Shown here piece by piece: positions 1 through 38,780 of a stretch of 38,780 nt of DNA. Origin of the DNA: Acetobacter sp. AN02 (lineage in GTDB: Bacteria > Pseudomonadota > Alphaproteobacteria > Acetobacterales > Acetobacteraceae); the NCBI RefSeq assembly GCF_029759835.1, contig NZ_JAJJND010000015.1:1-38780 (forward strand). Reading direction: 5' to 3'. Both the position numbers and the translations under genes were made by a program. The stretch's first letter is position 1. Each line of letters opens with the position of its first letter. The notes under the pieces were generated by a model, which saw nothing but the letters and a program-made list of their open reading frames with translations, made no database searches and was not told the DNA's origin.

Positions 1-647
1 AAACTCAAATCTACTTTCCTCGCAGCAGTGCAGTTCGCTTCAATCATCATACTGCTTAACTGACGACACGACGTAATAAAAAATCATATTCATCTTAATT
101 ATGTCTAAATTAGCATCTTGTCACCTCCGTTTTGCGAAACAGGGATATTGGAAGTTGAGCCCAAGCTTTTTTGATTGCCCACGGAGATATCTCATCATAA
201 TCGTCCTGATCCCTGCTGTGACGAGGCTCACCCTGCAGGCGCAAAATCTGAGCTACCCGTTTGCAACAGATGGAGAAGAGTTGAATGTTTTGAAATTTCG
301 GGATAGCGGAACTTTTGCGGGTTGATCATCTCGCGTGGCCGGCGCACTATCCGTGTGTCATGCGGTGATCAGGTGATATTCTGCCCACCTGAGCACGTCC
401 GGATGGACGGGGCGTTATTGCGGGGTTTCCGGCAGGCCCCGTCCGCATGACGCCTCAATCAGCTTTTCAATCCGGCCATATACGTGTGTCGGAATCGTGC
501 CTGTGATGTTCTCATTTATGAGGACAGACGCCGGAGTCAGCGGCGCGGATTTGCGTGCGCCGAATAACTGCTCTCAGGCATATCGCGCGTGGACTGAGGA
601 TATTCAGGCCGGAACCGGCTATGACACTGATATTTAATCGGAAAACA
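1..647. other. Left-end region without a supportable gene
   Basis: I see no gene I can defend here. The first ~120 bases are more AT-rich than what follows. A 74-codon frame at 101-325 has no recognisable motif and no clear ribosome binding site. Between about 330 and 640 short open frames exist on both strands (for example minus-strand 415-573, about 52 codons with no start codon), so a decayed gene is possible but unproven. The segment lies just 3' of a tRNA-Val gene, a common integration point for mobile elements, but no integrase or att repeat is visible within the window. Confidence 0.4.
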
Positions 648-722
648 TGGTGGGTGCGACAGGGATTGAACCTGTGACCCCCGCCGTGTGAAGGCGATGC
701 TCTACCGCTGAGCTACGCACCC
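648..722 (-). tRNA. tRNA-Val (anticodon CAC)
   Basis: The reverse complement folds as a complete 75-nt tRNA. The seven-base acceptor stem GGGTGCG pairs with CGCACCC, followed by A and an encoded CCA end at 648-650. The anticodon loop TTCACAC gives anticodon CAC, which reads the valine codon GUG. The D arm (AGCTCAGCGGTAGAG) and T arm (CAGGTTCAATCCCTG) are canonical. A promoter-like pair sits just upstream (737-765). Confidence 0.97.
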
Positions 723-736
723 ATGTTCCGGGGCGA

Positions 737-765
737 CTCATACATCCCGGGCAGGACAGGTGCAA
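737..765 (-). promoter_or_regulatory. Putative sigma-70 promoter of tRNA-Val
   Basis: Read on the minus strand, a -35-like TTGCAC (760-765) and a -10-like TATGAG (737-742) are separated by 17 bases. The -10 box lies 15 bases from the mature tRNA 5' end. Spacing and position fit a stable-RNA promoter. This is an inference from motif match only. Confidence 0.5.
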
Positions 766-867
766 GGGGGTTTTGCCATATTCAGCGCCGGACGGAGCTT
801 CTGATTTAGCTCCGGGCGGGTTTGTGTTGTATGGTGGGCCGGATTGAGCGGAGCGCCGGAGGCGGGA

Positions 868-1050
868 ATGACAGATTCAGTGCAGAATGCGACCCCGGCG
901 CCCGTGGATAATACGGCTGCCGATCCGGACCGGATTGACCGCACGGTTCTTAAGGACGTGCTGCAGATGATACTGGCGGTTCTTTTCGTCTCCGTGCTGG
1001 CGGCGGCCTGTGTTCATGCGGCCTCCTTTGCCGGGAACTGGCCTTTCTGA
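868..1050 (+). CDS. Small single-pass membrane protein, unknown function
   Basis: This 60-residue protein starts at ATG 868, preceded by GGCGGGA. A TTG at 844 in the same frame would add eight residues but is less well supported. The first ~30 residues are polar and acidic. Residues ~34-55 form one hydrophobic helix (around LQMILAVLFVSVLAAACV), followed by a short tail. It ends four bases before the rarA start, so the two are probably co-transcribed and perhaps translationally coupled. I do not recognise a family. An N-in membrane anchor is plausible. Confidence 0.5.
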   Translation: MTDSVQNATPAPVDNTAADPDRIDRTVLKDVLQMILAVLFVSVLAAACVHAASFAGNWPF

Positions 1051-1054
1051 TCTG

Positions 1055-2404
1055 ATGCCTTCACCTGATGACGATCTGTTCGGCGGGTCTGTTCCGGACC
1101 GGCCTGCCGCTCCGCCTTCCGCATCCCAGCCTCTGGCTGACCGGCTGAGGCCTGCCGGGCTGGGGGATGTTGTCGGGCAGCCGCATCTTCTTGGTCCGGA
1201 TGGTGCTCTGACGGCGATGCTGGAGCGCGGCTCTCTGGCCAGTCTTATTCTCTGGGGCGGGCCGGGCTGCGGCAAGACCACGATTGCCCGGCTTCTGGCC
1301 GGTGCGGCCGGGTTGCGGTTTGTTCAGCTTTCTGCCGTGTTTTCCGGTGTTGCCGATCTCAAGCGTGCGTTTGACGAGGCGCGGAGCCTTGCGCGTAAGG
1401 GCGGCGGAACGCTGCTGTTTGTGGATGAGATTCACCGGTTCAACCGCACGCAGCAGGACAGTTTCCTGCCGGTTGCCGAGGACGGGACCATTGTTCTTGT
1501 GGGGGCCACGACGGAGAATCCGTCCTTTTCCCTCAACTCCGCCCTGCTGTCCCGCTGTCAGGTTCTGGTTCTGCGGCGTCTGGATGATGAGGCTCTGGAG
1601 GCTCTGCTTGTGCGGGCTGAGGCTCTGTCCGGGCGGGCTCTGCCTCTGACGCCGGAGGGGCGGATGACGCTGCGGGCAATGGCGGACGGGGATGGCCGGT
1701 ATCTTCTGAACATGACGGAGCAGCTTCTCGCACTTCGCAGCGGGGAGCCGCTGGACCCGCAGAGGCTGGCCTCGCTTCTGGCGAAGCGGGCCGTTCTTTA
1801 TGACAAGGATCGTGAAGAGCATTACAATCTGATTTCCGCGCTGCATAAATCCCTTCGCGGGTCTGATCCCGATGCTGCTCTGTACTGGTTTGCGCGGATG
1901 CTGGAGGGCGGTGAGGATCCGCGTTATATCGCGCGGCGTCTGACGCGGTTTGCGGCTGAGGATGTGGGGATGGCGGACCCTTCTGCACTGACGCTTGCCG
2001 TGTCTGCGTGGGAGACTTATGAGCGGCTGGGGTCTCCTGAGGGGGAGCTGGCTCTGGCGCAGCTTGTCGTTCATCTTGCGACCGCGCCGAAATCCAATGC
2101 GGTTTATGCGGCTTACAAGGCGGCGCGGGTGGCGGCAAAGTCCACCGGCAGCCTGATGCCGCCGACTCATATCCTGAATGCTCCGACGAAGCTGATGAAA
2201 GAGATTGGCTACGGGGCGGGATATGCCTATGACCACGACACCGAGGACGCCTTTTCCGGACAGAATTATTTCCCCGACGGCATGAGGCGCCCGCAATTCT
2301 ATAACCCTGCGGGCCGCGGGTTTGAGCATGAGATCCGGCGCAGGCTGTCTGTCTGGGCTGAGAAGCGTGCGCGACGCGCATCCGGGGAGGAGCCTGCATC
2401 ATGA
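1055..2404 (+). CDS. rarA: Replication-associated recombination protein A (RarA/MgsA), AAA+ ATPase
   Basis: This clamp-loader-like AAA+ ATPase acts at stalled replication forks; family members are tetramers that bind SSB and single-strand/duplex junctions. The 449-residue protein has Walker A GGPGCGKTT (about 68-76), Walker B LLFVDEIH (119-126) and a sensor motif GATTENPSF. The C-terminal half carries the family's conserved segments, including EDVGMADP and YPDGM-like FPDGM near the end. I chose ATG 1055 because homology starts soon after it; an in-frame GTG at 1010 would overlap the preceding small gene. The stop overlaps the next start as ATGA, indicating an operon with the pseudouridine synthase. 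Confidence 0.93.
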   Translation: MPSPDDDLFGGSVPDRPAAPPSASQPLADRLRPAGLGDVVGQPHLLGPDGALTAMLERGSLASLILWGGPGCGKTTIARLLAGAAGLRFVQLSAVFSGVADLKRAFDEARSLARKGGGTLLFVDEIHRFNRTQQDSFLPVAEDGTIVLVGATTENPSFSLNSALLSRCQVLVLRRLDDEALEALLVRAEALSGRALPLTPEGRMTLRAMADGDGRYLLNMTEQLLALRSGEPLDPQRLASLLAKRAVLYDKDREEHYNLISALHKSLRGSDPDAALYWFARMLEGGEDPRYIARRLTRFAAEDVGMADPSALTLAVSAWETYERLGSPEGELALAQLVVHLATAPKSNAVYAAYKAARVAAKSTGSLMPPTHILNAPTKLMKEIGYGAGYAYDHDTEDAFSGQNYFPDGMRRPQFYNPAGRGFEHEIRRRLSVWAEKRARRASGEEPAS

Positions 2405-3381
2405 GTGTGTCGACCCTGACCGTTACGGCGGATGAGGAGAACATCCGTCTCGACCGGTTTTTCCGGCGGCACTATCCGCATCTGACGCAGGGGGCTTTGC
2501 AGAAGATGTGCCGGACCGGGCAGATCCGCGTGGACGGGAAGCGCTGTGAGGCGAACACGCGTCTTGTTCCGGGGCAGGTTGTGCGGATTCCGCCGGTTCC
2601 GGCTCCGTCTGCTGACAGGCCGGTCCGTGAGGTGCGGCAGGAGCTGGATGAGCGTCTGGTCCGGGAAATCCGTCAGATGGTGATCTGGAGTGATGAGCAG
2701 ATCATCATTCTGAACAAGCCGTCCGGTCTTCCCACTCAGGGCGGGCCGGGCATCCGCAAGCATGTTGATATGATGCTGGACGGATTGCGGGAGGGGGATG
2801 AGCCGCGCCCGCGTCTTGTGCATCGTATTGACCGTGACACGTCGGGGCTTCTGCTGGTGGCGCGATCTCCGGGTGTGGCGGCGAAGCTGGCGGAGCGGTT
2901 TCGCGGGCGGGATGTGAAGAAGGATTACTGGGCGGTTGTTGTCGGGCGTCCTGATCCGATGGAGGGTGAGATCGATCAGCCTCTGGCCCGGCTTGGTGCG
3001 GGTCCGAATGCTCTGGTTGTTCCGGCGTCCCGTGGTGATGAGGATGCCCAGTCTGCGAAATCCGATTACAGGACCGTTGATTCCGCGGCCCGGAAATTTT
3101 CCTGGCTGGAGCTGTCTCCTCTGACGGGTCGGACGCATCAGCTTCGCGTGCATTGTGAGGTTCTGGGGACGCCGATCCTGGGCGATCCGAAATATGGCGG
3201 TGATGCGGTGCATATTGACGGTTTTCCCGACCGTCTGCACCTGCATGCGCGGCGTCTGCAGTTTCCGCATCCGGCGGGGGGCTGGATGGAGGCGCATGCC
3301 GAAATTCCGCCGCATATGAAAGAGACGTTCAGGGCGCTCGGTTTTACGGCCGGGTCCGTGCCCCCTCCCCGCCGCTCCTGA
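2401..3381 (+). CDS. rluC: RluC/RluD-family 23S rRNA pseudouridine synthase
   Basis: Isomerises specific uridines of 23S rRNA to pseudouridine. The 326-residue protein has an N-terminal S4 RNA-binding domain (about residues 14-65, IRLDRFFRRHYP) and a synthase domain whose HRIDRDTSG motif at 141-149 contains the catalytic aspartate (D144). The RTHQLRVH and GDPKYG motifs of the family are present. The presence of S4 and overall length fit RluC (positions 955/2504/2580 in E. coli) better than RluA, but the site specificity is an inference. It overlaps rarA by four bases. Confidence 0.85.
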   Translation: MSVSTLTVTADEENIRLDRFFRRHYPHLTQGALQKMCRTGQIRVDGKRCEANTRLVPGQVVRIPPVPAPSADRPVREVRQELDERLVREIRQMVIWSDEQIIILNKPSGLPTQGGPGIRKHVDMMLDGLREGDEPRPRLVHRIDRDTSGLLLVARSPGVAAKLAERFRGRDVKKDYWAVVVGRPDPMEGEIDQPLARLGAGPNALVVPASRGDEDAQSAKSDYRTVDSAARKFSWLELSPLTGRTHQLRVHCEVLGTPILGDPKYGGDAVHIDGFPDRLHLHARRLQFPHPAGGWMEAHAEIPPHMKETFRALGFTAGSVPPPRRS

Positions 3382-3393
3382 TCTGCGGAGATT

Positions 3394-5547
3394 ATGTCGA
3401 TGAAGTTCCGTACCAAAGCCGGGATTACCCTCGGGGTTCTTGTTGTCGGTGGCGGTGCCCTGACGTTTGGCGTATCGCAGTCGGATCAGTCGTGGCTTCG
3501 CACGCGGATCATTGCTCAGGCGGAGCGTCAGACGGGACATTCCGTGAGGATCGGCGATGTCCGGCTCTGGATTCTGCCTGTTCCCTGGGTTCAGCTGCGG
3601 GATGTGTCTGTGGGCAATCTTCCCGGGCAGGGTGGTCCGGACCTGTTTCATGCGGATGAGGTGCGGATACGGCCTTCCCTGAGTGCGATTTTCAGCCGGA
3701 AGTCCGATATTTCCGATCTGTCGGTGTCCGGCGGTACGCTGGCGCTGCACCGTTATGCTGACGGGCGTGGCAACTGGCTGGTGCAGCCGCAGGCGGCGGC
3801 GTCCGGTGGCGGGCAGAGTGGTGCTCCGGCTGCGCGGTCCTCCGGGGCGGATATTCGCAATATCAGGATTTCCCGTGTTACGGTCTCGTGGAATGATGAG
3901 AAGCTGCATCTGACGGGCAGGGCTCTGGTGGAGAGTCTGTCTTCCTCCGCGAGTTCGGGGTCTTCGTCTTCCGATCTGATGTTCCGTGTGCACAGCGGAG
4001 AGGGTGTGGCTGACGGGGATGGCACGATTCCTCTGGCCTATTTCCTGCACAGAGCGTCTGATTCCGCGCCTTTTGATCTGCATGTGAATTTCCGGCAGCA
4101 GGGCAGGACGGCCGGGAACGGGCATATTTCGGGCAATTTTGCTCCTTTTGCCGTCAGTATCGAGATGAATCTCGACAGCACGGATATTCTGAGCACGCTG
4201 TTTCCGAAAATGGCGCTGCCTGTCGGTGCGAAGGAGCTGAGTCTTTCCGCTGCGTTTGACGGTGATCCGAAAAATCTGAAGATCAGGTCGTTCCGTTTTT
4301 CGACCGGACAGATTCATACGGCGAGCGTTCTTCCGCGCAGTTCCGTGCTGTCGTCCGAGATCGAGATGAGCGCGCCGGATTCACCTGTGATTCTCAAGGC
4401 GCAGGGGGCGGTTTCCGGAATTCCCCTGACGCTGAGCGGGAGTACCGGGTCGCCGCAGATTTTTCTGACGCACGGGGCGTCTTCCGTTGATTTTCCGTTC
4501 GATCTGTCCCTGATGAGCAGCGAGCAGGAGCTTCATGCGAAGGGGAACTGGAACGGCCATGCTCTTTCTGCGAAATTTGACGGATCTGTCAGCCGGTTTC
4601 AGACGCCTGATGGTCATGTTACTGCGGAGAAGCCGGAGCTTGCCGGTCAGGCTGAGCTGACCCTTCCTTTCGTGAAGGGGAACTGGTTCCGGACGGCGCG
4701 CGGGACGTTTGATCTGCACAGTCCGGCGATTCATTATGACAAGGCGACGTGGAACAGTGTTTCCGCGCATATTACTTTTGCTGACGGATATATGTCTGCC
4801 AGTCCGGTCCGGGCGGCCGGCCCAGATGTTCCGCAGTCGGTTGCGATTGAGGGGGATGTTGCGTCGTTCTCTCCTTTTATTCTGCGCCCTGCCCGTCTGA
4901 GTGCCTCTCCGCTGCTGCTGCCTGCGGATGTCATTCTCCGCGCTCTTTCCCAGCCTCCTCTGGTCAGTGGTCAGCTGATGCTGACCGGGACGATTGATCT
5001 TCCTTCCTTTCCCGGCGCGGCCTCCCTGCGTGATCTGACGGGTCATGCGGGCCTTTCCATGGTCAGCGGCGAGTTCAGCGGGGTGCATCTGCCGGATATT
5101 CTGACGCAGAAGCTGCATCTGAAGGGGACGCTGCCGCTGCGCTGCCTTGGGGCGCATTTCACTCTTGCTGACGGGCGTATGGATTTTGATCATCTCGGTC
5201 TGGACAGTGTCCGGGCGGCGCTGATCGGGAGCGGGTCTTTCAACATTCCTGACAAGGCTTCTGACTTTCACTTTCAGGCTCATGTCGGCGCGGGATCTGC
5301 TCTTGTCTCCTCCCGTATCTCCGTGCGCGGGGTTCCGGGCAGTCTTGCGGTTACGCCCGAGAGCGGTCCGGACAAGGTGTTCACGCTGACGATCGGCAAG
5401 GCGTCCGATGAGGGTGATCCCTGTCCTGCCATTCTGTCCGATGCGCGTGAGGGTGTTGCGGGGCCCGGGCCTCAGACCGTTTATACGCCGCGCGGGAATA
5501 AACTTCAGAACATATTCCGCAAGCTGGGTCTGCTTGATCCTGGCTGA
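3394..5547 (+). CDS. AsmA-family envelope protein
   Basis: A large (about 715 residues) periplasm-facing protein anchored by an N-terminal helix (ITLGVLVVGGGALTFGV). The AsmA domain signature follows: RQTGHSVRIGDVRLWILPVPWVQL, then DLSVSGGTLALHR with GRGNW. The rest is a long beta-rich repeat region ending in the AsmA C-terminal LTGHAGLSMVSGEF/LHLKGTLPLRCLGAHFTLADGRM block. Family members are linked to outer-membrane lipid transport and assembly. GGAG at 3387-3390 is only three bases from ATG 3394 but nine from the in-frame ATG 3400, so the true start may be 3400. It lies 12 bases after rluC and 26 before the ATP12 gene. Confidence 0.8.
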   Translation: MSMKFRTKAGITLGVLVVGGGALTFGVSQSDQSWLRTRIIAQAERQTGHSVRIGDVRLWILPVPWVQLRDVSVGNLPGQGGPDLFHADEVRIRPSLSAIFSRKSDISDLSVSGGTLALHRYADGRGNWLVQPQAAASGGGQSGAPAARSSGADIRNIRISRVTVSWNDEKLHLTGRALVESLSSSASSGSSSSDLMFRVHSGEGVADGDGTIPLAYFLHRASDSAPFDLHVNFRQQGRTAGNGHISGNFAPFAVSIEMNLDSTDILSTLFPKMALPVGAKELSLSAAFDGDPKNLKIRSFRFSTGQIHTASVLPRSSVLSSEIEMSAPDSPVILKAQGAVSGIPLTLSGSTGSPQIFLTHGASSVDFPFDLSLMSSEQELHAKGNWNGHALSAKFDGSVSRFQTPDGHVTAEKPELAGQAELTLPFVKGNWFRTARGTFDLHSPAIHYDKATWNSVSAHITFADGYMSASPVRAAGPDVPQSVAIEGDVASFSPFILRPARLSASPLLLPADVILRALSQPPLVSGQLMLTGTIDLPSFPGAASLRDLTGHAGLSMVSGEFSGVHLPDILTQKLHLKGTLPLRCLGAHFTLADGRMDFDHLGLDSVRAALIGSGSFNIPDKASDFHFQAHVGAGSALVSSRISVRGVPGSLAVTPESGPDKVFTLTIGKASDEGDPCPAILSDAREGVAGPGPQTVYTPRGNKLQNIFRKLGLLDPG

Positions 5548-5573
5548 GTCCGGCCTGAGAGGGACTGTTTTCC

Positions 5574-6314
5574 ATGGTTTTTTCTGCAGCCGGTCAGCGT
5601 TTCTGGAAGCGGGCTGATGTTGCCGTCTCTGACGGGCAGTGGTCCGTGCAGCTTGACGAGCGGCCGGTCCGGCTGCCTGGCGGGGCGGTTCTGCGTGTGC
5701 CTTCCCGGTCTCTGGCCGAGGCCATCTGTGCGGAGTGGGATGCGGCCGGGCGGGATGATCCGAAGGGGCGTCTGAGGCCGGAGGAGTTCGGGCTGACGCG
5801 GATTGCGGGAACGATGATCGAGCGTATTGCGCCGCAGCGGCAGGAGATGGAGTCTGCGCTGCTGGCTTATGCGTCATCGGATCTGCTGTGTTACCGGGCG
5901 GATCATCCGCATGAGCTGTGTGAGGAGCAGGAGCGTCTGTGGGGGCCGATTCTTGATCTTGCGGAGCGGCTTTACGGGGCGCGCCTGAAGGTTACGCACG
6001 GCATTCTGCCTGTGGAGCAGGATGCTGCGGCTCTGGCGCGGCTTGCGCGGGTTCTTTCGGGTCTGTCTGACGCGCAGCTTGCCGGGCTTGGGGTTGCGGT
6101 TCCGGCCTGTGGCAGCTTCGTGCTCGGGCTGGTGCTTGCAGGCGGGCATCTGGATGCGCGGGAAGCTGCTTATGCCGCGATGCTTGATGAGCGGTTCCAG
6201 ATGGCGCGCTGGGGTGAGGATCACGCGATTACGGACCGGCTTGCGACTCTGCAGGCGGAGCTGGACGAGGTGGTCCGGTTTGTAACTCTGGCTGCTGATA
6301 ACAGGGCTGTCTGA
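5574..6314 (+). CDS. ATP12-family F1-ATPase assembly chaperone
   Basis: In mitochondria Atp12 binds the free alpha subunit of F1 and prevents its aggregation before hexamer assembly; alphaproteobacteria keep homologues. The 246-residue protein shows the family's N-terminal RFWKRADVAV and WSVQLDERPVRLPGG, AICAEWDAAG, the central FGLTRIAGTMIERI, and SSDLLCYRADHP followed by W.PILDLAERLYG. It is the last substantial gene of the rarA-rluC-asmA run. No ATP synthase gene is nearby, so function rests on family similarity. Confidence 0.85.
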   Translation: MVFSAAGQRFWKRADVAVSDGQWSVQLDERPVRLPGGAVLRVPSRSLAEAICAEWDAAGRDDPKGRLRPEEFGLTRIAGTMIERIAPQRQEMESALLAYASSDLLCYRADHPHELCEEQERLWGPILDLAERLYGARLKVTHGILPVEQDAAALARLARVLSGLSDAQLAGLGVAVPACGSFVLGLVLAGGHLDAREAAYAAMLDERFQMARWGEDHAITDRLATLQAELDEVVRFVTLAADNRAV

Positions 6315-6468
6315 AAATCCGGGTTACTTATTTTATCATCCGGTACGATTGACGCGTCGCTGTATCGATCCGTGACTGTCCTTCACATCTCAGCCACTGT
6401 TTTGCCTTAGTCTGCCCGTCTGCTGACCCTGCAACCGTCAGTTCCTCTGGTTTGTGAAGGCGAAGACA

Positions 6469-6627
6469 ATGATGCAGCAGACCGATCTTTCTGCCACCGC
6501 CCCGCGGTCTTTTTCCCGGCGTCTCCGTCGCAGGGTTGCCCGTGGCGTTGCCCTGTGTGCCATGGGGTCCTGGGTGCTTCTGGCCATTGTTCCGGTGGTG
6601 GTTGTCATCCTGGAACTGGGCCGCTGA
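6469..6627 (+). CDS. Small basic membrane protein, unknown function
   Basis: A 52-residue protein starting at ATG 6469 (a second ATG follows at once). GAAGG lies eight bases upstream. The N-terminal half is strongly basic (SRRLRRRVARG) and the C-terminal half is one hydrophobic helix (SWVLLAIVPVVVVILELG), so a positive-inside single-pass topology is expected. It ends 12 bases before the stop of convergent uvrB. I do not recognise the family. Good ribosome binding site, charge pattern and clean stop support a real gene, but there is no homology evidence. Confidence 0.5.
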   Translation: MMQQTDLSATAPRSFSRRLRRRVARGVALCAMGSWVLLAIVPVVVVILELGR

Positions 6628-6639
6628 GCGGCGCGTCGT

Positions 6640-8778
6640 TCAGGCGCGCCTTCTGCGGGTGTTTTTCTTTTCCTGCTGCGGTCTGGTTTCGGAAGGATTC
6701 AGACCCAGTCGCTGTTCCTCCAGCCGTCTGACCTCATCACGCAGGCGGGCTGCTTTTTCGAATTCCAGGTCTGCGGCTGCGGCGTGCATCTGTTTTTCGA
6801 GACCTGCAATGGTCTCATCAAGGCTGCGGCCGACGAATTCCTCCGTTTCCGAGGCCTGAGACGGGCTGACGGTGACGTAATCCTGTTCGAAGACCGAGCC
6901 GATGATATCGCCGATATGTTTACGGACGCTTTTTGGCGTGATTCCGTGTTCCTCGTTCCATTGCGACTGTTTTTCCCGCCGTCTTGCGGTTTCCTCTATG
7001 GCGTAGCGGAGGCTGTCCGTCATTTTGTCGGCGTAGAGGATGACGCGGCCGTCCACGTTACGGGCGGCGCGACCGATGGTCTGCACCAGGGAGGTGCGTG
7101 AGCGCAGGAAGCCTTCCTTGTCCGCGTCGAGAATGGCGACCAGGGAACATTCGGGAATATCCAGACCTTCCCTCAGAAGATTGATTCCGACGAGGACGTC
7201 GAACGCGCCCAGGCGGAGGTCTCTGATGATTTCTATGCGTTCCAGCGTATCGATGTCCGAGTGCATGTATCGCACGCGCACGCCGGCCTCGTTCATATAT
7301 TCCGTGAGGTCTTCGGCCATTTTCTTGGTCAGGACCGTGACCAGAATCCGACCGCCTTTTTTTACCGTTTCGCAGCATTCCGCCAGAAGATCGTCCACCT
7401 GGCGTTCTACCGGGCGGATATCGGTGACGGGGTCGATCAGTCCGGTCGGGCGGATGACCTGTTCGCTGACCACGCCTCCTGTTCTTTCCAGTTCCCAGGG
7501 GCCTGGTGTGGCGCTGACGAACAGGCTCTGCGGGCGGAAGCTGTCCCATTCCTCGAATGTCAGCGGGCGGTTATCGAGGCAGGACGGGAGGCGGAATCCG
7601 TATTCCGCGAGGACGGATTTGCGTGCGAAGTCTCCGCGTTCCATGCCGCCGATCTGCGGGACCGTGACGTGGCTTTCATCCACGATAAGCAGTGCGTCTT
7701 CCGGGAGATATTCGAACAGGGTCGGCGGGGGTTCTCCCGGATTGCGGCCTGAGAGATAGCGGGAGTAGTTTTCGATTCCCTTGCAGACGCCGGTTGTTTC
7801 CATCATTTCAAGATCGAAGGTCGTTCTCTGCTGGATCCGTTCGGCTTCCAGCAGTTTGCCTTCTTCCGTGAAGATGGCGAGCTGCTGTCTGAGTTCCTGT
7901 TTGATCTGCGAGATGGCCTGGTTCAGTGTCGGGCGTGGCGTGACGTAATGGCTGTTGGCGTAGATGCTGACTTCCTGGAGATCGCCGGTTTTTTCTCCGG
8001 TCAGGGGATCGAATTCGATGATGCTGTCCACCTCATCGCCGAACAGGTCGATGCGCCAGGCGCGGTCTTCGTTCTGGACGGGGAACACGTCGATCGTGTC
8101 GCCGCGGACGCGGAACGTGCCGCGGGTGAAGGCGAGATCGTTGCGTCTGTATTGCAGTTCCACCAGGGCGCGGATCAGTTTTTCCCGTTCTGCCTCTGCG
8201 CCGGTTTCCAGTCTGACGACCATGCGGGAATAGGTTTCGACCGAGCCGATACCATAGATGCATGAGACGGAGGAGACAATGATCACGTCGTTGCGTTCCA
8301 GCAGGGCCTGTGTGGCTGCATGGCGCATCCGGTCGATCTGTTCGTTGATCTGGCTGTCTTTTTCGATATAGGTGTCCGAGCGCGGTACGTAGGCTTCGGG
8401 CTGGTAGTAGTCATAGTAGCTGACGAAGTATTCCACGGCATTATTCGGGAAGAACTGTTTCATTTCCCCGTAGAGCTGTGCGGCCAGGGTTTTGTTCGGC
8501 GCGAGAATCAGTGCTGGTTTCTGTGTTGCCTCGATCACCTTTGCCATTGTGAAGGTTTTTCCTGAGCCGGTGACGCCGAGCAGCACCTGGTCGCGCTCGC
8601 CCTTCTCAAGGCCGTCTGTCAGTTCGCGAATGGCCTGCGGCTGGTCCCCTGCCGGTTTGTATTCGGAGACGACTTCCATGCGGAAGCGTTTTTCCTTCGC
8701 GGCCGGGCGCTCCGGTTCGAACAGAACCGGGCGGGGCGTGTTCATATGTGCGGGCTTTTTCTTCGCGGGCGATTTCAT
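6640..8778 (-). CDS. uvrB: UvrABC excision nuclease subunit B
   Basis: UvrB receives damaged DNA from UvrA, verifies the lesion and recruits UvrC in nucleotide excision repair. The ~712-residue protein has Walker [13 protein letters not shown] (about 67-77), the beta-hairpin region [12 protein letters not shown], helicase motif [13 protein letters not shown], the RIGRAARN-like IGRAARN motif VI, and a C-terminal UVR domain ([22 protein letters not shown]). The start is uncertain: ATG 8778 lacks a close Shine-Dalgarno, a TTG at 8814 has AGGGA five bases upstream, and ATG 8745 is also in frame. The basic, lysine-rich N-terminal extension is outside the conserved domain. Confidence 0.95.
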
Positions 8779-8840
8779 ACTGCTGAAGATGGTCCTGCGG
8801 GCGTGAGAGCGCAAGAAAATCCCTGGCAGTGCGGTCCGTG

Positions 8841-8880
8841 AAAAAAAACGGGCCTCTGACCCGACAGGATCAGAGGCCCG
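8841..8880 (-). terminator. Rho-independent terminator of rne
   Basis: An 11-bp perfect stem CGGGCCTCTGA / TCAGAGGCCCG (8849-8859 with 8870-8880) encloses a 10-base loop. Read on the minus strand it is followed by eight T residues (8841-8848). It lies 21 bases beyond the rne stop and upstream of uvrB, so it separates the two minus-strand genes. Confidence 0.9.
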
Positions 8881-8901
8881 GATTGTTGCGGAGACCGGAT
8901 T

Positions 8902-11421
8902 TTACTTCCGGTTCCACCAGCCGCGGCGTGGCTTCTCTGAAGGTTCCGCATCATCGATGACGACAGGCTGGACGACGACGGAGGGGCGCTCTGCCGGTTT
9001 CTCTGCCACGGCGGGAGCAGGAGCTGCCTCTTCCGCGACGATGACATCCACGTCTCCGGTCACATCGCTTTCGGCAGCTGGTTTACGACCACGCCGTCCT
9101 CCGCGGAGGTAGCGGGAACCGCGTCGGCCGCGGGGTTTTTCCTCTGCAGCCGGAACTTCTTTCGCTTCTGCATGGGTGGCTTCGGCCGCTGCGTTTTCTT
9201 CCGGCTCGTCTTCTTCCGGAGCCGGAGCGATATATTCAACCGCCTCCTGCTCCTGATCGGTATCGTCCATCAGATCGAAGATGTCCGTATATCCGCCTCC
9301 GAACGGATCTGCCGGTGTCGGGCCGCGCCAGTCCTGACGCGGGGCCTCAGCGGGCTGCACCGTGCGGCCTTTGCGGGCCATTCTCGTGCGGCTGCGACCG
9401 GGCATGAGGTTTTCCTGCGTTCCGGTCCGGGTTGTTTCTGCCACAATCGGCTCGGGAGCATCGGCCTCTCCTTCCTCGGGAAGGAGATCGCTGCCGGTCT
9501 CGTTCTGCTGATCTTCCTGACCGCGCTGACCGTTCCGGCGGCGACGGCGGCGGCGACGGCGGCGGCCGGTTTCCTCTCCGCCGTTTTCCTCTTCTGCGGA
9601 AAGCGGAGCGGCTGTTTCCTCGCTCTCCTCGGCGGGGTCTCCGGCGGGCATGTCGTCTGCGGGGGATGTGTGCCGGATCGGGATATCGCGTATTTCCTGT
9701 TCCGGAGCGTTCTGTCTGGCCTGTGTCTGTGCACGGACCCGCTCCACCCGGATGGTCGGGATCGGCAGGCTTGAATCGGCTGCGAACTGCACCGTCATGT
9801 CGTGGCGGGATTCGAGTTCCGCGAGCCAGGAGCGTTTGTGGTTCAGGATGTAGAGCGCGATCTCTCCTGCCACATGGACGATGATTTCCGCGCTGCGGCG
9901 ACGTGCACCTTCTTCCTCGACCGCGCGGAGCACGTGCAGGGCCGAGCTTTCGATCCCGCGTATGATCCCCGTGCCCTGGCAGTGCGGGCAGGTGATGAAG
10001 GCGGATTCCGCGACGGACGGCCGCAGACGCTGGCGTGACATTTCCAGCAGGCCGAAATGGGAGATGCCGCCGACCTGGATGCGGGCGCGGTCGTGTCTGA
10101 GGGCTTCTTTCAGACGCCGTTCGACCTGACCGTTGTGGCGGCGGGATTCCATGTCGATGAAATCGATTACGATCAGCCCTGCGAGGTCGCGCAGGCGGAG
10201 CTGGCGGGCGACTTCATCGGCGGCTTCAAGGTTTGTCTTGACCGCCGTTTCCTCGATATTGCGTTCCCGTGTGGACCGGCCGGAGTTCACGTCGATCGAG
10301 ACGAGGGCTTCCGTCTGGTTGATGACCAGATAGCCGCCGGAGCGGAGCTGCACCGTGGGGGAGAGCATTGCATCGAGCTGCCCTTCCACCTGGTAATGCG
10401 CGAACAGCGGCTGGTGCTCCTTGCGCCACATATGCACTTTCTGCACGTTCTGCGGCATGAGCATACGCATGAAGTCACGCGCGGCTTTCCAGGCGGTCTC
10501 TCCGTCCACGACGATTTCCTCGATGTCGCGGGTGTAGACATCGCGGATTGCGCGCTTGATCAGGCTGGCTTCTTCGTAGATGAGCGCCGGGGCCATCGAT
10601 TTCATGGTGAGTTCGCGGATATCGTCCCACAGATGGAGGAGATATTCGCAGTCCCGCATGACTTCCGGGCGCGGTCTCTGTGCGCCTGCCGTGCGGACGA
10701 TCATGGCCATGCCACGCGGAAGCTGGAGTTCGGCGATGATGTCTTTCAGGCGGCGTCTGTCACTGGCGGATGTGATTTTCCGCGATACGCCACCGCCGCG
10801 AAGGGCGTTGGGCATCAGCACGCAGTAGCGTCCGGCGAGGGAGACGTAGGTTGTCAGGGCGGCGCCCTTGTTCCCGCGTTCTTCCTTGACGACCTGGATC
10901 AGCAGGACCTGGCGTCTGCGGATGACTTCCTGGATCTTGTAGCTCCGCAGGAAGCGGGCCATTTTTTTCTGGATGAGGGCTTCGTCGCCCGTGTCGGTCT
11001 CTCCGCCGACATAGTCGGGCGCGGGCATCTCTGCCTCTGCGGAGGCGGTCTCTGCGGAGTCCGTGTCCTGCACGTCCTCTTCCGATTCCGCGACGATGTC
11101 CTCACCATCGTTGTCGGCTGAGGCTGCGGCCAGTTCCTCTTCCTGCAGCGCGAGGAGTTTCTCGCGGTCGGCCACCGGAATCTGGAAGTAGTCCGGGTGA
11201 ATTTCGCTGAATGCCAGGAAGCCGTGCCGGTTGCCGCCGTATTCGACGAAGGCGGCCTGGAGGCTTGGCTCTATGCGGATAACCTTGGCGAGATAGATAT
11301 TACCTTTAAGCTGTTTTTTGCTTGAGGATTCGACGTCGTAGTCGTCAAGCCTGTTTCCGTCCGTGACGACGACACGCGTTTCCTCCGCGTGCGTCGCATC
11401 GATTAACATACGCCTGGTCAT
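8902..11421 (-). CDS. rne: Ribonuclease E/G
   Basis: Endoribonuclease that initiates mRNA decay and processes rRNA and tRNA precursors. The 839-residue protein starts at ATG 11421 (MTRRMLIDATH), with GGAG 11 bases upstream; the longer TTG frame is not needed. The S1 domain starts around residue 38 and is split by an acidic insertion (~92-150), as in other alphaproteobacterial RNase E. DNase I-like catalytic aspartates are in SIDVNSG (D377) and VIDFID (D420); the zinc-link cysteines are in CPHCQGTG (478-481). The C-terminal third is low complexity: an arginine run (about ten in a row), acidic stretches and a basic end, typical of the RNA-binding, partner-binding tail. Confidence 0.94.
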   Translation of the reverse strand: MTRRMLIDATHAEETRVVVTDGNRLDDYDVESSSKKQLKGNIYLAKVIRIEPSLQAAFVEYGGNRHGFLAFSEIHPDYFQIPVADREKLLALQEEELAAASADNDGEDIVAESEEDVQDTDSAETASAEAEMPAPDYVGGETDTGDEALIQKKMARFLRSYKIQEVIRRRQVLLIQVVKEERGNKGAALTTYVSLAGRYCVLMPNALRGGGVSRKITSASDRRRLKDIIAELQLPRGMAMIVRTAGAQRPRPEVMRDCEYLLHLWDDIRELTMKSMAPALIYEEASLIKRAIRDVYTRDIEEIVVDGETAWKAARDFMRMLMPQNVQKVHMWRKEHQPLFAHYQVEGQLDAMLSPTVQLRSGGYLVINQTEALVSIDVNSGRSTRERNIEETAVKTNLEAADEVARQLRLRDLAGLIVIDFIDMESRRHNGQVERRLKEALRHDRARIQVGGISHFGLLEMSRQRLRPSVAESAFITCPHCQGTGIIRGIESSALHVLRAVEEEGARRRSAEIIVHVAGEIALYILNHKRSWLAELESRHDMTVQFAADSSLPIPTIRVERVRAQTQARQNAPEQEIRDIPIRHTSPADDMPAGDPAEESEETAAPLSAEEENGGEETGRRRRRRRRRRNGQRGQEDQQNETGSDLLPEEGEADAPEPIVAETTRTGTQENLMPGRSRTRMARKGRTVQPAEAPRQDWRGPTPADPFGGGYTDIFDLMDDTDQEQEAVEYIAPAPEEDEPEENAAAEATHAEAKEVPAAEEKPRGRRGSRYLRGGRRGRKPAAESDVTGDVDVIVAEEAAPAPAVAEKPAERPSVVVQPVVIDDAEPSEKPRRGWWNRK

Positions 11422-11906
11422 TAAAAGAAGAACTCCGGAATGCTTCCGCCTGGAAACGCTGACGACGGGATCCGGCATCGGGCCGCGCGCGATATGGAGA
11501 TACGGAGAGCAAATGAGACGGACCGTCGTTGCCAGGGCGCGGGTTCATTTCCGGGAGACGATACGCGAAGGAGACGCGACGGCGCGCTGCATGTGCAGTG
11601 CACGGCCTTTCCTCTCTCAGCTTTATTCTTCCGCGAACTCTGTCCATTCACCCGACAGTCAGTAATAAAATCCTTCCCGGCCTGCCTGCAGCTGCAGGGC
11701 GCGGCCAGGTGCGGAGGATACAGCCTGCCCGGGGCAGACGTTACACTTCCGCGTCAGGCGACGATGACTGAAATTTCAGGGCAGTGCAACTCCGCCTCTG
11801 CGTTTTTCCGCCCTGCGCCACAGTTCTGCCTCAGAATAACGGTTTATTCAGGACATTCCGACAGGCTCCCGAGAAGCAGAAACACTGCATGACGGAAAGG
11901 TTTTTC
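11422..11906. other. 485-bp divergent spacer between rne and amiC
   Basis: No gene is supported here, although GC-rich open frames run through it on both strands. It must hold the rne leader and the amiC promoter. RNase E leaders are often long and autoregulated, so a structured rne 5' UTR is plausible. A perfect 14-bp palindrome CCTGCAGCTGCAGG lies at 11685-11698. I could not fix promoter boxes. Confidence 0.5.
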
Positions 11907-12785
11907 ATGACTTCCCCGACAGATCCGTCTCTGCTTCGTCTTTATCGCCGGCGTTTTCTTTCCCTGACTGCCGCGAGCGGCTGTGTGGCGTCCCCTGCCC
12001 TTGCGCGTGTGAAATCCTCTGCGTCCTCCGGGCATTCCCTGTTTTCACCTGCCGTGTCCTCACCGGCGGTTCATCGCGGTGCGCAGCCGCCTGCTCCTCT
12101 GATTGTTCTTGATCCCGGTCATGGCGGGAAGGATCCGGGGGCTATTGGCTATGCCGGGACGTATGAGAAGCATATTTCCGTTGCGACGGCTGCTGAGCTG
12201 CGGCGGCATATTATGGGAACCGGCAGGTATCGTGTGGCTCTGACGCGTTCAGAGGATCATTTCATCCCCCTTGAGGGGCGTGTTGAATTTGCGCAGAAGC
12301 ACGGGGCGGCTCTGTTTATTTCCATGCATGCGGATGCCCTGCATGATCACAACGTGCGGGGAGCCAGTGTTTATACGCTGAGTTCCCGGGCTTCAGATTC
12401 CCAGTCTGCGGCTCTGGCCACGACCGAGAACAATGCTGATACGTTCGGTGGTTCGCATGTTCATGCCACCTCGCCTGAGGTGCAGAAAATTCTTGCCAGC
12501 CTTGTCAGTGAGGAGACAAGGAGCGGGTCTGCGCATATGGCCCAGGCTGTTGTCGGTTCATTCCGGTCGCGTATAGCGCTTCTGAGCAATCCTTCGCGCC
12601 ATGCGGCTTTTGTTGTTCTGAAGGCCGCTGATATTCCGTCCGTTCTTGTGGAAATGGGCTTTATGTCCAATCCCGCTGACGAGACGGCCCTGAGGCAGAG
12701 CGCGCACCGGACACGCATCGCCACGGCGATGTGCGATGCGATTGACCGGTATTTCGCAACCCGGCCTTCCGGGCTACAGGGCTGA
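11907..12785 (+). CDS. amiC: Tat-exported N-acetylmuramoyl-L-alanine amidase (AmiC-like)
   Basis: Zinc amidase that cleaves the amide bond between muramic acid and the stem peptide during cell separation. The start ATG 11907 has GGAAAGG six bases upstream and gives a 292-residue protein; an ATG at 11889 is less well placed. The N terminus is a twin-arginine signal: YRRRFLSL at 13-20, then SGCVASPALA. E. coli AmiA and AmiC are also Tat substrates. The Amidase_3 domain has LDPGHGGKDPG with zinc ligand H72, E87 in YEKHIS, H141 in SMHAD, and the C-terminal VEMGFMSN glutamate. There is no AMIN domain. It ends directly against the convergent DJ-1 gene. Confidence 0.9.
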   Translation: MTSPTDPSLLRLYRRRFLSLTAASGCVASPALARVKSSASSGHSLFSPAVSSPAVHRGAQPPAPLIVLDPGHGGKDPGAIGYAGTYEKHISVATAAELRRHIMGTGRYRVALTRSEDHFIPLEGRVEFAQKHGAALFISMHADALHDHNVRGASVYTLSSRASDSQSAALATTENNADTFGGSHVHATSPEVQKILASLVSEETRSGSAHMAQAVVGSFRSRIALLSNPSRHAAFVVLKAADIPSVLVEMGFMSNPADETALRQSAHRTRIATAMCDAIDRYFATRPSGLQG

Positions 12786-13364
12786 TTACAGGGAGATACG
12801 CGCGCCGAGCACGGCTGCGAACTGGGACAGCCAGGCGGGGTGTGCGGTCCAGACCGGGGCCGTGACCAGGAGGTCGTCGGTGACGGCTTCGGTCATGCCG
12901 ATATCGGCGTATGTTCCGCCGGCGAGTTCCACTTCCGGTTGGCATGCCGGATAGCATGAGACTTTTCGCCCCTTCAGCATTCCGGCTGCAGCGAGGATCT
13001 GGGCACCGTGACAGATACAGGCGATCGGACGGTCTGAAAAAGACTTTACAAGATCGATGGCTTTCTGATTCATCCGCATATATTCGGGCATGCGGCCGCC
13101 GGGGATGATCAGACCGATATAGTCGTCTGTATTGATTTTCGCGAAATCCGCATTGATCTCGAAATTATGCCCGCGCTTTTCGCTGTAGGTCTGCGCGCCT
13201 TCAAAATCATGAATAGCCGTCACGATTTTATCGCCCGGTTTCTTGTCCGGACAGACGACATCCACTTTATAGCCCAGCATCGAAAGCGCCTGAAACGGCA
13301 CCATGATTTCGTAATCCTCGACGTAGTCTCCGCCAAGAATCAGAAGACGAATATCGTCAGCCAT
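12786..13364 (-). CDS. DJ-1/PfpI family protein
   Basis: A 192-residue class I glutamine-amidotransferase-like protein. Family members are reported as glyoxalase/deglycase-type stress proteins or peptidases; the activity of this one cannot be read from sequence. The nucleophile is Cys118 in ACICHGAQ, the nucleophile-elbow motif, with the conserved acidic residue in VEDYE (15-19). The start ATG 13364 follows AGGGAG and overlaps the end of moaB by eight bases, so the pair is translationally linked. Its stop codon is immediately adjacent to the amiC stop with no spacer. Confidence 0.85.
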
Positions 13365-13905
13365 GATGATCTCCCTGGATATGCTCACGCAGGCGCGGCA
13401 TCAGTTCGACGAAGTTGCAGGGACGGTGTCTGCTGTCGAGCTGGAATTTCAGAATATCGTCCCAGCCGTCCCTGACTGCGCCGGTTGAGCCGGGAAGTGC
13501 GAAGAGATAGGTCCCGCCGGCCACTCCGGCGAGGGCCCGCGACTGTATGGTTGAGGTGCCTATTTTTGCGTAGGACAGCATCCGGAAGAGTTCTCCGAAG
13601 CCTTCTATGTCCTTTTCGATGACCTGCCGGAAGGCTTCGGGTGTGACGTCACGTCCCGTCACGCCGGTTCCGCCGGAGCTGATCACGACGTCCACCTGGG
13701 GATCGCTGATCCAGGCTTTCAGGATAGCGGCGATCTGATCCCGGTCATCTGGCACGATGCGGCGATCTGCCAGGATGTGTCCTGCGGCTTCGATACGCCC
13801 GGCGAGGGCGTCTCCTGATCTGTCATCGACGAGTGTACGGCTGTCTGATACGGTCAGGACAGCGATACGTACCGGCAGGAAGGGAAGCGATTCATCCAGA
13901 GGCAT
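13357..13905 (-). CDS. moaB: Molybdopterin biosynthesis protein MoaB/Mog family
   Basis: Family members bind molybdopterin and adenylylate it during molybdenum cofactor synthesis. The 182-residue protein carries [10 protein letters not shown] (15-24), DDRSGDALA and the ligand-binding loop [18 protein letters not shown] (75-92), plus [14 protein letters not shown] near the C terminus. These features match the MoaB/Mog single-domain family. No other cofactor genes are nearby. It overlaps the DJ-1 gene downstream; the Shine-Dalgarno at ATG 13905 is weak. Confidence 0.88.
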
Positions 13906-13979
13906 TCAGGCAACACAGTCAGGTCAGGTGAAACAGGGTATAACCCTACTCCGCCCTCCTGACGTGTCAATGAACGACA

Positions 13980-15113
13980 TCAGATGTAGTATTCCTCCAG
14001 CGGCTCGAAGCCGTTGAAGCTGGTTGAGCAGTAGGTTGAGACGTAGGCTCCCGTTCCTGCGATTTCCACGCGGTCTCCGCTTTTGAGGTCGCGCGGCAGT
14101 TCGTAGTAGCTTTTCTCGTACATGATATCTGCGCCGTCGCAGGTTGGTCCTGCGAGAAAGACCTGATCCATCAGCGGCGAGAGTGCTCCGCGGGCGCTGA
14201 CCGGATAGCGGATGGACTCGCCTTCCGTTTCCGCCAGACCGCCGAAGCGGCCGATATCCAGATAGACCCAGCGGGGTCCGTCCTGGCGGCCGCGTCTGCT
14301 GACCAGCACGACTTCGGTGGAGACCATTCCGGCGGCGCCGACGATGAAACGTCCGGGCTCAATCAGGATTTCCGGGATGGCGTTTCCGAAATGGCGCACC
14401 AGCGCGCCGGAGATTGCCCCGCCGAAATGATCGATTTCCGGCACGTCGTCGCGATAGCGGATCGGGAAACCACCCCCGAGATTGATCATCCGGAGATCGA
14501 CGCCGCGGTCGCGCAGACGGTGCACCAGCCCTGCGACGCGCTCTATGGCTGTCTCGTAGGCGGATGAGGATGTCTGCTGGCTTCCGACGTGGAAGGAGGC
14601 ACCGAACGGAACGAGGCCGAGGGCTTCCGCGTCTGCAAGCAGTTCTTCCGCGCTTTCGACGGTTGTGCCGAATTTGCGGGAAAGCGGCCATTCCGCGCCG
14701 TAATTATCAACGAGCAGGCGGCAGTATACTTTCGATCCCGGCGCGTGTTCGGCCAGTTTCTCCAGTTCTTCCCTGCTGTCGAAGGCGAACAGGCGGATGC
14801 CCGCATCCCATGCGCTGGCGATGGCGGAGACTTTTTTGACTGTGTTTCCGAAGGAAATCTGCTCCGGAGATGCGCCCGCGCTCAGGCAGAGGCGGATTTC
14901 CTCCCAGGAGGCCGCATCGAAGCAGGCACCGAGGCTGACCAGCCGCTCCAGAATGGGAGCTGCGGGATTTGCCTTGACTGCATAATAGATTTTTGCGACC
15001 GGCAGCGCGGCCTGAAGGGCGGCGTAGCGGGCCTCGACCTCGTCCACGTCTACGACGAGGCATGGCGTGGGAGGATTCTGCTCTTCGAGAAAACGATGGA
15101 CTTTGGGCGTCAT
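13980..15113 (-). CDS. Ornithine decarboxylase, PLP-dependent group IV fold
   Basis: Decarboxylates ornithine (possibly lysine) to start polyamine synthesis. The 377-residue protein, starting at ATG 15113 with AAGGG eight bases upstream, has the PLP lysine K47 in YYAVKANP, the HVGSQQ motif, the glycine-rich NLGGGFP phosphate loop, IEPGRF, and the catalytic cysteine C325 in GPTCDGAD. The C terminus ends in the family's FNGFEPLEEYYI. This is the short eukaryote-like ODC common in alphaproteobacteria, not the large SpeC type. A GTG nine bases upstream is too close to the Shine-Dalgarno. It is preceded by a conserved-looking leader. Confidence 0.9.
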   Translation of the reverse strand: MTPKVHRFLEEQNPPTPCLVVDVDEVEARYAALQAALPVAKIYYAVKANPAAPILERLVSLGACFDAASWEEIRLCLSAGASPEQISFGNTVKKVSAIASAWDAGIRLFAFDSREELEKLAEHAPGSKVYCRLLVDNYGAEWPLSRKFGTTVESAEELLADAEALGLVPFGASFHVGSQQTSSSAYETAIERVAGLVHRLRDRGVDLRMINLGGGFPIRYRDDVPEIDHFGGAISGALVRHFGNAIPEILIEPGRFIVGAAGMVSTEVVLVSRRGRQDGPRWVYLDIGRFGGLAETEGESIRYPVSARGALSPLMDQVFLAGPTCDGADIMYEKSYYELPRDLKSGDRVEIAGTGAYVSTYCSTSFNGFEPLEEYYI

Positions 15114-15114
15114 T

Positions 15115-15300
15115 TCACTCACCCTTGCTGAACTTACTCCGTCCGGAGTAAATGTTGCGAAACGGTCTAACGGACCAGCGACCAGGAGGGCTCCTTGCGG
15201 GCGCCCGATTGCCAGAACGCTTGACGTCGTTGCGTAACCTCAAAGGGCCAGTGGCACGTGCGTTGCTGCGTGTGGCGTGGACAATGAGACTTCTTCGCCA
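15115..15300 (-). promoter_or_regulatory. Candidate speF-type RNA leader of ornithine decarboxylase
   Basis: The ODC gene has a leader of over 180 bases rich in pairing. Read on the minus strand it holds a GGGCGCCCGCAAGGAGC block, the small hairpin GGTC-CGTTA-GACC, CGTTTCGCAACATT, and a perfect inverted repeat TTACTCCG-TC-CGGAGTAA (15134-15151) just before the Shine-Dalgarno. From memory these blocks resemble the alphaproteobacterial speF RNA motif found in front of ODC genes. I could not run a covariance search. A start-less or TTG-started frame stops at 15115, one base before the ODC start, so a leader-peptide mechanism is also possible. A weak promoter-like pair TTGCAT-N17-CATTGT lies just upstream. 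Confidence 0.45.
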
Positions 15301-15432
15301 CGAATGCAACGGAAAAATCGTGTTCTTCTGAAAAAACTGGTCTGACTTCAGGTTTCCGGTCTAGAAAACGCCTGATTTCTGTCGCTCTCTGTCGGGGCAG
15401 CCGGTCACAACCATGTAAAGGGACAGCCTAAT

Positions 15433-16419
15433 ATGACGGACGGACAGGCGTTGTCGCCCGCTTCAGACGATTCCGATGCGGGAGGCCCTGCCTCAACCCC
15501 TGCGTCGCGTGCGCTTTCCCCTCTTTCCTTCACGCTGAGGGACTGGTTTGCGATCGGCCGGAGTACGATTGTGGCTGCCGTGTCCGGCCCCATCATGCTG
15601 GTGGCGGCAGGCTGCGCGTTTTATACAACGCTGTCTCTTTTTCCGGCGATCAGCGCGCTTATTTCCGTCTATGGCCTGGTTTTTAATGTTCAGGATGTTG
15701 CGGAGCAGCTCAATACGATCCGGCGATTTGTTCCTGACTCGGCTTTTTCCATCATACAGAGCCGGATCAATATTCTTGTCTCAGAGCCTCATTCTTCTCT
15801 GACTTTCGGCCTTCTGGTTACGGTTTCTGTGGCTTTATGGTCTGCCTCCGCATCCACGAAGGCTATCCTTGCCGCGCTGAACTTTGCCTATGACCGCAAG
15901 GAGGAGAGGAGTTTTTTTGTTTTTCAGCTGATGGCGCTCAGTCTTACGCTTGCGGCGATCGGCGGGGCTTCCCTCAGTCTGGCGCTGGTTGTTGCTCTTC
16001 CGGTGATGATCCATTTTCTGCCGTATCTGATGATGATCAGCCCTCCTCCGGGTTCGGTTGAGCTGGCTGTCCGGCTGGGCGGCCTGGGCGTCATGCTGCT
16101 TTTTCTGATTTTTGCGAACTGCATTCTTTATAAATACGGACCGTCCCGTAAGGAGGTGCTGTGGCGCTGGGTTATTCCCGGGGCTGTGGGGGCGGCGTTT
16201 CTGTGGATCATCCTGTCTGCCGCGTTTTCGTTCTATGTGACGAATGTCGCGCAGTACGGCTCCACCTATGGCCCTCTGAGCGCCATTATTGCACTGATGA
16301 TGTGGTTTTTTGTCAGCGCCGTCGTTGTTCTGCTCGGGGCTGAGTTCAATGCGGAGATGGAGGCGCAGGCGCGCGGTATTGCACGCAAACTGCGGCTGCC
16401 CCATCACCTGGAAGACTGA
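15433..16419 (+). CDS. YihY/BrkB family inner-membrane protein
   Basis: A 328-residue multi-pass membrane protein of the YihY/BrkB family, whose function is not established (early links to RNase BN were wrong). Hydrophobic segments include VAAVSGPIMLVAAGCAFYTT, a central pair around LMALSLTLAAIGGASLSLAL and VMLLFLIFANC, and AAFLWIILSAAFSFY. The family signature YGPLSAIIALMMWFFVSAVVVLLGAEFNAE-like block is at the C terminus. AAAGGGA upstream of ATG 15433 supports the start. It converges on the rlpA-like gene with a six-base gap. Confidence 0.88.
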   Translation: MTDGQALSPASDDSDAGGPASTPASRALSPLSFTLRDWFAIGRSTIVAAVSGPIMLVAAGCAFYTTLSLFPAISALISVYGLVFNVQDVAEQLNTIRRFVPDSAFSIIQSRINILVSEPHSSLTFGLLVTVSVALWSASASTKAILAALNFAYDRKEERSFFVFQLMALSLTLAAIGGASLSLALVVALPVMIHFLPYLMMISPPPGSVELAVRLGGLGVMLLFLIFANCILYKYGPSRKEVLWRWVIPGAVGAAFLWIILSAAFSFYVTNVAQYGSTYGPLSAIIALMMWFFVSAVVVLLGAEFNAEMEAQARGIARKLRLPHHLED

Positions 16420-16425
16420 CGGGGA

Positions 16426-16923
16426 TCAGTTCTTCTTTTTTTCTTCCGGTGCGGCTGCGACCTCGACCGGTTCTATCGTGACGTTACCTACGCCCTGCCC
16501 CACCAGTCCGATTTTCTGGGCGGCGGCCTTTGAAAGGTCTATGACCCGGCCTCCGATGAACGGTCCGCGGTCATTGACTGTCACGACGACGCTGCGGCCG
16601 GTTTTTTCGGATGTGACCTTCAGATGAGATCCCATCGGTGCGCTGGGGTGCGCGGCGGTCAGTTCGGGTGCTGCCGATTTGCGCTGGCGGCGCATCGGCC
16701 GGCCTCTGTACCAGCTGGCGACGCCTTTTTCCTGAACGGATGCGGCATCGTCTTCCGGGTTTTTCGCCCTGCGGGCCATGGCTGAGCGGACGGACGCGCT
16801 CCATGACGTGCGCGCTGCGGAGTCGGCTGACGTCATCTGGGACGCAGCGGCGTGGTGCGGCCTTCCCATGAAGGAAGCTCCTGCCACAAACAGCATCATT
16901 CCGGTTTTGCGAACACGCTTCAC
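16426..16923 (-). CDS. RlpA-like double-psi beta-barrel protein, degenerate active-site region
   Basis: RlpA proteins are septal, peptidoglycan-binding lytic transglycosylases or their non-catalytic relatives. This 165-residue protein has a basic start plus hydrophobic stretch that looks like a signal peptide (MKRVRKTGMMLFVAGASF). The barrel has GVASWY, LTAAHPSAPMGSHLKVT, TGRSVVVTVNDRGPF and GRVIDLSKAAAQKIG. The usual YG..FHGR.TA.GE.FD loop is replaced by a basic, alanine-containing stretch (YRGRPMRRQRKSAAPE), so the catalytic acidic residues appear lost or moved. No SPOR domain is present. It may bind rather than cut peptidoglycan. Confidence 0.75.
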   Translation of the reverse strand: MKRVRKTGMMLFVAGASFMGRPHHAAASQMTSADSAARTSWSASVRSAMARRAKNPEDDAASVQEKGVASWYRGRPMRRQRKSAAPELTAAHPSAPMGSHLKVTSEKTGRSVVVTVNDRGPFIGGRVIDLSKAAAQKIGLVGQGVGNVTIEPVEVAAAPEEKKKN

Positions 16924-16990
16924 CCTGACTTCCTTCTCCGGTTAGGGGCAGGCGGGTTATATCAAAAATTATCCGCCAGAACAAAATCTG

Positions 16991-18151
16991 TCAGCACCTG
17001 CCTGCCCTGCGATCTGCCATTGCCTCCACGGCCTGGCGGATTTTCCTGACGGGCTCCCTTTTATAGGGGAATACGTCAGGGGAATCCTGGTCGTGGACGA
17101 TCATGCCTGTCTCGACCTCAAACACGATCAGCCTTCCCTGTGCATCCACCCCGAAATCCAGACCGAAATAATCCAGGGGCACCGCGCGGCCTATGGCCTC
17201 CAGGACTCTGGCAGCTCTCTCTCCTGTGGCTGCCTGCATATCAGTCAGGAACAGGGTCTCTTCGGCCCGGCGTTCCGGGTAGAGTTCCATACGGGCTTTG
17301 TAGTACCAGACGGCCCAGTCCGTATGGATGGCCATGTGGACCGGGAAGGGTCTGCCTTCCACGAATACGGCCCGGTATTTTCTCCACAGCCCGTCCGGGC
17401 CGCGGTAATCCGTAAAATCCGTGACGAAGAGATCCTCGTCCTGCGCATAGTCCTTCAGGGCCTGCTGCCAGTCCTGTATGGATTCTGCCTTCACCAGTTT
17501 CCGGCCTGCGTGGGAGGAGACCGGGCGCATCAGGACCGGAAAGTTCAGACCGGCGGCGGCCGCGGTGCTGTCTGCCATGCTGATACGTCTGCATTGCGGG
17601 AGGATGATATCAGCGGAGTGTGGCAATACGGAGGCTGCGCCGGTGCGGGAGAGCGCGAGCACGGCCTCTCCGCTGCCGATGACCGGCACGCCGGTTTTAC
17701 GGGCGAGTCTGTCTGCCGCGAGGATAGTTTCGCTGAGGGCGGCGTCTTCTGCGATGCAGAGGAAGATGCAGTCGAGCTGCGGGGCTATGTTTTCCAGTCT
17801 CCGCCTGGTTCTTTCCGGGATTCTGCCGTTATCGGGGAGCCAGAGCGTGTGCAGGCGGGTGGTATCGTCCAGGAGCATGCCCAGAGGCAGGTTGGTCTGG
17901 AATGTTCCGGCGGCATTGATGGCGAGGATGGTCCGGGCGGGCGGGGTTCCGGTTTCCGGCGCCATGCGGAGGGGATCTGTCAGCATCGCGGCTGCCAGAT
18001 GGGACATGGCGAGGTCCGGTTTTCCTTCGGCCTGGCATATTTCCCACAGATGATAGTGCATTTCCGCGCGTTCCCTGGGCGGGAGCGCGCGGTTTTCCAT
18101 CAGGAGGATGTTCTCCAGATCGTATCTGTCGAGAGAGGTGCTGGTCTGCAT
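16991..18151 (-). CDS. TPR plus ATP-grasp-like protein, unknown substrate
   Basis: A 386-residue protein with two parts. Residues ~15-60 are helical and TPR-like (LPPRERAEMHYHLWEICQAEGK.DLAMSHLAAAM). After NAAGTFQTNLP comes a RimK/glutathione-synthase-like ATP-grasp region: PVLMRPVSSHAGRKL (ATP-binding beta hairpin), FVTDFTDYRGPDGLWRKYRAVFVEGRPFP, and metal-binding DYFGLDFGVD.GRLIVFEVE. The C-terminal D.F.YKREPV segment is unusual. The fold suggests formation of an acyl-phosphate and ligation to an amine or thiol, but the substrate is unknown. It stands alone, divergent from the DUF3297 gene. Confidence 0.65.
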   Translation of the reverse strand: MQTSTSLDRYDLENILLMENRALPPRERAEMHYHLWEICQAEGKPDLAMSHLAAAMLTDPLRMAPETGTPPARTILAINAAGTFQTNLPLGMLLDDTTRLHTLWLPDNGRIPERTRRRLENIAPQLDCIFLCIAEDAALSETILAADRLARKTGVPVIGSGEAVLALSRTGAASVLPHSADIILPQCRRISMADSTAAAAGLNFPVLMRPVSSHAGRKLVKAESIQDWQQALKDYAQDEDLFVTDFTDYRGPDGLWRKYRAVFVEGRPFPVHMAIHTDWAVWYYKARMELYPERRAEETLFLTDMQAATGERAARVLEAIGRAVPLDYFGLDFGVDAQGRLIVFEVETGMIVHDQDSPDVFPYKREPVRKIRQAVEAMADRRAGRC

Positions 18152-18266
18152 CGGGGGAGCATGTGTGAAAGCCTATAATTTCAGGTAAACATGGGGCTGC
18201 ACGGTTGCTCCTTGTGGCAGAATGTCCGATTGAAGCGTACCGATCCATAATTCCGGAGTTCTGAAC

Positions 18267-18518
18267 ATGACCGACACGCCTCCCGATCGTCTTTCCGTCA
18301 ATCCGATCAGCCCGTTTTTCAACAATGAGCTTCTGGCGCGTGGTGTGGGCGTGCGGTTCAAGGGTGTTGAGAAGCACAATGTCGAGGAATACTGCATCAG
18401 CGAGGGCTGGGTGAAGGTGGCTGTCGGCAAGACTCTGGATCGTCAGGGGAATCCCATGACCATCAGGCTGTCCGGCCCTGTCGAGGTCTGGTTCAAGGAT
18501 GACAGCCCTGCTTCCTGA
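18267..18518 (+). CDS. DUF3297 family protein
   Basis: An 83-residue soluble protein matching DUF3297: DRLSVNPISPFFN at the N terminus, GVGVRFKGVEKHNVEEYCISEGWVKV in the middle and GPVEVWF at the end. Its function is not known to me; some database entries carry a misleading glutathione peroxidase name. GGAG lies eight bases before ATG 18267. It sits 80 bases upstream of the sulfide:quinone oxidoreductase gene on the same strand and may share a transcript. Confidence 0.85.
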   Translation: MTDTPPDRLSVNPISPFFNNELLARGVGVRFKGVEKHNVEEYCISEGWVKVAVGKTLDRQGNPMTIRLSGPVEVWFKDDSPAS

Positions 18519-18598
18519 TCCGTTCTCAGATGTAGACAGGCATCCCCTGATCGCCGCATGCTGCCCGGAATACCGGAGCAGCAGAAGGAAGATGAGAG

Positions 18599-19849
18599 AT
18601 GAGCGAGACATCCGCATCTGAAGCTTTTACCGTCGTTATTGTCGGGGGCGGCACGGCCGGCATAGCCATTGCCGCGCGTCTGAAGCGCCAGCGACCGCAG
18701 CTTTCCGTTGCCGTGATTGATCCCTCCACGACCCATGCCTATCAGCCCGGCTGGACGCTTGTGGGAGCGGGGGTGATCCCGCTGAGAAAGACCCTGCGTC
18801 AGGAAGGCGGCGTCATTCCGAAGGGTGTTACGTGGCTGCGGGCTTCCGTTGCCTCGTTCGAGCCTGATGAGCGGATGGTGACGCTGTCTGACGGGCGGCG
18901 TGTCGGCTATCGCCGTCTTGTGGTCTGTCCCGGGCTTCAGCTGGACTGGGACGCGATCGGGGGGCTTTCCGCGACGCTTGGGAAGAACGGGGTCTGCAGT
19001 AACTATTCCGCGGCGGGTGCTGAATACACCTGGACCTGTCTGCAGACGTTTTCCGGCGGTGTTGCGCTGTTCACGCAGCCGCCGATGCCGATCAAGTGCG
19101 CGGGTGCTCCTCAGAAGATTGCCTATCTTGCAGCTGATTACTGGCGCAGGGAGGGAATTCTCAACCGGGCGGATGTGGAATTCTGTCTTTCCGGTGATGC
19201 GCTGTTCGGTGTGGGGTATTACCGCCCTGCCCTTCAGAGCTACGTGGATTATTACGGGATCAACGTGCAGTACAAACACACGCTGACTGCTGTTGATGGT
19301 CCCGGGAAGACGGCGACGTTTAAGGTGACGGGGCCGGACGGGTCCGAGACGAGCGTTACGAAGAAGTTCGATATGCTTCACGTTACGCCGCCGCAGAGCG
19401 CGCCGGATTTCATCAGGTCCGGTCCTCTGGCGAATTCCGGCGGCTGGCTGGACATCGATCCTGCGACACTGATGCATACGAAATATGACAATATTTTCGG
19501 CGCGGGCGATGTTCTGGGGACGTCCAATGCCAAGACGGCGGCGGCGGCACGGGCTCAGGCGCCTGTTGTGGTGACCAATCTGCTGGCGTCTCTTGACGGG
19601 CATCCGATACCGGCGAGCTATGACGGGTATGGTGCCTGCCCTCTGACGGTGTCTTACGGCAAGGTGGTGCTGGCTGAGTTCCTGTATGGCGGGAAACCGG
19701 CTCCGAGTTTTCCGTATGACCAGAGGAAGGCCAGCCGGTTTGCCTGGTTCCTCAAGGCTCATGTCTTCCTGCCGATGTACTGGCACATGATCCTTAAGGG
19801 GACGGATCCGCAGGTGCCTCATCATCAGGAATGGGCGAAAGAGTCCTGA
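18599..19849 (+). CDS. Type II sulfide:quinone oxidoreductase-like flavoprotein
   Basis: Predicted to oxidise sulfide and pass electrons to the quinone pool at the inner face of the membrane. The 416-residue protein has an N-terminal FAD Rossmann motif VVIVGGGTAG (12-21) and a second FAD contact NIFGAGDV (298-305). The two redox cysteines fall in PIKCAGAPQKI (C167) and YGACPLT (C347), as in the mitochondrial SQOR/HMT2-like type II group; the third cysteine used by type I enzymes is not obvious. The C terminus (WFLKAHVFLPMYWHMIL) is amphipathic and probably membrane-attached. No persulfide dioxygenase or rhodanese is adjacent. Confidence 0.82.
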   Translation: MSETSASEAFTVVIVGGGTAGIAIAARLKRQRPQLSVAVIDPSTTHAYQPGWTLVGAGVIPLRKTLRQEGGVIPKGVTWLRASVASFEPDERMVTLSDGRRVGYRRLVVCPGLQLDWDAIGGLSATLGKNGVCSNYSAAGAEYTWTCLQTFSGGVALFTQPPMPIKCAGAPQKIAYLAADYWRREGILNRADVEFCLSGDALFGVGYYRPALQSYVDYYGINVQYKHTLTAVDGPGKTATFKVTGPDGSETSVTKKFDMLHVTPPQSAPDFIRSGPLANSGGWLDIDPATLMHTKYDNIFGAGDVLGTSNAKTAAAARAQAPVVVTNLLASLDGHPIPASYDGYGACPLTVSYGKVVLAEFLYGGKPAPSFPYDQRKASRFAWFLKAHVFLPMYWHMILKGTDPQVPHHQEWAKES

Positions 19850-19858
19850 TACTGATCT

Positions 19859-19915
19859 GCAGGTAGCAGGTAGCAGGTAGCAGGTAGCAGGTCGTTTTTC
19901 CTGCCTGCTACCTGC
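19859..19915 (+). repeat. Heptamer tandem array forming a slippable terminator-like hairpin
   Basis: Four full copies of the 7-mer AGGTAGC and a partial fifth (19861-19892) are followed by CGTTTTT and then a complementary CCTGCCTGCTACCTGCC. The array can pair with the right arm in several registers. It lies just after the SQR stop and could act as a bidirectional terminator; the T run sits in the loop, not after the stem, so termination on the plus strand is uncertain. Confidence 0.6.
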
Positions 19916-19983
19916 CATGAATTTACATAATATTTCCAATATTGTAACAAACTGTGGTTCTGTCTCATCCAGCTTACAGGATC

Positions 19984-20652
19984 ATGGTATTGCGTCTGAA
20001 ATCTTCATGCGGTGTTCTTGTTCTTTCTCTGCTCGGGCTTGCTGCCTGCGCCGAGGAGAACTCAAGAACGCTCCCCGTTCCTCCGGTCAGTTCGGCTGTG
20101 GTTCCGTATAACGGCCCCCGTGTAAGTATTGCTGCAGGTAAATTTGCCAACCGGTCAAACTATATGAACGGTATTTTCTCTGACGGTATTGATCGTCTGG
20201 GAAATCAGGCGCGCACGATTCTGCTGACCCGTCTGCAGCAGAGTGGTCGTTTCAGTGTTCTTGATCGTGACAACCTTTCCGAGTCCCGTCTTGAGTCCGG
20301 ATTTCTGCATCAGGGCCAGTCGATTCAGGGTGCGCGCTACCTGATCACCGGTGATGTGACGGCGTTCGGCCGCAAGGAGACCGGGGATATGCAGCTGTTC
20401 GGCATTGCCGGTCAGGGGCGGAGCCAGGTTGCCTATGCCAAGGTGAGCGTGCAGATCGTCAATCCTCTGACGTCTGCTGTTGTCGCGACGAGTGAGGGGG
20501 CTGCCGAATACAGCCTGTCCAGCCGTGAGGTGCTCGGTTTCGGCAGTACGGCCAGCTATGACTCCACGCTCAATGGCAAGGTTCTTGATCTTGCGATTCA
20601 GGATGCGGTGAATCATCTGTCCTCCCAGGTTGATGCCGGCACCCTTCGCTGA
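19984..20652 (+). CDS. CsgG-family outer-membrane lipoprotein
   Basis: A ~222-residue lipoprotein. The signal peptide ends in a lipobox LAAC (VLVLSLLGLAAC). The mature part matches the CsgG/HfaB-like fold: VSIAAGKFANRSNY, QARTILLTRLQQSGRFSVLDRDNLSE, GARYLITGDVTAFGR and AKVSVQIVNPLTSAVVATSEG. CsgG itself forms the curli secretion pore, but no curli genes are here; the next two genes are DUF4810 and DUF799, the conserved three-lipoprotein arrangement also seen in Neisseria. The start is uncertain: ATG 19984 is very close to AGGA, while a TTG at 19990 is better spaced. Confidence 0.82.
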   Translation: MVLRLKSSCGVLVLSLLGLAACAEENSRTLPVPPVSSAVVPYNGPRVSIAAGKFANRSNYMNGIFSDGIDRLGNQARTILLTRLQQSGRFSVLDRDNLSESRLESGFLHQGQSIQGARYLITGDVTAFGRKETGDMQLFGIAGQGRSQVAYAKVSVQIVNPLTSAVVATSEGAAEYSLSSREVLGFGSTASYDSTLNGKVLDLAIQDAVNHLSSQVDAGTLR

Positions 20653-20681
20653 TCCGTTCCTCCCGAAAAACAGAGTTTCCA

Positions 20682-21110
20682 ATGATGTTACGCAAAACGT
20701 CTCTTGCGAGCCTGGCCTTTCTCGGCCTGCTTTCAGGTTGTGGCCAGTCCCAGCGGCCTCTTTATTACTGGGGGAATTATCCTGACCAGACCTATGCCTA
20801 TCTGAAGGGGCAGACAGATCCCCAGTCTCAGGTTCTTGCCATGGAGAAGGATGAGCAGCAGGCTCAGGCGCAGAATCTGGCGCTACCTCCGGGTTTTCAT
20901 GCTCATCTCGGACTACTGGATGCCGCGAGCGGCCGGGGCGATCTGGCTGCTCAGGAGTTCACTCAGGAAAAGACGCAGTTTCCTGAAGCCGCGCCCTATA
21001 TGGATTTTCTGCTGAAGAATATGGGTCAGGTCCGGACGGTGGCTGCTGTCTCGCCTGCCCCTGCCTCCGCTCAGCCGGCTGCGACCGGCAGTGCCGCTGC
21101 GTCGAAATAA
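20682..21110 (+). CDS. DUF4810 lipoprotein
   Basis: A 142-residue lipoprotein with lipobox LSGC after a hydrophobic signal (LASLAFLGLLSGC). The mature N terminus RPLYYWGNYPDQTYAYLKG is the DUF4810 hallmark; the middle PPGFHAHLGLLDAASGRGDLAAQEF looks like a TPR-type helix pair. The C-terminal tail is Ala/Pro/Ser-rich. It lies 29 bases after the CsgG-like gene and seven before the DUF799 gene. Its role is unknown; it probably works with its two neighbours at the outer membrane. Confidence 0.83.
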   Translation: MMLRKTSLASLAFLGLLSGCGQSQRPLYYWGNYPDQTYAYLKGQTDPQSQVLAMEKDEQQAQAQNLALPPGFHAHLGLLDAASGRGDLAAQEFTQEKTQFPEAAPYMDFLLKNMGQVRTVAAVSPAPASAQPAATGSAAASK

Positions 21111-21117
21111 GGAAAAG

Positions 21118-21774
21118 ATGATGAATATACGTACTTCTTTTCGTATTCTGGCCAGCGCCTCTCTTATGCTTGTTCTGAGTGCCTGTGGCAGTTCGGAGCC
21201 GAAGATCGATTATACGGCCTTCCGGGATGCCAAACCCAGGAGCGTTCTTATTCTGCCTCCGGTCAATCAGACGACGGACATCTCTGCCACGCCGGGGATG
21301 CTGTCCCAGATGGGTCATCCTCTGGCTGAAGCCGGGTATTACGTGATTCCTGCGGCTGTGGAATCCGAGACGTTCAGGCAGAACGGTCTGGATACGCCGA
21401 ACGATATTATCCAGGTTCCTGCTGCGAAGCTGAGGCAGATTTTCGGTGCTGACGCCGCACTTTATACGACCGTGACCCAGTATGGTTCACATTACCATGT
21501 CGTCGACAGCACGGTGTCGGTTGCGGCATCCGCCAAGCTTGTCGATCTCCGGACGGGCAGCGTTCTGTGGAGCGGTACGGGTTCCGCCGTCCAGCAGTCG
21601 AGCGGTGGAAATCTGCTTGGCATGCTTGTGAGTGCGGCAGTTTCTCAGGTCGCGAACAGTCTTTCTGACGCAAGTTACGGGCTTGCCGCTCAGGCCAGCC
21701 GGAATCTTCTTGCGGTCGGACCTCCGAACGGCCTTCTTTACGGGCCGCGCTCCCCGAAATACGGGACGGACTGA
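21118..21774 (+). CDS. DUF799 (GNA1162-like) lipoprotein
   Basis: A 218-residue lipoprotein starting at ATG 21118 with AAGGA five bases upstream. The signal ends in LSAC (LMLVLSAC). SVLILPPVNQTTDISATPGMLSQMGHPLAEAGYYVIP is typical of the GNA1162/DUF799 family, whose fold resembles the N-terminal domain of TolB. ALYTTVTQYGSHYHVVDSTV and GSVLWSGTGSAVQQS continue the domain. The exact role is not established; surface-lipoprotein and transport functions have been suggested for the Neisseria homologue. It closes the three-gene operon. Confidence 0.83.
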   Translation: MMNIRTSFRILASASLMLVLSACGSSEPKIDYTAFRDAKPRSVLILPPVNQTTDISATPGMLSQMGHPLAEAGYYVIPAAVESETFRQNGLDTPNDIIQVPAAKLRQIFGADAALYTTVTQYGSHYHVVDSTVSVAASAKLVDLRTGSVLWSGTGSAVQQSSGGNLLGMLVSAAVSQVANSLSDASYGLAAQASRNLLAVGPPNGLLYGPRSPKYGTD

Positions 21775-21783
21775 GGAGAATGA

Positions 21784-21810
21784 GGAGCGTGTTTCCTGCA
21801 CGCTCCTTTT
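21784..21810 (+). terminator. Rho-independent terminator of the lipoprotein operon
   Basis: An 8-bp stem GGAGCGTG / CACGCTCC (21784-21791 with 21799-21806) with a seven-base loop is followed by TTTT. It sits ten bases after the DUF799 stop and before the convergent lutC stop. Confidence 0.8.
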
Positions 21811-21828
21811 CTGTTTATTCCGGCCTGT

Positions 21829-22419
21829 TTACCCGGGCATGAAAATGACGTTCAGGGAGCGTACGCCCTGTGCGCCCCGGATCAGGACGCCTTCGATATC
21901 GGCTGTTGCGGACGGGCCGGTATGGAATACGGCGTAGTGGCCTTCCCGGAATTCGGGCTGTTTATAGGCATTGTGCAGGTTGAAGACTATTTTTGCCGGA
22001 TCGAGAAGCACGAAGAGGTGCTGCGGCAGGTATCCCAGCGTGTTGATCTTCAGGAGGCGGTCGGTGAAGCAGACTGATCCTGTTTCCGCCACGCCGAAAG
22101 CGGCGCGGACGACGCCGATTTCCACATCTGCGAGATCTGCGGGGAGCGTGTTATCTTCCAGTGAGGTATCTCCCTGGAACTCCGGGACCACGGAAAGGAT
22201 TTTCCCCGGGTTCTGCGCCTGCATGTCTTTCAGATCCGCGAAGGGATCTCCGTTGCGGGGCTCGGAGAGTTTGCCGCCCATGCGCTGCAGTGTCTGGATG
22301 AACTGCGGTCTGAGATCCTGTGGTGGTGCATCATCGAAAAGCGGAACGACGGGATGCGGGAAATCGCCGGCGGGACGGTTTCTACGGATGGCTTCAAAAA
22401 TCGCATCACGGCTGCTCAT
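21829..22419 (-). CDS. lutC: Lactate utilisation protein C (LUD domain)
   Basis: Third subunit of the LutABC iron-sulfur L-lactate dehydrogenase complex. The 196-residue protein has the LUD domain: DVEIGVVRAAFGVAETGSVCF, LPQHLFVLLDPAKIVFNLHNAY and the C-terminal GPSATADIEGVLIRGAQGVRSL. The start ATG overlaps the lutB stop by four bases (ATGA), so translation is coupled. Confidence 0.92.
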   Translation of the reverse strand: MSSRDAIFEAIRRNRPAGDFPHPVVPLFDDAPPQDLRPQFIQTLQRMGGKLSEPRNGDPFADLKDMQAQNPGKILSVVPEFQGDTSLEDNTLPADLADVEIGVVRAAFGVAETGSVCFTDRLLKINTLGYLPQHLFVLLDPAKIVFNLHNAYKQPEFREGHYAVFHTGPSATADIEGVLIRGAQGVRSLNVIFMPG

Positions 22420-23870
22420 TCTGAAACATCCTTCTTTTTACCGGCACGGTTGCGTGCATACCACTGATGGAAAGTTTCCCTGGGGGCATGCGGCATCTCG
22501 CGTCCGCGCCCCCATGTATTCAGGCGGTTATAGAGCATGAAGCGCGGCAGGTGCCTCAGTGTGCTGTTGGCGAGCGGCAGGCCTGCGCGGTAGAGCTTCG
22601 GGCTTGCGAGAATTTCCCCGGCGGCTTTCATCATCGCCTTTTTGGCAAAGGGGATTTCCCCGACTGAGGCCAGTTCTTTCCGCCAGTCCGCGATCTGTTC
22701 ATGGATATTGATTTTGACCGGGCAGACATTCGTGCAGCTTCCGTTCATTGTCGATGCGAACGGGAGATTTCTGTATTTATGCTTGTTGAACGTCGGATCC
22801 AGGATGAGGCCGATCGGTCCTGCATAGGTTGCGCCGTAGCTCAGTCCGCCGCTGCGCCGGAAGACGGGGCATGTGTTCATGCAGGCGCCGCAGCGGATAC
22901 ATTTGAGCGACGTCCAGAATTTTTCCATTCCGAGGCGTGTCGTGCGTCCGTTATCGACCAGCACGATGTGCATCTCTCCGCCTTTGCGCGGGCCCCGGAA
23001 ATGCGAGGTGTACTGTGTGATGGGAGATCCCAGTGCGGAGCGGGAGAGCATCCGGACGAATACGGGGAGATCGTCGAGGCGCGGAATGACCTTTTCGATC
23101 CCCATCGATACGATGTGCAGCGGCGGCGTGTTGGCTGAGAGGTCTGCGTTGCCTTCGTTGGTGCACACGACCACGGTGCCTGTTTCCGCGACGGCGAAAT
23201 TACATCCGGTCATGCCGGCATCGGCATCCAGGATCAGGGGGCGTGTGGTTTCCCTCTGCTGTTCCGTGAGATAATGCACATCGTCATTATCCGGGTCCGT
23301 GCCGAGTGTTTTTGAAAACACCTGAGCCACGTCCGAGCGCAGTTTGTGTACGGCGGGGACCACGACATGGCTTGGCATTTCCCCGTCGAGCTGCTGGATG
23401 CGCTCTCCGAGGTCGGTCTCGATGACGGAAATTCCGTTTTCTGCCATGCTGTGCCGGAAATCGCATTCCTCGGTCAGCATGGACTTACTTTTTATGAGCT
23501 TTTTCGCGCCGTGTTTTTTCAGGATTTCCAGCACGATGCTGTTATGTTCCTGGCCGTCTTTTGCCCAGTGAACATGAATTCCGTTTACTTTTGCGTTGGT
23601 CTCGAACTGTTCCAGATACTGGTCCAGATGCGTGAGGGTGTGCTGTTTGATATCTGAGGCCAGCTGGCGGAGATCTTCCCATTCCGGGATGATATGCATC
23701 TCCGCATCGCGTTTCTGCCGCAGGTCCCACAGCCGGGCGTCATGCATTTTCTGGTGGATCGGGGCGGCCATGAAGCGTCCGGCGGCTTCTGACTGATCGA
23801 CCGGGTGGTTTCCCCTGATGACCGCGCCTCTCGGCTGCGGTTCCGTGATCCCCGATGCTTTTTCCGTCAT
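22416..23870 (-). CDS. lutB: Lactate utilisation protein B (LUD plus ferredoxin-type domain)
   Basis: Electron-transfer subunit of LutABC. The 484-residue protein starts at ATG 23870, which overlaps the lutA stop by four bases; the much longer open frame upstream is a shadow of lutA. The N-terminal LUD domain contains SMLTEECDFRHSM, DADAGMTGCNFAVAETGT and CTNEGNADLS. The 4Fe-4S cysteines are C324, C327, C330, C334 (CIRCGACMNTCP) and C379, C383 (CTNVCP). A C-terminal DUF3390-like extension ends in a basic KKK tail. Confidence 0.93.
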   Translation of the reverse strand: MTEKASGITEPQPRGAVIRGNHPVDQSEAAGRFMAAPIHQKMHDARLWDLRQKRDAEMHIIPEWEDLRQLASDIKQHTLTHLDQYLEQFETNAKVNGIHVHWAKDGQEHNSIVLEILKKHGAKKLIKSKSMLTEECDFRHSMAENGISVIETDLGERIQQLDGEMPSHVVVPAVHKLRSDVAQVFSKTLGTDPDNDDVHYLTEQQRETTRPLILDADAGMTGCNFAVAETGTVVVCTNEGNADLSANTPPLHIVSMGIEKVIPRLDDLPVFVRMLSRSALGSPITQYTSHFRGPRKGGEMHIVLVDNGRTTRLGMEKFWTSLKCIRCGACMNTCPVFRRSGGLSYGATYAGPIGLILDPTFNKHKYRNLPFASTMNGSCTNVCPVKINIHEQIADWRKELASVGEIPFAKKAMMKAAGEILASPKLYRAGLPLANSTLRHLPRFMLYNRLNTWGRGREMPHAPRETFHQWYARNRAGKKKDVSE

Positions 23871-24613
23871 GCCCGTGCTCCGTTGAGGATCTGCGCGATG
23901 TGGATGTATTTCACATCGGTTCCGGCTCTGCGGGCGCAGCCTTCCTGGTGCAGGAGGCAGGAGCCGTCCGAGGACGTGACGTATTGTGCGCCGGAGGCCT
24001 GCTGATCCATGGCCTTGTCGTGGCCCATCTTTGCCGAGATGCCTTCCTCGAACACCGAGAACGTGCCGCCGAAGCCGCAGCATTCGTCCGGGCGGGAGAG
24101 TTTTACGATTTCCAGTCCTCTGACCTTGCTCAGAAGGTCGATCGGTTTGGAGAAGAATTCCTCGCGCCGTTCGGTCATGCTGGCGATGCGCAGGTTCCGC
24201 AGGGTGTTGCAGTTGTTGTGCAGGGCCACCTTGTGGGGGAATTCGGCCCAGGGGAATTCCTCCACCTTAAGCACGTCGTGGAGGAATTCCACGAGTTCGT
24301 AGGTGCGGGAGCGGACGTGTTTTACAGCGTCTGTCTGCTCCACGGCTGTCATGTTGTTCCGGACCTGGTTGGTGCAGCTTCCGGAGGGCATGACCACGTA
24401 GTCGTACTGTTCAAAATTGCGGACGAAGAGGGCCTCCGTTGCGGCGGCCTCCTTCTCGCAGCCGGTGTTGACCATCGGCTGTCCGCAGCAGGTCTGGTCC
24501 TGCGGATATTCAACATCCAGTCCGAAGCGTTCCAGGAGTTCCAGAGTGGCGACACCCACTTCCGGATGCAGCATGTCCACGTAGCACGGGACAAACAAAC
24601 CGACTTTCACCAC
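23867..24613 (-). CDS. lutA: Lactate utilisation protein A (CCG-domain Fe-S oxidoreductase)
   Basis: First subunit of LutABC. The 248-residue protein has two cysteine-rich CCG domains: residues ~9-110 (VPCYVD, TCCGQP, SGSCTNQ) and ~128-240 (HNNCNT, ECCGFGGTFS, SSDGSCLLHQEG). These domains bind 4Fe-4S clusters in the heterodisulfide-reductase/GlpC superfamily. It starts 41 bases downstream of pdc on the same strand with no visible terminator between, so read-through from pdc is likely. Confidence 0.92.
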   Translation of the reverse strand: MVKVGLFVPCYVDMLHPEVGVATLELLERFGLDVEYPQDQTCCGQPMVNTGCEKEAAATEALFVRNFEQYDYVVMPSGSCTNQVRNNMTAVEQTDAVKHVRSRTYELVEFLHDVLKVEEFPWAEFPHKVALHNNCNTLRNLRIASMTERREEFFSKPIDLLSKVRGLEIVKLSRPDECCGFGGTFSVFEEGISAKMGHDKAMDQQASGAQYVTSSDGSCLLHQEGCARRAGTDVKYIHIAQILNGARA

Positions 24614-24653
24614 TCTGCTCCTCAGTCACATTCGATACGCAGATCCCGTTTCC

Positions 24654-26330
24654 TCAGACCACCTGAGGCTTGCGGGAGTTTGCGGCCGCCACGAGCTTGC
24701 CCCAGCGGATGAGATCCTTCGTGCAGTCCGTGCGCTCAAGTGAGCATTCGATGATGGTCGGGCCCCGTCTGTTGGCCTGCGCCTTTGCGATGGCGTCTGC
24801 CAGTTCCGCACCTGTTGTTGCCTTCAGGCCGAGACCGTGACCCTCTCCGGCATTGAACACCTCCATCAGACCGGCATAGTCCCAGTTCTTGATATAGTTG
24901 TACGGACCGTCGTGGATGGCGATCTCGATAACATACCCTTTATTGTTGACAAGGAAAATGATCACCGGCAGCTCGTGGCGGACCATCTGGGCCATTTCCT
25001 GGGCCGTAAGCTGAAACGAGCCGTCTCCGACCATGAGCAGGTGCTGACGGTTTTCCGATCCGGCCGCGTTTCCGAAAGCGGACGGGACGGACCAGCCGAT
25101 ATGTCCCCACTGCATTTCCAGTTCGACGCGGGCGCCGCCGGGGAGTGCCATGCGGGTGGCGTTGAACCAGGAGTCACCCGTTTCTGCCGTCAGGGTCGTG
25201 TCGGGGGTGATGATCGCGTTGATCTGGCGCGTCATCTCGTCATTTGTCAGCGGGGCTGCCGGATCGGCGGCGGCGATTGTCTGCGGTTTGTATGTGCTGT
25301 TTTTTGCCGAGGCCGGTTTCGGATCGGCTTCCGCTGCGAGGTGATGCAGGAAGTCCTTCAGGGCCACGCCTTCGAACACCTGGCCTGCGACCGTGACGCA
25401 TGTCGGGTCTGCGACGAGGACGTTCTCTCCCTTTGGCCAGGCGGTCCAGCCTGCCGTGGAGTAGTCATTGAATACCGGAGCGAGGCAGATCAGGCCGTCT
25501 GCTTTCTCGACCAGCTCCTGTGTTCCCGGTGTTGAGACCTCTCCCCAGTAGAGACCGCGATATCCTGCGTGGTCTTCCGGGAAGAAGCTTTTTGCCGCGG
25601 CCATGATCGTCACGGCGCAGTCGAGGCGGTCTGCCAGGGCGACGGTTTCTTTCATGGCGTGTGCGGCGCGCAGCTTGCTTCCGACCAGCAGAACCACGTT
25701 TTCCCGCGTTTTGAGGAAGTCTTTCGTGGCTGCGACGGCGGCTTTGAGGCTGGCCTGATCGGAGGACGGTCTGACCAGGTGCATCGGGAACGCGCCGGGG
25801 CGGGCACATTCCGCGGAGGAGATGTTGCAGGCGATTTCCAGATAGGCCGGTTTGCTCTGCTTCAGGGCTTCCATGATCACGCGGTCGATCTTGGCCGGGG
25901 CGGTTGCCGCGTCGGTGATGCGCTCTGCCGCGCAGGTGACGTGGCGCACCATTTCGAGCTGATAGTCGTAGTCCGTGCCGCCGATCGTGTGGTGCAGGAC
26001 GCGGCCTGAGCCGTAGTCATTGCTGTTGGGGGAGCCTGAGATCAGAATGACCGGCAGGTTTTCCGCATGAGCACCGCCGATGGCGTTCATGGCCGAGATC
26101 GCGCCGACGCTGAAGGTCACGACGGCTGCGGCTGCGCCGTTTGCGCGGGCGTAGCCTTCGGCGGAGAAGCCGCAGTTGAGTTCGTTACAGCAGTAGATCT
26201 GCTCCAGGCCGTCGGCCTTCAGGAGCTGGTCCAGCAGGACCAGGTTATAGTCACCAGCGACGGCGAAATGCTTTTTCAGGCCGATCTGCACGAGGCGATC
26301 CGCGAGATACTGTCCGACTGTGTAGGTCAT
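24654..26330 (-). CDS. pdc: Pyruvate decarboxylase
   Basis: Thiamine-diphosphate enzyme converting pyruvate to acetaldehyde and CO2, rare in bacteria but typical of acetic acid bacteria and Zymomonas. The 558-residue length equals that of known acetic-acid-bacterial enzymes. The start ATG 26330 has GGAG seven bases upstream; the frame continues upstream without need. Key features are E50 in [16 protein letters not shown], the HH pair in LHHTIG, and the ThDP/Mg motif [11 protein letters not shown] ... VNNKGYVIE. The 78-base spacer upstream holds a perfect palindrome next to the lysR gene, and lutABC follows. The arrangement suggests joint use of lactate-derived pyruvate. Confidence 0.96.
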
Positions 26331-26387
26331 GAAAAATCTCCGTATGTGGACATCATGGCGCGCAGAATGAGCAGAGGTTCCCATAAT

Positions 26388-26402
26388 GTCCAATATATGG
26401 AC
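26388..26402. promoter_or_regulatory. Putative LysR-type operator upstream of pdc
   Basis: GTCCAATATATGGAC has perfect 5-bp arms around ATATA and contains TCCA-N5-TGGA, that is, the T-N11-A pattern of LysR-type sites. It lies 57 bases before the pdc start and six bases from the end of the lysR gene. A further TGGAC half site is at 26347-26351. A link to the adjacent LysR protein is inferred from position only. Confidence 0.5.
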
Positions 26403-26408
26403 GCCAAC

Positions 26409-27320
26409 TCATCTATATTTTACAGATATATCAAGATTGCAGGCTTCTCTCAGAACAGTGGCGAACCGGCTGACCAGCGGCTGATGCTGGCCTTTTGAGA
26501 ACGCGATGGCCAGATCGGCGGAGGGGGCCGGTCCGGAGATGGGGTGAAATGTCACGCCTTCCGCGTGAATCTGCGCGAGAGACTGCGGGACGAGCGATAT
26601 GCCGAGACCTGCGGCGACCATCGGGACGGTTGCTGCGATCTGCGGGGCTGTCTGCCCCATCAGGGGGGTGAAACCGGCGTTGTGGCAGGCTGACAGGATG
26701 GCGTCATGAAAGCCTGGTCCGAGTTCGCGCGGGAACAGGATGAAGGGTTCTCCGGCGAGGTCGGACAACGAAATGTGATCATCTGCGGCGAGCGGATGTC
26801 CTTTGGGGAGGGCCACCACGGTCGGTTCTGCCAGGAGGTGGTGGATTGCGATTCCTTCGCTGTCCGGCATGGGGGGGCGGATGATGGCCACGTCCACTTG
26901 GCGGGCTGCCAGGGCTTCCTTCAGTGCGGGGGTGTTGCTTTCCTCCAGGAAGACCGTGATTCCGGGCCATGTTTCACGGAATTTCCTGATTGTGAGGGGG
27001 ATGACCGGCAGGAAGGAGACGGCTCCGGCGAGTCCGACGCGGATCAGGCCGCGTTCGCCGCGTGCCAGGCCCTGCGCGGTTGTGAGGAACAGTTTCTGCA
27101 TACCGAGAATGGCCTGTGCCTGGGGCAGCAGATCTTCCCCGATCGTGGTGAGGCGTACGCCGCGGCTCAGTCTCTGGAACAGGCGCACGCCGAGTTCTTC
27201 CTCGAACTGGCGGATCTGCTGGCTGAGCGGCGGCTGTTCCATGCCGAGCACTTCCGCGGCGCGGGTGAAGCTGCCCTGCTCTGCTATGGCGAGGAAGTAG
27301 CGCAGATGTCTCAGTTCCAT
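26409..27320 (-). CDS. LysR-type transcriptional regulator
   Basis: A 303-residue regulator with the N-terminal winged helix-turn-helix (MELRHLRYFLAIAEQGSFTRAAEVLGMEQPPLSQQI..., residues 1-60) and a type 2 periplasmic-binding effector domain (~90-295). The ELRHLRYF start and RLFQRLSRGVRLT are like the CatM/BenM/CbbR-type subgroup; the effector is unknown. Its start overlaps the end of the glycosyltransferase gene by ten bases, and pdc follows 78 bases downstream on the same strand, with a LysR-like palindrome in the spacer. It is the best candidate for pdc control. Confidence 0.9.
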   Translation of the reverse strand: MELRHLRYFLAIAEQGSFTRAAEVLGMEQPPLSQQIRQFEEELGVRLFQRLSRGVRLTTIGEDLLPQAQAILGMQKLFLTTAQGLARGERGLIRVGLAGAVSFLPVIPLTIRKFRETWPGITVFLEESNTPALKEALAARQVDVAIIRPPMPDSEGIAIHHLLAEPTVVALPKGHPLAADDHISLSDLAGEPFILFPRELGPGFHDAILSACHNAGFTPLMGQTAPQIAATVPMVAAGLGISLVPQSLAQIHAEGVTFHPISGPAPSADLAIAFSKGQHQPLVSRFATVLREACNLDISVKYR

Positions 27321-28498
27321 GACGGCTCTCCGCTTTTGAGGAATGTCTGGCGGAGCCCGGTTCCGAGGATTTCGTCATAGACGCCGAGGGTGGCTGCCTG
27401 CATGGAGCGTGTGGTGTAGCGGGCGAGGACATGCTGTCTGGCCTGCCGGCCTGTCTCTTGTCTCTGTTCGTCCGACATCGTCAGAATCTGCCGGATGGCC
27501 GTGGCGAGGGCTTCCGCATCATCCGGCGGGATGAGCAGTCCGGTTTTTCCCGGGATTACCGTTTCCCGTGCGGCTCCGTGTGCGGTGACGATCACGGGGC
27601 ATTCCATGGCCTGGGCTTCCACCACCACGCGGCCGAACGGTTCGGGCCGGAGCGAGGGAACGACCGCAAGCGTTGCGAGGGCGAAGGCGGCGGGCATGTC
27701 TGAGCAGTGTCCGGGAAAGCGGACCTGGCTGCTCAGTCCGGCTTGTGCGGCCTGCTGCTGCAGGCGAGCGAGCGAGGGGCCTTCACCGGCGAAGACGCAG
27801 ACGGTCGGGACCGGCAGGGTTCCGGCGAGGCGGGAGAGGGCCTGCAGGACGATGGCCTGCCCTTTCCAGTCTGTCAGCCGTCCTGGCATCAGGATCACCG
27901 GGGCGTTGTCCGGCAGGGTCCAGGCGCGGGCCAGGGCGAAGAGGCGGTCATCCGTGACGGCGCCGGGGCTGAAGCGGTCCGTATCGGCGCCGCGCGGGAT
28001 GACGCGCAGCCGGTCCGGTCCGGCTCCGTACCGCCCGGCCAGGCGGTCTGCGATATAGTCGCTGATGGCGATTACTCTTTCCCCCGAGACGAGTGCGCCG
28101 TTCCAGAGTTTCTTGCCGGGGAAGCCCTCTTTGTGGACGCCGTGCCAGGTGGCGAGGAAAGGCGTTCCGGTACTCCGGCAGGCGAGGCGCGTGATCCAGG
28201 CCGGGGCGCGGGATCTGGCGTGGATCAGGCTGACGGTCTCGCGCAGGATCAGCTCCCGGAGGATACGGGTGTTTCTGAGGAGGGAGAGCGGGTCTTTGCG
28301 GTCTGCTTCCATCAGGATGTGCCGTCCGCCTGCCTGCTCCACGTCCGGGACCAGCCGCCCGCCCGCGCTTGCCACCAGTGCGGTTCCGCCGCCCCGGACG
28401 ATGGCTGCTGTCATTTCCACCGTGCCGCGTTCCACGCCCCCAGCGTTTAAGGCCGGGAGAATCTGAAGGATAACAGGCGGTTCGGGAGAATGGGGCAT
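27311..28498 (-). CDS. Family 4 glycosyltransferase (GT-B fold)
   Basis: A 395-residue cytoplasmic glycosyltransferase acting on a lipid-linked or LPS-type acceptor. The N-terminal domain begins LQILPALNAGGVERGTVEMT, the GT4 GGxER start; the C-terminal domain has VILMPGRLTDWKGQ, VCVFAGEG and the donor-binding PSLRPEPFGRVVVEAQAMECPVI (EX7E). The sugar is unknown. A family 9 heptosyltransferase-like gene is encoded nearby on the other strand, so both may act in LPS core synthesis. It overlaps lysR by ten bases. Confidence 0.87.
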   Translation of the reverse strand: MPHSPEPPVILQILPALNAGGVERGTVEMTAAIVRGGGTALVASAGGRLVPDVEQAGGRHILMEADRKDPLSLLRNTRILRELILRETVSLIHARSRAPAWITRLACRSTGTPFLATWHGVHKEGFPGKKLWNGALVSGERVIAISDYIADRLAGRYGAGPDRLRVIPRGADTDRFSPGAVTDDRLFALARAWTLPDNAPVILMPGRLTDWKGQAIVLQALSRLAGTLPVPTVCVFAGEGPSLARLQQQAAQAGLSSQVRFPGHCSDMPAAFALATLAVVPSLRPEPFGRVVVEAQAMECPVIVTAHGAARETVIPGKTGLLIPPDDAEALATAIRQILTMSDEQRQETGRQARQHVLARYTTRSMQAATLGVYDEILGTGLRQTFLKSGEPSWN

Positions 28499-28684
28499 GA
28501 GCGGTTTCTATCACGGAATATCCGGCGGCAGAGAGGATGTTTTCTCCGGGAAAGCCGGGGGAGCCTGATCATTCCTCTTGACCGGACGGCTGTGACACGC
28601 GCCAATACTGATATTATGACGTTTTCTGTCAGCCTTCGGCATCGTGTGGCCTCTGCCCGCACACGAATTCTCGCCCGCCGGACC

Positions 28685-28693
28685 GGGGGGGGG
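28685..28693 (+). repeat. Nine-G homopolymer before a lipoprotein gene
   Basis: A run of nine G residues lies 12 bases upstream of ATG 28706. If translation starts there, the run sits beside the ribosome binding site; if it starts at ATG 28616 the run is inside the coding region. Either way it is a possible slippage site. Confidence 0.5.
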
Positions 28694-28705
28694 CAGCGGG
28701 CGCGC

Positions 28706-29596
28706 ATGCGTGTGTTTCCTGTTTTTTCCGCACGGTGCGGCCTGGCTGCTGCGGGGCGCTGGGCTTTGTGTCTTTCGGGGGTTCTGCTGTTTTCTGCGGG
28801 GATTGCGGGATGTTCCTCCCTCATTCTTCCTGCGCGTGCGGCTGTCGTGCATCACGAGATAAAGCATGTGAAGAAGCCGATGCCGGCGGTTTTTTCGGAG
28901 GCTGCGTGTCTGGCCATGCTGTCCGAGGATCCTGATGGTGCGCGGGATTATGCGGCTTCCGCTGATGCGATGCACACCCGCAGTGCGGCGCATTGCGATG
29001 CTCTTGCCCAGATCGAGCTTGGCGATACGCTGACCGGGGCGCAGCGTCTTGATACGCTTGCCCGCCAGCCGCCCCCGGCGCGGCGTGCGGAAGGGGAGGA
29101 TACGGTTGCCGGGCGTGCAACGATGGCGCGTGAGGCGGCCGAGGCCTGGCTGATGATCCGCGATCCGGCGAAGGCTCTTGATGCGGCCACGCTGTCTTTG
29201 TCCCTGCGCCCCGGTGATCTGTCTGCACGGCTTGTGCGGGACCGGGCGCTGCTGTCGCTTGGTCAGGATGCGGAGGCGCTGGCGGATCTGCAGAAGATGG
29301 GGCCTGACAAAACGATGCCTGCGGAGGCTTTGGTTCTGCGGGCCGGGGCGGAGCGGAGCCTGAACCGGCTTGCTGATGCCCGGCGGGATATTGATCTGGC
29401 TCTTGCACGCAATCCGGAGGATGCCGATGCGCTTGTCGAGCGGGGCGTGATCCGTATGCGGAGCGGCGATATTGCTGGCGCGCGGGGGGACTGGGAGCAG
29501 GTTGTCTCCCGCATGTCCGATGAGCCTGCGGCTGATTATGCGAGGCAGGATCTTGCGCTGCTGGATGCGGACCCGGACACGTCCCCTTCCCCATGA
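28706..29596 (+). CDS. TPR-repeat lipoprotein
   Basis: A ~296-residue protein. From ATG 28706 the N terminus is a lipoprotein signal: basic start, hydrophobic ALCLSGVLLFSAGIAGC with lipobox IAGC. An in-frame ATG at 28616 would add 30 basic residues before it. The mature part is alpha-helical with TPR-like units: AREAAEAWLMIRDPAKALDAATLSLSLRPGDLSARL, then DAEALADLQ, and ERSLNRLADARRDIDLALARNPEDADALVERGVIRMRSGDIAGARGDWEQV. The binding partner is unknown. Its stop overlaps the family 9 glycosyltransferase start (ATGA), which suggests a linked envelope role. Confidence 0.72.
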   Translation: MRVFPVFSARCGLAAAGRWALCLSGVLLFSAGIAGCSSLILPARAAVVHHEIKHVKKPMPAVFSEAACLAMLSEDPDGARDYAASADAMHTRSAAHCDALAQIELGDTLTGAQRLDTLARQPPPARRAEGEDTVAGRATMAREAAEAWLMIRDPAKALDAATLSLSLRPGDLSARLVRDRALLSLGQDAEALADLQKMGPDKTMPAEALVLRAGAERSLNRLADARRDIDLALARNPEDADALVERGVIRMRSGDIAGARGDWEQVVSRMSDEPAADYARQDLALLDADPDTSPSP

Positions 29597-30516
29597 CGAT
29601 CCGGCGCATTCTGGTGATCCGGCTTGGGGCTCTGGGTGATTTTATCCAGAGCTTTCCGGCTTTTTCCGCTGTCCGCAGGCATCATCCGGAGGCGGAGATC
29701 ACGCTGCTGACCACGGCGCCTTTTGTTTCCCTGGCCCGGCTCAGCCCCTGGTTCGATCGTGTTCTGACGGATGATCGTCCGCGCTGGAGTGATCTGCGCG
29801 GGCTTCTTGATCTGCGTCGCAGGCTGCGCGGTTATGACCGGATTTATGACCTTCAGACGTCCTCCCGCTCCTCCAGGTATTTTTTTCTGGCCGGGCAGAA
29901 AAACTGGTCCGGCATTGCTCCGGGGTGTCTGCTGCCCCATGCCAGTCCCGTGCGGGATCTGATGCATACACGGGCCAGGCAGCGGGACCAGCTCCGGATG
30001 GCCGGTATTGCGGAGGTTCCCGAGGCTGATCTTTCCTGGCTTGCGGGAGAAGCGGAGCATGAGGCCGGATTGCCGCCCCGGGCGGTTCTCATTCCGGGTG
30101 CGGCGCCGCATCGTCCGGAGAAACGCTGGCCTGCGGATCGTTTCGGAGAGCTGGCCGTGTGGCTGGCCGGGCGCGGGATGCAGCCGGTCATTGCGGGGAC
30201 GGCTGCCGATACGCCGCTTGCGAAGAGGATCAGGACGCTGTGCCCGCAGGCCCGCGATCTGACGGGGCGGACCTCCCTGCCCGATCTTGCCGCGCTGCTT
30301 TCGGGGGCTTCTCTGGCCGTGGGTAATGATACCGGGCCGATGCATCTTGCCGCGGCCATGGGCTGCCCGTCTCTGGTGCTGTTTTCTGCGGGGAGCGATC
30401 CGGCTCTGACTGCGCCTCTGGGGCGTGCTCCCGGGCAGGTTGAGGTGCTCAGGGTTGCTGATCTTACGACACTTCCGGTTGAGAGGGTTGCCGGAACACT
30501 CTCCCGGCGGCATTAA
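29593..30516 (+). CDS. Family 9 glycosyltransferase (LPS heptosyltransferase-like)
   Basis: A 307-residue cytoplasmic GT-B enzyme of the ADP-heptose:LPS heptosyltransferase family. The N terminus RRILVIRLGALGDFIQSFPA and the C-terminal LIPGAAPHRPEKRWPADRFGEL, DLTGRTSLPDLAALLSGASLAVGNDTGPMHLAAAMGCPSL are the family hallmarks. The exact heptose or other sugar position in LPS cannot be told. It overlaps the TPR lipoprotein gene by four bases and precedes thrS. Confidence 0.9.
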   Translation: MTIRRILVIRLGALGDFIQSFPAFSAVRRHHPEAEITLLTTAPFVSLARLSPWFDRVLTDDRPRWSDLRGLLDLRRRLRGYDRIYDLQTSSRSSRYFFLAGQKNWSGIAPGCLLPHASPVRDLMHTRARQRDQLRMAGIAEVPEADLSWLAGEAEHEAGLPPRAVLIPGAAPHRPEKRWPADRFGELAVWLAGRGMQPVIAGTAADTPLAKRIRTLCPQARDLTGRTSLPDLAALLSGASLAVGNDTGPMHLAAAMGCPSLVLFSAGSDPALTAPLGRAPGQVEVLRVADLTTLPVERVAGTLSRRH

Positions 30517-30620
30517 AAGACCGCGATTCCGTCTCTGAGGAGCGGAGTGTTGCGTTTCACGTTTTTTCACGCTTCCGGGTTATGTAACCGGTCCCGGAAC
30601 TATAGCGGAGCCCGAATTCC

Positions 30621-32558
30621 ATGCTTGCCATTACCCTGCCTGACGGAACCGTTCGCCAGTATGACGGGCCGGTGACGGGCACGGAAATCGCCGCCTCGAT
30701 CGGTCCCGGCCTTGCGAAGGCCGCTCTTGCCATCGAGGTGGACGGAAAGCTGCGCGATATCGGCCTGCCTGTTGAGCACGATGCCGCGATCCGTTTTGTT
30801 ACACGCAAGGATCCTGAGGCGCTGGAGATGATCCGCCATGATGCGGCGCATGTTCTTGCCGAGGCCGTTCAGGCGCTGTTTCCCGGCACTCAGGTGACGA
30901 TCGGTCCGTCCATCGAGAATGGTTTCTATTACGATTTCTATCGCAACGAGCCGTTCACGCCGGATGATTTCAGCGTCATCGAGGCGAAGATGCAGGAGAT
31001 CGTCGCTGCGAATGCGCCGTTCACCCGTGAGGTCTGGCCGCGTGATGAGGCGATCGCATTTTTCGAGAAGCGCGGCGAGCGTTTCAAGGCCGAGCTGATC
31101 CGTGACCTGCCTGAGGACGAGCAGATTTCGATCTATCGTCAGGGAGAGTGGCTGGATCTGTGCCGTGGTCCGCATCTGCGCGGAACGGCGGATGTCGGCA
31201 ATGCCTTCAAACTGATGAAGGTTGCCGGGGCATACTGGCGCGGTGATCATCGCAATCCGATGCTGACACGCATTTACGGTACGGCCTGGCGCGATAAAAA
31301 GGAGCTGGAGGCTCATCTTTTCCAGCTTGAGGAGGCCGAGCGCCGCGATCATCGCCGTATCGGCAAGGAGATGGATCTCTTTCATATTCAGGAGGAAGCG
31401 GTCGGTCAGGTGTTCTGGCATGCCAAGGGCTGGCGTCTTTATACGGCCCTTCAGGACTACATGCGTCGTGTTCAGACCCGTCACGGCTATCAGGAGGTCC
31501 GCACTCCGCAACTGGTGGACCGTTCTCTGTGGGAGGCTTCGGGGCACTGGGACAAGTATCGCCACCACATGTTCATTGCGACTGTGGAGGACGAGGACAA
31601 GACGCTTGCCCTCAAGCCCATGAACTGCCCGTGTCATGTGCAGATTTTCCGGCATGGTCTGCGGTCCTACCGCGAGCTGCCGCTGCGTATGGCTGAATTC
31701 GGAGCCTGTCATCGTTATGAGCCTTCGGGGGCGCTGCATGGCATCATGCGCGTGCGCGGCTTCAATCAGGATGATGCTCATATTTTCTGTACGGAAGATC
31801 AGATTGCGGATGAGACCGTCAGCTTCGTGAACATGCTGACGGAAGCCTATCGCGATCTCGGCTTTGAGAGCTTCCGTGTGAAATATGCCGATCGTCCGGA
31901 GGCCAGTGCCGGTTCGGACGAGACCTGGGAGAAGGCGCAGAACGCGCTGATCGAGGCCTGCCGTATTGCCGGTGTGGAATACGAATATAACCCCGGCGAA
32001 GGGGCCTTTTATGGTCCGAAGCTGGAGTTCGTTCTGCGCGATGCGATCGGTCGTGACTGGCAGTGCGGAACGCTTCAGGTTGATCTGGTCATGCCGGAGC
32101 GACTCGATGCGTCCTATATCGGGGAGGACAGTGCCCGGCACAGGCCGGTTATGCTGCACCGCGCGATTCTCGGCTCGTTCGAGCGTTTTATCGGTATTCT
32201 GATCGAGCAGTATGCCGGGAAGTTTCCGCTCTGGCTGGCTCCGGTTCAGGTTGTCGTGGCCTCCATCGTCAGTGATGCCGAGGCTTATGCCCATGAGGTT
32301 GCCGATACCCTGCGCAGGGCTGGTCTGGTGGTTGAGACCGATGTGCGCAACGACAAGATCAACGCCAAGATCCGTGAGCATTCGCTTGCCAGGGTTCCGG
32401 TGATTCTTGTTGTCGGGCGCAGGGAGGCTGAGGAAAAGACCGTTGCGATGCGGCGTCTTGGCGGTGCGGCTCAGGAGATTCTGTCTCTGCAGGAAGCGGT
32501 TTCCGGTCTTGCGGCTGAGGCGACGCCACCGGATATTCTCCGCGCCCGTAAAGAGTGA
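30621..32558 (+). CDS. thrS: Threonyl-tRNA synthetase
   Basis: Charges tRNA-Thr. The 645-residue protein has an N-terminal TGS domain (1-62, [14 protein letters not shown]), the second additional editing domain with [10 protein letters not shown] and the CRGPH motif, the class II catalytic core with zinc ligands in [10 protein letters not shown], motif 2 [19 protein letters not shown] and motif 3 [15 protein letters not shown], and an anticodon-binding domain ([11 protein letters not shown] to RRLGG). It is followed by infC, the same order as in E. coli and many alphaproteobacteria. Confidence 0.97.
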
Positions 32559-32601
32559 TGCCCTGCCCTTTCGGGCGGGCGCGTCTCACATACGTGTCAG
32601 A

Positions 32602-32624
32602 GCCGCCACATGAAGGGCGGTTTT
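32602..32624 (+). terminator. Weak terminator-like hairpin after thrS
   Basis: CCGCC (32603-32607) pairs with GGCGG (32616-32620) around an eight-base loop, followed by TTTT. A second hairpin, GCCCTGCCC-TTTC-GGGCGGGC, lies just upstream. Either may attenuate or terminate between thrS and infC. Confidence 0.45.
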
Positions 32625-32723
32625 GCTCAGGAGTGCTTGATTTTCGGACAGATCGGGCACACATTGCCGCACACGGAGGCAGTTACATACTTGGCGCTTC
32701 CTCTGTCCGGATTGAATAGTTAC

Positions 32724-32737
32724 AGGAGCCTACCATA
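32724..32737 (+). promoter_or_regulatory. infC ribosome binding site and ATA initiation codon
   Basis: AGGAG at 32724-32728, six-base spacer CCTACC, then ATA. The strong Shine-Dalgarno together with a non-canonical start is the classic set-up for IF-3 autoregulation by start-codon discrimination. Confidence 0.8.
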
Positions 32738-33271
32738 GCCAGACCACCGCTTCCCGCCCCCGCCAATCGTGAGGGGCCGCGTGTCAACGAGGAGATTCGC
32801 GTTCCGCAGGTCCGACTGATTGATCAGGACGGAGAGATGCTGGGCGTGTTTCCGATGCGTGAAGCGCTTGCGCGCGCCTATGGCGAGGGCCTTGATCTTC
32901 TTGAGATCAGCCCGAACGCCGAACCCCCTGTCTGCAAGATTCTCGATTACGGCAAGTTCAAATACGAACAGCAGAAAAAGCGTAACGAGACCCGTAAGAA
33001 GCAGAAGATCATCGAGATCAAGGAAGTCAAGGTTCGTCCGAATATCGACGAGAATGACTACCAGGTCAAAATGCGCGCCATGAAATCGTTCATCGGTGAC
33101 GGTGACAAGGTTAAGGTCACGCTGCGTTTCCGTGGTCGTGAGATGGCGCATCAGGATCTTGGCGTGAAGGTTCTTGAGCGCATCCGCACGGACATGGAAG
33201 AGGAAGCCAAGGTCGAGCAGATGCCTCGCCTTGAGAACCGTCAGATGGTTATGGTCCTCGCTCCCCGCTGA
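32735..33271 (+). CDS. infC: Translation initiation factor IF-3, apparent ATA start
   Basis: IF-3 binds the 30S subunit, blocks 50S joining and checks the start codon. The conserved N terminus [23 protein letters not shown] lies upstream of the first ATG (32837), so that ATG cannot be the start. In this frame the only plausible initiator after the stop at 32717-32719 is ATA at 32735, preceded by AGGAG at 32724-32728 with a six-base gap. No ATG, GTG or TTG lies between. IF-3 genes are known for AUU-type starts that let IF-3 repress its own translation. The 178-residue product continues with [30 protein letters not shown] and the C-terminal [13 protein letters not shown] domain. Confidence 0.93.
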
Positions 33272-33297
33272 GCGGGTCCTGGCTGTTTCCGGTTCTG

Positions 33298-33327
33298 CGC
33301 CGCTCTCTCCGGAGGGCGGCGTTTTTT
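33298..33327 (+). terminator. Rho-independent terminator of infC
   Basis: CGCCGC (33298-33303) pairs with GCGGCG (33316-33321), with inner CTCC/GGAG pairing in the loop, followed by six T residues (33322-33327). It reaches into the stop codon of the convergent acoR-like gene. Confidence 0.85.
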
Positions 33328-34267
33328 ATTGCGGTTCTTCCGGGGATGTCGCGCTCATGGCTTTTATCTTGCGGTGCAGGGTTGAGCGGCTGATGCCGAG
33401 CAGTCTGGCTGCAGGGGTGATCTTGCCCTGAGACATGGCGAGCGCGCCTTCTATCACGCTGCGTTCGGCCTCCCGGAAATCGGGGATGCCGGCGGCCTGT
33501 GCGCTCAGATCGAAGCTGACGCCTGAGGTGTCTCCTTCCGGCAGGTTCAGCTTTTTTCTCGCGGCCTGCGTGGCTCCGACGATCACACGCGATTCATCGA
33601 GCGCCACCATGGGCAGGGAGATGTCGTCTCCGTCGCCCAGCATCACCACGGTCCGGTTATGGAAGGCTTCGAGGAAGCTTCTGCGTTCCAGTCTGCGGGC
33701 TGCATCGATCAGCACGGCTTCCATCATTGTTCCGACGCGTCCTGTGGGATCGGGGCGTGTGGAGCTTGCGTCCAGCGTTCCTGCGACTTTTCCGTCCGGT
33801 CCGTAGAACGGGACAGCCGTGCAGGTGAGATAGCGCAGGTTCAGCCGCCAGTGATGGTCCATATGGACCGTGACGGGCCGCTCTTCCCTCAGTGATGTTC
33901 CGACCCCGTTTGTCCCGACGAGATCCTCTCCCCATCGGGCGCCGGGCCAGAGATGCCATCTCCGGCAGCCTTTCTCGAACGGGGCATCTCCGCGACGCGA
34001 CACGATGATGCCGTCCGGGTTGGCCAGAAGCACGGTGTAGTCCAGGTTCGAGACGATCCCGTGCAGTCTGTCGAGTTCGGGGTCCGTTGCCTTCATCATG
34101 CTGCCCATCTGCTCCCGGACCTGGCGCAGTTCTGCCGGGCACAGCAGCTCTTCGAGCATCCGTCCGCCGGAATCGATCCCGTATGCATCGGCGCATCGCA
34201 GCCATGAGGAGCGGAGCCGCTGCGGAATCGCTGCGAGCTGATCGTTGCTGACCGGTCCTGAAGCCAT
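33326..34267 (-). CDS. AcoR-like regulator lacking the sigma-54 AAA+ domain
   Basis: A 313-residue regulator. The N-terminal two thirds match AcoR: RSSWLRCADAYGID, then a GAF sensor domain (HGIVSNLDYTVLLANPDGIIV, GARWGEDLVGTNGVGTSL, VTVHMDHHWRLNLRYLTCTAVPFYGPDGKVAGTLD). The C terminus is a Fis-type helix-turn-helix (EGALAMSQGKITPAARLLGISRSTLHRKI). Typical AcoR proteins are about twice this length and carry a GAFTGA-containing AAA+ domain between these parts; none is present here. It is divergent from acoABC, so it probably senses acetoin or a related metabolite and controls that operon without sigma-54. Confidence 0.85.
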   Translation of the reverse strand: MASGPVSNDQLAAIPQRLRSSWLRCADAYGIDSGGRMLEELLCPAELRQVREQMGSMMKATDPELDRLHGIVSNLDYTVLLANPDGIIVSRRGDAPFEKGCRRWHLWPGARWGEDLVGTNGVGTSLREERPVTVHMDHHWRLNLRYLTCTAVPFYGPDGKVAGTLDASSTRPDPTGRVGTMMEAVLIDAARRLERRSFLEAFHNRTVVMLGDGDDISLPMVALDESRVIVGATQAARKKLNLPEGDTSGVSFDLSAQAAGIPDFREAERSVIEGALAMSQGKITPAARLLGISRSTLHRKIKAMSATSPEEPQ

Positions 34268-34503
34268 TGCCTGTCTCCATGAGGATGAGCGGATATGTGC
34301 GCGGATTATACGCGGGATCAGTAACTGTTATGCGCCACATCTGCGACAGTCTGCCCCCGGGCGTTTCACATGGGCGTGACCATATCCTTACGCATGCTTT
34401 ACGCCTCCGTGTGGCTGACGCTTCCTGAGGGCGTACGAGGCGGTGGCCGGATGGTTTTTCCGGATGTCGCCTCCGGTGTTCAGACATTCCGGAGAAGAAA
34501 AAG
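34268..34503. promoter_or_regulatory. Divergent acoR-acoA control region
   Basis: This 236-base spacer must carry both promoters. I find no convincing -24/-12 sigma-54 element (TGGC-N8-TTGC); the nearest, TGGCTGACGCTTCC around 34414, lacks the TTGC part. That fits the missing AAA+ domain in the regulator. Individual operators could not be assigned. The acoA Shine-Dalgarno GGAGAAG lies just before 34504. Confidence 0.45.
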
Positions 34504-35469
34504 ATGCAGATCCCACGGGAAGTTCTTCTGCGCTCCTATCGCGCCATGCGGACCATTCGTGATTTTGAGGAGCGCCTTCATGTCGAGTTCGCGACGGGCG
34601 AGATTCCGGGCTTCGTACACCTTTACTGCGGTGAGGAAGCGTCCGGCGTCGGTGTCTGTTCGCATCTGAAGGACACGGACACCATTGCGAGCACGCATCG
34701 CGGACACGGGCATTGCATTGCCAAGGGTGTCGGCGTGGATGGCATGATGGCTGAGATTTATGGCCGCAGCACCGGTGTCTGCCGTGGCAAGGGCGGATCG
34801 ATGCATATTGCCGATCTTTCCCTTGGCATGCTCGGGGCGAACGGCATTGTCGGTGGCGGGCCGCCGCTGATCTGCGGTGCGGCGCTGTCTCATAAGGTGC
34901 TCAAGGATGGGGGTGTTGCTGTCGCGTTTTATGGTGACGGTGCGTCCAACGAGGGCACGACGCTTGAGAGTCTGAATCTGGCTTCGGTCTGGAATCTTCC
35001 TGCTGTCTTCGTTGTTGAGGATAACGGCTATGGCGAGGCGACGGCGTCTTCCTATGCCTGTGCGGGGACGCAGAAGGATCGGGCGGCCGGTTTCGGTATT
35101 CCTTATTTTGAGTGTGACGGCACTGACTTCTTTGCGGTTCACGAGACGGCCGGCGAGGCAATTGCCCATGCGCGTGCCGGCAAGGGACCGGCCATGGTCC
35201 ATGTGCATCTGTCGCGCTGGTATGGCCATTTCGAGGGCGATGCGATGACCTATCGCGCGAATGGCGAGGTGGCGAAGGAGCGGGCCGAGCAGGACTGCCT
35301 GAAGAAATTCCGTGAGAAAGTCACTGAAATCAGCCTGCTGGATTCTGCCAGTCTTGATGAGATTGACGCCAGTGTCCGCGATGAGATCGAGCAGGCTGTC
35401 ATTAAGGCCAAGGCTGCGCCGCTGCCTGAGCCGGAAGCTCTCATGCAGGATGTCTATGTCAGCTACTGA
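34504..35469 (+). CDS. acoA: Acetoin dehydrogenase E1 component, alpha subunit
   Basis: With AcoB forms the thiamine-diphosphate E1 enzyme that cleaves acetoin to acetaldehyde and passes the acetyl unit to lipoate. The 321-residue protein has STHRGHGHCIAKG, GRSTGVCRGKGGSMHI, and the ThDP motif GDGASNEGTTLESLNLA ... VVEDN. The GRSTG-C-GKGGSMH segment is typical of E1-alpha proteins. The assignment to acetoin rather than pyruvate follows from the AcoC-type E2 with its hydrolase domain two genes downstream. Confidence 0.88.
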   Translation: MQIPREVLLRSYRAMRTIRDFEERLHVEFATGEIPGFVHLYCGEEASGVGVCSHLKDTDTIASTHRGHGHCIAKGVGVDGMMAEIYGRSTGVCRGKGGSMHIADLSLGMLGANGIVGGGPPLICGAALSHKVLKDGGVAVAFYGDGASNEGTTLESLNLASVWNLPAVFVVEDNGYGEATASSYACAGTQKDRAAGFGIPYFECDGTDFFAVHETAGEAIAHARAGKGPAMVHVHLSRWYGHFEGDAMTYRANGEVAKERAEQDCLKKFREKVTEISLLDSASLDEIDASVRDEIEQAVIKAKAAPLPEPEALMQDVYVSY

Positions 35470-35515
35470 GCGGGCTTTCATCTTTTTTCAGACAACGAAA
35501 CGGAACAGTTAAGCC

Positions 35516-36544
35516 ATGTCGAAGAAGAGTTTTCGCCAGGCCATCAATGAGGCCCTGCGTCAGGAAATGCGCCGTGATCCGCGTGTCATTCTCATGGGTG
35601 AGGATGTCGCGGGCGGTCAGGGCGGCAGTGCGGATAATCCGGATGCCTGGGGCGGTGTGCTCGGGGTGACCAAGGGGCTTTATACGGAATTCGGTGCGGA
35701 GCGTGTGTTTGATACGCCCATCAGCGAGGCGTCCTATATCGGGGCTGCGGCCGGTGCGGCGGCCACGGGTCTGCGGCCTGTTGCCGAGCTGATGTTTGTG
35801 GATTTCATCGGCTCCTGTCTTGATCAGGTAATGAACCAGGCGGCCAAGTTCCGCTATATGTTCGGCGGAAAGGCGCGCACTCCGCTGGTGATCCGGGCGA
35901 TGTATGGCGCGGGGTTCTCGGCTGCGGCCCAGCACAGCCAGGCGCTCTATCCCCTTTTCACGCATATTCCCGGTCTGAAGGTTGTCATTCCCTCCTCTCC
36001 CTATGAGGCCAAGGGGCTTCTGATCGAGGCGATCCGGGATGATGATCCTGTGATCTTCCTTGAGAACAAGGTGATGTATGACGATGAGGAGGATGTTCCT
36101 GATGATTCGTACACCATCCCCTTCGGTGAGGCGAACCTGACGCGTGAGGGGGATGACGTTACGATTGTCGCCTTCGGCCGGATGGTGAATTTTGCCAACC
36201 AGGCGGCGGATCGTCTGGAGAAGGAGGGTATTACCTGCACGGTGATTGATCCGCGCACGACCTCTCCTCTGGACACCGGGACGATCCTGGACTGCGTTGC
36301 CGAGACCGGGCGTCTTGTGATCGTTGATGAGTCCAGCCCGCGCTGCAACATGGCCACTGATGTTGCGGCTCTGGTGGCTGAGGAGGCGTTTGATGCCCTT
36401 AAGGCACCGATCCGTCGTGTGACGCCGCCGCATACGCCGGTTCCGTTCGCTTCGGTTCTCGAAAATCTCTACATGCCCGATCCGGCGCGGATTGAAGCCG
36501 CCGTGAAGTCGGTCATGGGTTACAAAGCAAAGCAGGAGGCCTGA
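35516..36544 (+). CDS. acoB: Acetoin dehydrogenase E1 component, beta subunit
   Basis: Beta half of the E1 heterotetramer. The 342-residue protein shows FRQAINEALRQEMRRDPRVILMGEDVAGGQGG, GAERVFDTPISEASYIGAAAGAAATGLRPVAELMF and the C-terminal transketolase domain with VIDPRTTSPLDTGTILDCV and the FASVLENLYMPD end. It lies 46 bases after acoA and three bases before acoC, so the three are one operon. Confidence 0.9.
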   Translation: MSKKSFRQAINEALRQEMRRDPRVILMGEDVAGGQGGSADNPDAWGGVLGVTKGLYTEFGAERVFDTPISEASYIGAAAGAAATGLRPVAELMFVDFIGSCLDQVMNQAAKFRYMFGGKARTPLVIRAMYGAGFSAAAQHSQALYPLFTHIPGLKVVIPSSPYEAKGLLIEAIRDDDPVIFLENKVMYDDEEDVPDDSYTIPFGEANLTREGDDVTIVAFGRMVNFANQAADRLEKEGITCTVIDPRTTSPLDTGTILDCVAETGRLVIVDESSPRCNMATDVAALVAEEAFDALKAPIRRVTPPHTPVPFASVLENLYMPDPARIEAAVKSVMGYKAKQEA

Positions 36545-36547
36545 TAC

Positions 36548-37678
36548 ATGGCCGGTACCATTACGCCCGTCACCATGCCGAAATTCGGCCTCGCCATGAC
36601 GGAAGGCAAGCTTGCGGACTGGCTGGTCAGCCCCGGCGACGCGGTGACTGCCGGTCAGGAGCTTGCCGAGATCGAGACGACCAAGATCACGAACGTCTAT
36701 GAAAGTCCTGCTGCCGGTACGCTGCGCCGGCAGGTGGCTCCGGCGGGTGAGACCCTTCCGGTCGGTGCGCTGCTTGGCGTTCTGGCCGGAAGCGATGTTT
36801 CCGATGCGGAGATCGATGCCTTTATTGAGAAGTTTCAGAGCGAGTTTGTTGCCGGTGATGAGGACGGGGCTGATGAGGCCTCATCCGAGCCTGAGATGCT
36901 TGATGTCGGCACCCGGCGTCTTCGCGTTCAGGACACGGGGGCACGCGATGCGGGTGTTCCGCTGCTGCTGATTCATGGTTTTGGCGGCGATCTAACGAAC
37001 TGGATGCTCAACCAGGGCGATCTGTCCGGCACGACGCGGGTGATTACTTTCGATCTGCCCGGGCATGGTGAGTCCACGAAGGATGTGGGGGACGGCACGC
37101 CTGCGATGCTGGCGGCTGTTGCCCGGGATCTTCTGGATGCTCTCGGGATAGACCGCGCTCATATCGGCGGTCATTCGATGGGCGGGGCGGTTGCGCTTGA
37201 GCTTGCCAGGCTTGCGCCTGAGCGGGTGGCGTCCCTTTCCCTGATTGCTCCGGCTGGTCTGGGGAAAACGATCAATCAGGAGTTTATCGACGGTTTTATC
37301 ACGGCTGATCGTCGCAAGACCTTGGAGCCGGTTCTGCAGCTTCTGGTTCATGACAAGGGGCTTGTCTCACGGCAGATGGTTGAGGGCATTATCCGCTTCA
37401 AGCGTCTGGACGGTGCCGTTGCTGGCCTGACCACACTGGCGAAGGCAAGTTTCGAGAACGGGCAGCAGAAGGAAAATCTTCGTCCGCTTCTCGAGGCTTA
37501 CAAAGGGCCGGTTCAGGTTCTGTGGGGAGCTGAGGACGAGATCCTTCCCGTCAGCGGGAGCGAGGGTCTGCCTTCGGAGGTTCCTGTCAGCATTTTCCCC
37601 GGCACGGGACATATGCCGCAGCTGGAAAAGGCGGCTGAGATCAATGCAAAGCTGAAGGATTTTGCTGCGAAATCCTGA
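36548..37678 (+). CDS. acoC: Acetoin dehydrogenase E2: lipoyl domain fused to alpha/beta hydrolase
   Basis: Accepts the acetyl group from E1 and transfers it to CoA. The 376-residue protein starts with one lipoyl domain (1-80) whose lysine is K46 in EIETTKITN. An acidic linker (DEDGADEASSEPE) leads to an alpha/beta-hydrolase-type domain with HGFGGD, nucleophile S210 in GGHSMGGAVALEL, acidic residue in LWGAEDEILP and histidine in GTGHMPQLE. This lipoyl-hydrolase fusion is the AcoC hallmark, unlike ordinary pyruvate dehydrogenase E2. No dihydrolipoamide dehydrogenase (E3) gene follows; E3 must come from elsewhere. Confidence 0.9.
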   Translation: MAGTITPVTMPKFGLAMTEGKLADWLVSPGDAVTAGQELAEIETTKITNVYESPAAGTLRRQVAPAGETLPVGALLGVLAGSDVSDAEIDAFIEKFQSEFVAGDEDGADEASSEPEMLDVGTRRLRVQDTGARDAGVPLLLIHGFGGDLTNWMLNQGDLSGTTRVITFDLPGHGESTKDVGDGTPAMLAAVARDLLDALGIDRAHIGGHSMGGAVALELARLAPERVASLSLIAPAGLGKTINQEFIDGFITADRRKTLEPVLQLLVHDKGLVSRQMVEGIIRFKRLDGAVAGLTTLAKASFENGQQKENLRPLLEAYKGPVQVLWGAEDEILPVSGSEGLPSEVPVSIFPGTGHMPQLEKAAEINAKLKDFAAKS

Positions 37679-37964
37679 GGGCTGCCGCTACCTGCGACGT
37701 TCCGGGCTTTCAGGGCCGGAGCGTTGCGGGGCTGGCGGTTGTCTGAAGTTCATGGATTCTACCGGAATTTCTGATTCTTATGTAATTTCTTCTTAAATTT
37801 TATGAATATTTTCAAAATTATATAAAAGATAAGTTATTATATTTCCTCACCAACATAAAAATTAAATACAAAATAAATAATCTAGATTTTTTCAATTTAA
37901 GATAATGTTTTAATCTCCATTTTTGTAAAATTATACATAAATTGGTTAAAGGAAATTTTCTATA
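37679..37964. other. Junction into an AT-rich island
   Basis: After acoC a short GC-rich stretch (to about 37745) can form an imperfect hairpin around CGTTCCGG / CCGGAGCG. From about 37750 the sequence becomes strongly AT-rich, with many stops in all frames, and no coding is visible until the remnant gene ending at 37965. The sharp change in composition marks the edge of acquired DNA. Confidence 0.7.
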
Positions 37965-38332
37965 TCAATTTTTACTTAAATACAAATCCCACTGCATATT
38001 TTTATAAAATTGAAACGAGATTACGTTTGAATTCTTTATAAAGGCATTAGAAAAAAAATCCCCTCCTATCGCCACATGTGGATAGATACCAATTTCTCCC
38101 AATATAATTGAATCTATTATATTATTTTTTTTGATATCAATCAGGTATATATAAAGAAGGGTATCAAAGTCATCATATGTTAAAAATATAATATTTTTCC
38201 CCCACCACTTAACACAACATTCTACTTTATTTCCAAATACCTCTATATTTTCTACACCGCCGATGACAGAAACATAAATTTTATCTACTCCCCCGGACTG
38301 ACCGAAATAGATTTAATATTTATTTCTTTCAT
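37965..38332 (-). pseudogene. Frameshifted immunity-like small protein gene
   Basis: Two adjacent open frames read as one ~122-residue protein if one base is added in the five-G run at 38290-38294. Frame one starts at ATG 38332 (MKEINIKSISVSPGE, stop at 38285-38287), with AGGA nine bases upstream. Frame two takes over at GGVDKIYVSVIGG, runs for ~107 codons without any start codon near its beginning, and ends at 37965 (NMQWDLYLSKN). It is acidic/aromatic, with no signal peptide. Codon use is strongly AT-biased. Size, composition and position just downstream of a glycine-rich C terminus suggest an immunity protein, but I recognise no family. It may be a pseudogene, a slippage-switched gene or a sequencing error. 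Confidence 0.6.
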
Positions 38333-38343
38333 ATCGAGTTATC

Positions 38344-38500
38344 CTACAACCATAAAAATTGTGTTGTATATTCATACAGAGAAGATGATAACTTTCCACC
38401 AGCCAAACCACCTGCGGCGCCTAACCCAATTCCACCGAAAATACCTCCGACAAGACAAGCTCCCGCCTCAGTAAATTCACCTACCACGGGAATAACTAGC
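38344..38500 (-). pseudogene. 3' end of a glycine-zipper protein, cut by an IS element
   Basis: Read on the minus strand, an open frame runs from the IS edge to TAG at 38344-38346. It encodes about 51 residues: VIPVVGEFTEAGACLV, then the glycine zipper GGIFGGIGLGAAGGLAGG, and SSSLYEYTTQFLWL at the end. Such GxxxG-rich membrane segments occur in toxins, effectors and bacteriocins. The stop codon lies 11 bases before the ATG of the immunity-like gene. The upstream (5') part is missing from this side of the insertion, so the protein family cannot be named. Confidence 0.55.
38495..38500. repeat. One copy of the IS target site (ACTAGC)
   Basis: The six bases next to the element are ACTAGC, matching the NCTAGN target described for IS481 of Bordetella pertussis, which gives 6-bp duplications. 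The second copy would lie past the window end. The TAG stop of the transposase is inside this site. Confidence 0.6.
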
Positions 38501-38780
38501 TGTTTGGTCCCGGAATTTGATGGTGCGGATTATGTATGAACCTTGATGGTTCTTTTTCCCATTGCTGACAAATGAATTCGTATGGCGTGAGGCCGCGCAG
38601 GGTCTTGAGCCTGCGGGCGAAATTGCAGGCGGCAACGCAGTCAGCGAGGTGTTGACGCAACTGGTCATGCGTTTCGTAGTAGAAACGCTTGACGGTGGCG
38701 TCCTTGATCGTGCGGTTCATCCTCTCGACCTGGCCATTCGTCCAGGGATGTCGCGGCTTTGTCAGCCGATGCTCGATATC
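38496..38780 (-). CDS. IS481-family transposase, C-terminal part
   Basis: The last 94 codons of a DDE transposase; the N-terminal part lies beyond the window. It begins in frame with the integrase-core segment DIEHRLTKPRHPWTNGQVERMNRTIK, where the glutamate of NGQVE is the last residue of the DDE triad. It continues with VKRFYYETHDQLRQHLADCVAACNFARRLKTLRGLTPYEFI and ends at HQIPGPN plus one residue. The stop TAG (38496-38498) is outside the inverted repeat and is supplied by the target site. The usual AAYNFARRLK is AACNFARRLK here. Confidence 0.88.
   Translation of the reverse strand, partial: DIEHRLTKPRHPWTNGQVERMNRTIKDATVKRFYYETHDQLRQHLADCVAACNFARRLKTLRGLTPYEFICQQWEKEPSRFIHNPHHQIPGPNS
38501..38780 (-). 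mobile_element. IS481-family insertion sequence, 3' part (runs off the window)
   Basis: The element edge is placed at 38501, where TGTTTGGTCCCGGAA begins; IS481-type inverted repeats begin with TGT. The transposase gene fills the rest to the end of the window. The other end of the element is not visible. Confidence 0.75.

Follow-up and report, generated by a model that had tools for sequence, protein, structure and literature searches.

The stretch of DNA analyzed here (the window; 38,780 nt from Acetobacter sp. AN02) ends in an AT-rich island (positions 37760..38499, no strand assigned) with a G+C content of 29%, compared with 59% for the window. The island adjoins a region (33326-37678) that, by eye, we take to be an acetoin dehydrogenase cluster and its regulator. 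Two gene remnants lie in the island on the minus strand. Gene 1 (38344..38499) consists of the last 51 codons and the stop codon of a gene that, judging from homology and zipper motifs, encoded a glycine-zipper effector-like protein. Gene 2 (37965..38332), whose frame is broken, is a candidate immunity gene, defined by its start and stop codons, its homology to sequences of genus g40 and the gene order in its relatives. A first-pass annotation, made from the letters alone, had placed a minus-strand frame ending in a glycine zipper in this AT-rich end and had called its composition foreign; the coordinates of the frame and the difference in G+C content agree with that description.

As also proposed in that annotation, gene 1 is truncated by an insertion sequence. 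It is interrupted by the end of an IS481-family element (38501..38780, minus strand), whose transposase C-terminus matches NF033577 (E 2.2e-24, partial) and rve_3 (E 9.3e-12). The terminal repeat of the element stops at 38501, and the contig runs out inside the element. The adjoining GCTAGT (38495..38500, minus strand) is a probable copy of the target site: the target preference of IS481 is NCTAGN, and CTAG-like sequences are present in most flanks of the other copies. The element end shares 95% identity with part of a plasmid from Gluconacetobacter diazotrophicus. In the host genome, terminal repeats of several related IS481-type elements occur at 21 places, many of them at contig ends, and the assembly is probably fragmented because of them. 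ACTAGC, the expected partner of GCTAGT, is found on the outer flank at 0 of these 21 places, and searches of the host genome with a relative's protein and with the family profile gave no further match for the 5' part of gene 1.

The gene-1 frame occupies codons 38499-38347 outside the insertion sequence, includes GGIFGGIGLGAAGGLAGG and ends with a TAG at 38346-38344. The encoded piece contains six glycine-zipper motifs, while shuffled sequences contain 1.03 on average and only 1 of 1000 shuffles equals this number. The GxxxG motifs are repeated in a hydrophobic C-terminal stretch, the feature by which we recognize a candidate glycine-zipper membrane toxin. We scanned one genome per species (84,980 genomes by the tool's description) for relatives, and 3 of the 114 pattern matches were confirmed: L048 from a Rhodospirillales MAG, L049 from a Sphingomonadales MAG (75% identity) and L050 from Collimonas sp. 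OK412 (60%). These relatives are proteins of 254-299 aa that end within a few residues of the end of the window frame, share IPVVGE[IF]TExGA, and show a hydrophobic stretch followed by glycine-rich, zipper-bearing stretches. A profile of L048-L050, from which the window is left out, ranks the gene-1 piece first of 714 frames (E 5.6e-9), and its score against each of the three proteins is reached by 0 of 1000 shuffles. Since 51 of 254-299 residues are kept, the island holds approximately the last fifth to sixth of gene 1. Zipper motifs also exceed those of shuffles in L050 and L049 (both 0/1000), L048 (2/1000), L084 and L123, and are not significant in L121 and L118.

Searched against 397 genomes from the family of the host, the 51-residue piece finds a match at E <= 1 in 197. 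The single convincing match outside the host genome is in G294 (E 8.6e-6); the remaining 195 do no better than E 8.7e-4, which fits a glycine-rich query. Aligned with the C-terminus of this protein (G294/L048), the piece is 57% identical across 37 aa, and when the G294 protein is searched back in the host genome, the gene-1 piece is the sole match (E 9.3e-5). The other gene-1 matches among the loci listed look, by eye, unrelated or out of frame and were set aside. In a sample of 398 genomes of the phylum, the L035 protein is matched in the host genome only. We also observed N-terminal matches to the toxin family in GC-rich genomes of the same family, at L116, L117 and L118 (G028, G069 and G078; E 3.7e-10, 1.3e-9 and 6.5e-7, respectively). 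No named or curated family of Pfam or NCBIfam is matched over its cut-off by the gene-1 piece or by its relatives; for Gly-zipper_Omp (PF13488; cut-off 25 bits), L050 reaches 16.5 bits and the gene-1 piece gives no match. A four-row alignment yields a poor AlphaFold model of the Collimonas toxin (mean pLDDT 38.5).

The surroundings of one relative hint at a delivered effector. The Collimonas gene adjoins, divergently, genes for VgrG (Phage_GPD, E 4.2e-90) and a DUF2169 protein (E 4.2e-55), and type VI delivery of this relative is a plausible to likely reading. Near L048 and L049, no type VI secretion genes were recognized by eye within up to 4 kb. With relatives that are effector-like and one that lies beside VgrG and DUF2169, the missing 5' part of gene 1 does not look like an unrelated housekeeping gene, the outcome that would have spoken against the first-pass annotation. 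Downstream of L048-L050 lies a small gene that is common to all three and different from gene 2; the L048 copy scores just under the cut-off of bPH_6 (21 versus 22 bits), and the L049 and L050 copies give no such match.

Gene 2 starts with an ATG at 38332-38330, 11 bases past the gene-1 stop, and an AGGA overlaps that stop, so the second start with its own ribosome site is where it had been reported. Its first frame comprises 15 codons and a stop at 38287-38285, and the remainder lies in another frame that is open from 38312 to 37965. Because these two frames overlap, the frameshift noted earlier can be placed within 38312-38285, next to a short homopolymer run, and it may reflect a sequencing error. 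The first match to gene 2 came from G320, of genus g40 (E 0.006 among 397 genomes, not significant alone). A three-row profile then finds 13 places in five of the nine g40 genomes, and a twelve-row profile finds 18 places in 7 of 382 same-family genomes, from 2 of 102 genera; in this count, sequences that built the profile necessarily match, and some places are fragments of a single broken gene. The seven genomes are the host genome and six of genus g40.

We confirmed the membership of gene 2 with profiles that exclude the window. With filters off, gene 2 takes first place among 714 frames under the profiles of six (E 3.1e-8) and eleven relatives (E 2.8e-5), and no other frame scores below E 3; under default filters, the eleven-relative profile reports nothing in the window. 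In pairwise comparisons, gene 2 beats all 500 shuffles with four of the eleven relatives and does not with the other seven, at identities of 19-31%, some of them across short aligned stretches. These results indicate that the family is divergent and that gene 2 is close to only part of it. A single-sequence AlphaFold model predicts the gene-2 piece to be all-beta and apparently soluble, with poor confidence (mean pLDDT 51.3). Searches of named families, including PHROG and PADLOC, give nothing over cut-off for gene 2 and its relatives, which, together with the results for gene 1, matches the first annotator's failure to recognize a family for either. A sequence search of the PDB returns nothing for the gene-2 piece and E-values of 0.29 or weaker for both family profiles.

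Both families meet again in genus g40, which may resemble Commensalibacter; its genomes measure 1.9-2.6 Mb, and the loci considered here have 31-39% G+C. The sole hit of toxin profile A3 in the nine g40 genomes is at G299:C6 (E 3.2e-4), immediately upstream of two gene-2 relatives. Toxin profile A6, which includes the window piece, finds 13 places in 9 of 382 genomes. In five loci (the window, G299:C6, G299:C4, G299:C17 and G246:C1), a toxin place lies upstream of a gene-2 place on one strand, compared with about 1e-4 adjacencies expected by chance, assuming a mean genome of 4 Mb. A candidate effector gene directly followed by a small same-strand partner is thus conserved across genomes, in the window and in four loci of G299 and G246. 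At G299:C4, both genes are open and 2 bases apart, and this locus is a member of neither profile; the intact pair that had been sought in other Acetobacteraceae therefore exists. Of the other loci, G246:C1 has a broken toxin gene and G299:C17 is broken in both genes. The G299:C17 contig (L086, 6852 bases) carries a Rep_3 initiator and a phage-type integrase near the broken pair, which suggests that it is a plasmid.

The link between the window and the g40 toxins was also examined without the window sequence. Among 564 frames from 14 g40 loci, the profile of L048-L050 alone ranks the toxins of G299:C6, G246:C1 and G299:C2 first to third (E 1.4e-6, 6.9e-4 and 4.2e-3, respectively), and the G299:C4 toxin is absent from these results. 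Pairwise, the G299:C4 toxin beats all 400 shuffles with L050 and does not with L049 or L048. Between the C-terminal piece of the window and the C-terminal ends of L118 and the g40 toxins, similarity does not stand out from chance, as 63 to 642 of 1000 shuffles score at least equally well. What ties the window to g40 is therefore the N-terminal domain shared within the family, together with gene 2.

The recurring order bears on whether the two genes are merely accidental neighbors, that is, whether insertion sequences joined part of an effector gene to some unrelated small gene. Both genes of the window are broken beside an insertion sequence, a different gene lies downstream in L048-L050, and most gene-2 copies are solitary, as accidental joining would predict. 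However, the 11-base spacing, the ribosome site overlapping the stop and the recurrence of the order at four further loci, spread over two genomes from a different genus, argue against it, and we regard an accidental origin of the pair as quite unlikely.

The gene-2 family also shows the traits of an orphan immunity family, with toxin-less and tandem copies. At 12 of the 18 gene-2 places, no toxin match is found upstream within 1.2 kb, and some orphan copies share a housekeeping site across two or three genomes. One such site is presumably beside the ornithine carbamoyltransferase gene, with a gene-2 copy in G040, in G276 and, shortened, in G299; another, by our assignment, is beside purD in G276 and G299. 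Two copies lie close together in G320 and two in tandem at G299:C6. In G320, a 102-aa gene (L032:17181-17489) without a Pfam match stands ahead of both copies and may be another remnant. We considered whether the G276 orphan near a pyrophosphatase gene occupies the exact site of the G299:C6 cassette and rejected this, since the two lie on opposite sides of that gene.

In three g40 cassettes, the toxin gene is immediately preceded by a member of the phage neck-terminator family (PF23961/NF047498) (G299:C4, E 1.9e-11; G299:C2, E 2.8e-10; G246:C1, E 6.3e-12, all to PF23961), and the G299:C4 protein also exceeds the cut-off of NF047498. In the fourth cassette, G299:C6, this gene by eye looks split in two, and its longer piece gives no match to the model. 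No other phage structural genes were recognized by eye in the lists of open reading frames around the g40 cassettes. Distant relatives of the neck protein turn up in 11 phage records, of which Aeromonas accounts for 9. At G299:C2 (L123:713-2972), the neck terminator and the toxin-family gene are followed by a two-copy DUF7079 gene (E 8.5e-45), and DUF7079 is a candidate for another immunity family. Counting gene 2, the small gene of L048-L050 and DUF7079, the toxin family therefore has at least three kinds of downstream gene. In G246, a 751-aa protein with a Hint_2 match (L093:1945-4200, E 1.3e-32) is encoded approximately 0.85 kb upstream of the cassette.

The neck terminator raises the question of whether the window pair is a phage remnant, in which gene 1 would have served in the tail or in lysis, as a tape-measure- or holin-like protein, gene 2 would be a phage accessory, and no rival would be killed. 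This reading could also draw on weak PHROG matches of the Collimonas protein (endolysin, E 4.5e-5; tape measure, E 0.014; tail lysin, E 0.019) and on a match of the G246 piece to Phage_TTP_14 (E 0.031). However, the weak phage-family matches fall mostly in the glycine-rich half, it is VgrG and not a phage tail operon that adjoins the Collimonas gene, and gene-2 copies persist alone at housekeeping sites. Moreover, four scans of IMG/VR gave pattern matches with no relative confirmed, and phage records searched with the G299 toxin gave no match. We therefore consider this phage-remnant reading of the pair unlikely. Plasmid records searched with five protein queries likewise gave no match.

A rather different alternative is that the two genes form an intracellular toxin-antitoxin or abortive-infection pair, as the side-by-side position of two short genes in a foreign island might suggest. 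The G299:C2 relative of the toxin (L123:1342-2211) has a weak match to PDC-M62A of PADLOC (E 3.1e-4, 17.9 bits). However, no known toxin-antitoxin family of Pfam or NCBIfam is matched by the window genes or their relatives, VgrG adjoins one relative, and the partner genes are found as tandem copies and also as orphans, which together make an intracellular pair highly improbable.

Homologs of both genes, whose absence would have spoken against the first-pass annotation, their pairing and order in g40, and their breakage in the window lead us to read the pair as a dead effector-immunity cassette, consisting of a glycine-zipper toxin and its immunity protein, with a probability of roughly two in three; toxicity and protection are what we infer from these observations. 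Of the earlier proposal of a toxin or bacteriocin-like protein followed by its immunity gene, the pairing thus stands, and the toxin is better explained as a delivered effector than as a bacteriocin released on its own. The cassette would have been acquired from elsewhere. Gene 1 would once have encoded approximately 250-350 aa, with the family-wide N-terminal domain followed by the hydrophobic C-terminal glycine-zipper region. A phage-tail-like machine would carry the toxin into a rival, where the zipper region may enter the inner membrane and oligomerize through its glycine faces, so that the membrane potential collapses. Gene 2, probably co-transcribed, would encode a small, probably soluble, beta-rich protein that binds the toxin and protects the producer. 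The IS481-type element now separates roughly the final fifth of gene 1 from the remainder, which the assembly lacks. Since gene 1 is split and gene 2 has lost its frame, both are probably inactive. Immunity to membrane toxins is often provided by membrane proteins, whereas gene 2 is modeled as soluble, a counterpoint to the effector-immunity reading.

The delivery machine is the part of the effector-immunity reading for which the genomes give a mixed picture. TssC/VipB has no match in the host genome (99.98% complete), and VipB has none in G299, despite three cassettes with an open toxin frame there; two of the nine g40 genomes, G246 and G040, do have a VipB match. A bolder version, which we advance as speculation and think improbable, is a mobile three-gene weapon cassette, apart from prophages and type VI loci, in which a neck terminator acting as a toxin-loading adaptor is followed by a glycine-zipper toxin and an exchangeable small immunity gene, with immunity families swapped. 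If so, the lone neck terminator would load the toxin onto tail-like particles (resident phages, tailocins or the type VI tube), these cassettes and the VgrG-linked loci would share the toxin family, and gene 2, the small gene of L048-L050 and DUF7079 would be interchanged between cassettes.

Two families that our scans of Pfam and NCBIfam left unnamed are now joined as a probable pair of toxin and immunity protein, and a different genus of the host family holds pairs whose frames are open. Because g40 keeps many toxin-less copies of the partner, it offers a natural test of whether orphan immunity shapes competition, and the neck-terminator gene that heads the cassettes hints that toxin delivery is connected with phage tails. 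In the titles and abstract openings searched, we found no description of either family, and nothing on DUF7079 or on a link between a neck terminator and a toxin.

We compared the pair with known systems. The type VI secretion effectors of the BTH_I2691 family (NF041559) are weakly similar to the C-terminus of the G299:C2 toxin (E 0.025), a match that is far under the curated cut-off, is given by a single toxin out of four scanned and leaves the N-terminus uncovered. In Vibrio cholerae, according to the accessible portion of PMC5361080, orphan immunity arrays arise where effectors are displaced and immunity genes remain. The VgrG-linked type VI pairs described in that portion resemble the present family, which likewise has VgrG and DUF2169 beside the Collimonas relative and has tandem and orphan partners; unlike them, the host and G299 are without a VipB match, and the cassettes are scattered single loci. 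For the glycine-zipper toxin EsxX, the available part of PMC12744356 reports that it depolarizes the membrane, that a soluble immunity protein binds its zipper, and that both membrane and soluble immunity proteins are described for a zipper toxin. As far as that part describes it, EsxX differs from gene 1 in being a type VII secretion LXG protein of a Gram-positive bacterium, and ExiAB is alpha/beta, whereas gene 2 is predicted to be all-beta (PMC12744356). By analogy with this system, gene 1 would be a membrane-depolarizing toxin and gene 2 its soluble neutralizer. The window pair is like EsxX/ExiAB/ExiCD, in the features given in the same excerpt of PMC12744356, in its C-terminal extended glycine zipper, its adjacent soluble partner and its orphan immunity genes.
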